Positions 1 through 64,000 of a stretch of 64,000 nt of DNA are shown here, in pieces. The translations under genes were made by a program, and so were the position numbers. The notes beneath the pieces are model-generated. The model was given only the letters and a program-made list of their open reading frames with translations. It was not told the DNA's origin and ran no database searches. The first letter of the stretch is position 1; each line of letters begins with the position of its first letter. This DNA is from Flavobacteriales bacterium (GTDB taxonomy: Bacteria > Bacteroidota > Bacteroidia > Flavobacteriales_D > Parvicellaceae). The DNA is taken from NCBI GenBank assembly GCA_029251405.1, contig JAQXDK010000009.1, forward strand, positions 1 to 64,000, read 5' to 3'.

Positions 1-1337
1 GCGGTATAAGAGCCTGTTGTAACGTGATAATCAGAATACACATTGTCGTGATATGCTGCCCCTAATACTCCCATGTCGAAGTCAGTAGCAAAAATTCTTC
101 CAGGAATAGACTGAGTACTATCAAACGGTTTTGTTTCATTTGAATTGACTTGTCTAAACATCGCATCTATTACGTCTTTTTGATAAGTGCAATTTTCAAG
201 TTTCAAATCTTCTGTTAACTGAAACAAAGTATTGATAGCATTATTTGCTGACGGAGGATTGTTACCACTGCTCCAGTAATTTAATAGGTTTTCAAAATCA
301 ACGGTTTTTGTAATCGACATTGGGCAAGAAATAGATTCTAACTTTTTCATGGGCCACCAAGCCCATCCCAAATCATGGTCTTCAAAAAGTCTTATAGCAT
401 TTCTAAACCAAGTATTTGAATTTTCTCCAGATTCTCCAAACCAGACTGGGACATTCCAGTTGTCTCTTATATCTAGTGCCCACTGAATATCTGCCTGATA
501 ATTTTTCGACCAATATTTATGCGGGCTGTAAACCATGTTATTATCCCACGGAGGTGTTAGACCACTAAAATCATTAGCATACCAATTACCTTCAATAAAA
601 ATAATGTGATTTGTGTCTACTGCTCTAACACTGTCCGTTAGTTGAGTATAAAAATTTCTCAACTCGTTACTGCCTAAGTTCCAATTCGTCTCATTTAAAA
701 AATCATATCCTGCAATAGCCGGTTCATTAACATAATGTTCTGCAATTTTCTTCCAAAGTGACATGGTTTTATGACGGTTGTTAATATCTTCCCATAGCGA
801 TGGGTATGCTGGATTATAGTCGCTTATGCCTGTATTGCCCCCTTGTCCGCCCGGGGCTGCATGTAGATCTAATACAACATACATATTGTTTTGCTTACAC
901 CATGAAACTAGGCTGTCTGTCATTTCAAACCCTTTTGTTAACCAGGTATTCTGCCCAAGAATGGGCTCTTCTTCAATAGATAGTGTAAAAAGATTGTAAT
1001 GCATGGGAAGTCTTATAGCATTAAAGCCCCAAGCTGCTAAAGAATCAATATCGATTTTTCTTACATGGTTAGCATACCAGTTTTCTAAAAAAATATCTTT
1101 TTCAGCTGTTCCTACTAATTGTTCTATTTTTTCTTCTAATTCCCATTGTGCTGAAGCGAATCCAGCTGACTGAATTTGGTATGGTTCAATTAACATCCAT
1201 CCTCCAAGATTCATAGTTTTTAAAATTACTGAGTCTCCGTTGGCATCAACAATGGCTTTTCCATTAGTATGTAATAAAGTCTGGCCACTAACATTCAATG
1301 CTAAAATAAAAGCAAGAAATTTTAGATAGTATTTCAT
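1..1337 (-). CDS. GH5 family glycoside hydrolase with CBM6-like module (3' end outside window)
   Basis: Secreted or exported endo/exo-glucanase type enzyme. The reading frame is open from the ATG at 1337 to the window edge (445 codons), so the C-terminus is missing. Residues 1-19 form a signal peptide ending in NVSGQ. The N-terminal NLGGW motif (about 43-47), HAAPGG (159-164), the acid/base Glu in FLNET (E216) and the nucleophile Glu in WFGESGE (E302) fit clan GH-A, family GH5, resembling exo-beta-1,3-glucanase-like members. From about residue 405 the sequence (IPGRIFATDFD, then GAAYHDN) resembles the start of a CBM6 carbohydrate-binding module. It lies 22 bp downstream of susD on the same strand, so it is probably the enzyme of this polysaccharide utilization locus. 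The family call is firm; a beta-glucan substrate is inference, and a C-terminal T9SS signal could lie beyond the edge. Confidence 0.88.
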   Translation of the reverse strand, partial: MKYYLKFLAFILALNVSGQTLLHTNGKAIVDANGDSVILKTMNLGGWMLIEPYQIQSAGFASAQWELEEKIEQLVGTAEKDIFLENWYANHVRKIDIDSLAAWGFNAIRLPMHYNLFTLSIEEEPILGQNTWLTKGFEMTDSLVSWCKQNNMYVVLDLHAAPGGQGGNTGISDYNPAYPSLWEDINNRHKTMSLWKKIAEHYVNEPAIAGYDFLNETNWNLGSNELRNFYTQLTDSVRAVDTNHIIFIEGNWYANDFSGLTPPWDNNMVYSPHKYWSKNYQADIQWALDIRDNWNVPVWFGESGENSNTWFRNAIRLFEDHDLGWAWWPMKKLESISCPMSITKTVDFENLLNYWSSGNNPPSANNAINTLFQLTEDLKLENCTYQKDVIDAMFRQVNSNETKPFDSTQSIPGRIFATDFDMGVLGAAYHDNVYSDYHVTTGSYT

Positions 1338-1359
1338 TTTACGAATTTACTATTGGTTT

Positions 1360-2934
1360 CTAATAACAAGGATTTTGTTCAATTGCACCGTTTGAAGCAT
1401 TAATATCTCCCGCAGGAATCGGTAACAATTCACTACAGCCAGCAACATAATTGGTCTTACCATAAGTTTGGCCATTGTCATCAAAATTTTGGAATACTGT
1501 AGTTGCATCTCCCCATCTTACTAAGTCGTAAAACCTATCGCTTTCAAGACCTAATTCAACTCTTCTTTCATGATAAATACTTGCTCTTAGAGGAGCATGT
1601 CCTAGTAAAGAAGTCTCTTTGTAACTGGATATTACTCCTGCACTTGCATCATAGTTATTTAATCCTGCTCGCTGTCTTACCAGATTTAAAGAATTCTCAG
1701 CTGCTCCATTATCTCCTAATTCCATAGATGCTTCTGCATGCATTAATAGTACATCTGCATATCTTAAAAAGATGTAATCTAAATTGCCGTTACAATCTGC
1801 AGTAACTGGTCTCTCACTATCTGGAATTAAATATTTTTGTCCCATAAATCCAGTTGGTGGATTCCAACTTCCTGCAACAAAGTCGTGAGGAGCTCCTCCA
1901 AAAATTCCAGGAATAGATTCACCATCTTCTACAATAGTTGCATCGTACCTTGAGTCTGTTGGTTCAAATGCATTTACAAAATCAGTTGTTGGGCACCTAA
2001 AACCGTAACCCCAACCCATATCTCTATCTCCAAACCAGATACTTAACCAAGAACCTTCATGCTCTCCCCAATTCCCGTCAGGGTCTTCAACCATATGCAA
2101 AGAATAAACTACTTCTTGACCCCATTGTTTCGATGAAGAAAATATATCAGCGTAATTAGGCTCTAAAGCATATATACCAGAATTCATAACTGCTTCACAA
2201 TATGTTTTAGCTTGAGCCCATTTTTGTTGATATAGATACGCTTTTGCTAAAATACCATCAGCAGCACCCTTAGTTGCTCTACCTTGTTCAGCCATTGGGA
2301 CTGTTGATGGTAGATATTGAGAAGCAAATAATAAGTCTGCTTCTACTTGGGCATATACCTCAGCAGTTGTAGCTCTAATATTTGATAAATCTGATCCGTG
2401 AGTAGTTCCATCATCTTCAGCAGAAGTATATAACATAACACCGCCAAAATTTCTAACCAGCCTAAAGTAAGCGTAGCCTCTTAGAAATCTACATTCTGCA
2501 ATATATCTGTTTCTTTTGGACTCATCCATAGGAATTGCATATTCATCATTTGCATCTTTTTCTATCATGATATCAATTGCAAAACTTGCTCTGGCAATCA
2601 TTCTGTACATATCTCCCCATATCCATGACGGCACATCCGTATTTGGTGTAGCATTAAAGTTCATACAATCATACATCCCTTGTTGGTCCCCTGGACTTTC
2701 TCCACCTTTTACTGCGTCGTCCGACATAACCGACCCAACTGCCCAAAGAGTGACTACATTCATTCTCCAAGCTTGTACATCATAAGCTGCAACTACTGCC
2801 TCAAAAGCAGTAGATTCATCTACAAAATAAGGTTTATCATTGTTTCCTGGTTGATCCAATTCTAACCAATCTTTACTGCAAGAAGAAGCAGTAAATACAA
2901 TAATAAAACAAATAAGTCTTTTTAAATTTTTCAT
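1360..2934 (-). CDS. SusD/RagB family nutrient-binding outer-membrane lipoprotein
   Basis: Surface glycan-binding lipoprotein that pairs with the SusC-type transporter encoded 10 bp upstream. It is 524 residues long, typical for SusD. The lipobox TASSC puts the acylated Cys at residue 19. The following residues S-K-D then acidic residues resemble a Bacteroidetes lipoprotein export signal for surface exposure. The rest shows SusD hallmarks: an N-terminal TPR-like part with the ECRFLRGYAYFRLVRNFG segment (about 147-164), the SSSKQWGQEVVYSL-type region (267-280), and the C-terminal YADVLLMHAEA helix and RRVELGLE/RFYDLVRWG motifs. It likely delivers an oligosaccharide to SusC; the substrate is not visible from sequence. 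Start is an ATG. Confidence 0.95.
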   Translation of the reverse strand: MKNLKRLICFIIVFTASSCSKDWLELDQPGNNDKPYFVDESTAFEAVVAAYDVQAWRMNVVTLWAVGSVMSDDAVKGGESPGDQQGMYDCMNFNATPNTDVPSWIWGDMYRMIARASFAIDIMIEKDANDEYAIPMDESKRNRYIAECRFLRGYAYFRLVRNFGGVMLYTSAEDDGTTHGSDLSNIRATTAEVYAQVEADLLFASQYLPSTVPMAEQGRATKGAADGILAKAYLYQQKWAQAKTYCEAVMNSGIYALEPNYADIFSSSKQWGQEVVYSLHMVEDPDGNWGEHEGSWLSIWFGDRDMGWGYGFRCPTTDFVNAFEPTDSRYDATIVEDGESIPGIFGGAPHDFVAGSWNPPTGFMGQKYLIPDSERPVTADCNGNLDYIFLRYADVLLMHAEASMELGDNGAAENSLNLVRQRAGLNNYDASAGVISSYKETSLLGHAPLRASIYHERRVELGLESDRFYDLVRWGDATTVFQNFDDNGQTYGKTNYVAGCSELLPIPAGDINASNGAIEQNPCY

Positions 2935-2944
2935 AATATTTTAT

Positions 2945-5900
2945 TTAAAATGTTGCGTTAATTCCAAAATTTAATGTTTTAGGTATGGTATAATTTCCTA
3001 AATCTGCTTTTTGAACAAATACCCCCCAAGTACTACCTAATTCTGGGTCTCTACCAGAATATTTAGAAATAGTAAAGTAGTTTTGAAGTGCTACATAAAC
3101 TCTTAATTTCTCTATGTTTGCCTTTCTGGAAACTGTTTCTGGAATCGTATATCCCAACGATATATTTTTGAATCTTAAAAAAGATCCATCTTCAATAAAA
3201 GCATTGGAAGATCTTGCGTAATTATTTTGTCTATCACCACCAAGTTGAGCAATTGTTGCATCCGTATTATCAGGTCTCCAAGCATCCGTTAGCATATAAC
3301 TAGACATATTGGTTTGCTCGTAAGGTGTCTCAGTAAATACTTTCACAGTATTGAATATGTCATTTCCATAATTCCAATACATAAAAATATTTAAATCAAA
3401 TCCCTTGTAAGAAAAGTCTCCAGTCATCCCCATTGTGAAATCTGGATAAGGAGAACCTATTGTTACTTTATCGTCCTCATTTAATTGTCCGTCTTTATTT
3501 TGATCTACAAACCTGTAGTCTCCAGCTCCTACAGTAGGTCCGTAAGTTTGTTGTGTTGCTCCATTATCGTCTGTATAAGTTAATACATCTACTTCGTCCT
3601 GCGATTGGAAAATTCCATCTACTTCATATCCCCAAAAATCTCCAACTTGGCTTCCAATAATGGTTCTTGTATAGTATTCCATAGCATGAAAACTTCCACC
3701 TTGAATAGCATAATTTTCATCTCCTAATAATTTAATAATTTTATTAGAAACTCTACTTATATTTGTAGATATAGAATAGTTAAACTCCCCTTCCATTTTC
3801 TGATAGCTTAAACTAAAATCAAACCCTCTGTTTTCCATTGAACCAATATTGGTATTTGCGGCGCCGCCCACACCCCAAGCAGACAGGATATTTGGATTAC
3901 CCATAATCATATCCGTAGTTGTTTTTACATAATATTCAGCGGTAATCCACAGTTTGTTTTTAAAAAACCCAGCATCTAAAGCAAGATTAGTCATCCCGAT
4001 TGTTTCCCACCTTAAATAAGGATTAGGAACAAAATCTACAGTAGAACCAGATATTTGATTTTGTGTTCCATCAGGACCAAAAATGACCGCGCTACTATTA
4101 ATAGATGTCGTGCCTTTATAAGCAAAATCTCCTGCAGGTTCACTATTCCCAATTTGTCCATAACCTCCTCTAAATTTCAAAAAACTTATAAAATCTAGAC
4201 TGTTCTTTTCCTGAAAACTTTTAAAGAATGATTCATTGTGAATTTTCCACCCTGCTGAAAACCCAGGAAAAATACCAAACTTTTCTGCAGATCCAAATCT
4301 CGAAGACCCGTCTCTTCTAATTGTTGCTGTTAAAAAATAAAGATCGTTGTATTCATAATTCAGTCTTCCAAAGATGGATGCATATCTCCTGTAACTAAAT
4401 CCGCTGTAGCCCTCATTATATGCTGTATTAATAGTACCTGTATTACTTAAAAGCATGTTGGATGAAATCTCATTATTTACAGAACCTCCTAAATAAGACT
4501 TACTAAATCCATAATTTCTATTATCCCAGTCGTATGCTGAGGTCCCTCCCAATAGTGATATTTTGTGGTCAGCAAAATTTTTATCGATTTGTATTGTGTT
4601 TTCCCAATTCCAGGAAAACCATTTATTGTAATTATTTCCTAATCCGTCAATATCATTTTTATCCGTTGCATCTATGTAAAAAATTGGATTGTAGTACCAT
4701 CCGTTTTGAACTGAGTAATCGCAACCAATAATAGTTTTTAAGGTTAACCATTCAAAAGGCTTGTATTCTAAGTAATTGTTAGTAAGTAATTTGTCAGTCC
4801 ACGTCATTCCATATTTAGTACCATTTCTGTATAAAGCAGCTAGCGGATTACCTGTATTTCCTCTCGGAGTATTGTTCCAGGCCAAAGAGTCGTTAGCGCT
4901 GTAAAATTCATGATCTTCAGGGACCAATGATAAAGTGTCTGGTAAAGTTGTATATGGAGTTGTTGGAGTAATGGTTGGGTCAAGAGACATGGCAGCTAAA
5001 AGAATACTGTTTTCTGGCCTATCACCGTTAAATGAAGTTCCTTTCCCTCCGTCTCTTACCAAACTCATGCTCGTACCTACTTTAATTTTATCAGAAATTT
5101 TAAAATCTAAATTATTTCTAAATGAATATCTCTTGTAAAATGTAGACGGTACTACTCCTTTTTCATCAAAATAATCAAGCGAAACAGAGTAAGTAGCCTT
5201 TTCAGACCCTCCAGAAATATTTAAATGTGCATTGTATATAGCTCCTCCAGGAAACAATAGATCTTGCCAATCAGTACTGGTCATGGAACTTGGATCTGCA
5301 AAATCAGAATCTGGAGTTTCTCCTCGAACTGAATCTGAATAATTAAAGGCTCTTGCATTTTGAGGACCATTCATCATATCCATTTTTTTAATTAGAGATT
5401 GAACACCATAATAACTATCAAAAGAAACTTTAGGTTTGCCACTTTCACCTCTTTTAGTTGTTATTAAAATTACTCCACCAGCTGCTCTAGCACCGTAAAT
5501 TGATGCGGCTGAGGCATCTTTCAACACATCGATTGTAGCTATGTCCTGTGGAGCTATTGCATTTACAGCAGACCCATCAAGTGGCATTCCATCTACTACA
5601 TAAAGAACAGGGGATCCATTAATAGAGCCTAATCCTCTAATTCTAACTTCCGTATTAGAACCTGGTGAACCGTTACTATTTACAACTTCGACACCTGCAG
5701 CTCTTCCTTGTAATGCGTCTGCAGCTCCTGCTACAGCAGTTTGCATTATTTGTTTAGAATCCACCTGAACAATAGATCCTGTAACATCTTCTGACTCTTG
5801 AGAACCATAACCAACTACTACCATTTCCTTCAAAGTTTCATTCTTCATGGTTATGTCAAAGTTGCCCGAGCCATCCACCAACATTTCTTTAGCAACATAA

Positions 5901-6124
5901 CCCACCATTTTTACAATTAAAATTTGGTTATTTTCAGCTTGAATACTAAATTTTCCGTTGATATCTGAAGTAGTTCCTTTGTCCGTATCTTTTATTTGTA
6001 CAGTTGCAAACGGGATTCCAAGTCCTGATGCGTCATCAATTATTGAACCGGTAATGGTACTTGATTGTGAGAATAAGTTGAACGAAGTAATTATTAATAC
6101 AAAAAATAAGATATTCTTAATCAT
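2945..6124 (-). CDS. SusC/RagA family TonB-linked outer-membrane transporter
   Basis: Outer-membrane beta-barrel that imports oligosaccharides with its SusD partner, energised by TonB. I place the start at the ATG at 6124 (1059 residues), which begins directly with a good signal peptide (MIKNILFFVLIITSFNLFSQ). A TTG at 6139 would add five residues and weaken the signal. Domains in order: a carboxypeptidase-regulatory-like domain (about 25-100, with GIPFATVQIKDTDKGT), the TonB box/plug start VVVGYGSQ, the plug with RIRGLGSINGSPVLYVVDGMP, and the barrel ending in the aromatic C-terminus NFGINATF. It is first gene of the susC-susD-GH5 unit. The HxlR-type gene beyond the upstream intergenic region is divergent, but control of this locus by it is only a possibility. 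Confidence 0.96.
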   Translation of the reverse strand: MIKNILFFVLIITSFNLFSQSSTITGSIIDDASGLGIPFATVQIKDTDKGTTSDINGKFSIQAENNQILIVKMVGYVAKEMLVDGSGNFDITMKNETLKEMVVVGYGSQESEDVTGSIVQVDSKQIMQTAVAGAADALQGRAAGVEVVNSNGSPGSNTEVRIRGLGSINGSPVLYVVDGMPLDGSAVNAIAPQDIATIDVLKDASAASIYGARAAGGVILITTKRGESGKPKVSFDSYYGVQSLIKKMDMMNGPQNARAFNYSDSVRGETPDSDFADPSSMTSTDWQDLLFPGGAIYNAHLNISGGSEKATYSVSLDYFDEKGVVPSTFYKRYSFRNNLDFKISDKIKVGTSMSLVRDGGKGTSFNGDRPENSILLAAMSLDPTITPTTPYTTLPDTLSLVPEDHEFYSANDSLAWNNTPRGNTGNPLAALYRNGTKYGMTWTDKLLTNNYLEYKPFEWLTLKTIIGCDYSVQNGWYYNPIFYIDATDKNDIDGLGNNYNKWFSWNWENTIQIDKNFADHKISLLGGTSAYDWDNRNYGFSKSYLGGSVNNEISSNMLLSNTGTINTAYNEGYSGFSYRRYASIFGRLNYEYNDLYFLTATIRRDGSSRFGSAEKFGIFPGFSAGWKIHNESFFKSFQEKNSLDFISFLKFRGGYGQIGNSEPAGDFAYKGTTSINSSAVIFGPDGTQNQISGSTVDFVPNPYLRWETIGMTNLALDAGFFKNKLWITAEYYVKTTTDMIMGNPNILSAWGVGGAANTNIGSMENRGFDFSLSYQKMEGEFNYSISTNISRVSNKIIKLLGDENYAIQGGSFHAMEYYTRTIIGSQVGDFWGYEVDGIFQSQDEVDVLTYTDDNGATQQTYGPTVGAGDYRFVDQNKDGQLNEDDKVTIGSPYPDFTMGMTGDFSYKGFDLNIFMYWNYGNDIFNTVKVFTETPYEQTNMSSYMLTDAWRPDNTDATIAQLGGDRQNNYARSSNAFIEDGSFLRFKNISLGYTIPETVSRKANIEKLRVYVALQNYFTISKYSGRDPELGSTWGVFVQKADLGNYTIPKTLNFGINATF

Positions 6125-6203
6125 GAGGTAATTTTTCAAGCAATTTAAAAATTAATATTGTATTTTATACACAAAGTGCTAAAAATTTTTAAAAAATCAC
6201 TTT

Positions 6204-6211
6204 CAAATTTA
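6204..6211 (-). promoter_or_regulatory. possible -7 box of the susC promoter
   Basis: Read on the minus strand this is TAAATTTG, an exact match to the Bacteroidetes -7 consensus TAnnTTTG, about 80 bases before the susC ATG. I see no TTTG -33 element at the usual spacing, so the call rests on one short box in AT-rich DNA and is weak. Confidence 0.3.
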
Positions 6212-6423
6212 AATCAATATCTATCATTTTTAATAATGTTCAATGTAAATTTCAAGACCACTGGTTTAAATTAATTATAAAAAAATAATTGCGTATCAAT
6301 GATTTTAATTAAAAAAATTGAGGAGTCAAAAAAATATAAAAAATCCAAATTAGTTCTGTTTTAATAGAAAAACCTCTACGAATTTTGAAATTAAATGCCT
6401 CAGATTTTAAATGATAGCGAATA

Positions 6424-6441
6424 AATTAACATATGTTAATT
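6424..6441. promoter_or_regulatory. 18-bp perfect palindrome (ATTAACATATGTTAAT core)
   Basis: The 18 bases form a perfect dyad with 9-bp arms and no spacer. Seventeen of them recur at 51778-51794 in front of the lipase-like gene, which makes a regulator-binding site more likely than chance. It lies about 150 bases before the HxlR-type ATG and 300 bases before susC. The binding protein is unknown. Confidence 0.45.
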
Positions 6442-6482
6442 GTTATGTTGATTTCTTTAATAAAATTTGAATGTCATTATTA

Positions 6483-6504
6483 CAGATTAATTTGTATTAA
6501 TCTG
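6483..6504. promoter_or_regulatory. 9-bp perfect inverted repeat, candidate operator of the HxlR-type regulator
   Basis: CAGATTAAT and ATTAATCTG face each other across the 4-base spacer TTGT. The site is 82 bases upstream of the HxlR-type ATG, where an autoregulatory operator would be expected. HxlR proteins are dimeric winged-helix regulators that bind inverted repeats. That this protein binds here is inference. Confidence 0.5.
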
Positions 6505-6586
6505 CATATTATTTATTTGTGGGCTGTTTGATAAAATACTAAAGACTGAACCCTCACTTAATTAAATTTTGACGTAATTGATTCAT

Positions 6587-6898
6587 ATGGAATTTAGATC
6601 TAATTGTCCTCTAAGTTGCTCACTTGATTTAGTGGGTGACAAATGGTCTCTTGTTATAATAAGAGACTTACTTTTCTTTAATAAAAAAACTTTTAAAGAT
6701 TTGTCCAACTCTAAGGAAAATATAGCTACTAATATTTTAGCAGCTCGATTAAAAAATTTAGAATTGAAAGGTATTCTAACAAGAAATGATTTATTAACAA
6801 ATAAAAAAACTAAGCACTATATACTTACCGAAAAGGGTAAAGCATTAAAACCAGTTTTAAAAGCACTATCAAAATGGGGGGATTGTTTTTCTAATTGA
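6587..6898 (+). CDS. HxlR-type winged-helix transcriptional regulator
   Basis: Small DNA-binding regulator of 103 residues, the usual length of HxlR/MarR-like proteins. Family hallmarks are the N-terminal Cys segment CPLSCSLDLVGDKWSLVIIRDLL (about residues 6-28), the recognition helix region IATNILAARLKNLELKGILTR and the wing with YILTEKGKAL. I use the ATG at 6587 because it fits the family N-terminus; an in-frame TTG nine bases upstream is possible. HxlR proteins often respond to electrophiles or redox stress through the N-terminal Cys, and two Cys are present here. Its target is not known. The divergent susC operon and its own gene are the nearest candidates, with the dyads at 6424 and 6483 as possible sites. 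Confidence 0.88.
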   Translation: MEFRSNCPLSCSLDLVGDKWSLVIIRDLLFFNKKTFKDLSNSKENIATNILAARLKNLELKGILTRNDLLTNKKTKHYILTEKGKALKPVLKALSKWGDCFSN

Positions 6899-6946
6899 CA
6901 AGAAATTTAAATGTGATTTCTCAAAAAAGTTATTTTCAAAAAATGA

Positions 6947-8209
6947 TTAATCGTCTTTCAAAACAAACCTCAATGTATTTCTAGTCTTTTGTGATAATAT
7001 CACTTCTTTAGACGTTAAAAAATCTGGTAATTTTGTATTATTATAATGTCTCACCGTTATTAAGTCTACTTTTTCGTTGAATCTTACTTTGTAATTTTCC
7101 TGAAGTACGTTAATTAAATTACTTAATTCATGGCTATTAATAATGCCGCAAACTGAGAAACTTAACGCAGAGTTTTGCATTAAATGAACCTTAAACCCAT
7201 GGCTTGAAAAAATACCAAATATTTCACTAATGTGCTCTTCAAAGACATAAGAATAGTCTTTAGTTGATATAGAAATCAGTATTTGATTGGGCTTATAAAT
7301 AAAAGAAGGTATTTGGCCATCGTTATCACCAATTTCACTTATTAGGGTTCCACTTAATGAAGGATTTAAAAAGGATTTAATCCTAAGGTTTATATTTTTA
7401 TTTTGTAGTGGTTTTATGGTGTTGGGATGTATAACTGATGCTCCTAAATAAGAAAGTTCTACTGCTTCTTTAAAAGAAATACTACTTAAAACTTCAGTTT
7501 GTTTAAACCATTTTGGATCAGCATTCAAAAGACCGTCTACGTCCTTCCAAATTAAAACTTCTTGACTATCTAAACACCAAGCAAAAATTGCAGCAGAAAA
7601 ATCACTCCCCTCCCGACCTAAAGTAGTGACTTCATTATTAGAATTACTTGCTATGAACCCTTGTGTAACTGAAATAATGTCGTTAGAACAGCTGTTCTTA
7701 ATCTGTTTTGAGCTGGCCTGCCAATTAACTTTTCCTTCTACAAAAGATCCTGTAGTTTTAATTACTTTTCGTGCATCTAACCATTGATTATTAATGCCCT
7801 CTGCGTTTAGATAATAGGAAATTATGGATGTAGACCATAGTTCACCATAAGAAACGATTTTGGAATAACATTGCTCTTTGTCTATTTTTTTATTGGCCCC
7901 AATAAAGTTTAATAACTCATCGGTTAAACTATTAAAATGTTTTTTAAATTGATTATTATTTTCTAAGGATAGTCCTTCAATAATTTTATAATGTGTATCA
8001 ATACAGATCCTTGTTTTTTGTAGAGCAGATTTTTGGTCGCCGCTTTTAAAATATTTATAAACTTCTTCTAATTTGTTGGTAGTCTTGTCGATTGCTGAAA
8101 CGACAATTACACTAAGTCCAATTTCGTTGGTTAAAACTATATTTTTAAGATTTATTATTTCTTCTGTACTTTTAACAGAAGCGCCACCAAATTTGAAAAT
8201 TTTACTCAA
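6947..8209 (-). CDS. aspartate kinase (monofunctional)
   Basis: Phosphorylates aspartate, the first step to lysine, threonine, methionine and diaminopimelate. The N-terminal KFGGASV (residues 6-12) binds ATP, and TTLGREGSD (195-203) and WKDVDGLLNADP (221-232) are the kinase signatures. The last 120 residues look like diverged ACT-type regulatory sequence. At 420 residues it has no homoserine dehydrogenase fusion. The start is a TTG at 8209: it is preceded by an in-frame TAA, no ATG lies near, and the conserved KFGG motif must be included. It has no amino-acid biosynthesis neighbours here. An exact -7 box lies 30 bases upstream (8239-8246). Confidence 0.93.
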   Translation of the reverse strand: MSKIFKFGGASVKSTEEIINLKNIVLTNEIGLSVIVVSAIDKTTNKLEEVYKYFKSGDQKSALQKTRICIDTHYKIIEGLSLENNNQFKKHFNSLTDELLNFIGANKKIDKEQCYSKIVSYGELWSTSIISYYLNAEGINNQWLDARKVIKTTGSFVEGKVNWQASSKQIKNSCSNDIISVTQGFIASNSNNEVTTLGREGSDFSAAIFAWCLDSQEVLIWKDVDGLLNADPKWFKQTEVLSSISFKEAVELSYLGASVIHPNTIKPLQNKNINLRIKSFLNPSLSGTLISEIGDNDGQIPSFIYKPNQILISISTKDYSYVFEEHISEIFGIFSSHGFKVHLMQNSALSFSVCGIINSHELSNLINVLQENYKVRFNEKVDLITVRHYNNTKLPDFLTSKEVILSQKTRNTLRFVLKDD

Positions 8210-8238
8210 TTATATTTATTTAACTAACTTAATTAAAA

Positions 8239-8246
8239 CAAATATA
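8239..8246 (-). promoter_or_regulatory. -7 box of the aspartate kinase promoter
   Basis: On the minus strand the sequence is TATATTTG, an exact TAnnTTTG match, 30 bases before the TTG start. The -33 position carries only a T-rich approximation of TTTG. Confidence 0.42.
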
Positions 8247-8408
8247 TTCTATTCTTGAAAAACTAAGAAAATAATTCACCTTGCTCTGAGGAATCTTAAC
8301 TACCCATAGTTGATTCGTAAATAATTTCTAAACCCAAAGATTAGTTTCCGAATAATAATGCAGTATTTAAAACAAAAAAATTAACTTAATTCCAAAGGAT
8401 TTCAAAAC

Positions 8409-8615
8409 TTATTTCTTGGTAATCTGATATCCTCTTTCTTGTAAAAAAGAAAGAAATTTCTTGTAATTTTTAGAGTTTATTTCATTATTTAATGAACTAA
8501 AATAACTTTCGAAAACCTGATTTGTAGTATTGTTGGTATTCCAATTTGGAGCGACATAATAAGTATCTTTCGTCTGACGAATTTCGTTTAAAGACCTTTT
8601 TTTAGGAGATGACAT
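8409..8615 (-). CDS. small conserved hypothetical protein (68 aa)
   Basis: I do not recognise a named family. The protein is basic at its N-terminus (MSSPKKRSLNEIRQTKDTYY), has no signal peptide or membrane segment, and ends in a helical KNYKKFLSFLQERGYQITKK segment. It starts at an ATG, has a well-formed promoter upstream (TTTG, 20 bases, TATCTTTT at 8640-8671) and no competing gene on the other strand. This supports a real gene. It sits alone between the aspartate kinase and divergent fbp. Confidence 0.7.
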   Translation of the reverse strand: MSSPKKRSLNEIRQTKDTYYVAPNWNTNNTTNQVFESYFSSLNNEINSKNYKKFLSFLQERGYQITKK

Positions 8616-8633
8616 AATAATTTATTTAAAAGT

Positions 8634-8664
8634 ACACTAAAAAGATAGTGTGTTTAAAACACTA
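8634..8664. repeat. alternating inverted repeat ACACTA / TAGTGT / ACACTA
   Basis: Three 6-base elements alternate in orientation: ACACTA (8634-8639), TAGTGT (8646-8651), ACACTA (8659-8664), with spacers of 6 and 7 bases. The middle arm can pair with either outer arm, and the set overlaps the -7 box of the minus-strand small gene. It may be a tandem operator or mutually exclusive hairpins; the function is unknown. Confidence 0.4.
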
Positions 8665-8671
8665 AGGCAAA
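8640..8671 (-). promoter_or_regulatory. Bacteroidetes-type promoter of the 68-aa gene
   Basis: On the minus strand TTTG (8668-8671) is followed after 20 bases by TATCTTTT (8640-8647), matching the TTTG / TAnnTTTG architecture in seven of eight -7 positions. It lies 25 bases upstream of the ATG at 8615. Confidence 0.5.
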
Positions 8672-8760
8672 TGTTTTATGTTTTTTTTCAATTTAAAATT
8701 TAGGGTATTAGATCCTTTACTATCTTGTGGGCTATTATTAATTTCAACCATAAATATTGA

Positions 8761-9765
8761 ATGAAAAATGTCACTGTTGGTGAATTCATAGTTGAATCAC
8801 AAAATAATTTCCCAGGTTCTACTGGAGAACTTTCTAAAATTTTGAGCGCCATAAAATTAGCATCAAAAATTTTAAGTCATCAAATCAACAAAGCTGGATT
8901 AGCAAAGGAAATATTAGGTTCTGCTGGTAGAGAGAATGTACAAGGTGAAGACCAACAAAAGTTAGATGTTTTTGCTAATGATACTTTTATAAATGCATTG
9001 TCTGCCAGAGGGGTAATATGTGGGGTTGCTTCTGAAGAAAACGATTCTTTTATTGCCTTTAACGATAATGTAAATAATGATGCAAAATATGTTGTATTAA
9101 TAGACCCGTTGGACGGCTCCTCGAATATTGATGTAAATGTTTCCGTTGGTACTATTTTTAGCGTTTATAAGAGGCAGTCTAAAAAAGGTAGTCCTGTGGA
9201 AATGAAGGACTTTTTACAAAGTGGGAATAATCAAGTTGCTTCGGGTTACATCATTTATGGGTCTTCTACGATGCTGGTTTACACAACGGGAAAAGGGGTT
9301 AATGGGTTCACTTTTGATCCAAGTATAGGTGTTTTCTTTTTATCTAATCCTGATATGAAAATACCTGATATGGGTAAAATTTATTCTGTAAATGAAGGTA
9401 ACTTGAACCAATTTAAACAACCTGTACGTGATTATATTAGCTATTGTCAATCAGAGCAAAACAAAAGTAATTATACTTCGAGATACATTGGTTCGTTGGT
9501 AGCAGATTTTCACAGAAATTTAATAAAAGGAGGGATTTACATGTACCCATCCAATACTAAGAATTTAAATGGTAAATTAAGACTCACGTATGAATGTGCT
9601 CCCCTAGCCTTTTTAGTAGAACAGGCTGGTGGAAGAGCAATTTCAGAAACTCAAAGAATAATGGATATTGTTCCTTCAGAACTTCATGAAAGAGTTCCAT
9701 TTTTTGTAGGTTCTAAATCAATGGTTAATCATTTGGAAGAAATTTTAGCAGGTGAATCAAAATGA
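8761..9765 (+). CDS. fbp: class I fructose-1,6-bisphosphatase
   Basis: Gluconeogenic enzyme that dephosphorylates fructose 1,6-bisphosphate. It is 334 residues, full length for class I. Metal-binding and catalytic motifs are all present: [13 protein letters not shown] (62-74), SEEND (91-95) and [11 protein letters not shown] (114-124); the substrate-binding [22 protein letters not shown] segment lies near residues 257-278 and [13 protein letters not shown] follows. Start is ATG. The end overlaps the mfd start by 14 bp, so the two genes are probably co-transcribed. Confidence 0.97.
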
Positions 9766-12700
9766 CATAATTAGGAGTATTTCTTGTTCCAGTACCTTCT
9801 CAAAACTAATAGACTCTTGGACAAATAATTCTGGAATATCTTTAAAAAATGTTTCTGGATCTTACTTATCCTTTCTGAGTTGTAGCATTATTAGAAAACA
9901 AAGTGGGAATCATCTATTTATATTACCTGAAAAAGAACAAGCTCTATATCTATTTAACGACTTTGAAAATCTTTTAGCTGACGAAAAAGGGGTCACCTTA
10001 CTTTTTTATCCCGCCTCCTACAGAAGACCCTACCAAATTATGGACTCGGATCCTACAAGTATTTTACAGAGAACTGAAGCTATAGATTCTTTAGATAAAA
10101 AGAGAAAAACACTTATTATTATTACTTATCCAGAAGCAATAATTGAAAAAGTAATTGAAAAAAAGCAATTACAACAAAATATAATATCCATTTCTGTGGG
10201 AGAAGAATTGGAGCTGGACTTAATAAACGAATTGTTGATTGATTTAGATTTTGAAAAAGTAGACTATGTTTATGAACCTGGACAATTTGCTGTAAGAGGA
10301 GGGATAATAGATGTTTTTTCATACCACCATGAATTACCTTTCAGAGTGGAACTTTTTGGAGATGAAATTGACTCTCTTAGAGAATTTGATCCTACTAATC
10401 AACTTTCAACTACAACTTTAAATAAAATTAAAATTGTTCCCAACATTAACAATCCGCAACTAGCAAAGAACAAAGTTTCTTTTTTAAACCATCTACCGAA
10501 AAACACAACTATTTGGGGGAAAGATCTTGAAGTTGCACAAAAGAAAATGGAGCAAGGGTTTGAAATTTCAAATAAGGTTTATGATAAGCTGAATGATAAA
10601 GATGCTGTTGATTTGCCTATTGAAATGTATTTATCTCCAAAAGAGTTTTTAACTAAAATCGACGATTATTTCACCATTGAATGGAATAGGCTTTTAGATT
10701 CTAAAAGCACTGTGAAGATGGATGTTAATTCAACACCGCAACCTGCTTTCAACAAAAATTTTGACTTGTTGGTGAAGAATTTGGAAGAATGGAAAAGTGA
10801 AAATTATACTCTTTACATATGTTCTGATCAGGAATCTCAGCTAAATAGATTAAGATCCATCTTTGTAGAATTAGAAAAAGAAGATTTATGCAGTTTCGTT
10901 TCTATTGGTCTGCATCAAGGGTTTATCAACCATAACGAAAAGCTGGTCGTATTTACAGATCATCAAATTTTTGAGAGATACCATAGGTTTAATGCTAAAA
11001 AAAGCATCACAAAATCAAAGGAAACTTTTACACTAAAAGAAATTTATGACTTACAAAAAGGAGATTTTGTAGTACACATTGATTATGGAATAGGAGAATT
11101 TTCGGGATTAGAAAAAATAGATGTTCAAGGAAAAGAACAAGAGGCAATTAGACTTATTTACAAAGGTGGAGATATTCTATACGTAAGTATCCATTCTCTC
11201 CACAGGATAAGCAAGTTTTCTGGCAAAGACGGAACTACGCCTACTTTAAATAAGTTGGGTTCGCCTGCTTGGTCTATAGCGAAACAAAAGGCTAAAAAAA
11301 CAATTAAAGAAGTTGCATTTGACTTAATACAGCTTTATGCTAAAAGAAAAGTTCAAAAAGGATTTGAGTTTCAACCTGACACCTATTTACAGAATGAGTT
11401 GGAAGCTTCTTTTATATATGAGGACACTCCCGATCAACTGTCTTCAACTGCAGCTGTAAAGTCAGACATGGAACAACCTGTTCCTATGGATCGTTTGGTT
11501 TGTGGTGATGTTGGTTTTGGTAAAACTGAAGTAGCAATAAGAGCTGCTTTTAAAGCTGTTGCCGACAATAAACAAGTTGCTGTGCTGGTACCAACAACTG
11601 TACTAGCGTTTCAACATTACAAAACTTTTTCGGAACGCTTAAAGGATTTCCCTTGCAATGTAGACTACATCAATAGGTTTAAATCTTCTAAAAATATAAA
11701 AACAACGTTAGAAGGTGTAAAAACTGGTAAAATTGACATCTTAATTGGAACCCATAGATTAATCGGAAAAGATGTATTTTTCAAAGATCTTGGACTATTG
11801 ATAATAGATGAAGAACAAAAATTTGGTGTTGGAGTGAAAGATCAACTTAAAAATATCAAAGTTAATGTAGATACACTAACGCTAACGGCAACTCCCATTC
11901 CAAGAACATTACAATTTAGCTTGATGAATGCCAGAGATCTTTCCATTATAAAAACACCTCCTCAAAACAGATTCCCAGTTGAAACTATAGTGCAAACTTT
12001 TTCAGAAAACACCATTCAAGAAGCTATTAATTATGAACTTGAGAGAGAAGGTCAAGTCTTTTTCGTTCATAACAGAGTTCAAAACATTAAGGAGATTGCT
12101 GGAATGATATCTCGTATATGTCCAAATGCCAGAATTGCGATTGGGCATGGCCAAATGGAAGGAAAAAAACTTGAAGCGATTATACTAGATTTCATGGACG
12201 GACTCTATGACGTACTTGTTGCAACAACTATTATAGAGTCTGGTATCGATATCCCCAACGCAAATACCATAATTATAAATAATGCGAATCATTTTGGATT
12301 AAGTGATTTACATCAATTAAGAGGCAGAGTCGGCAGGTCTAATAAAAAAGCATTTGCATACTTATTTACACCACCACCACAACACTTATCTTCCGAAGCA
12401 AGAAAAAGGTTAAATGCCATTGAACAATATTCTGATTTAGGAAGCGGGTTTAATATAGCTATGAGAGATCTTGACATTAGAGGAGCTGGGGACTTGTTGG
12501 GAGCTAATCAAAGTGGGTTTATTAACGATATTGGGTTTGACACCTATCAAAAAATACTTGATGAAGCCATTCAAGAACTAAAAGAAAATGAGTTCAAAAC
12601 TCTTTTTTCTGACGAATTAGCAAATAAAAAATTTGTAACCGATTGTATTTTAGAAACGGATTTATCGCTTATAATACCAGATGATTATGTAAACGATGTA

Positions 12701-13084
12701 AATGAAAGACTGACTTTATATAAAAGAATTGACCAACTTTCGTATGAAGAAGCTCAAGGAGCTTTTAAGGAAGAATTGGAAGATAGGTTTGGGGAAATCC
12801 CTCCAGAAACCTTTGAGTTAATAGAGACTTTAAAGCTAAGAGAACTTGCAAAGCAGATAGGCTTTGAAAAATTGATCATCAAACAAAACAGATTAGTAGG
12901 AAAGTTTACAACTTCACACAGTAATTATTTTGAATCCGAAGCTTTTACTAAAGTACTTAAATATATTCAATTGAATAAAAAGGGAGTATTTCTAAAAGAA
13001 AAAAATGAGAATTTACTTTTTACTGCAGAAAATATTAAAACTATAAATGCAGCAAATATCCAGCTTTTTAAACTGACTAATTAA
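9752..13084 (+). CDS. mfd: transcription-repair coupling factor Mfd
   Basis: Translocase that removes RNA polymerase stalled at DNA lesions and recruits the UvrABC excision system. At 1110 residues it has all expected parts: the UvrB-like N-terminal region with [23 protein letters not shown], the CarD-like RNA polymerase interaction domain (about 430-500, [14 protein letters not shown]), then the RecG-like helicase with Walker [12 protein letters not shown] (about 585), the DEEQ box (about 685), TATPIPRTL and QLRGRVGRS, and a C-terminal TRCF domain. The start is a GTG at 9752 inside the end of fbp; no in-frame ATG is near. Its 3' end overlaps accC on the opposite strand by 4 bp. Confidence 0.97.
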
Positions 13085-14421
13085 GACTTAATTTCAAAAT
13101 CATCCATAAACTTCGTAGTGAAATCACCTTTTAAAAACTTTTCGTTTTCTAATAGTTGTTGATGAAATGGAATGGTGGTTTTAACACCTTCTATAATATA
13201 CTCATCTAATGCTCTCTTCATTTTTTGGATTGCTTCCTCCCTTGTCTGTGCAACAGTTATAAGCTTTGAAATCATAGAGTCGTAGTAAGGAGGAATCATA
13301 TAATTTGCATAAGCGTGCGTATCAATTCTGATGCCGTGACCTCCCGGAGAATGATAGTTCGTTATTCTACCTGGAGATGGAATAAAATCTTTGTGAGGAT
13401 CCTCTGCGTTTATTCTACATTGAATAGAATGCATCTCAGGAAAATAATCTTTGCCTGAAATTTTATGTCCTGAGGCAATTTTAATCTGTTCTTTAATAAG
13501 ATCGTAATTAATCACCTCTTCTGTAATGGTGTGTTCTACTTGAATTCTGGTATTCATTTCCATAAAGTAGAAATTTCTAAACTTGTCTACCAAAAATTCA
13601 ACAGTTCCAACACCTTCATAATTTACTGCCTTAGCTGCTTTTTTAGCTGCTTCTCCCATTGATTTTCTCAATTTATCGGTCATAAATGGAGACGGTGTTT
13701 CCTCAACTAACTTTTGATGCCTTCTTTGGATAGAACAATCTCTTTCTGATAAATGACAAACTTTTCCGAACTGGTCAGCTGCAATTTGAATTTCAATATG
13801 GCGTGGTTCTTCAATGAATTTCTCCATATACATTCCGTCATTTCCAAAAGCAGCAGCTGCTTCTGTTCTCGCTGATTCCCAACCAATTTCAAGCTCTTTT
13901 TCATCCCAGCAAAGCCTCATCCCTTTACCACCACCACCAGCGGTTGCCTTTAACATTACAGGATATTTAATTTTTTTTGCTGTACTTTTCGCAGCTTTTA
14001 AATTTTCTAATAATCCTGCTGAACCAGGTATAGTAGGGACTTTTGCATTCTTCATTGTTTCCTTAGCAGATGCTTTGTCTCCCATGGAGTCTATTTGTTC
14101 TGGTAATGCACCGATAAATTTAATTTCATGTTCTTGGCAAATTCTTGAAAAATTAGAGTTTTCAGAAAGAAAACCATATCCAGGGTGTATAGCGTCTGCA
14201 TTAGTAATTTCAGCAGCAGAAATAATATTTGGTATTTTTAAATAAGACTCTGAACTTGATGGCGGACCAACACAAACTGCTTCATCAGCAAATTTAACAT
14301 GTAAACTGTCTTTATCAGCAGTAGAATAAACAGCAACTGTTTTAATTCCCATCTCTTTGCAAGTTCTTATTACACGAAGTGCAATTTCACCTCTATTGGC
14401 AACTAAAATTTTTTTAAACAT
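13081..14421 (-). CDS. accC: acetyl-CoA carboxylase biotin carboxylase subunit
   Basis: Carboxylates biotin on AccB using ATP and bicarbonate, the first half-reaction of malonyl-CoA synthesis. It is 446 residues with the three biotin carboxylase parts: N-terminal [21 protein letters not shown]-grasp with [12 protein letters not shown] (about 158-169) and the catalytic [15 protein letters not shown] segment (about 288-302), and the C-terminal domain. It is the last gene of the yceD-rpmF-plsX-fabH-accB-accC operon, 20 bp after accB. The carboxyltransferase subunits are not in the window. Confidence 0.97.
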
Positions 14422-14441
14422 AAGTTAGATTTTCTTTTAGA

Positions 14442-14957
14442 TTAAGAAGGGTCTACTAAAAAAAGTGGTTGATCAAACTCAACAGGGGTAATGTCGTCAG
14501 TAAGCACTTTTACTATTTTACCTGAAACTTCTGATTCGATTTCATTAAACAGTTTCATTGCCTCAATAATACATAATTTATCTCCTGGCTTTATTAGAGT
14601 ACCAACCTCAACAAAAGGTGGCTTGTCAGGAGAAGGGGATCTGTAAAAAGTTCCTATCATTTGAGCCTTAACAGTTATCAAATTATCATCTTCAACATGT
14701 TGTTTCGATTTTTTCTCAATTGTAACTACCGGTTCCGGTAACGGTGCTGGTGCTGGTGCAGCAATAGCTGCTGGCGCAATTGTACCCACGGGGCTAATCT
14801 GTTGCACAATTTTAGTTTCTTCTTTAAAATTGGTTTTCTTTTTTGCCATATAATCAGACTTTATGACAATTTTGAAATCTTTTTTCTCAATTTCTACTTC
14901 GTTAACACCGGCTTTGGCAACGAACTTGATTAAATCTTGAATCTCATTAACATTCAT
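14442..14957 (-). CDS. accB: acetyl-CoA carboxylase biotin carboxyl carrier protein
   Basis: Carries the biotin between carboxylase and carboxyltransferase. The 171 residues comprise an N-terminal helical region, an Ala/Pro-rich flexible linker (about 56-76) and the biotinyl domain with the lysine of EAMK (K135) in [12 protein letters not shown]. The linker and thumb-type segment [18 protein letters not shown] are typical of AccB rather than of other biotinyl proteins. It lies between fabH and accC in the operon, which is the usual Bacteroidetes order. Confidence 0.96.
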
Positions 14958-15019
14958 ATGAAAAAATTAAATATTATGTAAATCTAAAATAAAAATGAAT
15001 TAATTAGTTATAAAGGTCG

Positions 15020-16006
15020 TTAATATGCCCATTTTAAATAAACACTTCCCCATGTAAACCCTCCACCAAAAGCAGCTAATATTATATTGTCTCCCTTTTT
15101 CAACTTCTTTTCCCACTCCCATATACAAAGAGGAATAGTCCCCGAAGTTGTATTACCATATTTTTCAATATTGATCATCACTTTTTCCTTAGAGAGTCCC
15201 ATTCTATTGGCTGTAGCATCAATAATTCTGAGATTTGCTTGATGAGGAACTAACCAATCAACATCTTCTCCTTTTAAATTGTTTTTTGCCATTATCTCAG
15301 CAGAAACATCTGCCATGTTGGTTACAGCAAACTTAAAAACTGACCTTCCTTCTTGAAAAACATACATATCTGGATGTTCAACATTTTCTTTAGTTATAGG
15401 GAAAGCTGAACCACCGTTTTTTTGAATCAATAGATCTCTTCCCGAACCGTCTGCTTTTAATATTGAATCGATGACGCCAAATCCGTCTAAATTAGGCTCA
15501 AGTAAAACACCGCCAGCTCCATCACCAAAAATGATACATGTATTTCTGTCCTTATAACTTACAATAGAAGACATTATATCAGCGCCAATAACTATTACTT
15601 TTTTGTACCTACCACTCTCAATAAATTGCTGACCTGTTACTAAAGTGTAAATGAATCCTGAGCAAGCTGCGCTTAAATCAAAACCCCATGCGTTTTTAGC
15701 ACCACTTTTATCACAGATAATGTTTGATGCACTTGGAAATCGGTGATCGGCTGTAACCGTCCCAACAATTACCATATCAATTTCTAGTGGAGAAATACCT
15801 CTTTTTTTACAAATTTCTTTAACTATATCGCTTCCCATATCCGAAAGCGTTTGACCATCCTCAACAATTCGTCTTTCCTTAATACCGGTTCTGGAAACTA
15901 TCCATTCATCGTTAGTGTCCACCATCTTTTCTAAATCCTTATTGGATAATACCTTTTCAGGGACAACACCATGAACAGCGGTGATGGCAGCAGTTGGTCT
16001 ATTCAT
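15020..16006 (-). CDS. fabH: beta-ketoacyl-ACP synthase III
   Basis: Starts fatty acid synthesis by condensing acyl-CoA with malonyl-ACP. It is 328 residues. The catalytic triad is visible: Cys115 in DLSAACSGF, His255 in WLVPHQANLRI and Asn285 in EKYGNTTSGT. The C-terminal AFGGGFTWGSVYLKW is characteristic. It overlaps plsX by 4 bp (ATGA type), so translation is probably coupled. In a bacterium rich in branched fatty acids it may prefer branched primers, but that is not readable from sequence. Confidence 0.97.
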   Translation of the reverse strand: MNRPTAAITAVHGVVPEKVLSNKDLEKMVDTNDEWIVSRTGIKERRIVEDGQTLSDMGSDIVKEICKKRGISPLEIDMVIVGTVTADHRFPSASNIICDKSGAKNAWGFDLSAACSGFIYTLVTGQQFIESGRYKKVIVIGADIMSSIVSYKDRNTCIIFGDGAGGVLLEPNLDGFGVIDSILKADGSGRDLLIQKNGGSAFPITKENVEHPDMYVFQEGRSVFKFAVTNMADVSAEIMAKNNLKGEDVDWLVPHQANLRIIDATANRMGLSKEKVMINIEKYGNTTSGTIPLCIWEWEKKLKKGDNIILAAFGGGFTWGSVYLKWAY

Positions 16007-16941
16007 TTAAAAGCAGTTTTAATTTTGGAATTAAGTTGAGAATTAATTAAATCTTTTCCTAATAAGAGCATGTTTTTTACCGCATGTTCGTTACTAATTC
16101 CGTGACCTATCAATACATTTCCATCGACACCAAGCACTGGAGTGCCACCGTAAATTTCATAGTTAAATCTATCAAAATAAGCATCTGACAATTGCTTTTT
16201 CTTCATTAAGGTATAAAAAGATTCTGCTAATTTTAAAACTACATTTCCTGTAAAACCATCACAAACGATTACATCTGCTTTGTCGTTAAAAAGATCTCTT
16301 CCTTCGACATTTCCGATGAAATTAATATCCTCATTGTCTTCAAGTAGCTGGTAGGTTGCCTGGGTTAATAGATTTCCTTTCCCTTTTTCTTCTCCAATAT
16401 TTAAAAGTCCAACTTTAGGTGTTTTTATGTTATAAACATTTTCTGCAAATAAACTTCCTAAAATTGCAAACTGAAAAAGAACATCTGGTTTACAGTCTGC
16501 ATTTACACCAACGTCCAGTATGAGACCTACCCCGCCGTTTTCTTTGGGTAATACAGATGTGATACCTGGCCTAATAACACCTTTAATGGGGCCTATAGAA
16601 AACATACTTCCTACCAACATTGCTCCAGAATTTCCAGAGCTGGAAAAGACATCAATTTCTTTGCTCTTTAATGCTCTAAAGCCTACTGAAATACTATTAT
16701 TGGGTTTTTTTCTGATTGCTTTTGTTGCATGCTCATTCATATGAATAACTTCATCTGCATGGATGTATTCGAATATTGAGCTGTCGATGTTGTTAGATGA
16801 GAACCATTTTATTGCTAAATCTTTGTCCCCAACTAAAACAATTTTTTCAGAACCACTAAGTTCTTTGGACGCCAAATAAGCACCGCGTAGGTTAGCATCT
16901 GGGGCGTTGTCTCCGCCCATAATATCTATTCCTATTTTCAA
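16003..16941 (-). CDS. plsX: phosphate acyltransferase PlsX
   Basis: Makes acyl-phosphate from acyl-ACP for phospholipid synthesis. The 312-residue protein carries the family N-terminus KIGIDIMGGDNAPDANLRGA and the FTGNVVLKLAE and HGISNEHAVKNML segments. The start is a TTG at 16941, only 10 bp after rpmF; no ATG fits and the N-terminal motif requires this start. It sits between rpmF and fabH, the order seen in many bacteria. Confidence 0.96.
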   Translation of the reverse strand: MKIGIDIMGGDNAPDANLRGAYLASKELSGSEKIVLVGDKDLAIKWFSSNNIDSSIFEYIHADEVIHMNEHATKAIRKKPNNSISVGFRALKSKEIDVFSSSGNSGAMLVGSMFSIGPIKGVIRPGITSVLPKENGGVGLILDVGVNADCKPDVLFQFAILGSLFAENVYNIKTPKVGLLNIGEEKGKGNLLTQATYQLLEDNEDINFIGNVEGRDLFNDKADVIVCDGFTGNVVLKLAESFYTLMKKKQLSDAYFDRFNYEIYGGTPVLGVDGNVLIGHGISNEHAVKNMLLLGKDLINSQLNSKIKTAFK

Positions 16942-16951
16942 ATAAGAAAAA

Positions 16952-17143
16952 TTAAGCTACCGCTTCTTTTTCCATCACCACTTTACCCTTGTAGTAAAGT
17001 TTCCCTTCTGACCAATGAGCTCTATGATACAGGTGAGTTTCACCAGTAGTAGGGCAAGTTGCTAATTGCTGAGTTGAAGCCTTATAATGAGTTCTTCTCT
17101 TATCTCTTCTTGTTTTGGACTGTTTTCTTTTAGGATGTGCCAT
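16952..17143 (-). CDS. rpmF: 50S ribosomal protein L32
   Basis: Large-subunit ribosomal protein of 63 residues. It begins [20 protein letters not shown], the standard L32 N-terminus, followed by [16 protein letters not shown]. Only one Cys of the usual zinc-binding set is present, so it is a zinc-free type. It follows the YceD-like gene by 22 bp and precedes plsX by 10 bp. Confidence 0.97.
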
Positions 17144-17165
17144 AACTGTTTATTTATAATATTTT

Positions 17166-17681
17166 TTACTTGTTTTTTAAATCTTTTAATTTATTCCATC
17201 TGCTATCGTACTCGACTTCTTTCCCTGACTTTGAAAACAGATTCATAAGTTCAATTTGCTTGGGATCACACTGGTTTTCTTGATGAAGTATTTTTTTGGG
17301 TGTGTTTAAAACTACATGTTCGTAAAATACTTGTGCCACATTGTAATCATAACTTTCGTAAGGTAAATAGGTAACTCCGTTGTTAGTCGTCTCTTCAACA
17401 CTATGGCTGAATTTCAAAATATTACTGAAGTTACTGTTGAATTCAACGGCGACATTATCTAAACATCTGTCACAAGAAATAAAAATTTTGCCAACGTAAG
17501 TAAATTTTAAATCCATTAACATGTTTTCTTTTTTAAAATCGAGATGTAGCTTAATGTTACAATCATCATAACGGGTATAATTAAAAGCTTCAAAGAACGT
17601 TTTTTCTATTTCGAAGTTGAAAATATTAGACCCAAGTTTAAGGCTTGAGAATGGAATATTAAAATCTTTTAAAATTTTCAT
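17166..17681 (-). CDS. YceD/DUF177 family protein
   Basis: First gene of the fatty-acid operon. YceD family members are commonly encoded directly before rpmF and have been linked to 23S rRNA processing or accumulation. The protein has 171 residues and a recognisable central SCDRCLDNV element (a CxxC pair, about residues 73-81) and a conserved segment with YLPYESYDYNVAQVFYEHVVLNTP. Here the order yceD-rpmF is kept. Start is an ATG. Confidence 0.9.
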   Translation of the reverse strand: MKILKDFNIPFSSLKLGSNIFNFEIEKTFFEAFNYTRYDDCNIKLHLDFKKENMLMDLKFTYVGKIFISCDRCLDNVAVEFNSNFSNILKFSHSVEETTNNGVTYLPYESYDYNVAQVFYEHVVLNTPKKILHQENQCDPKQIELMNLFSKSGKEVEYDSRWNKLKDLKNK

Positions 17682-17731
17682 TCTACAAAATAGCTGACAA
17701 ATTTACATATAATGAACTTAAGAAAAAAACT

Positions 17732-18631
17732 TTATTTAAAATTGATGAATTTTTCAGGGTTGATTGGATATCCATTGTGCCAAAGCTCGAAGTGTAAATG
17801 AGGTCCTGTTGAGTGTTCTCCACTGTTTCCAACAATTGATACCGGTTCACCTGCATCCACATAGTCTCCTATTTTTTTTAGAACTTCTGAATTGTGTTTG
17901 TAAATTGACAAAAGATTATTCTTATGCTGAATATGTACAACATGACCATCTGTGGGTGACCAGTTTTGATATACAACTGTACCTTTTAATATGGCTACAA
18001 CAGCTTCGTTCTTTGGAGCAATAACATCGACACCAAAATGTCCTTCAGAAATATTCATTTTATTAGTTATTTCGCCAACAATAGGTGGAAATAATAGAAG
18101 TTCAGGGAGAACGTCTCTCGTCAAAGCTCCTCCATGAATTACATCAATATCGTATTTCTCTCTTTTATTAACTTTATCTATGATTGTTTTTTCAGAAGCG
18201 GTAAGGGGTTGCTGATTATTAATTTTTTGAGGTTTAAATACTTTAGCAACCGTATCGCTATTGTTGGGGACTCCTCCATTAAGAATTTTCTGTATGTTAT
18301 TTAAATATTGTTCTTCTTTGTTCGTTTTTTCTACCAGTTCGGTGAGCTTTTGGTCAAGGGTGATGTTTTTGTCAATTAACTCTTTTTGAGTAGTTGGATT
18401 AGGATACCCAGGAATAAAGGTTTTTAAAGATGTATAAGATATTGTGGTGAATACAAGAAAAGAGAAAACAATAATTGAAAATAAAAGAAAGATGATTAAA
18501 GAAAATTTTGAAGTGGTAAAGTTTCTTTTTTCTTCAAAACTTCCATCGTCTAAAACCAAAATTCTTCTTGTTTGTTGAAGATTATAAATCCACTTTTTAA
18601 ATTTCGACTTTGATTCTTTTGATTTATTCAT
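17732..18631 (-). CDS. membrane-anchored M23 family metallopeptidase
   Basis: Peptidoglycan endopeptidase or related LytM factor. Residues 1-43 are cytoplasmic and basic, 44-66 form one membrane segment, a coiled-coil stretch follows (about 82-115), and the LytM domain spans about 170-295. Zinc ligands are intact: His198 and Asp202 in HFGVD, and His280 in GPHLHFELW with His278 as catalytic partner, so activity is plausible. It is divergent from sprE/porW and bactofilin; bactofilins work with M23 peptidases in cell-shape control in other bacteria, so a functional link is reasonable inference. Confidence 0.94.
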   Translation of the reverse strand: MNKSKESKSKFKKWIYNLQQTRRILVLDDGSFEEKRNFTTSKFSLIIFLLFSIIVFSFLVFTTISYTSLKTFIPGYPNPTTQKELIDKNITLDQKLTELVEKTNKEEQYLNNIQKILNGGVPNNSDTVAKVFKPQKINNQQPLTASEKTIIDKVNKREKYDIDVIHGGALTRDVLPELLLFPPIVGEITNKMNISEGHFGVDVIAPKNEAVVAILKGTVVYQNWSPTDGHVVHIQHKNNLLSIYKHNSEVLKKIGDYVDAGEPVSIVGNSGEHSTGPHLHFELWHNGYPINPEKFINFK

Positions 18632-18753
18632 TAATCATTTAATTACTACAAATTAATCAAAAATATAGCTAATTACTTCTAAAACCATAAAGAATAGACA
18701 ACTATAACAATAAGTTTTACAGATTGTGGTTAATATTGCATATTGAAAATTTC

Positions 18754-21411
18754 ATGAAAATATTTAAAAGTAGTTTCCTAGCTTTAATAAGCTTATTAGT
18801 TATTCAATGTTCAACTGAAAAAAACTCTATCATTCATAGAGGGTTTCACAACTTGCATGCTAAATATAATGGGTTTTTTAACGCTAACGAGCTCATCAAA
18901 TCTACTTACAATGATTTTTTAAAATCTCGTAAAGAAGATTACAACACCATTATTCCCATTTATCCTTTTACCACAATAGAGGAATCAAAAAACTGGTATG
19001 CTCCTATGGACACAGCATACAGGAAGTGTGAGTTAGTAGTATTCAAACACCGAATGCCACATAAGAAAAAGGGTAAATACAGAAACACTGAATGGGGGAA
19101 ATATGTTGATGACAATTGGCTTACACTAGGAAAAACAAGGTATTATAAACATGATTTTGCAAATGCACTTAAGATTTTCCAGCACATTGAAAATAAATTC
19201 CCTTTAGAAGATAATTACTTTTTAAGCATCTTTTGGCAAGCTAAAGTTCTCTTAGAGATGCAAGCATATGATGAATCAGAAGAGATATTATTGAACCTTT
19301 TGGTAAAATATGATGAGCAAGAAAAAAATCTAAAAAAACCGAAAAAAATAACTTTTAAAGAAAAAATAAATCTTTTAATTGATTATGACGATAGAATAGA
19401 ATATTTATCCTCTGTTGACAAAAAAATCCCAGAAAAAATTATAGATGAAATATATCCAACTCTTGGAGACTTATATATAAAGAGTAAAAACTTTAATAAG
19501 GCGGTAGAATATTTAGAAATTGCTCTCGACAGAAAATACAAAAGATCATTTAAAACTCGCTTAACCTTTATACTAGCTCAACTTTATCATATCAAAGGGA
19601 ATAATAAAGCCTCTTATTATTATCAAAAAGTAGTTGAAAGCAACCCTGAATATGAAATGGCTTTTCAAGCAAAAATAAACAGAGCGTTATCTTTTAGTGA
19701 AGGAGATTCAAAAGCAATAAGAATGCAACTCATGAAAATGCTTAAGGATGATAAAAACATAGAATATTTTGACCAAATATATTTTGCTTTAGCAGAAATT
19801 TCGTTTAAAGAAAATGAGCGAGATTTAGCAATAGAACAACTACAGAAATCAATCAATTTAAGTTTTAACGACCCTCAACAAAAAATAAAATCTATGAAAA
19901 GAATGGGAGATCTGTTTTACGCTGATGCTGATTATATCAATTCCTTTTTCTATTATGATTCCATTCAGAAAATTAACCTTAAAAAATATCCAAATAAAAA
20001 AGAGATTTTAAAAAAATACGTACTCTTAAATAATATTTTTTTAAATACGTTAACTGTTGAAAATAACGACAGTTTATTTAGTATTTGTAAACTTTCAGAG
20101 GATGAAAAAACTGAAAAATTATACGAAATTGCTGACCAACTAATCGCTCAAAAATCTAAGGAGGATAATTCTCAACTAATTGCTTCTACAAATAAAAGTT
20201 TGTCAACACCAAACAGTAACAGCGTTCTTAATGCAACTTTTTTTATATGGGATCAATTACTACTGGAAAGAGGTAAAAATGAATTTGAAAAAAAATGGGG
20301 AAAACTACCCTTTGGAGACAATTGGAGAAGGTCATCTAGAGCTTCGCTTTTCGTAGAGAATGAAGAAGAAACAGCTACATTTTCGTCAAACAATGTCGTT
20401 TTTGATGAACTTCTTAAGGGGTTGCCATGTGATAATAAAAGTTTAATGTCATCAATGAAAGATTCCATTTTATTATCTCTCTACAATCTCGGATTAATAC
20501 ACCATTATGAGACTGAAGATTTTTTAGCTGCTGAAAAGAATTTCCGACGAATTGTAACGAATTTTCAACCCAGCAAAGAATCCATTGCCTCCATATATGA
20601 GCTATACAATATTTACAAAATCTTAAATAACGAGGAGCAAAGTTCAGCAATGAAAAAGTTGTTATTAGAAAAGTATCCACAGAGTCAATATACTAAGCTA
20701 GTAGTAGGAGAACAAGGTGTAAGCAATTTTAAAAACACGGTAAATATTGAAAAAAAGTTTTATGCTGGACTATACAAAGAATTCCAAACTGGTAATTTTA
20801 ATTTTGTTCTTAATAATTGTAACAAAAAATTAAAAGATTCTAGTAATCTTCTTTTTTGTCAATATGGGATTTTAAAAGCTTATACATTAAAGAAATTAAA
20901 GGACAGTTCTTTGAATGATAATGAACTAATAGAAACTTTGAAATTAGTAGTTAACAAGTGTATGGGAACTGCTTATGGAGAACAGGCTCTTTCTGTGCTA
21001 AATTCACTCAAAATAAATAGCGCTAGTAAATTAATGGCCAAAGAAAACTGGAAATTCAACTACAGTCCTGACACCATTCACTACTTTATAATGATTGCGC
21101 CTAAGGGAGGTTTTAAACTTAATAAAGCAAAAAATAATATTGCCGACTTTAATATGTCCAATTTTTCCAACTTGAAATTGAAAGTTTCCAATACGTTTTT
21201 GAATACATCTGATCAAATGATTCTAGTAAAATCCTTTGAAAATAGCCAAAGCGCTATGGATTATTATTTAGGGTTTAAAGTCAATAAAGGAAACGTCAAA
21301 AATTATAAAAATGAAATGTTTTTTGTTTTATCACCTGAAAACTTAAAAGAACTTTACCGTGAAAGAAATAGTGTGAAATATTTAAAGTTTTTTAATGAAT
21401 TTTATAAATAA
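18754..21411 (+). CDS. SprE/PorW-like TPR lipoprotein of the type IX secretion/gliding system
   Basis: Large TPR-repeat lipoprotein. SprE of Flavobacterium and PorW of Porphyromonas are needed for type IX secretion and gliding. I use the ATG at 18754 (885 residues) because it starts a lipoprotein signal peptide whose Cys is residue 19 (VIQC). A TTG at 18724 would add ten residues. The segment after the Cys, HRGFHNLHAKYNGFFNANE, is the signature of this family (HN..AKYN..FN.NE). Several TPR-like helix pairs follow through about residue 650. The next gene is bactofilin, a neighbour also seen for this family. Two proteins with T9SS sorting domains are encoded elsewhere in the window, consistent with a working system. 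Confidence 0.85.
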   Translation: MKIFKSSFLALISLLVIQCSTEKNSIIHRGFHNLHAKYNGFFNANELIKSTYNDFLKSRKEDYNTIIPIYPFTTIEESKNWYAPMDTAYRKCELVVFKHRMPHKKKGKYRNTEWGKYVDDNWLTLGKTRYYKHDFANALKIFQHIENKFPLEDNYFLSIFWQAKVLLEMQAYDESEEILLNLLVKYDEQEKNLKKPKKITFKEKINLLIDYDDRIEYLSSVDKKIPEKIIDEIYPTLGDLYIKSKNFNKAVEYLEIALDRKYKRSFKTRLTFILAQLYHIKGNNKASYYYQKVVESNPEYEMAFQAKINRALSFSEGDSKAIRMQLMKMLKDDKNIEYFDQIYFALAEISFKENERDLAIEQLQKSINLSFNDPQQKIKSMKRMGDLFYADADYINSFFYYDSIQKINLKKYPNKKEILKKYVLLNNIFLNTLTVENNDSLFSICKLSEDEKTEKLYEIADQLIAQKSKEDNSQLIASTNKSLSTPNSNSVLNATFFIWDQLLLERGKNEFEKKWGKLPFGDNWRRSSRASLFVENEEETATFSSNNVVFDELLKGLPCDNKSLMSSMKDSILLSLYNLGLIHHYETEDFLAAEKNFRRIVTNFQPSKESIASIYELYNIYKILNNEEQSSAMKKLLLEKYPQSQYTKLVVGEQGVSNFKNTVNIEKKFYAGLYKEFQTGNFNFVLNNCNKKLKDSSNLLFCQYGILKAYTLKKLKDSSLNDNELIETLKLVVNKCMGTAYGEQALSVLNSLKINSASKLMAKENWKFNYSPDTIHYFIMIAPKGGFKLNKAKNNIADFNMSNFSNLKLKVSNTFLNTSDQMILVKSFENSQSAMDYYLGFKVNKGNVKNYKNEMFFVLSPENLKELYRERNSVKYLKFFNEFYK

Positions 21412-21432
21412 TTTAAAATTTCATGGTTTTTG

Positions 21433-21440
21433 TATCTTTG
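21433..21440 (+). promoter_or_regulatory. -7 box upstream of bactofilin
   Basis: TATCTTTG is an exact TAnnTTTG match, 12 bases before the first ATG of the bactofilin gene. The distance is so short that the true translation start may be one of the ATGs at 21477 or 21480. No clear -33 TTTG is present. Confidence 0.5.
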
Positions 21441-21452
21441 TAAAAATATATT

Positions 21453-21890
21453 ATGGTATTCAAATCAGATAAAAGTATGATGAATTCTAACAACCAGTCA
21501 CCGGATAGGCTAAATAGAATAGTTGAAGGTACTCATATAGAAGGAGACATTAAGTCAGATTCTAACATTAGAATTGACGGCTATGTCAAGGGGACAATTT
21601 CTGTGAAAGGTAGATTAGTCTTAGGTCCAACCGGGAAAATTGATGGAGATATTAAATGTAAAAATGCTGATTTAGAGGGGAAATTAAATGGTACAATTGA
21701 AGTAGATGAATTGTTGTCTCTGAAAAGTACTGCTAAACTACAAGGAGAAATCTCTACGAACAAATTAGCTATAGAGCCTGGTGCAATATTCTCTGGGAAC
21801 TGTAAAATGGGGGCTGTATTGAAGGACCTTACATCTGCAGATGATGCTCGAAATGTCGAACATGAATCTCTGAAAGAGAAAACAGCTTAA
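21453..21890 (+). CDS. bactofilin (polymer-forming cytoskeletal protein)
   Basis: Bactofilins polymerise without nucleotide and scaffold cell-wall or envelope enzymes. The 145 residues have a short disordered N-terminus and the right-handed beta-helix core from about residue 24 (GTHIEGDIKSDSNIRIDGYVKGTI) with the repeating G-x-I/L pattern through GNCKMG. The in-frame ATGs at 21477 and 21480 are possible alternative starts, given the promoter-like box at 21433. It follows sprE/porW by 41 bp and faces the M23 peptidase gene across the sprE locus. Confidence 0.95.
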   Translation: MVFKSDKSMMNSNNQSPDRLNRIVEGTHIEGDIKSDSNIRIDGYVKGTISVKGRLVLGPTGKIDGDIKCKNADLEGKLNGTIEVDELLSLKSTAKLQGEISTNKLAIEPGAIFSGNCKMGAVLKDLTSADDARNVEHESLKEKTA

Positions 21891-21952
21891 TTTTTATAAT
21901 TGACATTTTTTTTACCACATTTTATAAATTAAAATAACAAATCATTTAAAAT

Positions 21953-22780
21953 ATGAACACGAAATTACTTGTACCCACTGACTTTACTGATGTTGCTCAT
22001 TCTGCAATTCAACATGCAGTAAAATTTGCTGACATTATTAATGCTGAGGTTGTGCTCCTACACGTTGTAAGCTCTAGGGAAGAAGTTAACGATGCAAAAC
22101 AGAAGCTTGAAACCGAGACCTCTTTAGGAAAATCATTTAACAACTCTTGCTCCTTTAAAACAGTAGTCAGAATAGGTAACATATTTGATGACATTGGAGA
22201 TGTTGCTTCTGAATTAGGTATTTCACTTATTTTTATGGGAACTCATGGGGCAAGTAGATGGCAAAAAATCAAAGGAAGTGATGCTTTAAAAGTCATAACC
22301 AATTCTCCTGTGCCAATGATTATAGTCCAAGAAAAATTAATGACAGACACAGGATATAATCACATTGTTGTTCCGTTAGATTTAAATATAGAGACTAAAC
22401 AAAAAATAGAACTTGTAGCTAAAATTGCCCAATACTTTGACTCTCAAGTACATATAATTACCCTTGACGAAAATGATGATTTTGCAAAAAACAAATTGAA
22501 AGCCAATCAAATTTGGGCAAGTAATTACCTAGAAGAAAAAAATGTAAAGCACTCATCTCATTTAGTGGAGAAAGGGCACTCTTTATCAGAAGGTATCTTT
22601 AAAATATCTGTAAAGGTTGATGCTGATTTAATTGCAATTATGAATCTTCAGGACGATTCAATATTAGGAATCCTAGAAAACTCTTTTCAGGAAGATATTG
22701 TTGCAAATAAATTAATGGTTCCAGTGTTGTGCGTTAATCCTAATAGTGTAACAAAATCTTCATTCACCTTCTTTACTTAG
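21953..22780 (+). CDS. universal stress protein, two UspA domains
   Basis: Cytoplasmic stress-linked protein of 275 residues with two tandem UspA domains. The first begins LLVPTDFTDVAHSAIQHAVKFA and has the GTHGASRWQKIKGSDA region (about 97-112), a variant of the ATP-binding G-x2-G-x9-G(S/T) motif. The second begins HIVVPLDLNIETKQKI (about 134) and lacks a clear nucleotide-binding motif. Its role here is unknown; it lies just upstream of lysS on the same strand, 12 bp apart. Confidence 0.92.
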   Translation: MNTKLLVPTDFTDVAHSAIQHAVKFADIINAEVVLLHVVSSREEVNDAKQKLETETSLGKSFNNSCSFKTVVRIGNIFDDIGDVASELGISLIFMGTHGASRWQKIKGSDALKVITNSPVPMIIVQEKLMTDTGYNHIVVPLDLNIETKQKIELVAKIAQYFDSQVHIITLDENDDFAKNKLKANQIWASNYLEEKNVKHSSHLVEKGHSLSEGIFKISVKVDADLIAIMNLQDDSILGILENSFQEDIVANKLMVPVLCVNPNSVTKSSFTFFT

Positions 22781-22792
22781 AATATATTATTT

Positions 22793-24493
22793 ATGCTTTC
22801 AGAACAAGAGCAGATCAGAAGAGAAAGTCTTCAAAAAATTATTGCATATGGAATCAATCCATATCCAGCAGAAGAATTTAAAACAACACATTATTCCCTT
22901 GACATTCTAAAAAAATATAATGAGGATGAAAAAGTTATAATTGCTGGAAGACTCATGCGAAGAAAAATTCAAGGTAAAGCTAGCTTTGGAACTCTTCAAG
23001 ACGCAAAAGGAAGAATTCAAATATATTTAAATAGAGATGTCATTTGTCCTGATGAAGACAAGTCCATGTATAATGATGTCTTTAAAAAATGGTTGGACCT
23101 CGGTGATATTTTAGGAATTGAAGGGAAGGTTTTTAAAACAATGGTTGGAGAAATTTCAATAAACGTAGAAAAAATACATCTTCTTAGTAAATCTCTAAAA
23201 CCGCTTCCTCAGCCAAAAAAGGACTCTGAAGGAGTAACTCATGATGCTTTTAACGATCCAGAATTAAGATATAGAAGAAGATACGTTGACCTTGTTGTAA
23301 ATGATCATGTGAAAGAAACTTTTATTAAACGGTCTAAGATCATAAATAGCATGAGAAAATTCCTTTCTCAAAAAGAGTACATAGAAGTTGAAACTCCCAT
23401 TTTACAAAGTATTCCAGGTGGAGCTGCAGCAAGACCGTTTGTTACCCATCACAATGCGCTAGATGTTCCTTTATACTTAAGAATTGCAAATGAATTGTAC
23501 CTAAAAAGGTTAATTGTAGGAGGGTTTGATGGGGTCTATGAGTTTGCAAAAGACTTTAGAAACGAAGGGATGGATAAAACTCATAATCCAGAATTTACTC
23601 AAATGGAGATGTACGTTGCTTACAAAGACTACCATTGGATGATGAATTTTACTGAAGAAATGTTGGAATTTATTTGTTTAGAAGTTTTGGGAACGACGAA
23701 TGTTAATATTGGAGGTGAAATCGTAAGTTTTAAAAAACCTTTCAAGAGGATTTCTATGATAGATTCTATAAAAGAACACACTGGAATTGATATTTCTAAG
23801 ATGTCCGAATTAGAGCTTAGAAAAACCTGTGAAAAATTAGATGTTGCTACTGATGCATCTATGGGAAAAGGAAAGTTAATTGATGAGATTTTTGGTGAAA
23901 AATGTGAGTCTAACTACATTCAACCTACGTTTATTACTGATTATCCAGTTGAAATGTCTCCTTTATGTAAAAAACATAGAGACAACCCCGAGCTAACTGA
24001 AAGGTTTGAGCTCATGGTAAATGGCAAAGAACTGGCCAATGCTTATTCTGAATTAAATGACCCTATAGATCAAAAGTCAAGATTTGAAGATCAAGTAAAA
24101 CTTGCAGAAAAAGGGGATGACGAAGCCATGTTTATAGATCTAGATTTTATAAGGGCATTGGAGTACGGAATGCCTCCAACATCTGGAATGGGAATTGGTA
24201 TTGACAGACTCGTCATGTTTTTATGCAATCAGGCTTCGATACAAGAAGTTTTATTTTTTCCTCAAATGAAGCCAGAAAAATGGGATACAGGTCCTAATAA
24301 AAATGAATATTTAGAACTGAATATTTCTGAAACTTGGATTCAGCCTATTTATGAAAGTGGTTACACAACTAAAGAAATCCTTTTAGAAGCAAAACCAACC
24401 GCTGTACACCAAAAATTAAATGGTTATCGAAAAAAAAATAAACTTGACATCCCTCCAATACTACTCGAAGAGGTTCAATCTTGGTATAATTAA
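22793..24493 (+). CDS. lysS: lysyl-tRNA synthetase, class II
   Basis: Charges tRNA-Lys. It is 566 residues with the N-terminal OB-fold anticodon-binding domain (IIAGRLMRRKIQGKASFGTLQD), class II motif 2 (FRNEGMDKTHNPEFTQMEMY, near 253-272) and motif 3 (GMGIGIDRLVMFL). The final 60-70 residues after motif 3 are an added C-terminal tail that makes it longer than the E. coli enzyme; I believe such tails are common in Bacteroidetes. Start ATG is clear. Confidence 0.97.
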   Translation: MLSEQEQIRRESLQKIIAYGINPYPAEEFKTTHYSLDILKKYNEDEKVIIAGRLMRRKIQGKASFGTLQDAKGRIQIYLNRDVICPDEDKSMYNDVFKKWLDLGDILGIEGKVFKTMVGEISINVEKIHLLSKSLKPLPQPKKDSEGVTHDAFNDPELRYRRRYVDLVVNDHVKETFIKRSKIINSMRKFLSQKEYIEVETPILQSIPGGAAARPFVTHHNALDVPLYLRIANELYLKRLIVGGFDGVYEFAKDFRNEGMDKTHNPEFTQMEMYVAYKDYHWMMNFTEEMLEFICLEVLGTTNVNIGGEIVSFKKPFKRISMIDSIKEHTGIDISKMSELELRKTCEKLDVATDASMGKGKLIDEIFGEKCESNYIQPTFITDYPVEMSPLCKKHRDNPELTERFELMVNGKELANAYSELNDPIDQKSRFEDQVKLAEKGDDEAMFIDLDFIRALEYGMPPTSGMGIGIDRLVMFLCNQASIQEVLFFPQMKPEKWDTGPNKNEYLELNISETWIQPIYESGYTTKEILLEAKPTAVHQKLNGYRKKNKLDIPPILLEEVQSWYN

Positions 24494-24594
24494 TTATTTC
24501 TTCATATTTTTCGTGCTACAATAACTACATTTAATAACTGTATTTATTTTATAAATACTAATCGTTTAAATACTTTTTTGATATTAGAATTTAT

Positions 24595-25836
24595 ATGTTG
24601 ATCGGTTTTCATTCAAGCATTAAGACATTTACTTTATACGGTAAGAGAATTTATTTTTTATTCTTGTTGTTGTTTTTTAATGTAAATGTTTTTGCTGCAC
24701 AAGAGCAGCATCCATTTCTTTTTAATCCTTTAGACTTTAATGTATCCAATTATGAATCTGATCAAGAATTAATCTTGCCTAATGAATTAGGTATGTTCAA
24801 AGACTACTCCAACTTATTGGATTTTTTAATTGATAAAAAACATGGTGAATTTAGTGTTGTTGATTCGATAATGAACAGTAGTGCCATTGATCAAAAACTA
24901 AGTTATTTACCTTTAATTATATCCGGGTATAAAAGACGAAACAAAGGAATTTGGAATTTAAATTACATAACCGGGAGTTCTAATCTTCAAATCAACCATT
25001 ACATTGATGAACGTCTAGATGTTAAAAAATCAACTATTTGTGCTATAGCATATTTAAAATTTTTGAAAAAAAAATACAAATCTAATAACTGGGTAATGCT
25101 AGCTTTCCTAACGTCCCCCAGTTACGTTTCAAATGTTTTAAATTCTTCTAACTCTAATAAATGGGAAGAGGGAGAGAAGTATATAGATGAAAAATATTTA
25201 AATAACATAAGGTTGCTAAATTGGATTTCTATTTCTGCGCGAGATAAAAGCAATAAAAGAGCTAAAATAAATGTGAAAACTCCAAAAAAATATCTTTACA
25301 CCTTTAGTTGTAATTTATTCTTTGATGCCCTTTCACAATTTAAAAAAATTGACTTTGAAGAAGTATTAAACGATAATCCAGTATTAATAAATCAATTTAT
25401 TCCCAAAGAATATCCTATACATCTAAAAAAACGAATTGGGAATTTCATTGAAAACAATCTTAAAGAAATAGTAAGTTTCCAAGATTCTATGATTGGTAAT
25501 TTATACTTTAAAAAAGTTAGTCGAGATCGTTCATTTCATGTGGTTGTTCAGGGAGATGTCCTTGGTCAAATTGCTATTGACAACCATGTAACTGTTAAAG
25601 ATCTTATGAAATGGAATAATTTAAAAAACACAACCATTTACCAAGGCCAAAAACTAGTGTTAGTTGAAAAAGGTATTATTAGCAAAGAGACACTACCAAT
25701 GTACAAAATATCGGATGAACGTTTCTTTTGGGAAATTTTGAAAAAAAAAAACTATCTAACCATCAAAGACTTGTGTAACTATAATACTTATCAGGAACTA
25801 AAACCACAGCAGCTATTAATAATAAAAGAAAAATAA
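24595..25836 (+). CDS. LysM protein with degenerate MltD-type lytic transglycosylase domain
   Basis: Exported protein of 413 residues. A basic N-terminus and hydrophobic segment (20-34) act as signal peptide or anchor. Residues about 95-185 match the MltD/SLT lytic transglycosylase pattern: LSYLPLIISGYK, GIW, then HYIDERLDVKKST and AIAYLKFLKKKY. In active members the first motif reads LP-x-x-E-S with the catalytic Glu; here Ile109 replaces it, so muramidase activity is probably lost. One good LysM domain (about 314-357) and a weaker second one (about 370-411) could bind peptidoglycan. Its 3' end overlaps the start of the SGNH gene. Followed by two SGNH genes and an MBOAT gene, it may be a scaffold that positions them on the cell wall; that is inference. 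Confidence 0.8.
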   Translation: MLIGFHSSIKTFTLYGKRIYFLFLLLFFNVNVFAAQEQHPFLFNPLDFNVSNYESDQELILPNELGMFKDYSNLLDFLIDKKHGEFSVVDSIMNSSAIDQKLSYLPLIISGYKRRNKGIWNLNYITGSSNLQINHYIDERLDVKKSTICAIAYLKFLKKKYKSNNWVMLAFLTSPSYVSNVLNSSNSNKWEEGEKYIDEKYLNNIRLLNWISISARDKSNKRAKINVKTPKKYLYTFSCNLFFDALSQFKKIDFEEVLNDNPVLINQFIPKEYPIHLKKRIGNFIENNLKEIVSFQDSMIGNLYFKKVSRDRSFHVVVQGDVLGQIAIDNHVTVKDLMKWNNLKNTTIYQGQKLVLVEKGIISKETLPMYKISDERFFWEILKKKNYLTIKDLCNYNTYQELKPQQLLIIKEK

Positions 25837-27293
25837 CGCCATTTTATCCACTAGGGTTTTTATTAGGGTTATGCATTCTAATATTTATTCTGTTTATTAG
25901 TTTTCCTAATAATGGGATAAAAATAGGGTTAATTGAGCTAACTTTTCTATCTAAAGCGGATTTTAAAAACGATGTCGTTATTGAAGAAAAGTTTATTGCA
26001 GAAGCTCCTGTAGTTATTAATTACGATTCCATAAATAGAGCTAATCAAATTATTTTAGACAGCTTGAATACGCTTAAAGTTTTAAAATTAAAACACATAA
26101 GAGATTCCATTATTTTTTCTGAAAAAAATATTCAATATCCATCTAATAATCCTGAACTACTTTATCGTTTTTTTAAAAAATTAGATAATGCTAAATATAA
26201 AAAAGTAAGGATCATGCACTATGGAGACTCTCAAATTGAGGGAGACAGGATTTCGGGGAGGCTTCGACAGCGACTTCAAAATAAATTTGGTGGTAAAGGA
26301 CCTGGGTTATTTGCAATAATTCCAGCTACTAGAAAAATTAGCCTTAATAACACCTCATCAAAAAACTGGGTAAGAAAAACCGGGTTTGGTCCCTATATTG
26401 ATAAAAAAGTGAATCATAAAAAATATGGTGCTTTATTTTCATTCTGTAAAATGGCTGAAGATTCTAGCTATATAGATTCTAATTTTATATTCAATGGAGA
26501 AATAACCATCAAAAAACCTACCAAATCTTATAAGCTTTGCAAAAGTTTTAAAACATTAAAAATTTATTATTCATGTGAAGAAAATACGGTGCTAAGACTA
26601 CTTATTAACGACTCTATTTTTCATGTCGACACCTTAAAAAAGACCGGGGAAATTAGCCTTAAGCAATTAGACTTTAGTAAGGGGCCAAGAGAACTAAAGT
26701 TGCAATTTTGTGCTGATAAAAGTCCTTTAATTTACGGTATTTCTATGGAAGGTGAAAAGGGCGTTGTAGTAGATAATATTCCTTTAAGAGGAGCTTCAGG
26801 TACCGAATTTTCAAAAGTAGACTTCAACTCTTTAAGTCAAATGCAAAAAATTCTAAATCCAGAACTAATTATATTGGAATTTGGAGGTAATACTATTCCT
26901 TATATTAAAACTCGAGAGCGAGCTGTTAAGTATGGAAACTATTTTAAAAAGCAAATTAAAAAACTACAACAAATTAATCCTAATGCGGTGTTTTTAATTA
27001 TTGGACCTGCAGACATGGCTATGAAACAAAAAACAGAATTCATAACATATCCTATTTTGGAAGATGTGATCTCGGTACTTAAAAATGCAGCTTTTGAAAC
27101 CAATTCTTGTTTCTGGGACATGTATTTAAATATGGGCGGAGAAAATTCAATCCAAAAATGGGTGGCTGAGAAACCTTCCTTGGCTGCAAGAGATTACATT
27201 CATTTCACGAACAGGGGAGCTCAGAAGATTGCCGACTATTTTATTGAAGACTTTATGCGTGACTATGAAAACTATTTAAAGCAAAAAAAGTGA
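25815..27293 (+). CDS. membrane-anchored SGNH/GDSL hydrolase-like protein (ATT start proposed)
   Basis: Serine esterase/acetyltransferase fold protein. The catalytic Ser is in MHYGDSQ (Ser139 in my numbering), GGN forms the oxyanion block, and the C-terminal RDYIH motif gives Asp460 and His463, so the triad looks intact. The frame stays open upstream of the first TTG (26064) back to 25785 and encodes a basic start and one membrane segment (GFLLGLCILIFILFISF). No ATG, GTG or TTG exists there; the best start is ATT at 25815, giving 492 residues and a 22-bp overlap with the LysM gene. If that is wrong the protein starts at 26064 with 409 residues and no anchor. The stop overlaps the next gene by 4 bp. 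It likely works with the MBOAT protein as a PatB/AlgJ-type partner (inference). Confidence 0.82.
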   Translation: MNNKRKITPFYPLGFLLGLCILIFILFISFPNNGIKIGLIELTFLSKADFKNDVVIEEKFIAEAPVVINYDSINRANQIILDSLNTLKVLKLKHIRDSIIFSEKNIQYPSNNPELLYRFFKKLDNAKYKKVRIMHYGDSQIEGDRISGRLRQRLQNKFGGKGPGLFAIIPATRKISLNNTSSKNWVRKTGFGPYIDKKVNHKKYGALFSFCKMAEDSSYIDSNFIFNGEITIKKPTKSYKLCKSFKTLKIYYSCEENTVLRLLINDSIFHVDTLKKTGEISLKQLDFSKGPRELKLQFCADKSPLIYGISMEGEKGVVVDNIPLRGASGTEFSKVDFNSLSQMQKILNPELIILEFGGNTIPYIKTRERAVKYGNYFKKQIKKLQQINPNAVFLIIGPADMAMKQKTEFITYPILEDVISVLKNAAFETNSCFWDMYLNMGGENSIQKWVAEKPSLAARDYIHFTNRGAQKIADYFIEDFMRDYENYLKQKK

Positions 27294-28525
27294 TTATAAA
27301 ACCGAAAATACTTCTTTTTGTAATCTTCGTTTATTCGTATATCAACCTACACAGTCAATTTAGTTACCCTAACTATTTTAAATATCCATTTATTAACCAA
27401 GTCGAAAATCATTTAAAAATTTATGGTACTAAATCTTGGACACAATTTTTTAAAAAATTAGACAGTCAATATTTAAATGGAAACGAAAAAATCAACATCA
27501 TGCATTTTGGAGGGTCTCATATACAGGCAGATATTTGGTCCAATAAAATGCGAACTAATTTTCAAAACACTTTACCTCATAATCAATCAGGAAGAGGTTT
27601 TATTTTCCCATTCAGATTGATTAATTCTAACGGTTCTTCATCAGTAAAATCCAGTCATATTGGAAGATGGAAAGGGTTTAGAAACTCTGTTAATTCTCAC
27701 TCTGGTCCATTTGGATTATTAGGAGCAAGAGCCGAATTAATAGACAGTTTTTCTGTTATTAAAGTTTGGAACGATCATTCATTAAATAGTTGTGAATCTT
27801 TTAATTCCTTAACTGTTTTTTACAAAGACTCCAGTAATAGTTATGATGTTAATGTTTTAGTGGATTCCGGAAATACATTTAGTACAAGTAGACAAAGAGA
27901 ATCTATTACTTTTTCCTTTGAAAAAACTATAGATTCCATAGCGATTGAAGTTAAAAAAAATAAATCCACTGTTTCCAATTTTAGTTTTTTTGGTCTTCTT
28001 TTAGATAACGACTGTAAGGGTATAACCTACCATTCTATTGGTGTGAATGGGGCTAGTGTGAAAAGTTATTTAAGAGGCGAAGACTTCACTCATCAATTAG
28101 CCTTAATTAAACCTGACTTAGTAATATTGTCTATTGGAATAAATGATGCATATGAAGAAAACTTTAATGATGAATACTTCTACTCTAGTTATGATAGCTT
28201 AATTAATAAAATTAGATCTGTTAATCCTCAAGTAGCTATTCTTCTTACAACAAATAATGATAGTTATTACAAAAGAGAATACCCTAATCAAAGGGCTCTA
28301 CAAGTACAAAAAAAAATGTATGAGTTGGCTGAAAATAAAGATTTAGCAGTTTGGGACATGTTTGAAGTGATGGGGGGGCTAAATTCTATTAGAAATTGGG
28401 AAAAAAATAATTTAGCCAAAAAAGATTTAATTCATTTGACTGCTAAGGGCTACAACTTAATTGGAGATTTATTATTTGAAGCTCTTATGAAATCCTATTT
28501 AAAACATAAAAAACCCCATGACTGA
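27290..28525 (+). CDS. secreted SGNH/GDSL hydrolase-like protein
   Basis: Second SGNH-fold protein, 411 residues, related to the preceding one. It has a signal peptide (MIIKPKILLFVIFVYSYINLHSQ), a block I motif MHFGGSH with Ser76 as nucleophile (GGS in place of GDS), a block III GIND, and a block V KDLIH with Asp379 and His382. The start is a GTG overlapping the previous stop by 4 bp, and the 3' end overlaps the MBOAT start by 8 bp, so all three are probably translated together. SGNH proteins beside an MBOAT are typical of O-acetylation systems such as PatA/PatB and AlgI/AlgJ/AlgX. Two copies could split acetyl transfer and removal, or act on two positions; this is inference. Confidence 0.85.
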   Translation: MIIKPKILLFVIFVYSYINLHSQFSYPNYFKYPFINQVENHLKIYGTKSWTQFFKKLDSQYLNGNEKINIMHFGGSHIQADIWSNKMRTNFQNTLPHNQSGRGFIFPFRLINSNGSSSVKSSHIGRWKGFRNSVNSHSGPFGLLGARAELIDSFSVIKVWNDHSLNSCESFNSLTVFYKDSSNSYDVNVLVDSGNTFSTSRQRESITFSFEKTIDSIAIEVKKNKSTVSNFSFFGLLLDNDCKGITYHSIGVNGASVKSYLRGEDFTHQLALIKPDLVILSIGINDAYEENFNDEYFYSSYDSLINKIRSVNPQVAILLTTNNDSYYKREYPNQRALQVQKKMYELAENKDLAVWDMFEVMGGLNSIRNWEKNNLAKKDLIHLTAKGYNLIGDLLFEALMKSYLKHKKPHD

Positions 28526-30248
28526 TTTTTCTATAGATAAATTTTGTAGATGGATTTTTAAACCGTTTTTAAATTCATTAGAACATCCGATGATCTTTAC
28601 AGAGTATCCTTTTTGGATCTTTTTCTTATTTGTTCTTTTGGGATACAGCTTTCTTCATAAAAAACCTCAAATACGCAGTGTTTTTCTATTCTTGATAAGC
28701 TTGTATTTTTATTTTAAAACCAGTGGTTTTTTCTTTTCAATATTGTTGTTTTCAACAATAGTTGATTTCTATTTAGGTAAAGCTATTTATAAATCTAAAA
28801 AAGACCTCACTGCTAAAATTGTGTTGGGGTTAAGTATTGCTTCTAATTTAATCATCTTAATTTACTTTAAGTATGCTTATTTTTTCACCGATTCTTTTAA
28901 TGCTATTATTGGCTCAGATTGGCATCCAATAAATCATTTTGCAGAATTAACAAATCAATTTACCGGTTCAAGTTTTAGAGTAGATAAAATTTTATTACCT
29001 GTAGGTATTTCTTTTTATACCTTCCAAACAATGTCCTACTCTATTGATATTTACAGAAAAAAACTAAGTCCAGTAAAAAACATTTTTGACTTTGGATTTT
29101 ACGTATCCTTTTTCCCGCAACTAGTCGCAGGCCCTATAGTCAGAGCTTCCGAATTTATTCCGCAAATTCAAAAACCCTACAACATTAGTAAACAAGAATT
29201 TGGAATGGCAATATTTTGGATTCTCAATGGGTTATTAAAGAAATTTCTTTTAGCTGATTATATTGCTGTAAATTTTGTAGATCGTGTCTTTGACAACCCA
29301 GGAATGTTTTCTGGATTTGAAAACCTAATGGCTCTTTATGGATATTCCTTACAAGTTTATGCGGATTTTTCAGGCTATACAGATATTGCAATTGGGATAG
29401 CTTTACTCTTGGGTTTTAGACTTCCCAAAAACTTCAACTCTCCTTACAAGGCCGACAACTGTGGAGAGTTTTGGAAGAGATGGCATATTTCACTCTCTTC
29501 TTGGTTAAAGGACTATTTATATATTCCTATGGGCGGTAATAGGGGCGGTTCTGTCTTTAGCTATATAACTTTGTCTTTAATTGTTCTTTTTGTTTATTTA
29601 ATCAGCGGCTCACTCGCTTTACTTTTTGGAATTCTAGCTGTTGTTTTTCTAACCTTAATATTTGGCGAGTTATTTCCAAAATTTAACAAATGGTATTTAA
29701 CAAATATCAACATTATGCTTACTATGTTAATTGGTGGGCTTTGGCATGGTGCTAGTTGGAATTTTGTTTTGTGGGGTGGATTAAATGGGTTAGGTATTGT
29801 CACTTATAAACTCTGGAAAAGAGTGAGTCCGTGGAAAAATAAATTAAATTGGTTCAATAGGATTTGGGGAATTATAATCACATTTAATTTTGTAACTTTT
29901 ACAAGAATCTGGTTTAGAAGTGGTTCTATAAACTCATGGGACCAAATAGATGAATCTCACAATATTATTTCTGAATGGTTCACTGCTAATGAGATTCTTA
30001 ATCAATTGTTTTTTAACTTTCAGTGGAAGTTAATTGGAGAAGTTTTAACAGTATACAGCAATGTGTTTATGGTGATTAGTATAGGATTTGCAATTCATTT
30101 TATACCAGAAAAATGGAAAATTTGGTACAGAGAACTGTTCTCGAATTCATCAGTAATTTTGCAATTACTAATTAGCTTTATCGCTGTATTTTTTATGTAT
30201 CAAATTGCCTCAACTAGTTTACAACCCTTTATTTATTTCCAATTCTAA
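28518..30248 (+). CDS. MBOAT family O-acyltransferase (AlgI-like)
   Basis: Integral membrane acyltransferase that moves acetyl groups across the membrane to extracytoplasmic glycans. It has 576 residues, many hydrophobic segments, the AlgI signature VGISFYTFQTMSYSIDIYR (about 162-180), FFPQLVAGPI, and the catalytic His410 in GGLWHGASWNF. Alginate synthesis genes are absent here, so the target is probably peptidoglycan or another surface glycan. The adjacent LysM protein points to peptidoglycan. It overlaps the upstream SGNH gene by 8 bp and is followed after 6 bp by the WYL regulator. Confidence 0.95.
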   Translation: MTDFSIDKFCRWIFKPFLNSLEHPMIFTEYPFWIFFLFVLLGYSFLHKKPQIRSVFLFLISLYFYFKTSGFFFSILLFSTIVDFYLGKAIYKSKKDLTAKIVLGLSIASNLIILIYFKYAYFFTDSFNAIIGSDWHPINHFAELTNQFTGSSFRVDKILLPVGISFYTFQTMSYSIDIYRKKLSPVKNIFDFGFYVSFFPQLVAGPIVRASEFIPQIQKPYNISKQEFGMAIFWILNGLLKKFLLADYIAVNFVDRVFDNPGMFSGFENLMALYGYSLQVYADFSGYTDIAIGIALLLGFRLPKNFNSPYKADNCGEFWKRWHISLSSWLKDYLYIPMGGNRGGSVFSYITLSLIVLFVYLISGSLALLFGILAVVFLTLIFGELFPKFNKWYLTNINIMLTMLIGGLWHGASWNFVLWGGLNGLGIVTYKLWKRVSPWKNKLNWFNRIWGIIITFNFVTFTRIWFRSGSINSWDQIDESHNIISEWFTANEILNQLFFNFQWKLIGEVLTVYSNVFMVISIGFAIHFIPEKWKIWYRELFSNSSVILQLLISFIAVFFMYQIASTSLQPFIYFQF

Positions 30249-30254
30249 ACAGAT

Positions 30255-31274
30255 ATGCCAGCAATTAAAAACGCATTACTAAGGTATCGTATTATAGACA
30301 GGGCTATAAGAAACGAATATACTCCATTCCCCAGTAAGAGCATTTTAAGACAAATGTGTGAAGAAGAAATTTTTGGCAGCTCTGAAGGAGTTCATATTTG
30401 TGACTCTACAATTGAAAAAGATTTGTTTTCTATGCGAATGGAGCACGATGCTCCAATTTCCTACAGTAAAAAAGAAAGAGGATATTACTACTCTGATAAT
30501 AGTTTTTCTATGGACGATGTTCCACTAACTGAGAAAGACATCAATGCAATTAAAGCTGCCTCTACTATTTTACATCAATTTAAAAATACCAGTTTGTTTG
30601 GACAATACGAATTTGCCATTCAAAAAATTTTAGACCGTGCTGTAACTTCAGACAAACCTTCCTCGAAGGAAGAAGATGAAATTATCCAGTTTGAGTCTCT
30701 TCCCACTATTAGAGGAAATGAAAATTTAGAACTTTTTATTTCTGCCATTAAAAATAAAAAAATAGTCCAATTCAAGTACTTTAACTATTCTAAAAACAAA
30801 AAATCCATTAGAAGAATGCATCCATATCTTCTTAAAGAATATAGGAATCGATGGTACTTAATTGGGAAAAGTGAATTGAAAGAAAAAGTAATAACTTTTG
30901 GTTTAGATCGTATTTTTGATCCCCTTCTTTTAGAACAGAACTTTGTAATAGAATCTGATTTTTCATCTGATAATTTTTTTAAGCACTCGATTGGAATTAC
31001 TGTTTTTAATGAACTTCCAGAAGAAATTATTATTGAAACAACGCCCATATTATCAAAATATTTAGCTTCTCAACCGCTTCATCATTCCCAAAAGATTGAT
31101 TCTGTGAGTGATGATGGAAGTCATATTTTTTCCTTGCACTTATTAATTACTTACGAATTAAAAATGCTACTGCTTGGATTTGGGAAAGACTGCAAAGTAA
31201 TCGCCCCGAAAAGTTTACAAAAACAAGTGCTACATGACTTGAAAGAACTTATTTCTCGTTACGAAAATGAATGA
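30255..31274 (+). CDS. WYL domain transcriptional regulator
   Basis: DNA-binding regulator of 339 residues with an N-terminal HTH-type region (about 1-85), a linker, and a WYL domain with the namesake Trp200-Tyr201-Leu202 in RNRWYLIGKSE. A WCX-like C-terminal part follows. WYL regulators bind ligands or nucleic acids and control diverse genes. It is 6 bp downstream of the MBOAT gene and overlaps yyaL-like by 8 bp, so it is part of this transcript; whether it controls it is unknown. Confidence 0.92.
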   Translation: MPAIKNALLRYRIIDRAIRNEYTPFPSKSILRQMCEEEIFGSSEGVHICDSTIEKDLFSMRMEHDAPISYSKKERGYYYSDNSFSMDDVPLTEKDINAIKAASTILHQFKNTSLFGQYEFAIQKILDRAVTSDKPSSKEEDEIIQFESLPTIRGNENLELFISAIKNKKIVQFKYFNYSKNKKSIRRMHPYLLKEYRNRWYLIGKSELKEKVITFGLDRIFDPLLLEQNFVIESDFSSDNFFKHSIGITVFNELPEEIIIETTPILSKYLASQPLHHSQKIDSVSDDGSHIFSLHLLITYELKMLLLGFGKDCKVIAPKSLQKQVLHDLKELISRYENE

Positions 31275-33186
31275 ACTAGAAGATTCAGATAGCGCTTACT
31301 TACAACACCATGCGAAAAATCCAATTCATTGGAAGAAATGGTCTAAAAAAAACATCAACGAATCATTAAAAAAAAACCAACTTATTGTATTAAGTATTGG
31401 TTATTCCGCTTGTCATTGGTGCCATGTTATGGAAAAAGAAGCCTTCAGTAACGAGTTAATTGCAAGTTTTATGAACGAGCACTTTACTTGTGTCAAAGTG
31501 GACAGGGAAGAACATCCAGAAATAGATAATATTTATATGGACTTTATATTAGACACTAAGGGAAATGGAGGATGGCCGCTCAATTGTATTTTGCTTCCGG
31601 ATACCAAGCCGATTTTTGCAGGGACTTATTATAATTCTAATGACTGGTTAAGTTTAATATCAAAATTTAAAGCTATTTATGAAGAAACACCTCATAAATT
31701 AATAGAATTTTCTAAAAATTATATGTCTCACATTAGTAAAGAAAAAAATACAAGACATGGCCCCTGCTTAGAAATTAAAAACTTATTTCAAGATTGGAAG
31801 AATTTTTTAGATCTTAAAGATGGAGGAATTAAGTCTAATCAGAAATTTCCAATGCCTAATTTTCTTATTTTTTTAATTCGTAACCAAAGCTCTGAAAATT
31901 GGACTAAGTTTTTAGAGAAAACTTTAAAAAAGATTACTCAGAAAGGGTTATACGATCACTTAGAAGGAGGGTTTTTTAGATATTGTATTGATTCGGAATG
32001 GAATATACCGCACTTTGAAAAAATGCTTTATGATAATGCACAATTGATTAGTGTTTTAGCTCAATACGATGCGAGTAATAATGGAAATAAACACCATGAA
32101 ATGGTTCAAAAAACTATTGACTTTTGGTTATCGATTAAAAATAAATCTGATTTATTTCCGGCGTCTTTAGATGCTGATAATAACGAAGGTGAAGGCGGAT
32201 ACTATTGGTTTAAAAAAGAGGATGTTAGAGTTTTACTATCCAATAAAGAACAAAAAGACTTAGAAAATAAATTTGGGATGACAACAGAGTTGGTTATTGA
32301 TGATAAATGGCACATTCATGACGATCAATCAAAAACCGTAAAAAATAAAAAAGCTTTATTAAAAAAGTTAAATAATCTAAGAGCAAAAAACTCCTTCCCG
32401 GATATTGATAAAAAAGCCATTTGCAGCTGGAATTGTATGATGGTTGTTGGTCTAATCGATGCTGGAATTGCCTATAAAAATTCCCAATGGCTTCAATTAG
32501 CGGAACAAACGTTGAATTCGATATTGAATCATTTTATTATCCAAAACAAATGTCAAAGATTGGTATACTCTAATGATAAAATAGAAGGAACTCTAGAAGA
32601 CTACAGTTGGCTAATAGCAGCTACTTTAAAAATGAGTAGTATTATAAATTCGAGCTTTTGGTTGAAACAAAGTCTATTCTGGGGTGGTGTTTCAATTGAA
32701 AATTTTTGGAGTGAAAAAAAGGGTTTATTTGCTTACTCCAGTAATAAAGAACTTTACAAGCAATCTTTTGAAATAGAAGATCAGGTAATTCCCTCTAGCA
32801 ATTCAACTATGGCACATAATTTATACGAACTATATCGTATTTCTAATGATGTTAAATTTTTAAAAATTGTTAAAATAATGCTGTCAAAGGTTGCCGGTAA
32901 AGCAAAAGAATGGTTGCCAAATTTTACTAACTGGATGTTATTACAACAAAAATTAGAAGTGAATTTGTTACAATATATTCTTGTTGGTTTTAAATTAGAA
33001 GATATACTTACTCTTCACACAGAAAAAAGAAACTTAGATTTTATTTATATATTGGAGAAGCCCTCAGATATTTTTATTTTTCAAGAAAAGTATACAGAAA
33101 AGGTTAAAAATATTTTTATTTGCAATGAAAATACGTGTCTTTCAAAAATTGATACTATTAAAGAAGCTTTGAATGTGAAAATATGA
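31267..33186 (+). CDS. YyaL/DUF255-type thioredoxin-domain protein
   Basis: Cytoplasmic protein of 639 residues with an N-terminal thioredoxin-like domain carrying SACHWCHVM (CxxC, about residues 48-56) and VDREEHPEI, and a C-terminal (alpha/alpha)6-barrel region like N-acylglucosamine 2-epimerase (YDNAQL, ASLDADNNEGEGGYYW). This is the family of B. subtilis YyaL and human SPATA20; its reaction is not established. The start ATG overlaps the WYL gene by 8 bp and the stop overlaps the next gene by 4 bp. Confidence 0.93.
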   Translation: MNELEDSDSAYLQHHAKNPIHWKKWSKKNINESLKKNQLIVLSIGYSACHWCHVMEKEAFSNELIASFMNEHFTCVKVDREEHPEIDNIYMDFILDTKGNGGWPLNCILLPDTKPIFAGTYYNSNDWLSLISKFKAIYEETPHKLIEFSKNYMSHISKEKNTRHGPCLEIKNLFQDWKNFLDLKDGGIKSNQKFPMPNFLIFLIRNQSSENWTKFLEKTLKKITQKGLYDHLEGGFFRYCIDSEWNIPHFEKMLYDNAQLISVLAQYDASNNGNKHHEMVQKTIDFWLSIKNKSDLFPASLDADNNEGEGGYYWFKKEDVRVLLSNKEQKDLENKFGMTTELVIDDKWHIHDDQSKTVKNKKALLKKLNNLRAKNSFPDIDKKAICSWNCMMVVGLIDAGIAYKNSQWLQLAEQTLNSILNHFIIQNKCQRLVYSNDKIEGTLEDYSWLIAATLKMSSIINSSFWLKQSLFWGGVSIENFWSEKKGLFAYSSNKELYKQSFEIEDQVIPSSNSTMAHNLYELYRISNDVKFLKIVKIMLSKVAGKAKEWLPNFTNWMLLQQKLEVNLLQYILVGFKLEDILTLHTEKRNLDFIYILEKPSDIFIFQEKYTEKVKNIFICNENTCLSKIDTIKEALNVKI

Positions 33187-34082
33187 TGCGTTTTATTGTT
33201 GTATTAATGTGGTTTTTTGGAGTAGAGTTCCATGCTCAAATGTTGGATAATGAGAAGGGTGATTTATTTTCTGAAACTCCTTTTTTTAATTCTAAATACA
33301 TACGATCTGTTAATTTAAAATCTATTAAGGGAACTATTTCCACTAAAAAAGAATTAGGTACAATTAAAAATATTGGTAAGAAAGAAGCTTATATTTTTAA
33401 TCGAGATGGTGAGCTTACTACTCATTATTTATCTAATAAATTAAATAGTAAAAATGACACTGTTTTTACTTTTTATGAATATAATAGCGATAAAAAAAAC
33501 ACAGTCTACAGAGTCAGTGATTCCTACGGTTTTTATTCTTACACTAATAGTTATGATTCTCAAAAAAGAATTATCTCCAAAACTTTTTCTCGCGAGAAAA
33601 ACTCTTCTGGAAGTAAAAGAAATTTCAAGCTAGCAGAAAAATATATCATTTTTGAGGAAGTTTATAAATATTCCAGTAAAGATTCCATCGATGTAGTTAC
33701 TACCTTAAATAGCAACGGAAGACCTTACCAAATAGAAAAAAAGTATTATAATAAAAATGGGTATTTAAGAAAATCTGACAATAGGTTGTTGATTTCCAAT
33801 AAAAAAAGCCACAAGATTTTTAGTTATAATGATAAAGGGTTTTTAAAATCTGTGAAATATTTCAAAGAAAAAGATTCCCTGGCAGCAAAAGAAATTAAGT
33901 TCGATTATGACGAGTGGGGCAACGTAACATTTATAGATGAATATAAAAATAATGAAAGGATTACTCATAAAGAGCTTCTCTATAACCCCTCAAACTTAAT
34001 TTTAAAAACTTTATTGTCACAAGACTTAGTGTCCAACGTAATTACTATTACCAAGTTTAAACCTGAATTTTATAATCATTAA
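33183..34082 (+). CDS. secreted hypothetical protein with YD-like repeats
   Basis: I do not recognise a named family. A short signal peptide (MMRFIVVLMWFFGVEFHAQ) is followed by about 280 residues rich in Lys, Ser, Asn and Tyr. Several stretches resemble the Y-D/N-x-x-G-x-L pattern of YD or toxin_RHS-like repeats: YEYNSDKKNT, YDSQKRI, YNKNGYLRKS, YNDKGFLKS, YDEWGNVT. Bacteroidetes have many secreted proteins of this kind with unknown function. It overlaps the yyaL-like stop by 4 bp. A second ATG directly follows the first. Confidence 0.75.
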   Translation: MMRFIVVLMWFFGVEFHAQMLDNEKGDLFSETPFFNSKYIRSVNLKSIKGTISTKKELGTIKNIGKKEAYIFNRDGELTTHYLSNKLNSKNDTVFTFYEYNSDKKNTVYRVSDSYGFYSYTNSYDSQKRIISKTFSREKNSSGSKRNFKLAEKYIIFEEVYKYSSKDSIDVVTTLNSNGRPYQIEKKYYNKNGYLRKSDNRLLISNKKSHKIFSYNDKGFLKSVKYFKEKDSLAAKEIKFDYDEWGNVTFIDEYKNNERITHKELLYNPSNLILKTLLSQDLVSNVITITKFKPEFYNH

Positions 34083-34085
34083 AAT

Positions 34086-34325
34086 ATGACTAGATTTTAT
34101 TTTTTATTGCTATTAAGCACCTTCCTTTTTTCCTGTGAAGACAAACATCCTTTAGCTGAAAAATTATGTGATTGCTATACACAGCTTCATAGAGCTCAAG
34201 AAGAACAAGAACAGCTTTTTTGGACAGACTCTTGTAATGTTTTGTATATTGATATTTTAAAAGCATTAGAGAAGAAAGAGTCCGAACAAGTTAAATTTCA
34301 GAAAGCATATAACCGATGTCAATAG
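34086..34325 (+). CDS. small lipoprotein of unknown function
   Basis: A 79-residue protein with a lipoprotein signal: hydrophobic residues 4-15 and Cys17 in FLFSC. The mature part is short, charged and helical, with three further Cys residues (CDC, SCN) and a C-terminal CQ. No family is recognised. It starts 3 bp after the upstream gene and ends 3 bp before the aldehyde dehydrogenase gene. Confidence 0.72.
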   Translation: MTRFYFLLLLSTFLFSCEDKHPLAEKLCDCYTQLHRAQEEQEQLFWTDSCNVLYIDILKALEKKESEQVKFQKAYNRCQ

Positions 34326-34328
34326 TTA

Positions 34329-35774
34329 ATGGATAAAATATTTAATTATATCGATGGAGAATTTTCAACTGCAATTGGAAAAAATTGGCTAGACAATTAC
34401 AACCCTTCTTCAGGGTCAGTTTACAGCCAAATTCCTGATTCAAATGAAAAAGATATAGCATTAGCAGAAAAAGCGGCTCAAAGTGCTTTTCCTAATTGGT
34501 CGAAAACATCATTAAAAGAACGATCTGCAGTATTACTTAGAATTGCTGAATTAATTACTAAAAACTTGGAAGATCTTGCTTTAGCAGAATGTATTGATAA
34601 TGGCAAACCATTAGCATTAGCTAAAAAAGTTGATATTCCTAGAGCAGCAGCAAATATGTCATTTTTTGCAACTGCTATTTTACATGAGAATTCAGATGCT
34701 CACGAAATGAATCAAGTAGCGATTAATTATACTTTAAGAAGACCTGTAGGAGTTGTTGGTTGTATTTCACCTTGGAATTTACCGCTTTACTTATTTACTT
34801 GGAAAATAGCCCCTGCTCTTGCTGCAGGAAATACTGTAGTAGCTAAACCTTCTGAAGTTACACCTATGACTGCTTATTTATTTTCAAAGATATGTCATCA
34901 GGCAGGGTTGCCTAAAGGGGTCTTAAATATTGTTCATGGTTTGGGAACCAAAGTGGGAGAAGCCATTACAAAACATCCCAACATAAAGGCTATTTCTTTT
35001 ACCGGTGGCACTGCTACTGGGAAAAAAATCGCTGCAATTGCAGCACCTATGTTTAAAAAACTGAGTTTAGAATTAGGAGGTAAGAACCCCAATATCGTTT
35101 TTGCAGATTGTGATTTAGATAAAGCTGTTTCAACTTCTGTATTGAGTTCGTTTTCTAATCAGGGTCAAATATGTTTGTGTGGATCACGAATTTTCATTGA
35201 AAGAAAGATTTACGAAGAATTTAAAAAACTTTTTTTAGAAAAAGTGAAAAGGTTAACTATCGGAGATCCTTTAGATACAAAAACAAAAATTGGGGCTTTA
35301 GTTTCTAAAGATCATATGGAAAAAGTGCTTCAACACATTCAGATTGCTAAAGATGATGGAGGTATTTTACTTAATGGAGGGGAGCAATACATTGCTGAAG
35401 GAAGGTGCAAAAATGGATATTTTATAACTCCTACTGTTTTTGAAGGTTTAAGTTATGATTGCCCAACCAACCAAGAGGAGATTTTTGGCCCAGTTGTTAC
35501 CCTTAGCCCTTTTGATAGTGAAAATGAGGTTGTAAAACATGCAAATAGCACCAAATATGGACTTTCTGCTACTGTCTGGACAAAGGACTTATCCAAAGCC
35601 AATAGATTATCCCATTCTTTACAATCTGGAATCGTCTGGGTAAATTGTTGGTTGGTTCGAGACTTAAGAACTCCGTTTGGGGGGGTAAAAGAATCAGGGG
35701 TTGGTAGAGAAGGTGGCAGCTATGCTTTAAATTTTTTCACTGAAACTACCAATGTTTGTATTAGTTATGATTAA
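34329..35774 (+). CDS. aldehyde dehydrogenase, aminomuconate-semialdehyde type
   Basis: NAD-dependent dehydrogenase of 481 residues. Catalytic residues are present: Glu248 in LELGGKNP and Cys282 in NQGQICLCGSRIF; the ICLC-x-SR form is typical of the 2-aminomuconate/2-hydroxymuconate semialdehyde dehydrogenase subfamily (ALDH8). The NAD site FTGGTATGKKI follows at about 224. The next gene encodes a RidA protein similar to 2-aminomuconate deaminase, which supports a role in the lower kynurenine (tryptophan) pathway. The upstream kynurenine genes are not in this window. Start is ATG. Confidence 0.9.
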   Translation: MDKIFNYIDGEFSTAIGKNWLDNYNPSSGSVYSQIPDSNEKDIALAEKAAQSAFPNWSKTSLKERSAVLLRIAELITKNLEDLALAECIDNGKPLALAKKVDIPRAAANMSFFATAILHENSDAHEMNQVAINYTLRRPVGVVGCISPWNLPLYLFTWKIAPALAAGNTVVAKPSEVTPMTAYLFSKICHQAGLPKGVLNIVHGLGTKVGEAITKHPNIKAISFTGGTATGKKIAAIAAPMFKKLSLELGGKNPNIVFADCDLDKAVSTSVLSSFSNQGQICLCGSRIFIERKIYEEFKKLFLEKVKRLTIGDPLDTKTKIGALVSKDHMEKVLQHIQIAKDDGGILLNGGEQYIAEGRCKNGYFITPTVFEGLSYDCPTNQEEIFGPVVTLSPFDSENEVVKHANSTKYGLSATVWTKDLSKANRLSHSLQSGIVWVNCWLVRDLRTPFGGVKESGVGREGGSYALNFFTETTNVCISYD

Positions 35775-35802
35775 TTTCGCATTTAGTTAATTAATCACTA
35801 AT

Positions 35803-36231
35803 ATGGAATCGTCAACTGTAAACTCTAAAAATGCTCCTAAACCAGTAGGGTTATATCCCCACGCAAGAAAGGTAGGAGATTTATTATTTTTGTCTGGTGT
35901 TGGCCCTCGAACAGCGAACTCTGACGCTAATGATTCTTTTGTGCCAGGTCTAAAACTAGATCATAATGGTAACTTTATAACTTTTGATTTTGAAGCCCAG
36001 TGCCATAGTGTTTTTCAAAATGTAAAAACCATATTAGAAGAAAGTGGTTCTTCATGGGAAAACTTGGTAGATATTACTGTTTTCTTAGTGGATATGAAAA
36101 GAGATTTCCAAACATTCAATAAAATTTACGCAACATATTTTAAAAATAATCAACCTTGCAGAACTACTGTTGCTATTGACTCCTTACCCACGCCAATAGC
36201 CATAGAATTAAAATGTATAGCAACTATTTAA
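35803..36231 (+). CDS. RidA family protein, likely 2-aminomuconate deaminase
   Basis: Member of the YjgF/RidA enamine-imine deaminase superfamily, 142 residues. The N-terminus APKPVGLYPHARKVGDLLFLSG is close to the 2-aminomuconate deaminase branch, and CRTTVAIDSLPTPIAIE holds the conserved Arg. It should convert 2-aminomuconate to an oxo acid after the upstream dehydrogenase acts. The family call is firm, the specific substrate less so; general RidA housekeeping is the alternative. Confidence 0.87.
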   Translation: MESSTVNSKNAPKPVGLYPHARKVGDLLFLSGVGPRTANSDANDSFVPGLKLDHNGNFITFDFEAQCHSVFQNVKTILEESGSSWENLVDITVFLVDMKRDFQTFNKIYATYFKNNQPCRTTVAIDSLPTPIAIELKCIATI

Positions 36232-36250
36232 AACTCCATAAACTTAAAAA

Positions 36251-37234
36251 ATGAGAAGACTAGTAAAAGAATTTACTTCGCAGCTTACTGAAGCATTAGA
36301 AATTGGGAAAAACACTAATTTAAAAGCTCCAAAAAACACCATTAACAATATCGTAATAACTGGGTTAGGGGGTTCTGGAATTGGTGGTAAAATTGCTACT
36401 CAGCTAGTGGCTGATCAATTGAAAGTACCAGCTGTTATTAATAATGATTACAGTCTTCCTAAATTTGTTAATGAAAATACCTTGGTGATTGTTTCTAGTT
36501 TTTCTGGAAATACTGAAGAAACTTTAGAGGCATTACAAAGTGCACAAAAAGCAAATGCTGAAATAGCATGTATTACTGCAGGTGGTAAACTTGCTCAGAT
36601 AGCAAATGATAACAATTATAATTTATTAGTCTTACCAACTGCTTTTTCGCCAAGAGCAATGCTGACTTATTCAGTAATTCAACAATTATTTTTATTTCAT
36701 CATTACGGATTCATTAATAACGAGTTCATTGATGATACTCGAGAAACTGTGAAATTACTGGATAACGAGGTAGATGATATTATGGCTGTAGCTAAACAAA
36801 CAGCTAATGCTTTATTCGAAAAAACTACTGTAGCTTACTCTGAAGCTTCTATGGAGGGTGTTATTACTAGATTTAGACAGCAGATTAATGAAAATTCTAA
36901 ATCTTTAGCTTGGGAGCATGTTTTTCCAGAAATGAACCACAACGAGCTAGTCGGTTGGGCAGGAGGAAAAGATGAATATGCGGTATTGATATTCAGATCT
37001 TCTTTTGAACACTCTAGATCAAGTGTTAGAATTAACATTTCTAAAGATATTTTCAGAAAATATACTTCAACTGTACTTGAGTTCAATGCCAAAGGAGATA
37101 CGTTACTAGCACAATCTTTTTACCACATTTTATTAGGCGACTGGATCTCTGTTTATTTAGCTGAGTTGAACAAAGTAGACGATGTTGAGGTAAAAGTAAT
37201 TGATTTCTTAAAAGCGGAATTGGCTAAAATATGA
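36251..37234 (+). CDS. bifunctional phosphoglucose/phosphomannose isomerase
   Basis: SIS-domain isomerase that interconverts glucose-6-P or mannose-6-P with fructose-6-P. The 327-residue protein has the first SIS domain with GLGGSGIGGKIATQL (about 38-52) and SSFSGNTEET (about 82-91), and the second with the PEMNHNELVGW motif typical of the bifunctional PGI/PMI family. It overlaps lipB by 4 bp. Confidence 0.93.
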   Translation: MRRLVKEFTSQLTEALEIGKNTNLKAPKNTINNIVITGLGGSGIGGKIATQLVADQLKVPAVINNDYSLPKFVNENTLVIVSSFSGNTEETLEALQSAQKANAEIACITAGGKLAQIANDNNYNLLVLPTAFSPRAMLTYSVIQQLFLFHHYGFINNEFIDDTRETVKLLDNEVDDIMAVAKQTANALFEKTTVAYSEASMEGVITRFRQQINENSKSLAWEHVFPEMNHNELVGWAGGKDEYAVLIFRSSFEHSRSSVRINISKDIFRKYTSTVLEFNAKGDTLLAQSFYHILLGDWISVYLAELNKVDDVEVKVIDFLKAELAKI

Positions 37235-37935
37235 ACCAACCACAGGTTCATTTTATAGATTTAGGACTTATTGAATACCAAAAATGTTGGGACTTTCAAA
37301 CCAAGTTATTTAACGAAACTGTCCAACAAAAAATATTCAACAGGAAGAATCCTGAAGAAAAAATAAAAACTAAAAATCATTTAATTTTCTGTGAACACCC
37401 TCACGTATATACGCTAGGCAAAAGTGGTGATGAAACTAATTTATTAATCAACCAAGAAGAGCAAAAAGCTAAAAAAGTAACCTTTTTTAAAACTAATAGA
37501 GGAGGAGATATTACTTACCACGGTCCAGGTCAACTGGTGGTCTACCCCATTTTAGATTTAGATTACTTTTTCTCTGACATTCATAAATACCTTCGTTATT
37601 TGGAAGATGCGGTTATTATGACATTGGCTAATTATGGTCTCTTAGGAAATAGAATTGATGGTCTTACAGGGGTCTGGATAGACGATAACAAAAATCCTAG
37701 AAAAATATGCGCAATTGGGGTCAAAAGCAGCCGGTGGGTAACCATGCACGGTATTGGTTTTAATATTAATTCTGATTTAAATTATTTCAACTCCATAGTT
37801 CCTTGTGGTATTGATGACAAGTCCGTAACTTCTTTAGAAAAAGAGTTGGGCAAACCAATAGATATGTTGGAATTAAAGACTCGATTTACAAACAATTTTA
37901 TCAAAATCTTTAAAATAGATTTACTGAAACCTTAA
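37231..37935 (+). CDS. lipB: lipoyl(octanoyl) transferase
   Basis: Transfers octanoyl from ACP to lipoyl domains. The 234-residue protein has the RGGDITYHGPGQ motif (90-101), Lys165 in AIGVKSSRWVTMHG and the acyl-thioester Cys192 in PCGI, which complete the catalytic dyad. Its ATG overlaps the end of the isomerase gene by 4 bp. Confidence 0.96.
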   Translation: MNQPQVHFIDLGLIEYQKCWDFQTKLFNETVQQKIFNRKNPEEKIKTKNHLIFCEHPHVYTLGKSGDETNLLINQEEQKAKKVTFFKTNRGGDITYHGPGQLVVYPILDLDYFFSDIHKYLRYLEDAVIMTLANYGLLGNRIDGLTGVWIDDNKNPRKICAIGVKSSRWVTMHGIGFNINSDLNYFNSIVPCGIDDKSVTSLEKELGKPIDMLELKTRFTNNFIKIFKIDLLKP

Positions 37936-37945
37936 TAATAATAGA

Positions 37946-38665
37946 ATGCTTAAAAATATTAATTACAGTAAAATCCTGTTTTTCGACATTGAGACTGTTC
38001 CTTTAGAGTATGATTTTAAAAATTTAGATGAAAGAGGTCAAGATTTATGGAGTAAAAAAACTCGCTTTATTCAGGAAAGGGAGAGCTTAAACGCAGAAGA
38101 GGTTTACGATAGAGCTGGTATTTATGCTGAATTTGGGAAAGTGGTTTGTATATCAATGGGGTTTGTTTTACAAAAAGAGGGGGAGACTCAAATCCGATTA
38201 AAAAGTATTGCTAATGAAGATGAATCTACTTTATTAAACGAGTTTATCGACCTACTTAACAGCTATTACAACACTCCAGATTTTATGTTTTGTGCTCATA
38301 ACGGAAAAGAATTTGACATTCCCTTCTTATGCAGAAGGATTTTAATCCATGGTAAAAAAATGCCAAAGATGCTCAACGTCTCTGGTAAAAAACCTTGGGA
38401 AATTAAACATTTGGATACTATGGAACTGTGGAAATTTGGTGATTTTAAAAATTATACTTCTTTAGATTTGCTAACTTATGTTTTCAAGATCCCCACTCCA
38501 AAGGACGACATGGACGGAAGCCAAGTAGCAAAGGTATTCTACGAGGATAAAAATTTAGACAGAATTATTCACTACTGTGAAAAAGATGTTGTTGCCACTA
38601 TTCAATTGTTTAGGAAATATCAGTCAGAACCATTTATAGACGATGAGTTTATTCAAATAGCGTAA
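37946..38665 (+). CDS. 3'-5' exonuclease, DnaQ/PolB-like (DEDDy)
   Basis: Predicted 3'-5' exonuclease related to the proofreading domain of DNA polymerase B. The 239-residue protein has motif I FFDIET (Asp, Glu), motif II AHNGKEFDIPFL, and motif III YCEKDVVATIQLF with the Tyr of the DEDDy class. It stands alone, without a polymerase domain. It lies 10 bp after lipB; its cellular role is unknown. Confidence 0.92.
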   Translation: MLKNINYSKILFFDIETVPLEYDFKNLDERGQDLWSKKTRFIQERESLNAEEVYDRAGIYAEFGKVVCISMGFVLQKEGETQIRLKSIANEDESTLLNEFIDLLNSYYNTPDFMFCAHNGKEFDIPFLCRRILIHGKKMPKMLNVSGKKPWEIKHLDTMELWKFGDFKNYTSLDLLTYVFKIPTPKDDMDGSQVAKVFYEDKNLDRIIHYCEKDVVATIQLFRKYQSEPFIDDEFIQIA

Positions 38666-38717
38666 GTATTAAGTTTAACAAAATTTACCTTGAAAATTTA
38701 ACGAATAAATAAAATAA

Positions 38718-38972
38718 ATGAGCGGAATAAAACATGATTGGGAACGATTGTCTAATGAAGAAAGTAGGTTATTAAAAGAAGATTTGATCCTTTTTTTTTA
38801 AAATGAGTTAGATGAGGAAATTGGAGTCATAGCTGATGAAAAAATCTTAAAAAATTTTCTAAAATCAGCCAGTAACAAATTATATAATAAAGGAATTGAT
38901 GACGCAAAAAGAGCGGTTGAGAATCGACATGAGGAATTACAGTTTGACTTAGAAGATTTATTTAATCAATAA
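38718..38972 (+). pseudogene. DUF2164 family gene broken by an in-frame TAA
   Basis: The frame from ATG 38718 reads MSGIKHDWERLSNEESRLLK, continues to DLILFF, meets TAA at 38799-38801, then goes on in the same frame with NELDEEIGVIADEKI, LYNKGIDDAKRAVENR and ends at 38972. The two halves together match DUF2164, a small family with an ELDEEIG...YNxGxxDA pattern. A single substitution (CAA, AAA or GAA to TAA) after an eight- or nine-T run explains it; no frame change is needed. No alternative start exists for the second half. It is either a recent pseudogene or a sequence error. Confidence 0.8.
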
Positions 38973-38997
38973 AATTGGAAGATTTAATCAATAAAAT
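38952..38997 (+). repeat. imperfect tandem duplication across the DUF2164/Crp junction
   Basis: GAAGATTT-ATTT-AATCAATAAAAT (38952-38975) is followed after TG by GAAGATTTAATCAATAAAAT (38978-38997), identical apart from a 4-base indel. The first copy contains the DUF2164 stop, the second encodes the first residues of the Crp/Fnr regulator. Confidence 0.7.
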
Positions 38998-39550
38998 AAA
39001 AACCAGGCTAGACCTAACCTCAGAAGCAGAAGAATTTATTTATTTAATATCTAAAGAAAAAACACTTTCTAAAGGTGAAGTCTTAATTCGACAAGGACAA
39101 ATTGTAAAGAAGACATTCTACGTCACATCAGGGTGCTTAAGATCGTACTGTATTGATAAAAACGGAAAGGAACACACCTTACTATTTGCAATTAAAGATT
39201 GGTGGATCAGTGACTTTATAGCCATTCATAACAATGAGTTCGCAACACTTACAGTAGAATGTCTTACCGAATCGAAGGTTATTGAATTCAATGCTAAAGA
39301 ACTGGACGGGATTCATGCGCGTTTTCCTGAATTTGAACCCTATCAAAGACATAATTTAGAGCGCCATATAGTTAGTTTGCACAAGCGTATCTTGAATCAA
39401 CTACAATTAAGTGCTGTCGAACGGTATGATTTATTCTTGAATCAATACCCTGACATAGAACAGCATACCCGAAATTTTCATATTGCATCTTATCTAGGTA
39501 TTACACAACAAAGCTTGAGTCGTATTAGATTAGAAAAGGTAAAAAAATAG
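38975..39550 (+). CDS. Crp/Fnr family transcriptional regulator
   Basis: Regulator of 191 residues. The N-terminal cyclic-nucleotide-binding-like domain contains LSKGEVLIRQGQIVKKTFYVTSGCLR (about 32-57), and the C-terminal HTH is seen in FHIASYLGITQQSLSRIRLE. This short form without a full HTH-Crp wing is frequent in Bacteroidetes. The start is a TTG at 38975, two bases after the broken DUF2164 gene, within a tandem duplication, so the exact N-terminus is uncertain. It is followed by an oxidoreductase and an Hsp31-like protein that it may control. Confidence 0.9.
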   Translation: MEDLINKIKTRLDLTSEAEEFIYLISKEKTLSKGEVLIRQGQIVKKTFYVTSGCLRSYCIDKNGKEHTLLFAIKDWWISDFIAIHNNEFATLTVECLTESKVIEFNAKELDGIHARFPEFEPYQRHNLERHIVSLHKRILNQLQLSAVERYDLFLNQYPDIEQHTRNFHIASYLGITQQSLSRIRLEKVKK

Positions 39551-39591
39551 TTTTCTTACCATAGGATAATTTTTTCTCAAATTGCTCAACC

Positions 39592-39599
39592 TAAATTTG
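39592..39599 (+). promoter_or_regulatory. -7 box of the MDR oxidoreductase promoter
   Basis: TAAATTTG matches TAnnTTTG exactly, 22 bases before the ATG at 39622. The -33 region is T-rich (TTTTTT, about 39570) but has no exact TTTG. Confidence 0.42.
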
Positions 39600-39621
39600 T
39601 ATTAAATAAATTAATACAGAA

Positions 39622-40605
39622 ATGAAAGCACTACAAATAGTAAAATATGGTAACATTGAAGACAGTCTAGTCTTTAATGAAGTTCACAAGCCGACAGTTC
39701 TAGTAAATGATGTACTTATAGAAATTCAGGCAGCCGCTATTAACCCTATAGATAAAAGTATTATCCTTGGAAACCTGCAAGGCCTGCTTCCAATACCATT
39801 GCCTAGTACCTCAGCTTATGACGTAAGTGGAATTGTTGTAGAGAAAGGAAATGAAGTTAGCAATTTTGAAATTGGTGACTTGGTATATTCAAGAGTCCCT
39901 CAAGAGCAAATGGGGACATTGGCTGAATATGTTGCTGTAAATAGTAATGCTGTTTCAAAAAAACCTAGTAATATTTCATTCGAAAAAGCAGCAGGGTTAC
40001 CATTGGCAGGCCTAACCGCTTTACAATCTTTAGAATACGCAGGTATTAAAGAGAATGATAAAGTGCTGATACATGCAGGTTCTGGTGGTGTTGGCAGCTT
40101 TGCAGTTCAGTATGCTAAAGCAAAAGGAGCATATGTTTATACAACCACAAGCACAAGCAATGTAAAATGGGTCAAAGAGCTTGGTGCAGATAGAGTAATT
40201 GATTACAAAACTGAAGATTATAAAAGTATTGCCAAAGATGTAGATGTTGTCTTTGACACACTTGGTAAAAACTATTCGCTCGAATCTTTTGAAGTTGTCA
40301 AAACAGGTGGAATAGTGGTTAGTGTTGTTGGGCCATTGGATGAAGCGAGTGCGAAAATGTTTGGCATGGCCGATTATAAATTACCAGAAGAATTGGCTAA
40401 CGCAAGCAATGAAAAAAACGCTGAATACAAATTCATCTTTATGCATCCAAATGGTGAACATTTAAATAAAATAAAATCATTGGTTGAAGATGGGAAAATC
40501 AAACCAATTATTGACAAAGTATATCCATTTGCTGAAAGCGTGCAGGCTTTCACACACCTTGCAACAGGCAGAGCAAAAGGAAAAATTGTAATTAAAATCA
40601 TTTAA
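39622..40605 (+). CDS. NADP-dependent MDR family oxidoreductase (quinone oxidoreductase-like)
   Basis: Medium-chain dehydrogenase/reductase of 327 residues. GroES-like N-terminal domain, then the Rossmann motif HAGSGGVGSFAVQYAKAKGA (about 152-171). The zinc ligands of alcohol dehydrogenases are absent, so it belongs to the zinc-free quinone oxidoreductase/enoyl reductase group. Substrate unknown; reactive carbonyl or quinone detoxification would fit the next gene, an Hsp31-like protein, and the upstream Crp/Fnr regulator. Confidence 0.92.
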   Translation: MKALQIVKYGNIEDSLVFNEVHKPTVLVNDVLIEIQAAAINPIDKSIILGNLQGLLPIPLPSTSAYDVSGIVVEKGNEVSNFEIGDLVYSRVPQEQMGTLAEYVAVNSNAVSKKPSNISFEKAAGLPLAGLTALQSLEYAGIKENDKVLIHAGSGGVGSFAVQYAKAKGAYVYTTTSTSNVKWVKELGADRVIDYKTEDYKSIAKDVDVVFDTLGKNYSLESFEVVKTGGIVVSVVGPLDEASAKMFGMADYKLPEELANASNEKNAEYKFIFMHPNGEHLNKIKSLVEDGKIKPIIDKVYPFAESVQAFTHLATGRAKGKIVIKII

Positions 40606-40631
40606 ATATTATTCTAATAAAAATTAAAATC

Positions 40632-41537
40632 ATGATAAAAAAAATATTACTTGGACTTACGAGTGTGATTGCACTTGCATTTTTTATTCTCTATTTTATG
40701 GCTCAACCAAATTTAGAAGAGGACGGTTCATATACCCCATCAAGTTTAGCCTTAAAATTAGGAACTGTTCTTGTATCAGACTATGAAGAAATCAAATACA
40801 CAAAATACGAAGGTGATAAGTCTAAAATTCTAGTAATCTTCACCGAAAATAAGAACTTAGAAATGAAAAATGGTAAATTGTTTTCTACTGGAAATCATCC
40901 TATAGAAGCATTAGTGCCTATGTTACATCTAAAAAATGCTGGTTTCGATTTTCAAATTGTAACACCAAATGGTAAGCCTGTAGTTTTTGAAATGTGGGCT
41001 TTCCCAAATGAAGACAAAAATGTAAAAGCTATTTATGCGGAATATAAGTCAGTGTTTGAGAACCCAGGAAAGTTGTCAGATTTTACAGCTAACTCATTTG
41101 TAAATGATAGTGCCTATGCCGCTGTTTTTATCCCTGGTGGACATGGTGCTATGATTGGCATTCCTGAAGATAAAAATGTAGGTAAAACTTTAAAATGGGC
41201 GCATGATAATAATTTATTTACCATTACAATTTGTCACGGACCGGGTTCGTTGTTGTCAACAACATTGGAAAATCAAGAATTCACCTATAAGGGATACAAA
41301 ATGGCTGTATTTCCTGATGCTGTGGACGAAATGACTCCAATGGTGGGGTATTTACCAGGACATATGAAAGCAGGCGTGAGTGAAAGATTGACAAATTTAG
41401 GAGCAATTATTGTAAATTCTGAGTCGGATAATACAACAGTTAGAGATAGAAATTTAATAACTGGCGCAAGCCCACTAGCGTCTAATGATTTAGGGAAACT
41501 TGCTGCTGAAACTTTATTGAGCGAGCTCAATAAATAA
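40632..41537 (+). CDS. DJ-1/PfpI family protein, Hsp31-like, membrane-anchored
   Basis: Class I glutamine amidotransferase-like protein of 301 residues. A hydrophobic N-terminal segment (residues 5-23) serves as an anchor or signal peptide. Core motifs: HPIEALVPML (Glu92), the nucleophile elbow ITICHGPGSLL (Cys201, His202) and VFIPGGHGAM. This arrangement resembles Hsp31/HchA, a glyoxalase III-type deglycase and chaperone. The N-terminal membrane segment is unusual for that group. It follows the oxidoreductase gene by 26 bp. Confidence 0.9.
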   Translation: MIKKILLGLTSVIALAFFILYFMAQPNLEEDGSYTPSSLALKLGTVLVSDYEEIKYTKYEGDKSKILVIFTENKNLEMKNGKLFSTGNHPIEALVPMLHLKNAGFDFQIVTPNGKPVVFEMWAFPNEDKNVKAIYAEYKSVFENPGKLSDFTANSFVNDSAYAAVFIPGGHGAMIGIPEDKNVGKTLKWAHDNNLFTITICHGPGSLLSTTLENQEFTYKGYKMAVFPDAVDEMTPMVGYLPGHMKAGVSERLTNLGAIIVNSESDNTTVRDRNLITGASPLASNDLGKLAAETLLSELNK

Positions 41538-41547
41538 CCCTATAATA

Positions 41548-42408
41548 ATGATTTATAAAATTAAAAAATTGGGGGTTGTTTTCCTTTCTATGATTGGAAT
41601 GATATTTCTTTTCATAACTCTTGTTGGAATTGGTAATTATTTTCAAAGTATTGATTTACATATTGTAGGGAACATTTTTATGCTTCTATTTCCAGTAGCT
41701 GTATATTTTGCTGTAAAGATTTTCAATAAAAGGATTAACAAATTAAATAGTAAAACCTACGGCTTTGGATTCAATAAATTTGCCTCAACTTTTTTACTGG
41801 GGGTTGGTTTTGCATTGGGATTACAGACATTTATTTTATTAATTTCAAATCTTTTCTTTGGAATTGAAATTGAATTTAACGGATTTAAAAACGATTTTGA
41901 AAAACCTCTCTTAAATCTATTTACTACATTAATACTTGTAGGGGTGTGGGAAGAGTTTTATTTTAGGGGACTAGTCTTCAACACCTTTTTAAAAACTTCT
42001 TTTGGTTTTCACCCCTCCGCTTTAATTTCTTCATTACTTTTTTCTATAGTTCACTGGCTTAGTTTTGACATGGCTGAAACCTCTTGGCTTTGGTACTTAG
42101 GTATTGTGTTTTTAGGCTATCTACTTGTGTTTATTTATTCCTATACCAAGTCTATCTGGTCTGTAGTTTCCTTTCATTTTATATGGGATTTCATGACATA
42201 TCTAATGGATAATAGAGAAAATGAAATTGGTTTTTTTGAAGTGTCAAATTACATAGAACATTCAAAAAAGATTGATGAAATAACTGTTGTTTGCTTAGGA
42301 TTGATTTTAGGAATTGTTTTTTCTCTATCAAGAAAGGGCAGATTTTACGATAAGATTAATGCATTTGAAAATCTAATAACTACTAATAGCAATTTATTGA
42401 AAAAATAA
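41548..42408 (+). CDS. CPBP family intramembrane glutamic endopeptidase
   Basis: Polytopic membrane protein of 286 residues with about eight hydrophobic segments. The Abi/CAAX protease motifs are complete: EExxxR (Glu135, Glu136, Arg140) in VWEEFYFRG, FSIVHW (His169) and FHFIWDF (His210). Its substrate is unknown. The short spacing (10 bp) to the Hsp31-like gene suggests shared transcription. Confidence 0.9.
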   Translation: MIYKIKKLGVVFLSMIGMIFLFITLVGIGNYFQSIDLHIVGNIFMLLFPVAVYFAVKIFNKRINKLNSKTYGFGFNKFASTFLLGVGFALGLQTFILLISNLFFGIEIEFNGFKNDFEKPLLNLFTTLILVGVWEEFYFRGLVFNTFLKTSFGFHPSALISSLLFSIVHWLSFDMAETSWLWYLGIVFLGYLLVFIYSYTKSIWSVVSFHFIWDFMTYLMDNRENEIGFFEVSNYIEHSKKIDEITVVCLGLILGIVFSLSRKGRFYDKINAFENLITTNSNLLKK

Positions 42409-42506
42409 CATAGATAGGTTTAATTTCAAGTGCTTCAACCCTTGTTGGAATTAAACAGTTTCTAGAATTCTTTAAAACAGTAGTAAAATTACCGTTACTT
42501 TACAAT

Positions 42507-43877
42507 ATGGATAGTTTTGGAGATTTTAAAATTAAAAAACAATTAAAAAATGCCGTTGAAGATTTAGGAATTACAAAACCTACACCAATTCAAAAAGAAT
42601 CCTACTCACCTATCCTTGCCGGAGTAGATTTTGTTGGAATTGCACAAACTGGAACAGGAAAAACTTTTGCTTATTTACTTCCTATTTTACAAGATTTAAA
42701 ATTTTCTGACCAACCTCATCCTAGAGTCTTAATTTTAGCGCCAACAAGAGAATTGGTTATCCAAATTGTAGAAGAAATAGAAAAATTAGTTCAATATTTA
42801 AGTGTTAGAGTTACTGGTGTTTACGGAGGAAGCAATAATATTAACAGACAAAAAATTGCGGTAAGTCATGGGTTAGATATTATTGTAGGTACACCCAGAA
42901 GGCTTTACGACTTAGCTATTTCAAATGTACTTCGCTTAAAAGCAATTAAAAAATTAGTAATTGATGAAGTTGATATCATGCTGGACTTTGGTTACAAAAC
43001 ACAGCTTAAAAATATATTCGAACGCCTACCTACAAAACGTCAAAACATACTTTTTTCTGCAACTATGACTACCTATGTGGATTTGTTAATGAATGACTTT
43101 TTAATTAATCCTGTAAAAAAAACAGTATCATTAAGTGGCACTCCTCTTAAAAATATTCGACAAGAATCCTATTGTGTACCCAACTTCTACACAAAAGCCA
43201 ACTTATTAAACCATATCTTGGAAGATGAAGAGCTACACCAAAAAGTACTGGTTTTTGTAGCTACTAAAGTCGGTGCCGATAAATTATTTGAAGTACTAAA
43301 TTTTCCGGATGATACTTCTGTTATACATGCAAAAAAAGAACAAAACTATCGAACCAAGTCTATTGAGAAATTTGAAAATGGAATTAGTAGAGTTTTAATT
43401 GCTACCGATGTGATTGCTCGAGGTATAGATATTGATAAAATTAGTACCGTCATAAGCTTTGATACTCCTTACTATCCTGAAAATTATATCCATAGAATTG
43501 GACGAACTGGTAGAGCGCAACAAAAAGGGAAAGCAATACTTTTTTACAAGGAAAAAGAGATGGGTTTAAAAGAAAGCATTGAAAATTTAATGAACTACCC
43601 AATCCCTTTAATGGAGTTGCCTAAAAATGTTGAAATTAGTACCGAACTAACCGATGAAGAAAAAGATAAACCCTTAGATCAACAAAGAATTTTTGATGAA
43701 AAACCCGAAAATAATTTTACAACAGATTCTGTAGGAGAACATGTGAAATCTGCTAAAAATAGCAAGCCAAAGACAGAGAGAAAAAGCTATAAAAAAACCA
43801 TTAAAGAAAAATATAAAAAACCATTGCGAAGGGGTGATAAAATTCAAAACAAAAAAAAGAAAAATAAAAAACGCTAA
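42507..43877 (+). CDS. DEAD-box ATP-dependent RNA helicase
   Basis: RNA helicase of 456 residues. All core motifs are present: Q motif region TKPTPIQK, Walker A AQTGTGKT (46-53), PTREL, GTPRRL, motif II as DEVD (152-155) in place of DEAD, SAT, RGIDI and HRIGRTGR. The Lys/Arg-rich C-terminal tail (about 400-456) probably binds RNA. The Ala-to-Val change in motif II is a conservative variant found in working enzymes. Start ATG. Confidence 0.95.
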   Translation: MDSFGDFKIKKQLKNAVEDLGITKPTPIQKESYSPILAGVDFVGIAQTGTGKTFAYLLPILQDLKFSDQPHPRVLILAPTRELVIQIVEEIEKLVQYLSVRVTGVYGGSNNINRQKIAVSHGLDIIVGTPRRLYDLAISNVLRLKAIKKLVIDEVDIMLDFGYKTQLKNIFERLPTKRQNILFSATMTTYVDLLMNDFLINPVKKTVSLSGTPLKNIRQESYCVPNFYTKANLLNHILEDEELHQKVLVFVATKVGADKLFEVLNFPDDTSVIHAKKEQNYRTKSIEKFENGISRVLIATDVIARGIDIDKISTVISFDTPYYPENYIHRIGRTGRAQQKGKAILFYKEKEMGLKESIENLMNYPIPLMELPKNVEISTELTDEEKDKPLDQQRIFDEKPENNFTTDSVGEHVKSAKNSKPKTERKSYKKTIKEKYKKPLRRGDKIQNKKKKNKKR

Positions 43878-43890
43878 TTACCTATCAATA

Positions 43891-43909
43891 AAATTAACCG
43901 TTAATTTTT
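43891..43909 (+). terminator. possible AT-rich terminator after the helicase gene
   Basis: AAATTAA and TTAATTT pair over a 3-base loop and run into TTTTT. The stem is all A/T, so it is weak and could be chance in this AT-rich DNA. Confidence 0.3.
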
Positions 43910-43991
43910 AGTTCTAATTCTATTTTATGCCCTTATAATATCCTAACAAAAGCTAATGGAGTAAAGGTTTTTTTTTAACTTGAGATCGCTT

Positions 43992-46058
43992 ATGAAAAAA
44001 TACATTTTTTGTTCTTGTTTAATTATAGTCACCTCTATTTTTCAAATAAACATCATCTACTCACAGTCACCTCAGCATAATTGCGGACAACATAAAGTTT
44101 TAAAAGAACTTTTAAAAGACAGCGATTTTAAAGCCTATTACGATCAAGAACAAAGGGCGTTATCATCCACCACCCAGTCTGCAATAGCAAAAAGTGGAAT
44201 CGTTTATAAAATCCCTGTAGTTTTTCATATTATTCATAATAACGGTGTGGAAAAAATTGACAGAAGTCAAGTCTTGGATGCGCTGCAAATTTTAAACCGC
44301 GACTTGAGAGCTCTAAGAGCAGATACTGCCAGTGTAGATTCTATTTTTAAACCCCTTATAGCTGATATAGAGGTGGAATTTGTTTTAGCAACAAAAGCTC
44401 CTGACGGAACCTGCTTCAGCGGAATTACCATGACTGAAAGTCCTTATTCTTACAACAACGGAGACATTAATGGCTCCGATCAAGTAGATGATATTATGAT
44501 GTACAATGATGTATATCAAGGTAACTGGCCTGGAAATCAATACTTAAATGTATTTGTTTGTGGAGCAGTTGGAACTGGAATAGCTGGATACACATATTAT
44601 CCTTCAGGATTTTTTGGGAATACCATGAATAATGGTGTTTGGCTTAGACACGATTATTGTGGAAGTATTGGAACCGCTAACCCTTCTGCAAGTAAAACAT
44701 TTGTCCATGAAATTGGTCATTGGTTAAACCTTCCACACACCTGGGGCAGCACCAATGAACCTGGATTAGCTTCTAATTGTAGCTCTGACGATGGAGTTTT
44801 AGACACGCCAAACACAATTGGCTCTCAATGGTGTAATTACAATGAAACCACCTGCGGTTCAGTTGCTAATATTGAAAATCATATGGAATACAGCCCCTGT
44901 AGAAAAATGTTTACTCTGGGACAAAAAGCTAGAATGCGAACAGCATTAACTTCTAGTACTGGAGGAAGATCTAATTTAATTACCCCAGCCAATCATTTTG
45001 CAACTGGTATAGATACGGTAGCACCATTTTGCAAGGCTGATTTTTTTGCCAATAGATATATTACATGTTCTGGAGATAGCCTATATTTTCAAGACTACTC
45101 CTACCACAATCCTATTTCTTGGAACTGGTTTTTTGAAGGAGGTAGTCCAGATTCATCGGCTTTAGAAAACACCTTTGCTTATTACCCTTCGCCGGGTGTT
45201 TATGATGTTTCTTTAACTGCTTCTGGGGACAGTACGACTTTCTTGACCGAATTAAAAAACGATGCCATTATTGTAATGGATTATAACGGGGAACAACTTC
45301 CATTTTATGAAGGTTTTGAAAATATAAATTTTAATTCACCTGATTGGATTTCTAATGTTGGTAACTGGAGTATTACTGATGAAACTTCTTACAGTGGTCA
45401 ATATTGTCTAAAATTAGAAAATGATGGTGCCGCTGAGGGAACGAAGCATATCCTGGAAAGTAAAACTTATGACTTGTCCGATTCTGCTAGAGCTTATTTC
45501 AATTTTAAATATGCCTTTGCAAGAAAAAATACCTCTAATAATGATTACTTAAAAATTCTAGCCTCTACAGATTGTGGAAAAACTTGGTCGGTGAGAAAAG
45601 TCATTCAATACAGTCAGCTGCTGACTGCTCCTGATCAAAATAATTTTATTCCATCTTCTTTAGGAGAATGGAAAGAAGCATCTGTTAATAGTATTTTAGG
45701 GCCCTTTTGCGTTGAGAATTTTAGATTTAAAATGGAGTTTGTCTCTGGAGGAGGAAATAACTTATATATAGATAATATAAATATTTCTTACGAAAATACT
45801 ACTGGTATTGAAACTATTAATAATGCCATCGTTTCTATATATCCCAACCCTACTAAAACCCAACTCACTGTTCATTCTAGTAAGTTGTTCTCTAAAGTTA
45901 GAATTATTGATATAATGGGTAAAGAGGTATTTACAAAAAGCATAGATCTTACAAAAAATCTAATTATTAATACTTCTAATCTTGACAACGGCTACTACTC
46001 TATTCAGCTTTTACAAAATAATCGAACAGTATCACATTCGTTTTTAAAAACTAATTAA
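43992..46058 (+). CDS. T9SS-secreted M43 family zinc metalloprotease with PKD domain
   Basis: Secreted protease. I use the ATG at 43992 (688 residues), which begins a normal signal peptide (MKKYIFCSCLIIVTSIFQ); a TTG at 43980 would add four residues. Order: propeptide region, M43 pappalysin-like catalytic domain with HEIGHWLNLPH (zinc ligands His239, His243, His249) and a Met-turn candidate NHMEYS, a PKD domain (about 360-430), a lectin-like/MAM-like region with the NDYLKILASTDCG segment, and a type A T9SS C-terminal sorting domain (about 615-688) with SIYPNPTKTQLTV and GYYSIQLL. It should be exported through T9SS and attached to or released from the surface. Confidence 0.93.
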   Translation: MKKYIFCSCLIIVTSIFQINIIYSQSPQHNCGQHKVLKELLKDSDFKAYYDQEQRALSSTTQSAIAKSGIVYKIPVVFHIIHNNGVEKIDRSQVLDALQILNRDLRALRADTASVDSIFKPLIADIEVEFVLATKAPDGTCFSGITMTESPYSYNNGDINGSDQVDDIMMYNDVYQGNWPGNQYLNVFVCGAVGTGIAGYTYYPSGFFGNTMNNGVWLRHDYCGSIGTANPSASKTFVHEIGHWLNLPHTWGSTNEPGLASNCSSDDGVLDTPNTIGSQWCNYNETTCGSVANIENHMEYSPCRKMFTLGQKARMRTALTSSTGGRSNLITPANHFATGIDTVAPFCKADFFANRYITCSGDSLYFQDYSYHNPISWNWFFEGGSPDSSALENTFAYYPSPGVYDVSLTASGDSTTFLTELKNDAIIVMDYNGEQLPFYEGFENINFNSPDWISNVGNWSITDETSYSGQYCLKLENDGAAEGTKHILESKTYDLSDSARAYFNFKYAFARKNTSNNDYLKILASTDCGKTWSVRKVIQYSQLLTAPDQNNFIPSSLGEWKEASVNSILGPFCVENFRFKMEFVSGGGNNLYIDNINISYENTTGIETINNAIVSIYPNPTKTQLTVHSSKLFSKVRIIDIMGKEVFTKSIDLTKNLIINTSNLDNGYYSIQLLQNNRTVSHSFLKTN

Positions 46059-48150
46059 TAAGTTTAAAGTCTATTTGTCGCTTGTGCAAGTCTGCTTTTT
46101 TAACAATTACTTTAATTTCTTGCCCTAGTTTAAAGCTTTTTCTAGTATTGTGTCCCATTATTAATTTAAGCTCGTTATCGTAATAATATTGATCGTCTTT
46201 AATACTATTTAAAGGAATCATTCCCTCACACTTATTTTCATCTAACTCAACATATATTCCCCAGTCAGTAAGACCAGAAATAACCCCACTAAATTGTTCA
46301 CCTATTTTCTCTCCTAAGAAAAGAACTTGCATATACTTAATGGAGGCTCTCTCGGCATCAACTGCTTGTTTTTCCATTTTAGAAATATGATTACAAGTGT
46401 GTTCTAATTGCTCTTTAGAATGCGCTTGTTTATTATCTAAGGCATTATATAATTTTCGATGAACAATTAAGTCTGCATACCTTCTAATGGGTGAAGTGAA
46501 ATGAGTATAGTACTGAAATGCTAAACCGTAGTGGCCAATGTTATCAGAGCTGTATACTGCTTTGGACATTGATCGAATAACCATAGGGGCAATTAGGTGC
46601 AATTCTTTTTTTTCCTTAGCTTTTTTCATTACCTCGTTTAAAGAAAAAGAAATAGGCTTGTTCTTAACTCTAATTAACTCATAGCCCATAGCGCTAAGGT
46701 AAATTTTAAGGTCGTTTAATTTTTCTTCATTCGGGTCGTCGTGAATTCTATAAATAAACGGAGCAATAAGTTTATTTTTTTGAGGTTTCCCCATTCGCAT
46801 TGCTACGTGCTGATTCGCTAAAAGCATAAATTCTTCGATAAGTTGATGGGCTTCTTTCGATACTTTAATAAATGTTCCAACTGGAAATCCTTCATCGTTC
46901 AATTGAAACCTAACTTCAGAACTTTCTATGTTCAAAGCTCCGTTATTCAATCGTTTTTTTCTTACCGTTTTAGCTATTGTATTAAGAATAGTAACTTCAT
47001 TTGAAAAATCGTGCTTTTTCCCTTCAATAAGCTCTTGTGCCTGCTCGTAAGTAAACCTCTGATTAGAGTGAATAACTGTTTTACCAAACCAGGTGTCTTT
47101 TATTTCTCCATTAATGTTGATTTTGAAAACCACTGAAAAGGTTAATTTGTCTTCTTTGGGTCTAAGTGAACAAAGCTCGTTACTTAATTTTTCTGGTAAC
47201 ATTGGTATTACTCTGTCGACTAGATAAACACTATTTCCTCTTTGAAAAGCTTCGTTATCAATAACAGATTTTTCTTTTACAAAGTGCCCCACGTCCGCTA
47301 TATGAACACCTACTTCAAAAAGTTCTTCATCAATTTTTTTAAAACTAAGTGCATCGTCAAAATCTTTAGCATCTGCTGGATCTATTGTAAAAGTGGTGGT
47401 TCCCCTAAAATCTTTTCTTTTAAGTGCTTCTTTGTTGTAATCTGGCATCTCGACAGACTCCAAATCTTTTAAAACAGGGGATAAAAACTTCATAGGAAAC
47501 CCGAACTCAGATAAAATAGAATTCATTTCAACGTTTAATTCTCCTGGATTTCCAATAACTTCAATTACAGCCCCCTGTGGACTTTTTACATTTTTTGGCC
47601 AAGAGAGAAATTTCACTTTAACTTTTTGACCATTCTTAGCACCATTCAAATGTTTTTTTTCAATGAAAAAATGTGTTTTTACCGCTCTATCATCCGGAAT
47701 AAAAAAACAGAAGTTTTGGGATACTTCTAATACCCCTATGTATTCTTTTTTAACTCTTTCTAAAATTTTAACAATTCTTCCTTCTTCTTTTCCTTTATAA
47801 TTAGTGCTCTTCACTAAAACTTTGTCCCCATTTAGTGCATTTTTTAAATTAGTTGGATGAATATAAATGTCCTTTTCTAATTTAGGTGAGATAAAATATC
47901 CTCCGCCTTTACTAACTATTTGAATATGTCCCTCGTGCTCTAGGTTTGCTGTTTTAATTTGATATTTGCCTCTCGAATGTTCTTCTAGAATTCCATTTTT
48001 AGCCAATTGAGCTAGAAGTGTAACAATTCTCTTTCTTACAAAAGGATCTTTTACAGCTAAAACTGCTGCTATTTGTTTGTAATTGTACGTATGTTCGGGA
48101 TGAGTTCTGGTAATAGCTAAAATACGCTCAGAGAGCTCACGATCTTTCAT
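46051..48150 (-). CDS. rnr: ribonuclease R
   Basis: Processive 3'-5' exoribonuclease, 699 residues. Winged-helix start (about 1-65), two cold-shock-like domains, the RNB catalytic domain with FTIDPADAKDFDDAL (about 254-268) that binds the metals, and a C-terminal S1 domain (FSGVISGLTDWGIYVEL). Its end overlaps the M43 protease gene on the other strand by 8 bp. Confidence 0.97.
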   Translation of the reverse strand: MKDRELSERILAITRTHPEHTYNYKQIAAVLAVKDPFVRKRIVTLLAQLAKNGILEEHSRGKYQIKTANLEHEGHIQIVSKGGGYFISPKLEKDIYIHPTNLKNALNGDKVLVKSTNYKGKEEGRIVKILERVKKEYIGVLEVSQNFCFFIPDDRAVKTHFFIEKKHLNGAKNGQKVKVKFLSWPKNVKSPQGAVIEVIGNPGELNVEMNSILSEFGFPMKFLSPVLKDLESVEMPDYNKEALKRKDFRGTTTFTIDPADAKDFDDALSFKKIDEELFEVGVHIADVGHFVKEKSVIDNEAFQRGNSVYLVDRVIPMLPEKLSNELCSLRPKEDKLTFSVVFKININGEIKDTWFGKTVIHSNQRFTYEQAQELIEGKKHDFSNEVTILNTIAKTVRKKRLNNGALNIESSEVRFQLNDEGFPVGTFIKVSKEAHQLIEEFMLLANQHVAMRMGKPQKNKLIAPFIYRIHDDPNEEKLNDLKIYLSAMGYELIRVKNKPISFSLNEVMKKAKEKKELHLIAPMVIRSMSKAVYSSDNIGHYGLAFQYYTHFTSPIRRYADLIVHRKLYNALDNKQAHSKEQLEHTCNHISKMEKQAVDAERASIKYMQVLFLGEKIGEQFSGVISGLTDWGIYVELDENKCEGMIPLNSIKDDQYYYDNELKLIMGHNTRKSFKLGQEIKVIVKKADLHKRQIDFKLIN

Positions 48151-48167
48151 AAGATGTTATAAATACA

Positions 48168-48356
48168 TTAAGTATTGTTGTTCTTTTCTTTAATTTCTAT
48201 CGTCTTTATTTCATCTAGAACATCATTAGCTTCTTTTGTTTTTTTGTCGCTTGCCGTTCTGTCGGAATGAGACAGTTTGTATGCTTCTTCCGTTAAGGAT
48301 TTATACTTTTTTAATAACGTTTCTTTTTCTGATTTTTTCTTAAAAAGGCCAAACAT
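48168..48356 (-). CDS. small conserved protein (Lacal_2735-like)
   Basis: 62 residues, highly charged, beginning MFGLFKKKSEKETLLKKYK and continuing with KLSHSDRTASDKKTKEANDVLDEI. This pattern matches a small family of unknown function found across Flavobacteriia (named Lacal_2735 in annotation pipelines). It is predicted helical and cytoplasmic. It lies 17 bp upstream of rnr on the same strand and may be co-transcribed. Confidence 0.78.
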   Translation of the reverse strand: MFGLFKKKSEKETLLKKYKSLTEEAYKLSHSDRTASDKKTKEANDVLDEIKTIEIKEKNNNT

Positions 48357-48522
48357 AAATTTGAATTAATGGACTCAAAACTAATTCTATTTATAGAGTA
48401 TACCAAAGATTCATTATAAAACTAGAGTTTATAAAAAAATCATTGAACGTAATTTCATATTTTTAAATCGATTCCGTGAGGGTCTAGCTCAAATTTTCTA
48501 ACTTGAAAAAGAATCAATTTTC

Positions 48523-48927
48523 ATGATAAAAAAAATAGAACATATTGGTATAGCTTCTAAAAACATCGATGAATCCCTAACTGTTTTCGATAAATTACTG
48601 GGTCGCTCTACTTACAAAACTGAAAAGGTAGCTTCTGAAGGGGTGAAAACTCATTTTTATAAAGTCGGAGAAAGTAAAATAGAATTATTAGAAGCTACTT
48701 CTGAAAAGAGTCCAATTAGTAATTTTATTTCAAAAAAAGGAGAAGGAATGCATCACTTGGCGCTCTACGTTGATAATATTTATACTGAGCTGGAAAGGTT
48801 AAATAGTCTAGGTTTTGAAGCCATTGGAGAGGTGAAAAAAGGTGCTGATAATAAATTAATCTGTTTTCTTCACCCCAAAACAACTAGCGGTGTATTGATT
48901 GAATTATGTCAGGAACAATTTGAATAA
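48523..48927 (+). CDS. mce: methylmalonyl-CoA epimerase
   Basis: Interconverts the (R) and (S) forms of methylmalonyl-CoA in propionate metabolism. The 134-residue VOC fold has IEHIGIASKNIDESL at the N-terminus, and metal ligands in His7, the GMHHLALYV His, and the Glu of LIELCQ. Partner mutase genes are not in the window. Its end overlaps the HAD phosphatase gene on the other strand by 44 bp. Confidence 0.94.
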   Translation: MIKKIEHIGIASKNIDESLTVFDKLLGRSTYKTEKVASEGVKTHFYKVGESKIELLEATSEKSPISNFISKKGEGMHHLALYVDNIYTELERLNSLGFEAIGEVKKGADNKLICFLHPKTTSGVLIELCQEQFE

Positions 48928-49522
48928 TTGAAGCGTTTTTTTCTAAAAGAACAGCTTGCATACCGGCTTCTGTTGCTCCCTTTATGTGCTGAATAGAGTC
49001 GTCAATAAAAAGTGTTTCTCTTGGAAGTAATTTCTTTGTCTTTAAAACAAAGTTAAAACAATTCAAATCTGGCTTTCTTAACCCAATTCTGCAGGAATAA
49101 TACAGTCCTTCGAAACAATTATAATATTGCTGCAAAAGGTTATTAGATTGAAGCCTTTTCTCAAAACTATCAATATGAATTTCGTTAGTATTACTTAATA
49201 AAAATATTCTGTATTTGGATTTAAGAGATTTTATAAAGTTAAGTCTTTCAGGTGGCAGGTCTAAAAGCATAGCGTTCCATGCAACTATAATATCTTTCTC
49301 GTCTGTTTTTTTTTTGGAAAATGTATCGATATTAGAAATAAAATCTTGCGGATTTATTTTACCCGTTTCAAAATCATCAAAAACTGAGCTTTGATTCTTT
49401 TGACTGTATAGTTTTTCGAAATTTTCAATCCCTAATTTTTGGAATTCTCTAATCGTTCTAAAATAGTCTAAGTTTAAAAGTACTCCTCCTAGATCAAAAA
49501 TTATATTTTTTATTTCTTTCAA
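48884..49522 (-). CDS. HAD-IA family hydrolase
   Basis: Haloacid dehalogenase-like phosphatase, 212 residues. Motif I is NIIFDLGGVLLNL (nucleophile Asp10; Gly in place of the second Asp, as in YihX-type members), motif II LLSNTNE, then RKPDLNCF with the motif III Lys, and motif IV FIDDS. The start is a TTG at 49522, required by motif I; an in-frame stop lies three codons upstream. The natural substrate is unknown. Confidence 0.92.
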   Translation of the reverse strand: MKEIKNIIFDLGGVLLNLDYFRTIREFQKLGIENFEKLYSQKNQSSVFDDFETGKINPQDFISNIDTFSKKKTDEKDIIVAWNAMLLDLPPERLNFIKSLKSKYRIFLLSNTNEIHIDSFEKRLQSNNLLQQYYNCFEGLYYSCRIGLRKPDLNCFNFVLKTKKLLPRETLFIDDSIQHIKGATEAGMQAVLLEKNASIIQIVPDIIQSIHR

Positions 49523-49604
49523 TTTTGGTTATTAATCAATAACAAAGTATTAAAATTGCGTTGATTTTTGGTACATTAAATATAAATTTTAACAATTTTC
49601 TATT

Positions 49605-51566
49605 TTGAAAAATTTTATCAGCATCTTTATCAGCATGAGTATTTTAAGTGTAGAAATTGCTCAAAAAACATTCAGTTTAGACACTTTATTGGTAGAAACC
49701 ACCCGTATTCCTTTAAAGAATAATGAAACCGGTAGATGTATCAATATACTTACTAAAAAGGATATTGAAAAATTACCAGCTACTACATTTTATGAACTCT
49801 TACAAACCATTTCAGGGGTTGAAATTCAGTCTCGTGGAGGTTTTGGAGTGCAAGGTGATATTGTAATGCGAGGGTCCACTTTTTCTCAGGTGCTGGTATT
49901 AATTGACGGGATGAGAATTAACGATCCGCTTACCGGACATTTTAACTGTTACATTCCTATTTCAAATATGGAAATCGAAAGAATTGAAATTCTAAAAGGA
50001 GCCGGTGGCGCTATGTACGGGCCTGATGCTGTAGGTGGTGTAATAAACATTATTACTAAAGGGTTTAATTCATTAGAAAATGGTACTTCTTTTACTGGAA
50101 ATTTTAATGTTGGAGAACATAATTTAGTAAGCTCTTCACTTGGAGTATTTCATAAAAAAGATAACTTTTACTTTGGAGCAGGGTTGTCCGTTAATCAATC
50201 AACTGGAGAAGAAATTTCTGCTGTTGATTTGGATTCAATCAATACTTTAAGCGGTTACAATACTTATTTTTACAACCATAATTTCAGCGTTTCTGCAGGC
50301 TATAAAATAAATGATAAATGGCAAATTAAATTTCGCTCATCTATCCTAAATAGTGACTTTAATGCCCGTTATTTTTATACCTCTAGTCTCTTTGACAAAT
50401 CCACAGAAACAACTAATAACTGGTTCAATAGGCTGGAGCTGAAAAGACAAACAATTTCGGGAGCAGTTTTAGACATAAATATGAGCTACAAGCGAAGCAC
50501 AGATGAATTTATTTTTAGTCCCGATTTCTCTTCTACCAATATACACACCATGAGTTTCAGCAACTTTACAGTAAATAATTCTAAAATAATCAACAGTAAT
50601 TTTAGTTACAAATATGGTGTTCAAGGAGACTTTAGAGAAATTGAAAGTAATGATAGAGGCGATCATAGCGACTATCATTTTGGAGGATATTTTATGAGTG
50701 TTTATCGACCAAAAAACATCGTTTTAACCACAATAATTCGAGAAGATTATGATCAAAACTACGGTTTTGAGTTTTGTCCTCAAGTTAATTTTTCTTACAA
50801 TGTTTCTAAAATCACATTAAGAGGAGCTGCAGGTAGGAGTATTCGTGCTGCCGACTATACGGAAAGGTATGTTTCTAATAATTTGGAAGACTTAAGCCCC
50901 GGAAGAAACTTGGGCAACCCAGATTTGCTTGCAGAAAGAGGCTGGAGCGAAGAATTGGGAATTAACTACGCTCCCTTTAAAAATACTGTTATAAAAGCAA
51001 CAGTATTTAGTAGACAGTCAAATAATGTAATAGATTATATTTCTACCAACCAAACAGATATTGGATCTGTAAGTTCGCTTGGAAGTTTACAAGATAGTGC
51101 GACCTATTTTTTTGCTAAAAATATCCAAGATGTTTATGTAAATGGTTTTGAATTGGAGCTGAAATCAAAGCTTGCCCTTACTAAAAAATCTTTTTTGCTT
51201 TTAAAAGGAGGGTATACATATACACAAATTACAGATAATAATCTTGGTGTTTATCTTTCAGGATTTGCTAGAGAATTAATAACCGGGCAAATAGACTTTG
51301 AATTCAGTTCGTTTAATGTATTACTTACTGGGCTTTACAAAAAACGAAACAGTCAAGAAGCAACTTCAATTTCTTCATTACTTACCAATAATTATGCTGT
51401 TTTCAACTTAAATTTTGGATATACTATGAAAGATAGTGGCATTACTTTAAATTTTCAAGCATTGAATTTAACTGATGTTGTCTATCAGAATATTTTAGGA
51501 GCAAAAATGCCAGGGATGTGGATTATGGGAGGAATAAAATGGAATTTGTCACGATATAAGGGTTAA
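49605..51566 (+). CDS. TonB-dependent outer-membrane receptor (BtuB/CirA-like)
   Basis: Outer-membrane receptor of 653 residues of the shorter, non-SusC kind. It begins with a signal peptide from a TTG start at 49605 (MKNFISIFISMSILSVEIAQ). The next in-frame ATG (49635) would leave no signal peptide. The TonB box region LDTLLVETTRIP and the plug with LLQTISGVEIQSRGGFGVQGDIVMRG, VLVLIDGMRIND and GPDAVGGVINIITK follow, then the barrel. BtuB-type receptors bring in cobalamin or siderophores; nothing nearby identifies the ligand. Confidence 0.94.
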   Translation: MKNFISIFISMSILSVEIAQKTFSLDTLLVETTRIPLKNNETGRCINILTKKDIEKLPATTFYELLQTISGVEIQSRGGFGVQGDIVMRGSTFSQVLVLIDGMRINDPLTGHFNCYIPISNMEIERIEILKGAGGAMYGPDAVGGVINIITKGFNSLENGTSFTGNFNVGEHNLVSSSLGVFHKKDNFYFGAGLSVNQSTGEEISAVDLDSINTLSGYNTYFYNHNFSVSAGYKINDKWQIKFRSSILNSDFNARYFYTSSLFDKSTETTNNWFNRLELKRQTISGAVLDINMSYKRSTDEFIFSPDFSSTNIHTMSFSNFTVNNSKIINSNFSYKYGVQGDFREIESNDRGDHSDYHFGGYFMSVYRPKNIVLTTIIREDYDQNYGFEFCPQVNFSYNVSKITLRGAAGRSIRAADYTERYVSNNLEDLSPGRNLGNPDLLAERGWSEELGINYAPFKNTVIKATVFSRQSNNVIDYISTNQTDIGSVSSLGSLQDSATYFFAKNIQDVYVNGFELELKSKLALTKKSFLLLKGGYTYTQITDNNLGVYLSGFARELITGQIDFEFSSFNVLLTGLYKKRNSQEATSISSLLTNNYAVFNLNFGYTMKDSGITLNFQALNLTDVVYQNILGAKMPGMWIMGGIKWNLSRYKG

Positions 51567-51659
51567 TTTGATATTTATTTTAATAAAAGAACTAAAGTAG
51601 CTTAGTGATATTAAAAAAAAATTGCAATTTTACAATCCGATTTAGAAAATACTAAATTA

Positions 51660-51733
51660 GGGCCCATAGCTCAGTTGGTTAGAGCACCTGACTCATAATC
51701 AGGGGGTCGAAGGTTCGAGCCCTTCTGGGCCCA
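51660..51733 (+). tRNA. tRNA-Ile (CAU anticodon, Ile2 type)
   Basis: 74-base cloverleaf: acceptor GGGCCCA/TGGGCCC fully paired, D stem GCTC/GAGC, anticodon stem CCTGA/TCAGG around loop CTCATAA, T stem GAAGG/CCTTC. The anticodon is CAT. The acceptor pairs C4:G69 and C5:G68 are the ones recognised by the lysidine synthetase TilS, which points to tRNA-Ile2 reading AUA and not tRNA-Met. The CCA end is not encoded (CAA follows the discriminator A). Confidence 0.9.
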
Positions 51734-51734
51734 C

Positions 51735-51766
51735 AAAGCGAAGTTTAAACAGGCTTCGCTTTTTTT
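51735..51766 (+). terminator. Rho-independent terminator of tRNA-Ile
   Basis: AAAGCGAAG (51735-51743) and CTTCGCTTT (51754-51762) form a perfect 9-bp stem with a 10-base loop, and a run of seven T starts at 51760. It directly follows the tRNA, which ends at 51733. Confidence 0.92.
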
Positions 51767-51777
51767 GTTTAAAGATT

Positions 51778-51794
51778 ATTAACATATGTTAATT
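51778..51794. promoter_or_regulatory. second copy of the ATTAACATATGTTAATT palindrome
   Basis: Same 17 bases as inside the 6424-6441 palindrome; 16 of them form a perfect dyad. It lies 84 bases before the 25-residue peptide and 158 bases before the lipase-like gene, so it is a candidate operator for that pair. Confidence 0.45.
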
Positions 51795-51861
51795 AAAAAA
51801 AACTGTACAAAGCTATTTGTTACGGTAATTATTCTGTAATTTATGTAAAAAATACATAATT

Positions 51862-51939
51862 ATGTTTTTAGCACCTTTTATATTATTTATTGTTGGCATT
51901 GTTTTAACTTTTTTGTGGACATTGCCAAAAAAGGTATGA
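51862..51939 (+). CDS. 25-residue membrane peptide overlapping the lipase-like gene
   Basis: ATG at 51862 to TGA at 51937-51939 encodes MFLAPFILFIVGIVLTFLWT followed by LPKKV. Nearly all of it is one membrane segment. The TGA overlaps the next ATG (51936) in the ATGA arrangement that favours coupled translation. It may be a small membrane protein or a leader that sets expression of the hydrolase. The evidence is composition and overlap only. Confidence 0.5.
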   Translation: MFLAPFILFIVGIVLTFLWTLPKKV

Positions 51940-53357
51940 GAATTCATTTCTCATTTTTTATCCTTCTGGTTTTTTTAACTACTCTTATTAAATCCCAGTA
52001 TTTAATTTCTTGTGACTATATTGGGCCGACTTCAGGAACTATACTATCGTCTACATCGGGACTAAATTTAGACTATGATGTCGGAATGTATAAGTTAACT
52101 TATAACACTGTAGATGCTGATAGTCTCCCCATTACAGCGACCGGAGCATTTTTTACCCCAGAAAATACTTTCTGTAAAGAATTCCCTTTTGCAACATATA
52201 ACCATGGTACTACTCTAGCAAAAGATAATGTTCCTTCCAATAATAGTTCTGAGGCATTAATCGGTAAAATATTTGCAGCAGGTGGTTATTTTGTCTGCTT
52301 GCCTGACTACATTGGAATGGGAGGCAGCCCTGGTTTACACCCTTACGTACATGCAGCTACCGAAGCTACTGCAACTATTGATATGATTAGAGCTGCAAGA
52401 GAGTTTCTGAGTTCTGATACTCTTTTTATAGACAATAATGAGGTTTTTTTGACAGGGTATTCTCAAGGTGGTCACGCGTGTATGGCTACAAACAAATATA
52501 TTCAAGACAACAACTTACTTTCAGAGTTCAATATTACAGCGTCTGCTCCTTGTTCAGGTCCTTATGACTTGTCTGGTATTATGGCAGATACCATTATTTC
52601 ACCTACACCCTATTCCAATCCTGGATATATTTTATACTTACTTGCTTCTTATGAATTGGTATATGGTGATATTTTTAATTCTTGGTCAGAAGTTCTTTAT
52701 TCTCCATACGACACCATTGCTCCCCCGTTTTTTAGTGGAAATAATACCACTTTAGACATGAGCTTATTAAATAGTCTTATTCCAAATGATATGAGTTTAT
52801 TAATTAGAGATACTTGTCTAAATAATTTTGCTAATGATTCCATTAATAAAACACATCCTTGGTGGAGCGCTTTAATAAAAAATGACAACTATGACTGGAG
52901 TCCATCAAACCCTGTTAGAATGTACTATTGTACATTAGATGAGCAAGTTGCATTTACCAATGCAATAAATGCTGATGTAGCAATGAATAATAATGGAGCA
53001 AATGATGTCCAATCTATCGATATTGGAAACTTAAATCATGGAGGGTGTGTATTTCCAGCATTGTCTAGTGCTTTTAATTGGTTTCAGTCCTTAAAATCCC
53101 CTTGCGCTACTACGAGTAACAACTTTAAAAATTCGAATACCAACAAAATATATCCCAATCCCTTTAGCAACAATCTATCTCTTTCTTACAATGAAAGAGT
53201 CAATGTTTGTATTTATGCTTTAGATGGTGAATTACTCTTTAAAAAAGACAACATAAAAAACCTGAAATTGATAACCTCAAATTGGTCTAAAGGAATGTAT
53301 ATTCTAAGAGCTAAAAACACTAATTATTATCAAAATAATTTAATTTCTAAGCAGTAA
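51936..53357 (+). CDS. secreted alpha/beta hydrolase (secretory-lipase-like) with T9SS sorting domain
   Basis: Exported lipase/esterase-like enzyme. I use the ATG at 51936 (473 residues) with signal peptide MRIHFSFFILLVFLTTLIKSQ; a GTG at 51915 would add seven residues before it. The nucleophile elbow GYSQGGH gives Ser176, and the fold with DYIGMGGSPGLHPYVHA and NLNHGGC (candidate His) resembles fungal-type secretory lipases. The last 75 residues contain NKIYPNPFSNNLSLSY and KGMYILRA, a type A T9SS sorting domain. Substrate not known. It is flanked by two tRNA genes. Confidence 0.9.
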   Translation: MRIHFSFFILLVFLTTLIKSQYLISCDYIGPTSGTILSSTSGLNLDYDVGMYKLTYNTVDADSLPITATGAFFTPENTFCKEFPFATYNHGTTLAKDNVPSNNSSEALIGKIFAAGGYFVCLPDYIGMGGSPGLHPYVHAATEATATIDMIRAAREFLSSDTLFIDNNEVFLTGYSQGGHACMATNKYIQDNNLLSEFNITASAPCSGPYDLSGIMADTIISPTPYSNPGYILYLLASYELVYGDIFNSWSEVLYSPYDTIAPPFFSGNNTTLDMSLLNSLIPNDMSLLIRDTCLNNFANDSINKTHPWWSALIKNDNYDWSPSNPVRMYYCTLDEQVAFTNAINADVAMNNNGANDVQSIDIGNLNHGGCVFPALSSAFNWFQSLKSPCATTSNNFKNSNTNKIYPNPFSNNLSLSYNERVNVCIYALDGELLFKKDNIKNLKLITSNWSKGMYILRAKNTNYYQNNLISKQ

Positions 53358-53388
53358 TTAAATTAATTATTAAATTTAGTGACACTTA

Positions 53389-53462
53389 GGGGATGTAGCT
53401 CAGTTGGCTAGAGCGCTTGACTGGCAGTCAAGAGGTCGTGAGTTCGAATCTCATCTTCTCCA
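53389..53462 (+). tRNA. tRNA-Ala (GGC anticodon)
   Basis: 74-base cloverleaf with anticodon loop CTGGCAG on stem CTTGA/TCAAG, D stem GCTC/GAGC and T stem with one G-U pair. The acceptor has the G3:U70 wobble that is the alanine identity element, plus one U6:U67 mismatch. CCA is not encoded. Confidence 0.93.
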
Positions 53463-53483
53463 CTCAAAGAATAATATAACTAC

Positions 53484-53509
53484 ATGCTCTTCATTAACCT
53501 GGAGAGCAT
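53484..53509 (+). terminator. possible terminator after tRNA-Ala
   Basis: ATGCTCTTC and GGAGAGCAT can form a 9-bp stem (one G-U) with an 8-base loop, 21 bases after the tRNA. The following bases are A/T-rich but lack a clean T-run, so termination strength is uncertain. Confidence 0.42.
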
Positions 53510-53593
53510 TATAATTAATTTGTAGGTTTATTTCTAGACGACATCATAACTCCATCATCTTTAAAACACTTTCAACATTTTTCTAGGCCTAAA

Positions 53594-53740
53594 TCAATCA
53601 AAAATATCCTTATTCTTAGAATTTAAGTTGGGATAGTTTTGTTCTTTTTGTTTTTTACCGTTGTATATTATATTCCAAATAAGAAATATTAAATAAACTG
53701 AAAACAATAAAAAACCAACTCCGAAAAATACTAAGCTCAT
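53594..53740 (-). CDS. 48-residue membrane protein, unknown
   Basis: ATG at 53740, TGA at 53594-53596. The N-terminal half (MSLVFFGVGFLLFSVYLIFL, then IWNIIY) is a single membrane segment, and the C-terminal half is polar (KKQKEQNYPNLNSKNKDIFD). The start overlaps the stop of the upstream 56-residue gene in an ATGA, which supports both as real genes. No family recognised. Confidence 0.55.
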   Translation of the reverse strand: MSLVFFGVGFLLFSVYLIFLIWNIIYNGKKQKEQNYPNLNSKNKDIFD

Positions 53741-53907
53741 AACCTGTTAATTTGATTAATAGCAATCGAGAATAGGAGTATGGTGCCTGGCCAATGTGCT
53801 GAATATTGTGCCTCATCAGTCATCCCCGCAAGACCTAAAGATATGGAATACATCATACATGCAAATGCAATAATTACGGGATACCATTTAAGAAGAAATT
53901 TTTTCAT
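53737..53907 (-). CDS. 56-residue membrane protein, unknown
   Basis: ATG at 53907, TGA at 53737-53739. Two hydrophobic stretches (WYPVIIAFACMMYSISLGLAG is the first, about residues 8-28; TILLFSIAI, 42-50, the second) separated by a polar TDEAQYSAHWPG loop. It overlaps the 48-residue gene by 4 bp in ATGA form, a typical operon sign. No family recognised. Confidence 0.55.
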   Translation of the reverse strand: MKKFLLKWYPVIIAFACMMYSISLGLAGMTDEAQYSAHWPGTILLFSIAINQINRL

Positions 53908-54076
53908 TTTTTATAATTTATAAATTTTATGAATCTAGTTTTGTTTAATAAATATACAAAAAAACTAAACAAAAGTTATGTTTGGGTTAATCTTCTTCTT
54001 TTTATTACCAATAAAAAAGTCCTTTTTTTATTAATGTTATTTTGGAAAAAAGATGTTGAAATAGTTATTTAGAATT

Positions 54077-54196
54077 ATGAAACCAAAAAAAAATAACTGG
54101 TTTAGAGACTTGTCATTAATAGAAAAATCCTTGTTTTTAGCAGCTTCTTTGTGTATTCTTTTTATGATAAATTGGGGTTTATTAACCACTGTCTAG
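54077..54196 (+). CDS. 39-residue membrane peptide, unknown
   Basis: ATG at 54077 to TAG at 54194-54196. A basic, polar start (MKPKKNNWFRDLSLIEK) precedes one membrane segment (SLFLAASLCILFMINWGLL). It is followed by a strong terminator at 54312-54349, which supports a real short transcript. It diverges from the two minus-strand small membrane genes. Confidence 0.5.
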   Translation: MKPKKNNWFRDLSLIEKSLFLAASLCILFMINWGLLTTV

Positions 54197-54311
54197 TTAA
54201 AAAGCTATTCTCTTAAAAAATCCTTTTTGTCGAAAAATAGCAATTGCTGATAAATTTCTTTGTTATTAATTCACTGTTGTTTCATTAAAGACAATGTTTG
54301 TTAGTTAAGTA

Positions 54312-54349
54312 AAAGAGAGGATTAATTATAACCCATCCTCTCTTTTTTT
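54312..54349 (+). terminator. strong Rho-independent terminator
   Basis: AAAGAGAGGAT (54312-54322) and ATCCTCTCTTT (54335-54345) pair perfectly over 11 bp with a 12-base loop, and a run of seven T begins at 54343. It ends whatever transcript contains the 39-residue peptide at 54077. The 115 bases between that stop and this hairpin contain nothing else I can recognise. Confidence 0.88.
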
Positions 54350-54462
54350 AATTACATTTGTTTCGTTAATATTCACGTATTAGCAATTAAGTTAAAAGGG
54401 TGTGTATTGTATGGTTGCTTTACATATCCTTTTTTCTTTTATTAGTAACCTCAAAGTTTAAA

Positions 54463-54732
54463 ATGGAATTCAAAAGATTTAAAAGAAAAGGAATTATTTT
54501 TAATAACAACAGTGTTGGCCTTGGTCTTGAATTAAGAATCAAAAAAAAGATTAAAGTTTTTAGAATCGAACGATTGAGTAAGGAAAATAACGTGTTTGAA
54601 TATTTGATTTACGACGGGGCTTCACTAGTAGACGACTCTTTAAACAAAGAAATTGCTTCGTTTTTAGAAGCAAATAGTTCGAAATACTCTTTCTTCGATG
54701 GAGAGCTTAAAACTTGGAACAAAATATCTTAG
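54463..54732 (+). CDS. hypothetical protein (89 aa)
   Basis: I do not recognise a family. From the ATG at 54463 the product is a basic, mixed alpha/beta protein (MEFKRFKRKGIIFNNNSVG, then LELRIKKKIKVFRIERLSKE, EYLIYDGASLVDDSL). A GTG at 54400 would add a hydrophobic N-terminal stretch of 21 residues; I prefer the ATG because no cleavage-like site follows it. It converges with the RND operon, ending 3 bp before the pump gene. Confidence 0.6.
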   Translation: MEFKRFKRKGIIFNNNSVGLGLELRIKKKIKVFRIERLSKENNVFEYLIYDGASLVDDSLNKEIASFLEANSSKYSFFDGELKTWNKIS

Positions 54733-54734
54733 GT

Positions 54735-57700
54735 CTATAATTCAATCTTAATTGCCCAATTAAACTTATTAAACAGCCATATTTTAAACCTATAAATAGT
54801 GTAATACATTATCGGAACTACTACTAAAGTTAAAAAGGTCGCAAACGTCAAACCGTAAATAATTGCCAAACTCATTGGTTTAAAAAAGATAACGTTATCT
54901 CCTCCAAAAAATATTTGAGGATCCCAATCGCTTACAAGGGTAAAGAAATTAATGTTCAAACCAGAAGCCAATGGAAAAAGACCTAAAATTGTTGTAATTG
55001 CTGTCAAAAGAACTGGTCTTAATCTTGTTCTACCACCTTCAATAACGGCACTCTTGAAATCTGTATGCGAAATCAGATCTAAAGATCCTAATCCCAATTC
55101 TTTTCTTTTTCTTTTCCTTATTAAATTGGTGTAATCTACTAATACTATGGCGTTATTTACAACAATCCCTGCTAACGATATAATACCAATCATTGTCATA
55201 ATAATAACAAAATCGTTTCTAGATATTACTATTCCTAAAAACACTCCTGCAAGACTCAACACCACCGAGGATAAGATAATGACCGGAGACGAAAAGGCGT
55301 TAAACTGAGAAACTAAAATCAAAAGAATTAAAAATACTGCAAATAATAATGCACTACTTAAAAAGGCTAACTCCTTTTCTTGGTCTTCCATCTGTCCTGT
55401 AAACTTATAGCTATACCCCTGCTTAGCAAAAGAGATTCCTTCACTTGATGTCCCAAAATCCGCTAAATGTTTTTTTACAACTGCTATTATTTCATTGGCA
55501 TTGTACCCTTCTTGAACTCCAGTAAAAATAGTAATGGTATTATTTTGATTTTTTCTGATTACAGCTGCGTATTTATTAATCTCCTTAATATTGTTTACAA
55601 CGGAGCTAATTGGGATACTCAATTTAACTCCCCTGTTATTCATAAACATTACTTTTTGTTCCAAGATGGAAGATACATCTTGACGATCAGCCTCGCTAAA
55701 CCTAATATTTATATCGTAATCGTCGTCATTAAAATTATATGTCGAGACATCTTTACCAAACAAAGATGTTCTTATGCTTTGTGCTATCTGCCCAGTCGAA
55801 ACACCTACTCTTTTTGCGTATTCTCTGTTAATGTCTATTTGGATTTCTGCTTTATTAACCTCAACATCTAGTTTCAACTTTTGAATCCCCTCTATATTTT
55901 TTTTAATTAAATATTGTTGGAGCATTTCGGCTTTTTGAGTTAGAGCCGAATAGTCTTGTGAGCCTGTTATTTCAATATTTACAGGAGGCTGTTGTGGGGG
56001 ACCGCTTTGCTCTTTGTCTACAACAATCGTTATGTCTGCATGAAACTTATCTTTTAACGTTTGTTCAATTAAACTTTTGACGGTGCTGGTATTTAACCCT
56101 TTTCGATGCGAGAATTCACAAAAAGAAACGGTTATTCTAGCCTTATGGGGTGTTTCACCAAAAGATGGGCCGCTATTTGGATCTGAGGTACCTTTTCCTA
56201 CTTGTTCAATAACAGATTCTACAAATGGTGTTTTTACTTTTTTATTATTAATTAACTCTATATCTGCAGCTTGTAAATAGGTTGTGGAATCCTTTTCAGA
56301 AATTGGAAGACTTAAAATTTTAGTAATTTCTTTTTTTATTTCTTTTGTAGCAACATTAGTTTTAGAAATATTTGTTCCAACAGGTAGCTCTACAAAAACA
56401 TTAATATAATTAGGTTGGTTTTCTGGAAAGAATAAAACTTTGGGAGGGAAAATTCCAGTTAATATAAAAGACAATATCAACGTGAAAAAAGTACCTATAA
56501 TTATCCATATAGGTCTTTTTTTGTAAAGCACCCATTTTAGAAACTTTTGATACCCTGATTCTAGTTTTGGTAGAAACTTATTTTGAAACCAGGCTGTTCC
56601 TGGAATGAATAAAAATCCATTCAAAACAACAATTATAGCTGTTATTATTGAAAGATTTCCAAAGCTGTTATATCCTGAAAGAATTGCTATTGTCCCCGAA
56701 ACAATTAGTGCTGCGAAATATTTTAGAGTACTTTTAATGTTTCTTTTACCGTTATCTATTTTCATTAAAATCGCCAGTAAAACTGGTGTAATTACCAGAG
56801 CCACAAAGAGTGAAGACCCTAATACAATCATAAGAGTAATTGGTAAATATTGCATAAACTCTCCGATTATTCCTGGCCATAAAGCTAGCGGAACAAAAGC
56901 AGCTAGAGTTGTTGCTGTTGAAGCTATGATAGGCCACGCAACTTCCCCAATACCTTTTTTAGTCGCTTCAAATGCATTAAGCCCTTCATCCATTAACCTG
57001 TAAACATTCTCCACCACCACTATACCGTTATCTACCAACATTCCTAAGGCTAACACTAATGAAAAAAGCACCATTATATTTAAACTTACTCCTGCAGAAT
57101 TCAATAAAATAAAAGACAAAAACATGGAAAACGGAATCGCTATTCCTACAAATAATGCATTTCTTAGTCCTAAAAAAAACAATAAAACAAAGACCACCAG
57201 TATAACACCAAAAACAATTGAGTTTTCTAAATTACTTACTTGAGATCTTATCATTACAGACTGGTCATTTGTGTAGGTAAGCTTCATGTCGGCGGGAAAT
57301 TGTCTTTTTAAATTTCCTACTACAATTTTTAATTTATCAATTGCATTGATGATATTTTCTCCTGCTCGCTTTTTAATATCCAGCATTACAACAGGTTGGC
57401 CATTTTGTCTAGCGTAGCTGGTAGTGTCAGAATCTGAAAAAGAGATGTCCGCAACATCTCTTAAATATACATTATCGTTATTTTCGTGCTTAACAACTAA
57501 ATTATTTAACTCTTTAAAATCTTTAAATTTACCATCAATAATTATAAAATTATCAATCCCATCAATTTGAAGATTTCCTGCACCGATTGTTGTGTTTTCG
57601 CTCTGAATAGCAGATTCAATATCGCCAAAGCTTATTCTCTTGGCTTCTGCGTCAAATTTTCGAATTTCAATTTTAACCTTCTTTTCTTGAACACCTCTTA

Positions 57701-58259
57701 TATCTACAGCATTTATTTCAGAAATAGATTCCAACCTATCTTTAATTAAGTCTGCTTTCTCTTTTAGGATGTCAACGGGATATTCTCCGGATAAATTGAT
57801 GTTAATTATTGGAAATTCGTTAACGTCAATTTCTTGAATTGTGGGCTCAATGGTTAAATCCTGTGCAAATATCTTTGTAGACCTTGCGTCTGATAATGCT
57901 TCTTCAACAGCTCTTTTAGCGTCTTTTGGGGTAATAGCAAAATCAAACTCTATTTTTAAAACTCCAAAATCTTGTGTTGCTGTTGAGGTTATTTTTTCAA
58001 TACCCTTGAGTTTATTTAATTCTTTCTCGAAAGGCTTAATTATCTTATCTGTAATAATTTCTGGTGAGTTGCCAGGATATGGTATATTCACATAAATTTC
58101 GGGTACTTGAATTTGAGGAAAACTCTCTCTTGGCATATTTTTATATGCAGAAACACCTCCCAATAATAAAATTATTATTAGTAGATATACTGTTTTTCTA
58201 TTATTTACCGCTGCTGAAGACAGTGCAAATTCTTTCCATTTTTTAATGTTCTCTATCAT
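54735..58259 (-). CDS. RND family efflux transporter permease
   Basis: Inner-membrane pump of 1174 residues that works with the fusion protein and TolC-like protein encoded upstream. It has the AcrB-like layout: first membrane helix, MPRESFPQIQVPEIYVNIPYPGNSPEIIT region, two large periplasmic loops and twelve predicted membrane helices. The central helix motif GMLVDNGIVVVENVYRLM (around 405-420) is conserved, with proton-relay Asp. It is longer than AcrB by about 125 residues, much of it an extra membrane/loop insert near 480-560. Substrate unknown. It overlaps the fusion-protein gene by 4 bp. Confidence 0.95.
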   Translation of the reverse strand: MIENIKKWKEFALSSAAVNNRKTVYLLIIILLLGGVSAYKNMPRESFPQIQVPEIYVNIPYPGNSPEIITDKIIKPFEKELNKLKGIEKITSTATQDFGVLKIEFDFAITPKDAKRAVEEALSDARSTKIFAQDLTIEPTIQEIDVNEFPIININLSGEYPVDILKEKADLIKDRLESISEINAVDIRGVQEKKVKIEIRKFDAEAKRISFGDIESAIQSENTTIGAGNLQIDGIDNFIIIDGKFKDFKELNNLVVKHENNDNVYLRDVADISFSDSDTTSYARQNGQPVVMLDIKKRAGENIINAIDKLKIVVGNLKRQFPADMKLTYTNDQSVMIRSQVSNLENSIVFGVILVVFVLLFFLGLRNALFVGIAIPFSMFLSFILLNSAGVSLNIMVLFSLVLALGMLVDNGIVVVENVYRLMDEGLNAFEATKKGIGEVAWPIIASTATTLAAFVPLALWPGIIGEFMQYLPITLMIVLGSSLFVALVITPVLLAILMKIDNGKRNIKSTLKYFAALIVSGTIAILSGYNSFGNLSIITAIIVVLNGFLFIPGTAWFQNKFLPKLESGYQKFLKWVLYKKRPIWIIIGTFFTLILSFILTGIFPPKVLFFPENQPNYINVFVELPVGTNISKTNVATKEIKKEITKILSLPISEKDSTTYLQAADIELINNKKVKTPFVESVIEQVGKGTSDPNSGPSFGETPHKARITVSFCEFSHRKGLNTSTVKSLIEQTLKDKFHADITIVVDKEQSGPPQQPPVNIEITGSQDYSALTQKAEMLQQYLIKKNIEGIQKLKLDVEVNKAEIQIDINREYAKRVGVSTGQIAQSIRTSLFGKDVSTYNFNDDDYDINIRFSEADRQDVSSILEQKVMFMNNRGVKLSIPISSVVNNIKEINKYAAVIRKNQNNTITIFTGVQEGYNANEIIAVVKKHLADFGTSSEGISFAKQGYSYKFTGQMEDQEKELAFLSSALLFAVFLILLILVSQFNAFSSPVIILSSVVLSLAGVFLGIVISRNDFVIIMTMIGIISLAGIVVNNAIVLVDYTNLIRKRKRKELGLGSLDLISHTDFKSAVIEGGRTRLRPVLLTAITTILGLFPLASGLNINFFTLVSDWDPQIFFGGDNVIFFKPMSLAIIYGLTFATFLTLVVVPIMYYTIYRFKIWLFNKFNWAIKIEL

Positions 58260-59317
58260 TGTTCTGTTCCGCTAATAATTTCTACTTCTTGTCCTGACAA
58301 AACAGTACTTTTTCCATCATCAACCACTAGAGTTCCTCTTTCTATTTGAGTCATGATTTCTACCTCTGATTGGTCTCTTCTCCCTAATTCAATTGGTTTT
58401 AAGTTCACCATATTGTTTTTATCCAATACTTTTAGATACGTTTCTCCTTTAGCATTTTTCAATATGAGTCTCGACGGTAAGCAAACTGCGCTGTCTCTAG
58501 AGTAATGGTTGATACTCATTTCTGCCATAAGATTGGGGATAAGAATATCATTTTTAGGCAACCTGGATTCTATTTTTAACGTTCTATTAATGGGGTTAAT
58601 TATTTTTCCCACTCTACTTAGGTTAAGCCCTTCTATTCTTAAATCAAGCGCGGGAAAATAAACACTTAACGGGTCGCCCTTTTTGACTTCTGATAAGAGG
58701 TTTTCAGAGATGTCGGCAACCAAATAGAGGTTATCTGTATTTACCAGCTGACAAATGTTATTCATTGGGCTAATTGATTCTCCTAGTTTTATAGAAACCT
58801 CTTCTACGTAACCATTAAACGGTGCAAATATTTTAGCCTTTGCTACCTGTGTTAAAAGTGTATTTTTAGCTTTAATGCTTCTATTTAAGCTGTTTTCAAT
58901 CTCTTTAACTTGTATTTCTGTACTTACTCCGTCCTTAAACATAGCTTGTTGCTTTTTAAAAAGGTATTCGGCAAAAGATATTTGCTCATTCAATTCTATA
59001 ATTTGAGCATTCAATAGATCCGTAGAAAGGGTTATTATTGGATCGCCTTTGGATATATAATTTCCTTCAGAAACATGGATGGTTTTAACTACGCCATTAA
59101 TTTCTGGTTTCACAAACGCAATTTCTTTACTTACAACACTTCCCTGTGTGTGGAAATAATCTTTAAATAATTTATTTTCTACTTTAAAAACTGAAACCAA
59201 TGGTTTAGTAGATCTTTCTACCAACTCATCAGTGTTATCAACGTTCGTTTCGCTTTCTACTTCGTTGCTCTGACAAGAAGTTGTAGCTATCAGAAAAATC
59301 CAGATTAATTTTTTCAT
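58256..59317 (-). CDS. RND efflux membrane fusion lipoprotein
   Basis: Periplasmic adaptor, 353 residues, lipidated at Cys15 (ATTSCQ). Features: biotinyl-lipoyl-like halves (NGVVKTIHVSEGNYISKGDPIITL and APFNGYVEEVSIKLGE), a helical hairpin between them, and a beta-barrel. It links the pump and the TolC-like channel. Overlaps both neighbours by 4 bp. Confidence 0.95.
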   Translation of the reverse strand: MKKLIWIFLIATTSCQSNEVESETNVDNTDELVERSTKPLVSVFKVENKLFKDYFHTQGSVVSKEIAFVKPEINGVVKTIHVSEGNYISKGDPIITLSTDLLNAQIIELNEQISFAEYLFKKQQAMFKDGVSTEIQVKEIENSLNRSIKAKNTLLTQVAKAKIFAPFNGYVEEVSIKLGESISPMNNICQLVNTDNLYLVADISENLLSEVKKGDPLSVYFPALDLRIEGLNLSRVGKIINPINRTLKIESRLPKNDILIPNLMAEMSINHYSRDSAVCLPSRLILKNAKGETYLKVLDKNNMVNLKPIELGRRDQSEVEIMTQIERGTLVVDDGKSTVLSGQEVEIISGTEQ

Positions 59318-60639
59318 AGTTTTAAAGTGTTAGTGTGAATACTTAATTGTACTTCTGCTTTATAAAGTTCATACTGCTTTTGTAGCAACTCCTGTTTGGA
59401 TTGCAGCAGCTGCATTTTACGCTGAGAAAGTGTTAAAGAATTAGAGGCTCCGTAATTTAATTTTTTTTCTTCATTGGAATAAACGCTGTCAAATAACTTC
59501 ACTTTTGTTTCTTGACTGCTTAAACTTAAGAGTGCATTATTGTAGTTACTTTTCAGCATCTCATACAAGGATTTAATTTGATTTTCAATATCTATTAATT
59601 CATTCTTTGCTTTCTTTAGTGCCAATTCTTTTTGCTTATTCTTAGCTCTTCCCTCCCCACTATTATAAATTGGTATGGTAACATTTATTCCCCAAAGCGT
59701 TGCTGGAAACCAGTCTTTTGAAGAATCAAAAAAATTGAATGAATTTCTCATGGCTGTGTGCTGCTGATTAAAAAATCCCGAAAATGAAGGATACCCTTCA
59801 CTTTTAGAAGCTTTCAATCCAAGGTCGTTTAAAATAACATTTTGATTTCCCATTTGAACAGCTAAGTTATTAGCGGGGTTTAAATTTGCATTATCTAAAA
59901 TTGCTGTAGACGACTTTTCAAAGTTTTTAACCAAAGTAATATTACTATCTAGTGGGTATCCAATTTCTGATTTTAAAGTTAAAAGAGCGATCTTTTCGTT
60001 AGATTCTAAGAACTTGATGGAGTTTTTAAGCTCTAACTCCATAATTATAATGTCATTAATAGAAGATGACTCGACTACACCAGCATCTATAAGGCTATTC
60101 GTTTTAGCCTTCAATGCGCCAACTTCTTTTATATTTTGTTTTAGTAAATCTTTTTGTTTTTGAATTAAAATTATTTGCCCAAGTTTTAATTTTAACTCTT
60201 CTAGTAAAGTTTCATTTTTTTGAAGATTGGACAATCTAGCTAGCTCACTGTAATTTCGAGCAGCTTTAATAGCGTATATATAGTTGAAACTAAATATTAA
60301 CTGGCTGACCCTAAGGTTGTAATTCGCATTGAAAGGTGTGCCAAAAGACAGGCCTATTAATTCTTCTGATGCTAAATTTGGATTTAATGCGTTTGCAGGA
60401 ACAACAGTAGTTGGAACATTGATGAAATTCTGAAAACTTAATTCTCCATTTATTTTAGGCAATCCTGAGGATCTAATTTCTTTAATTTTTTCTTCAGAAA
60501 CAACAACATCTAAACTTGAGTTTTGAAGCTTGGGGCTGTGTTCTTGAGCATACTTAAACAACATCTCTCCTGTAAATTCCTGAGCGTTTGATAATACAGA
60601 AAAAACTGAAAGAAATAATACTGCAATAATTTTATTCAT
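59314..60639 (-). CDS. TolC family outer-membrane efflux protein
   Basis: Outer-membrane channel of 441 residues with a signal peptide (MNKIIAVLFLSVFSVLSNAQ) and the two internal repeats of long helices typical of TolC proteins (SPKLQNSSLDVVVSEEKIKEIRSSGLPKI at the start). No lipobox is seen. Second gene of the tetR-tolC-mfp-rnd operon, overlapping tetR and mfp genes by 4 bp each. Confidence 0.94.
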   Translation of the reverse strand: MNKIIAVLFLSVFSVLSNAQEFTGEMLFKYAQEHSPKLQNSSLDVVVSEEKIKEIRSSGLPKINGELSFQNFINVPTTVVPANALNPNLASEELIGLSFGTPFNANYNLRVSQLIFSFNYIYAIKAARNYSELARLSNLQKNETLLEELKLKLGQIILIQKQKDLLKQNIKEVGALKAKTNSLIDAGVVESSSINDIIIMELELKNSIKFLESNEKIALLTLKSEIGYPLDSNITLVKNFEKSSTAILDNANLNPANNLAVQMGNQNVILNDLGLKASKSEGYPSFSGFFNQQHTAMRNSFNFFDSSKDWFPATLWGINVTIPIYNSGEGRAKNKQKELALKKAKNELIDIENQIKSLYEMLKSNYNNALLSLSSQETKVKLFDSVYSNEEKKLNYGASNSLTLSQRKMQLLQSKQELLQKQYELYKAEVQLSIHTNTLKL

Positions 60640-61247
60640 TTAATTAAATTTTTTTGAAGATTTAAATAATAGGATCTTCCTTGGTCTGTAACTATACCGA
60701 GTATGTAGTGATTCATCATCTGCTGAAAAACTTCTGTAAATGTTGCTTCACCAGCTTTAAAGACAACTCCATTGAAAATCATGTCTATTCTTTCTGAAAA
60801 TATTCTAGCTAATAATTCTGGGTTGATGTCTTTTCTGTAAGAACCATTGTCCATTCCTTTTTTTAAATTATTAAGTGACACTTCATAACTTAACTGTTTG
60901 TTTTTTTTGTCAAAGATTTTCCAAGAGTTTGGATAATATTTTTTTAAGTCGTGTTGAGTAGAAGGGTGAATGGTTTTAATTTTATTAATGGCCACCTTAT
61001 TTAATTTAAAAATCTCGTCAATTGGGTGGAGATTATCCTTAACAACATTAGAAATTTCCAATTCGTGCTTCGTCATATCAGCAGAAACAACCTTGTAAAC
61101 TAATTCTTTTCTATTTTTAAAGTGTTGATATAGTGTTTTCTTTGAACAACCTAAACGTTTAGAAATATCATCCATCGTGATGCTTTTTATTCCACATTCC
61201 TGAAACAAAAGCTGTATTCTATCACATAATTCTGTTATTTTTGACAA
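60636..61247 (-). CDS. TetR/AcrR family transcriptional regulator
   Basis: Probable repressor of the efflux operon it heads. 203 residues: N-terminal HTH (SITMDDISKRLGCSKKTLYQHFKNRKEL, about residues 21-48) and an all-helical ligand-binding C-terminal domain. The start is a TTG at 61247; an in-frame TAA lies two codons upstream and the next ATG would cut the first HTH helix. A perfect 9-bp inverted repeat 25 bases upstream (61272-61303) is a likely operator. Confidence 0.93.
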   Translation of the reverse strand: MSKITELCDRIQLLFQECGIKSITMDDISKRLGCSKKTLYQHFKNRKELVYKVVSADMTKHELEISNVVKDNLHPIDEIFKLNKVAINKIKTIHPSTQHDLKKYYPNSWKIFDKKNKQLSYEVSLNNLKKGMDNGSYRKDINPELLARIFSERIDMIFNGVVFKAGEATFTEVFQQMMNHYILGIVTDQGRSYYLNLQKNLIK

Positions 61248-61271
61248 GATTTAAATTTTGAACGCGAAACT

Positions 61272-61303
61272 ATGGAAACTAATTTAATTTTAAAAGTTTC
61301 CAT
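61272..61303. promoter_or_regulatory. inverted repeat, candidate TetR operator
   Basis: ATGGAAACT (61272-61280) and AGTTTCCAT (61295-61303) are perfect 9-bp arms across a 14-base A/T spacer. The site sits between the divergent tetR operon and asnS, 25 bases from the tetR start and 19 from the asnS start. Binding by this TetR protein is inference. Confidence 0.6.
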
Positions 61304-61321
61304 TGCTATTTAACAAAAATT

Positions 61322-62737
61322 ATGAACAAGAGAATAATTGACATACTTAAGCTGGAAGCACCTGCTGAAATAGAAGTTAGCGGATGGATAAGGTCTTTTA
61401 GAGGCAACCGATTTATTGCTTTAAACGACGGGTCTTGCATGTCAAGCTTACAAATTGTAATCGATTCCAATAGTTTTTCTAAAAATATACTTGACGAGCT
61501 AAATAATGGGGCTTCTATAAATGTTAAAGGTGCTTTGGTGGACTCGCTTGGTAGCGGACAAAAAGTAGAGCTTCAAGGAGAGGAAATTAAAATTTTAGGA
61601 GTAAGTAATCAAGAAGATTTACAAAAAACAATTTTACAACCAAAAAAACATTCTTTAGAGAAGCTAAGAGAGCAGGGGCATTTAAGGATGAGAACCAACT
61701 TGTTTGGTGCAGTTTTTAGAATTCGCCATCACATGGCTTTTGCTATACATAAATACTTTAACGATAAAGGTTATTTTTATATTCACACACCTGTTATCAC
61801 TGGAACCGACGCCGAAGGTGCGGGAGAAACATTTCGAGTTACCACCCTCCCGATTGGTAAAGAAAATATTGACCTTAAAAAAGATTTTTTTGGAAAACCT
61901 ACTCACTTAACCGTTTCCGGTCAGTTAGAAGCTGAATTGGCTGCATTAGCATTAGGAAAAGTTTACACTTTTGGACCTACATTTAGAGCAGAGAACTCCA
62001 ATACCACTCGTCATCTTGCAGAATTTTGGATGATAGAACCAGAAACAGCATTCGCGGACATCAACCAAAACATAAACTTAGGAGAAGACTTCTTGAAATA
62101 TTTGATTAATTATGGTTTAGAGCATTGTCAAGAAGATCTGCATTTTTTGAGTGATAGAGGTGTTAAAGAAGAATCACAACTTCCTAAAGACAAAAGAAAT
62201 GAACTATCACTAATGGAAAGAATGCAGATGGTGATTAGTAACGATTTTGAAAGAATAACTTACACCAAAGCTGTAGAGATATTATTAAAGTCTAAACCTC
62301 ATAAAAAAAAGCAATTTAAATACCCTGTATCTTGGGGTGTTGATTTGCAAAGTGAACATGAAAAATTCTTAGTCGAAAAACACTTCAAAAAACCGGTAGT
62401 TATTGTGGATTACCCCAAAGAAATAAAAGCATTTTATATGAGAGAAAACTCTGATGGTAAAACTGTTGCTGCTATGGATATTTTATTTCCTGGTATTGGT
62501 GAAATTGTTGGTGGTTCTCAACGAGAGGAGAGACACGATGTTTTAGAAAAAAAATGTGAGGAGTTTAATATTCCTAAAGAAGCAATATGGTGGTATTTAG
62601 AAACTAGAAAATTTGGTACCGTTCCTCACGCTGGGTTTGGGCTTGGTTTTGAAAGGTTAATGATGTTCGTAACAGGTATGACCAACATTAGAGATGTTAT
62701 TCCTTTCCCTAGAACACCCAATAATGCTGAATTCTAA
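61322..62737 (+). CDS. asnS: asparaginyl-tRNA synthetase
   Basis: Charges tRNA-Asn. 471 residues: N-terminal OB-fold ([24 protein letters not shown]), then the class II catalytic core with motif 2 ([25 protein letters not shown]) and motif 3 ([16 protein letters not shown]). The NT/NSNT-type motif 2 (with Asn, Thr in place of aspartyl-enzyme features) supports Asn over Asp. Start ATG. Confidence 0.97.
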
Positions 62738-62807
62738 TTGCTTTTTCTTTAGTGTTTTATTTATCTAAAGTAATACTCGTTTAATATATTCCTATTTTTA
62801 TGAATTA

Positions 62808-64000
62808 ATGGCACTCAAGCAATCTTTACAACAGCGGCTTTTACAAAAGCTATCTCCTCAGCAAATTCAGCTAATGAAAATGTTGCAGTTGCCTACCGTG
62901 GAATTGGAGAAAAGAATAAAGGAAGAGTTAGAAATAAATCCCGCACTTGACGAAGGAGAAGAGCAAACCAGTGCAACAAATACAGATTTAGAAGAAAATA
63001 CAGAAAATAAAAGAGATGAGTTTAATTTCGACGACTACACTAATGATGAAACTCCATACTATAAAACTCAGTCTAACAACTACAGTAAAGAACTCGAAGA
63101 GCAACAAAAACCACTCTCGTTTGGAGATTCTCTTTCCGAAAGACTAACAAAACAAATTCGACTAAAAATAAAGGATGACGATACTAAAAAAATAGCAGAA
63201 CATATTATTGGGAACCTTGACGAATCTGGATATTTAAGAAGAGAACTTTTTAATATTGTAGATGATTTAGCATTTTCACAAAATATTTTCACAAGTGAAG
63301 AGAACTTGGAAAAAATTTTAATAGAAGTGCAGGACCTTGACCCAGCGGGCGTAGGAGCAAGAAATTTAAATGAGTGTCTTTTAATTCAGCTACGTAAAAA
63401 GAAAAAAACAATTTCTATTAAAACTGCTGAAGCCATTTTAGAAAACTGTTTTGATGAATTTACTAAAAAACATTATGCTAAAATTTCTAAAAAATTAGAC
63501 ATTGATAACATTGCAATAAAAGAAGCAATTGCAGAAATTGTCAAATTAAATCCAAAACCTGGAAATTCTTTAATCGATACTCAAATCTCTATTCAACAAA
63601 TTACTCCGGACTTCACACTAGTTGAAAACGACGGAAACATAACAGTTGAATTAAATCATAGAAATGCTCCTCAATTGAAAGTAAGTAGCGATTACCTTGA
63701 AATGATAAAAGGGTTTCAAGAAAGTGATAAAAAAGAAAGAGCAAAAGATGCTATTTTATTTATTAAACAAAAAGTGGATTCAGCTAAATGGTTTATAGAG
63801 GCTATTAAACAAAGACAAAATACACTTTTAAAAACCATGGAGGCCATTATTAGTTTTCAAAAAGAATTTTTTTTATCAGGCGACGAAAAAAAATTGAAAC
63901 CAATGATTTTGAAAGACATTGCCGCTATTGTTGAAATGGACATTTCTACTATTTCAAGAGTTGCAAATTCCAAACACGTCTCTACCCCTTATGGTATTTT
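62808..64000 (+). CDS. rpoN: RNA polymerase sigma-54 factor (3' end outside window)
   Basis: Alternative sigma factor. The start MALKQSLQQRLLQKLSPQQI and the following MLQLPTVELEKRIKEELEINPAL form region I, which interacts with AAA+ activators; an acidic linker follows, then the core-binding domain (LDPAGVGARNLNECLLIQL). The reading frame is open to the window edge (397 full codons), so the C-terminal HTH and RpoN box lie beyond. Not in an operon with asnS as far as visible. Confidence 0.96.
   Translation, partial: MALKQSLQQRLLQKLSPQQIQLMKMLQLPTVELEKRIKEELEINPALDEGEEQTSATNTDLEENTENKRDEFNFDDYTNDETPYYKTQSNNYSKELEEQQKPLSFGDSLSERLTKQIRLKIKDDDTKKIAEHIIGNLDESGYLRRELFNIVDDLAFSQNIFTSEENLEKILIEVQDLDPAGVGARNLNECLLIQLRKKKKTISIKTAEAILENCFDEFTKKHYAKISKKLDIDNIAIKEAIAEIVKLNPKPGNSLIDTQISIQQITPDFTLVENDGNITVELNHRNAPQLKVSSDYLEMIKGFQESDKKERAKDAILFIKQKVDSAKWFIEAIKQRQNTLLKTMEAIISFQKEFFLSGDEKKLKPMILKDIAAIVEMDISTISRVANSKHVSTPYGI

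Follow-up and report, generated by a model that had tools for sequence, protein, structure and literature searches.

The analysed stretch of DNA (the window, 64,000 nucleotides from a Flavobacteriales bacterium) carries four neighbouring, overlapping genes, and we consider it probable, at roughly 80%, that together they O-acetylate peptidoglycan, as a Bacteroidota-type cluster (ape1b-ape1c-pat) joined by an extra LysM subunit. Gene order, folds, motifs and fusions were computed directly. According to the reading frames of the window and Pfam, all four genes lie on the + strand and encode a LysM/SLT protein of 413 amino acids (24595-25836), an SGNH protein referred to as SGNH1 (25815-27293, read from an inferred ATT start), a second SGNH protein, SGNH2 (27290-28525), and a PatA/DltB-type MBOAT protein of 576 amino acids (28518-30248). 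The overlaps are 22 nt between the LysM gene and SGNH1, 4 nt between SGNH1 and SGNH2, and 8 nt between SGNH2 and the MBOAT gene. The Pfam matches were LysM (E 8e-11), SLT (a weak 3e-5), MBOAT (2e-23) and Lipase_GDSL_2, the last with 7e-17 for SGNH2 and 9e-7, below the Pfam cut-off, for SGNH1. These matches and coordinates confirm the four overlapping genes and their folds as given in a preliminary description of this DNA, and sequence alignments likewise agree with what it had described or implied for the SGNH triads, for His410 of the MBOAT and for the glutamate missing from the transglycosylase. No glycan-synthesis genes were seen adjoining the cassette among the window frames and their Pfam matches. 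The flanking genes at 18724-24493 (a TPR protein, a bactofilin-like protein, Usp and lysS) and at 30255-34082 (a WYL regulator, a DUF255-like protein and orf299) also keep their order within the genus.

Both SGNH proteins are of the Ape1 type, as judged by sequence and predicted fold. SGNH1 consists of an N-terminal membrane helix followed by an SGNH domain of this type, and SGNH2 has a signal peptide in front of such a domain; in each, a beta module is inserted after block I and the SGNH triad is present, the combination that defines the Ape1 family. The SGNH1 triad (Ser 26229, Asp 27192 and His 27201) is invariant in 47 sequences, and in the alignment of SGNH2 (Ser 27515, Asp 28424 and His 28433) Ser and His are invariant in 44 sequences and Asp in 41. 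By sequence, the nearest solved relative of both SGNH families is Ape1, 4K3U (E 3e-46 and 7.5e-38), which the window SGNH2 itself matches with E 5e-23. When the predicted folds were compared with the same structure, the Z-scores were 39.4 for SGNH2 and 39.6 for SGNH1 (model pLDDT 91.5) over 342 residues. SGNH1 does not share the overall fold of PatB, against which its model gave a Z-score of 16.0 over 188 residues that cover the core only; PatB did not appear among the fold matches listed for SGNH2, which is no proof of absence. In SGNH transferases of the PatB type, the glycine of block II is replaced by serine or asparagine. When block II was assigned by alignment to Ape1 and by motif, this replacement was found in neither protein, Gly254 of SGNH2 and Gly324/Gly327 of SGNH1 being invariant. 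The order of the triad also differs from that of AlgJ, in which D190 and H192 come before S288 (PMC4148444), whereas Ser precedes Asp and His in both SGNH1 and SGNH2. The comparison with AlgJ/AlgX and PatB in the preliminary description is thus not borne out for the SGNH proteins. Our searches of the genome found no GDSL_2 gene beyond SGNH1 and SGNH2 and no PatB, the usual acetyl-transferring partner, and therefore a protein of the Ape1 fold is probably the transferase.

The start codon of SGNH1 needed separate consideration. The first ATG, GTG or TTG codon of its frame is at 26064, inside the protein and downstream of the membrane helix. An ATT codon stands at 25815-25817 in the window, with an equivalent site in L033-L045, L047, L048 and L052. 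Since ATT was found at the same position in all 17 members of the window family for which the motif could be located, the 22-nt overlap is constant wherever the LysM gene is present on the contig, and the frame is closed two codons upstream of the ATT in several members, this non-standard ATT at 25815 is in all likelihood the SGNH1 start, being the sole plausible one, and it corrects the earlier boundary. More distant relatives have ATG (L046 and L049) or TTG (L050). The missing standard start also raised the idea of a LysM-SGNH1 frameshift fusion, which we rejected because the membrane helix would then place SGNH1 in the cytoplasm; there is also no conserved slippery site. An assembly error is likewise rejected, as 16 relatives share this ATT and overlap. 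ATT starts are rare, and that of SGNH1 may limit or couple translation.

The MBOAT protein, whose nearest solved structure is DltB, combines the two features expected of a PatA-type acyltransferase, a catalytic histidine (His410, codon 29745) and a C-terminal FxYxxF acyl-tyrosine motif, here FIYFQF with Tyr573 (codon 30234). The WHG motif with the catalytic histidine, noted as intact in the preliminary description, is conserved in 62 of 62 MBOAT sequences. All but two of these also keep the terminal Tyr and Phe (60 of 62); neither exception is complete, as one runs off the end of its contig and the other has an interrupted frame. PatA auto-acetylates the tyrosine of FxYxxF, from which PatB takes the acetyl group as donor (PMC12148441). 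No second MBOAT gene was found in the genome, and the separate MBOAT type of about 480 amino acids that relatives carry is absent from it; a single AT3 gene scored above the cut-off (contig 3), together with one weak match.

Throughout the genus and family of the window the four genes keep their order, and they do so where the flanks differ (L046, L049 and L050), in eight other families of the class (L089, L090, L092, L093, L094, L097, L099 and L101) and in Maribellus luteus (L191). The search for this order across Bacteroidota, which the preliminary description had proposed, thus turned out positive. Chance does not account for an arrangement that persists throughout the genus, in different orders and amid unrelated flanks. 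SGNH1-SGNH2-MBOAT without an adjacent LysM gene is spread more widely, including Apibacter muscae and Adhaeribacter terrigena, and many cassettes have no LysM at all, whether adjacent or fused. The search for SGNH2 homologues, which also picks up paralogues, gave hits in 145 of the 253 good genomes of the class. The SGNH1-SGNH2-MBOAT core is therefore a conserved Bacteroidota cassette. Two kinds of fusion were observed. LysM repeats are fused to the C-terminus of SGNH2 in at least six genomes (L057, L116, L117, L120, L121, L122 and L125), and in the family f24 SGNH2 and MBOAT share one frame of about 940 amino acids; this was read directly in L100 (7938-10754, 938 amino acids), and frame lengths are similar in other f24 genomes. 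Ten upstream genes were inspected in loci where no LysM gene adjoins the cassette. Most looked unrelated and one belonged to the FtsW/RodA family; the latter lies directly upstream of the cassette (L112:10899-12188).

The three-gene core is already known. Clusters for peptidoglycan O-acetylation (OAP), ape1b-ape1c-pat, were described in 2005 by Weadge, Pfeffer and Clarke in Bacteroides (B. thetaiotaomicron and B. fragilis) and Porphyromonas, and peptidoglycan O-acetylation is given there as 69% in B. fragilis and 27% in B. thetaiotaomicron (PMC1199599). The suggestion of novelty in the preliminary description accordingly does not hold for the core. The window locus shares with these clusters a Pat-type MBOAT beside SGNH proteins of the Ape1 family in the order SGNH-SGNH-MBOAT, and the lack of a PatB/Ape2-type gene. 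The gene for PatB was named ape2 in 2005, and its product was later shown to be a transferase (PMC6174289). Since the Bacteroides clusters have no ape2 (PMC1199599), the identity of the transferase was left open there, and we found no paper that settles which Bacteroides SGNH protein adds the acetyl group. When FimA, present in the Bacteroides ihuae control, was used as a marker, it picked out the family f44, in which the locus L228 shows RND efflux genes followed by SGNH1 (452 amino acids), SGNH2 (335 amino acids, lacking the insert) and an MBOAT with FIYFQF at its end. By its arrangement and the FimA marker, this locus fits the 2005 description of the Bacteroides clusters. The window differs from that description in two respects: its SGNH2 has the insert of about 100 amino acids that the second SGNH protein there is described as lacking, and it has a LysM/pseudo-transglycosylase gene, of which the available part makes no mention for ape1b-ape1c-pat (PMC1199599). 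The less familiar features are the LysM/MltD-like partner without its glutamate and the missing PatB.

This partner has the architecture of MltD, with a signal peptide, an MltD-like SLT domain and two C-terminal LysM-like stretches, and its closest solved chain, 8RHE, is a LysM protein. It lacks the catalytic glutamate of the MltD type, Ile109 (codon 24919-24921) standing at that position, and 28 of 31 homologues have likewise lost it. In the LysM tree, read without a root, the other three homologues, which bear the glutamate, group in one clade, so that either ancestral loss or regain may account for the pattern. At the matching motif, the sole other SLT protein of the genome reads Ile-Glu-Ser. 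A four-gene form with the glutamate retained was seen in L172, a metagenome-assembled genome labelled Bacteroides sp.; it resembles the G332/Draconibacterium type, and its label may be wrong. As the glutamate is lost, the LysM/pseudo-MltD protein should not cut glycan, to go by its sequence. It may direct the machinery to peptidoglycan, an idea made more likely by the LysM repeats fused to SGNH2 in other lineages. A partnership of this kind has a precedent in the lytic transglycosylase LtgA of N. meningitidis, which binds and stimulates the Ape1 esterase (PMC7083599); unlike LtgA, an active enzyme, the window protein has lost its glutamate and carries LysM domains. Lytic transglycosylases require a free C6 hydroxyl, and O-acetylation blocks the same hydroxyl (PMC1199599). 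Because both reactions involve this group, a transglycosylase fold without glutamate is plausible as its presenter. In the most specific form of this idea, which we put forward as speculative and rather unlikely in its entirety, the protein would be the glycan-presenting subunit of a PatB-free O-acetyltransferase, gripping the MurNAc whose C6 hydroxyl serves cleavage in an active enzyme and offering this hydroxyl to an SGNH transferase of the Ape1 fold.

Based on these observations, a peptidoglycan O-acetylation cluster could work as follows. Using His410, the MBOAT protein would draw acetyl from cytoplasmic acetyl-CoA and attach it, on the periplasmic side, to Tyr573 in the C-terminal FIYFQF. 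The serine of one of the Ape1-fold SGNH proteins would then accept the acetyl, and that protein would pass it to the MurNAc C6 hydroxyl; SGNH2 is the most likely candidate, given its fusions to MBOAT in f24 and to LysM in other lineages. The anchored SGNH1 would be an editing esterase or else a relay, the role proposed for AlgJ, and the LysM/pseudo-MltD protein would hold glycan strands for the SGNH proteins. What is inferred here is that the group is acetyl, that it goes to MurNAc C6, which way each SGNH enzyme works, and that the LysM protein serves as a scaffold. Peptidoglycan as the target of envelope O-acetylation, already proposed in the preliminary description, is supported by the Ape1 homology, the LysM domains, the LysM-SGNH2 fusions and the matching OAP arrangement.

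Such a cluster resembles the PatA/PatB/Ape1 systems of Neisseria and Campylobacter in its MBOAT with catalytic histidine and FxYxxF C-terminus and in its Ape1-fold SGNH, but no PatB was found in the genome, two Ape1-type proteins replace one PatB and one Ape1, and the gene order is different. It also resembles AlgI/AlgJ/AlgX in combining a single MBOAT with two SGNH proteins, one anchored and one soluble, which raises the possibility of a two-step relay of the kind proposed for alginate. SGNH1 would then take acetyl from the MBOAT, in the manner proposed for AlgJ, and SGNH2, near a glycan binder, would acetylate the polymer, in the manner proposed for AlgX. In the alginate system AlgJ is tethered and AlgX has a binding module, and acetylation is lost with active-site variants of either (PMC4148444); the triads are conserved in both window proteins. 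Nevertheless, both folds are of the Ape1 type, the Neisseria layout is a transferase and esterase pair, and the partner fused to MBOAT in f24 is SGNH2, not SGNH1, so that we regard the relay as possible, if somewhat unlikely. Alternatively, both SGNH proteins could be esterases, because neither carries the altered oxyanion residue of PatB, and the transfer would fall to the MBOAT itself or to an unlinked protein, for which the AT3 protein of contig 3 is a candidate. The names Ape1b and Ape1c given in 2005 imply esterases, both proteins have the Ape1 fold with the canonical glycine at the presumed oxyanion position, and the genome has one clear AT3 gene. This arrangement seems distinctly unlikely, since SGNH2 is fused with MBOAT in f24, known MBOAT systems pass the acyl group from the C-terminal tyrosine to an SGNH protein (PMC12148441), and the genome search yielded no further GDSL_2 protein. 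It is very improbable that the substrate of the cassette is instead a different envelope glycan (capsule, LPS or exopolysaccharide), with the LysM gene a neighbour of no shared function: MBOAT-SGNH pairs do modify many polymers (PMC12148441) and many cassettes are without LysM, but the SGNH domains are Ape1-type, at least six genomes have LysM-SGNH2 fusions, no glycan-synthesis genes adjoin the window locus, and the cassette MBOAT is the only one found, with the separate type of relatives absent.

The peptidoglycan of Bacteroides is heavily O-acetylated, a modification that blocks lysozyme. Within the O-acetylation cluster proposed here, the SGNH2-MBOAT and LysM-SGNH2 fusions point to SGNH2 as the protein that adds acetyl. 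If this is true, an esterase fold would have become a transferase and a wall-cutting fold a non-cutting scaffold, both in the same operon.
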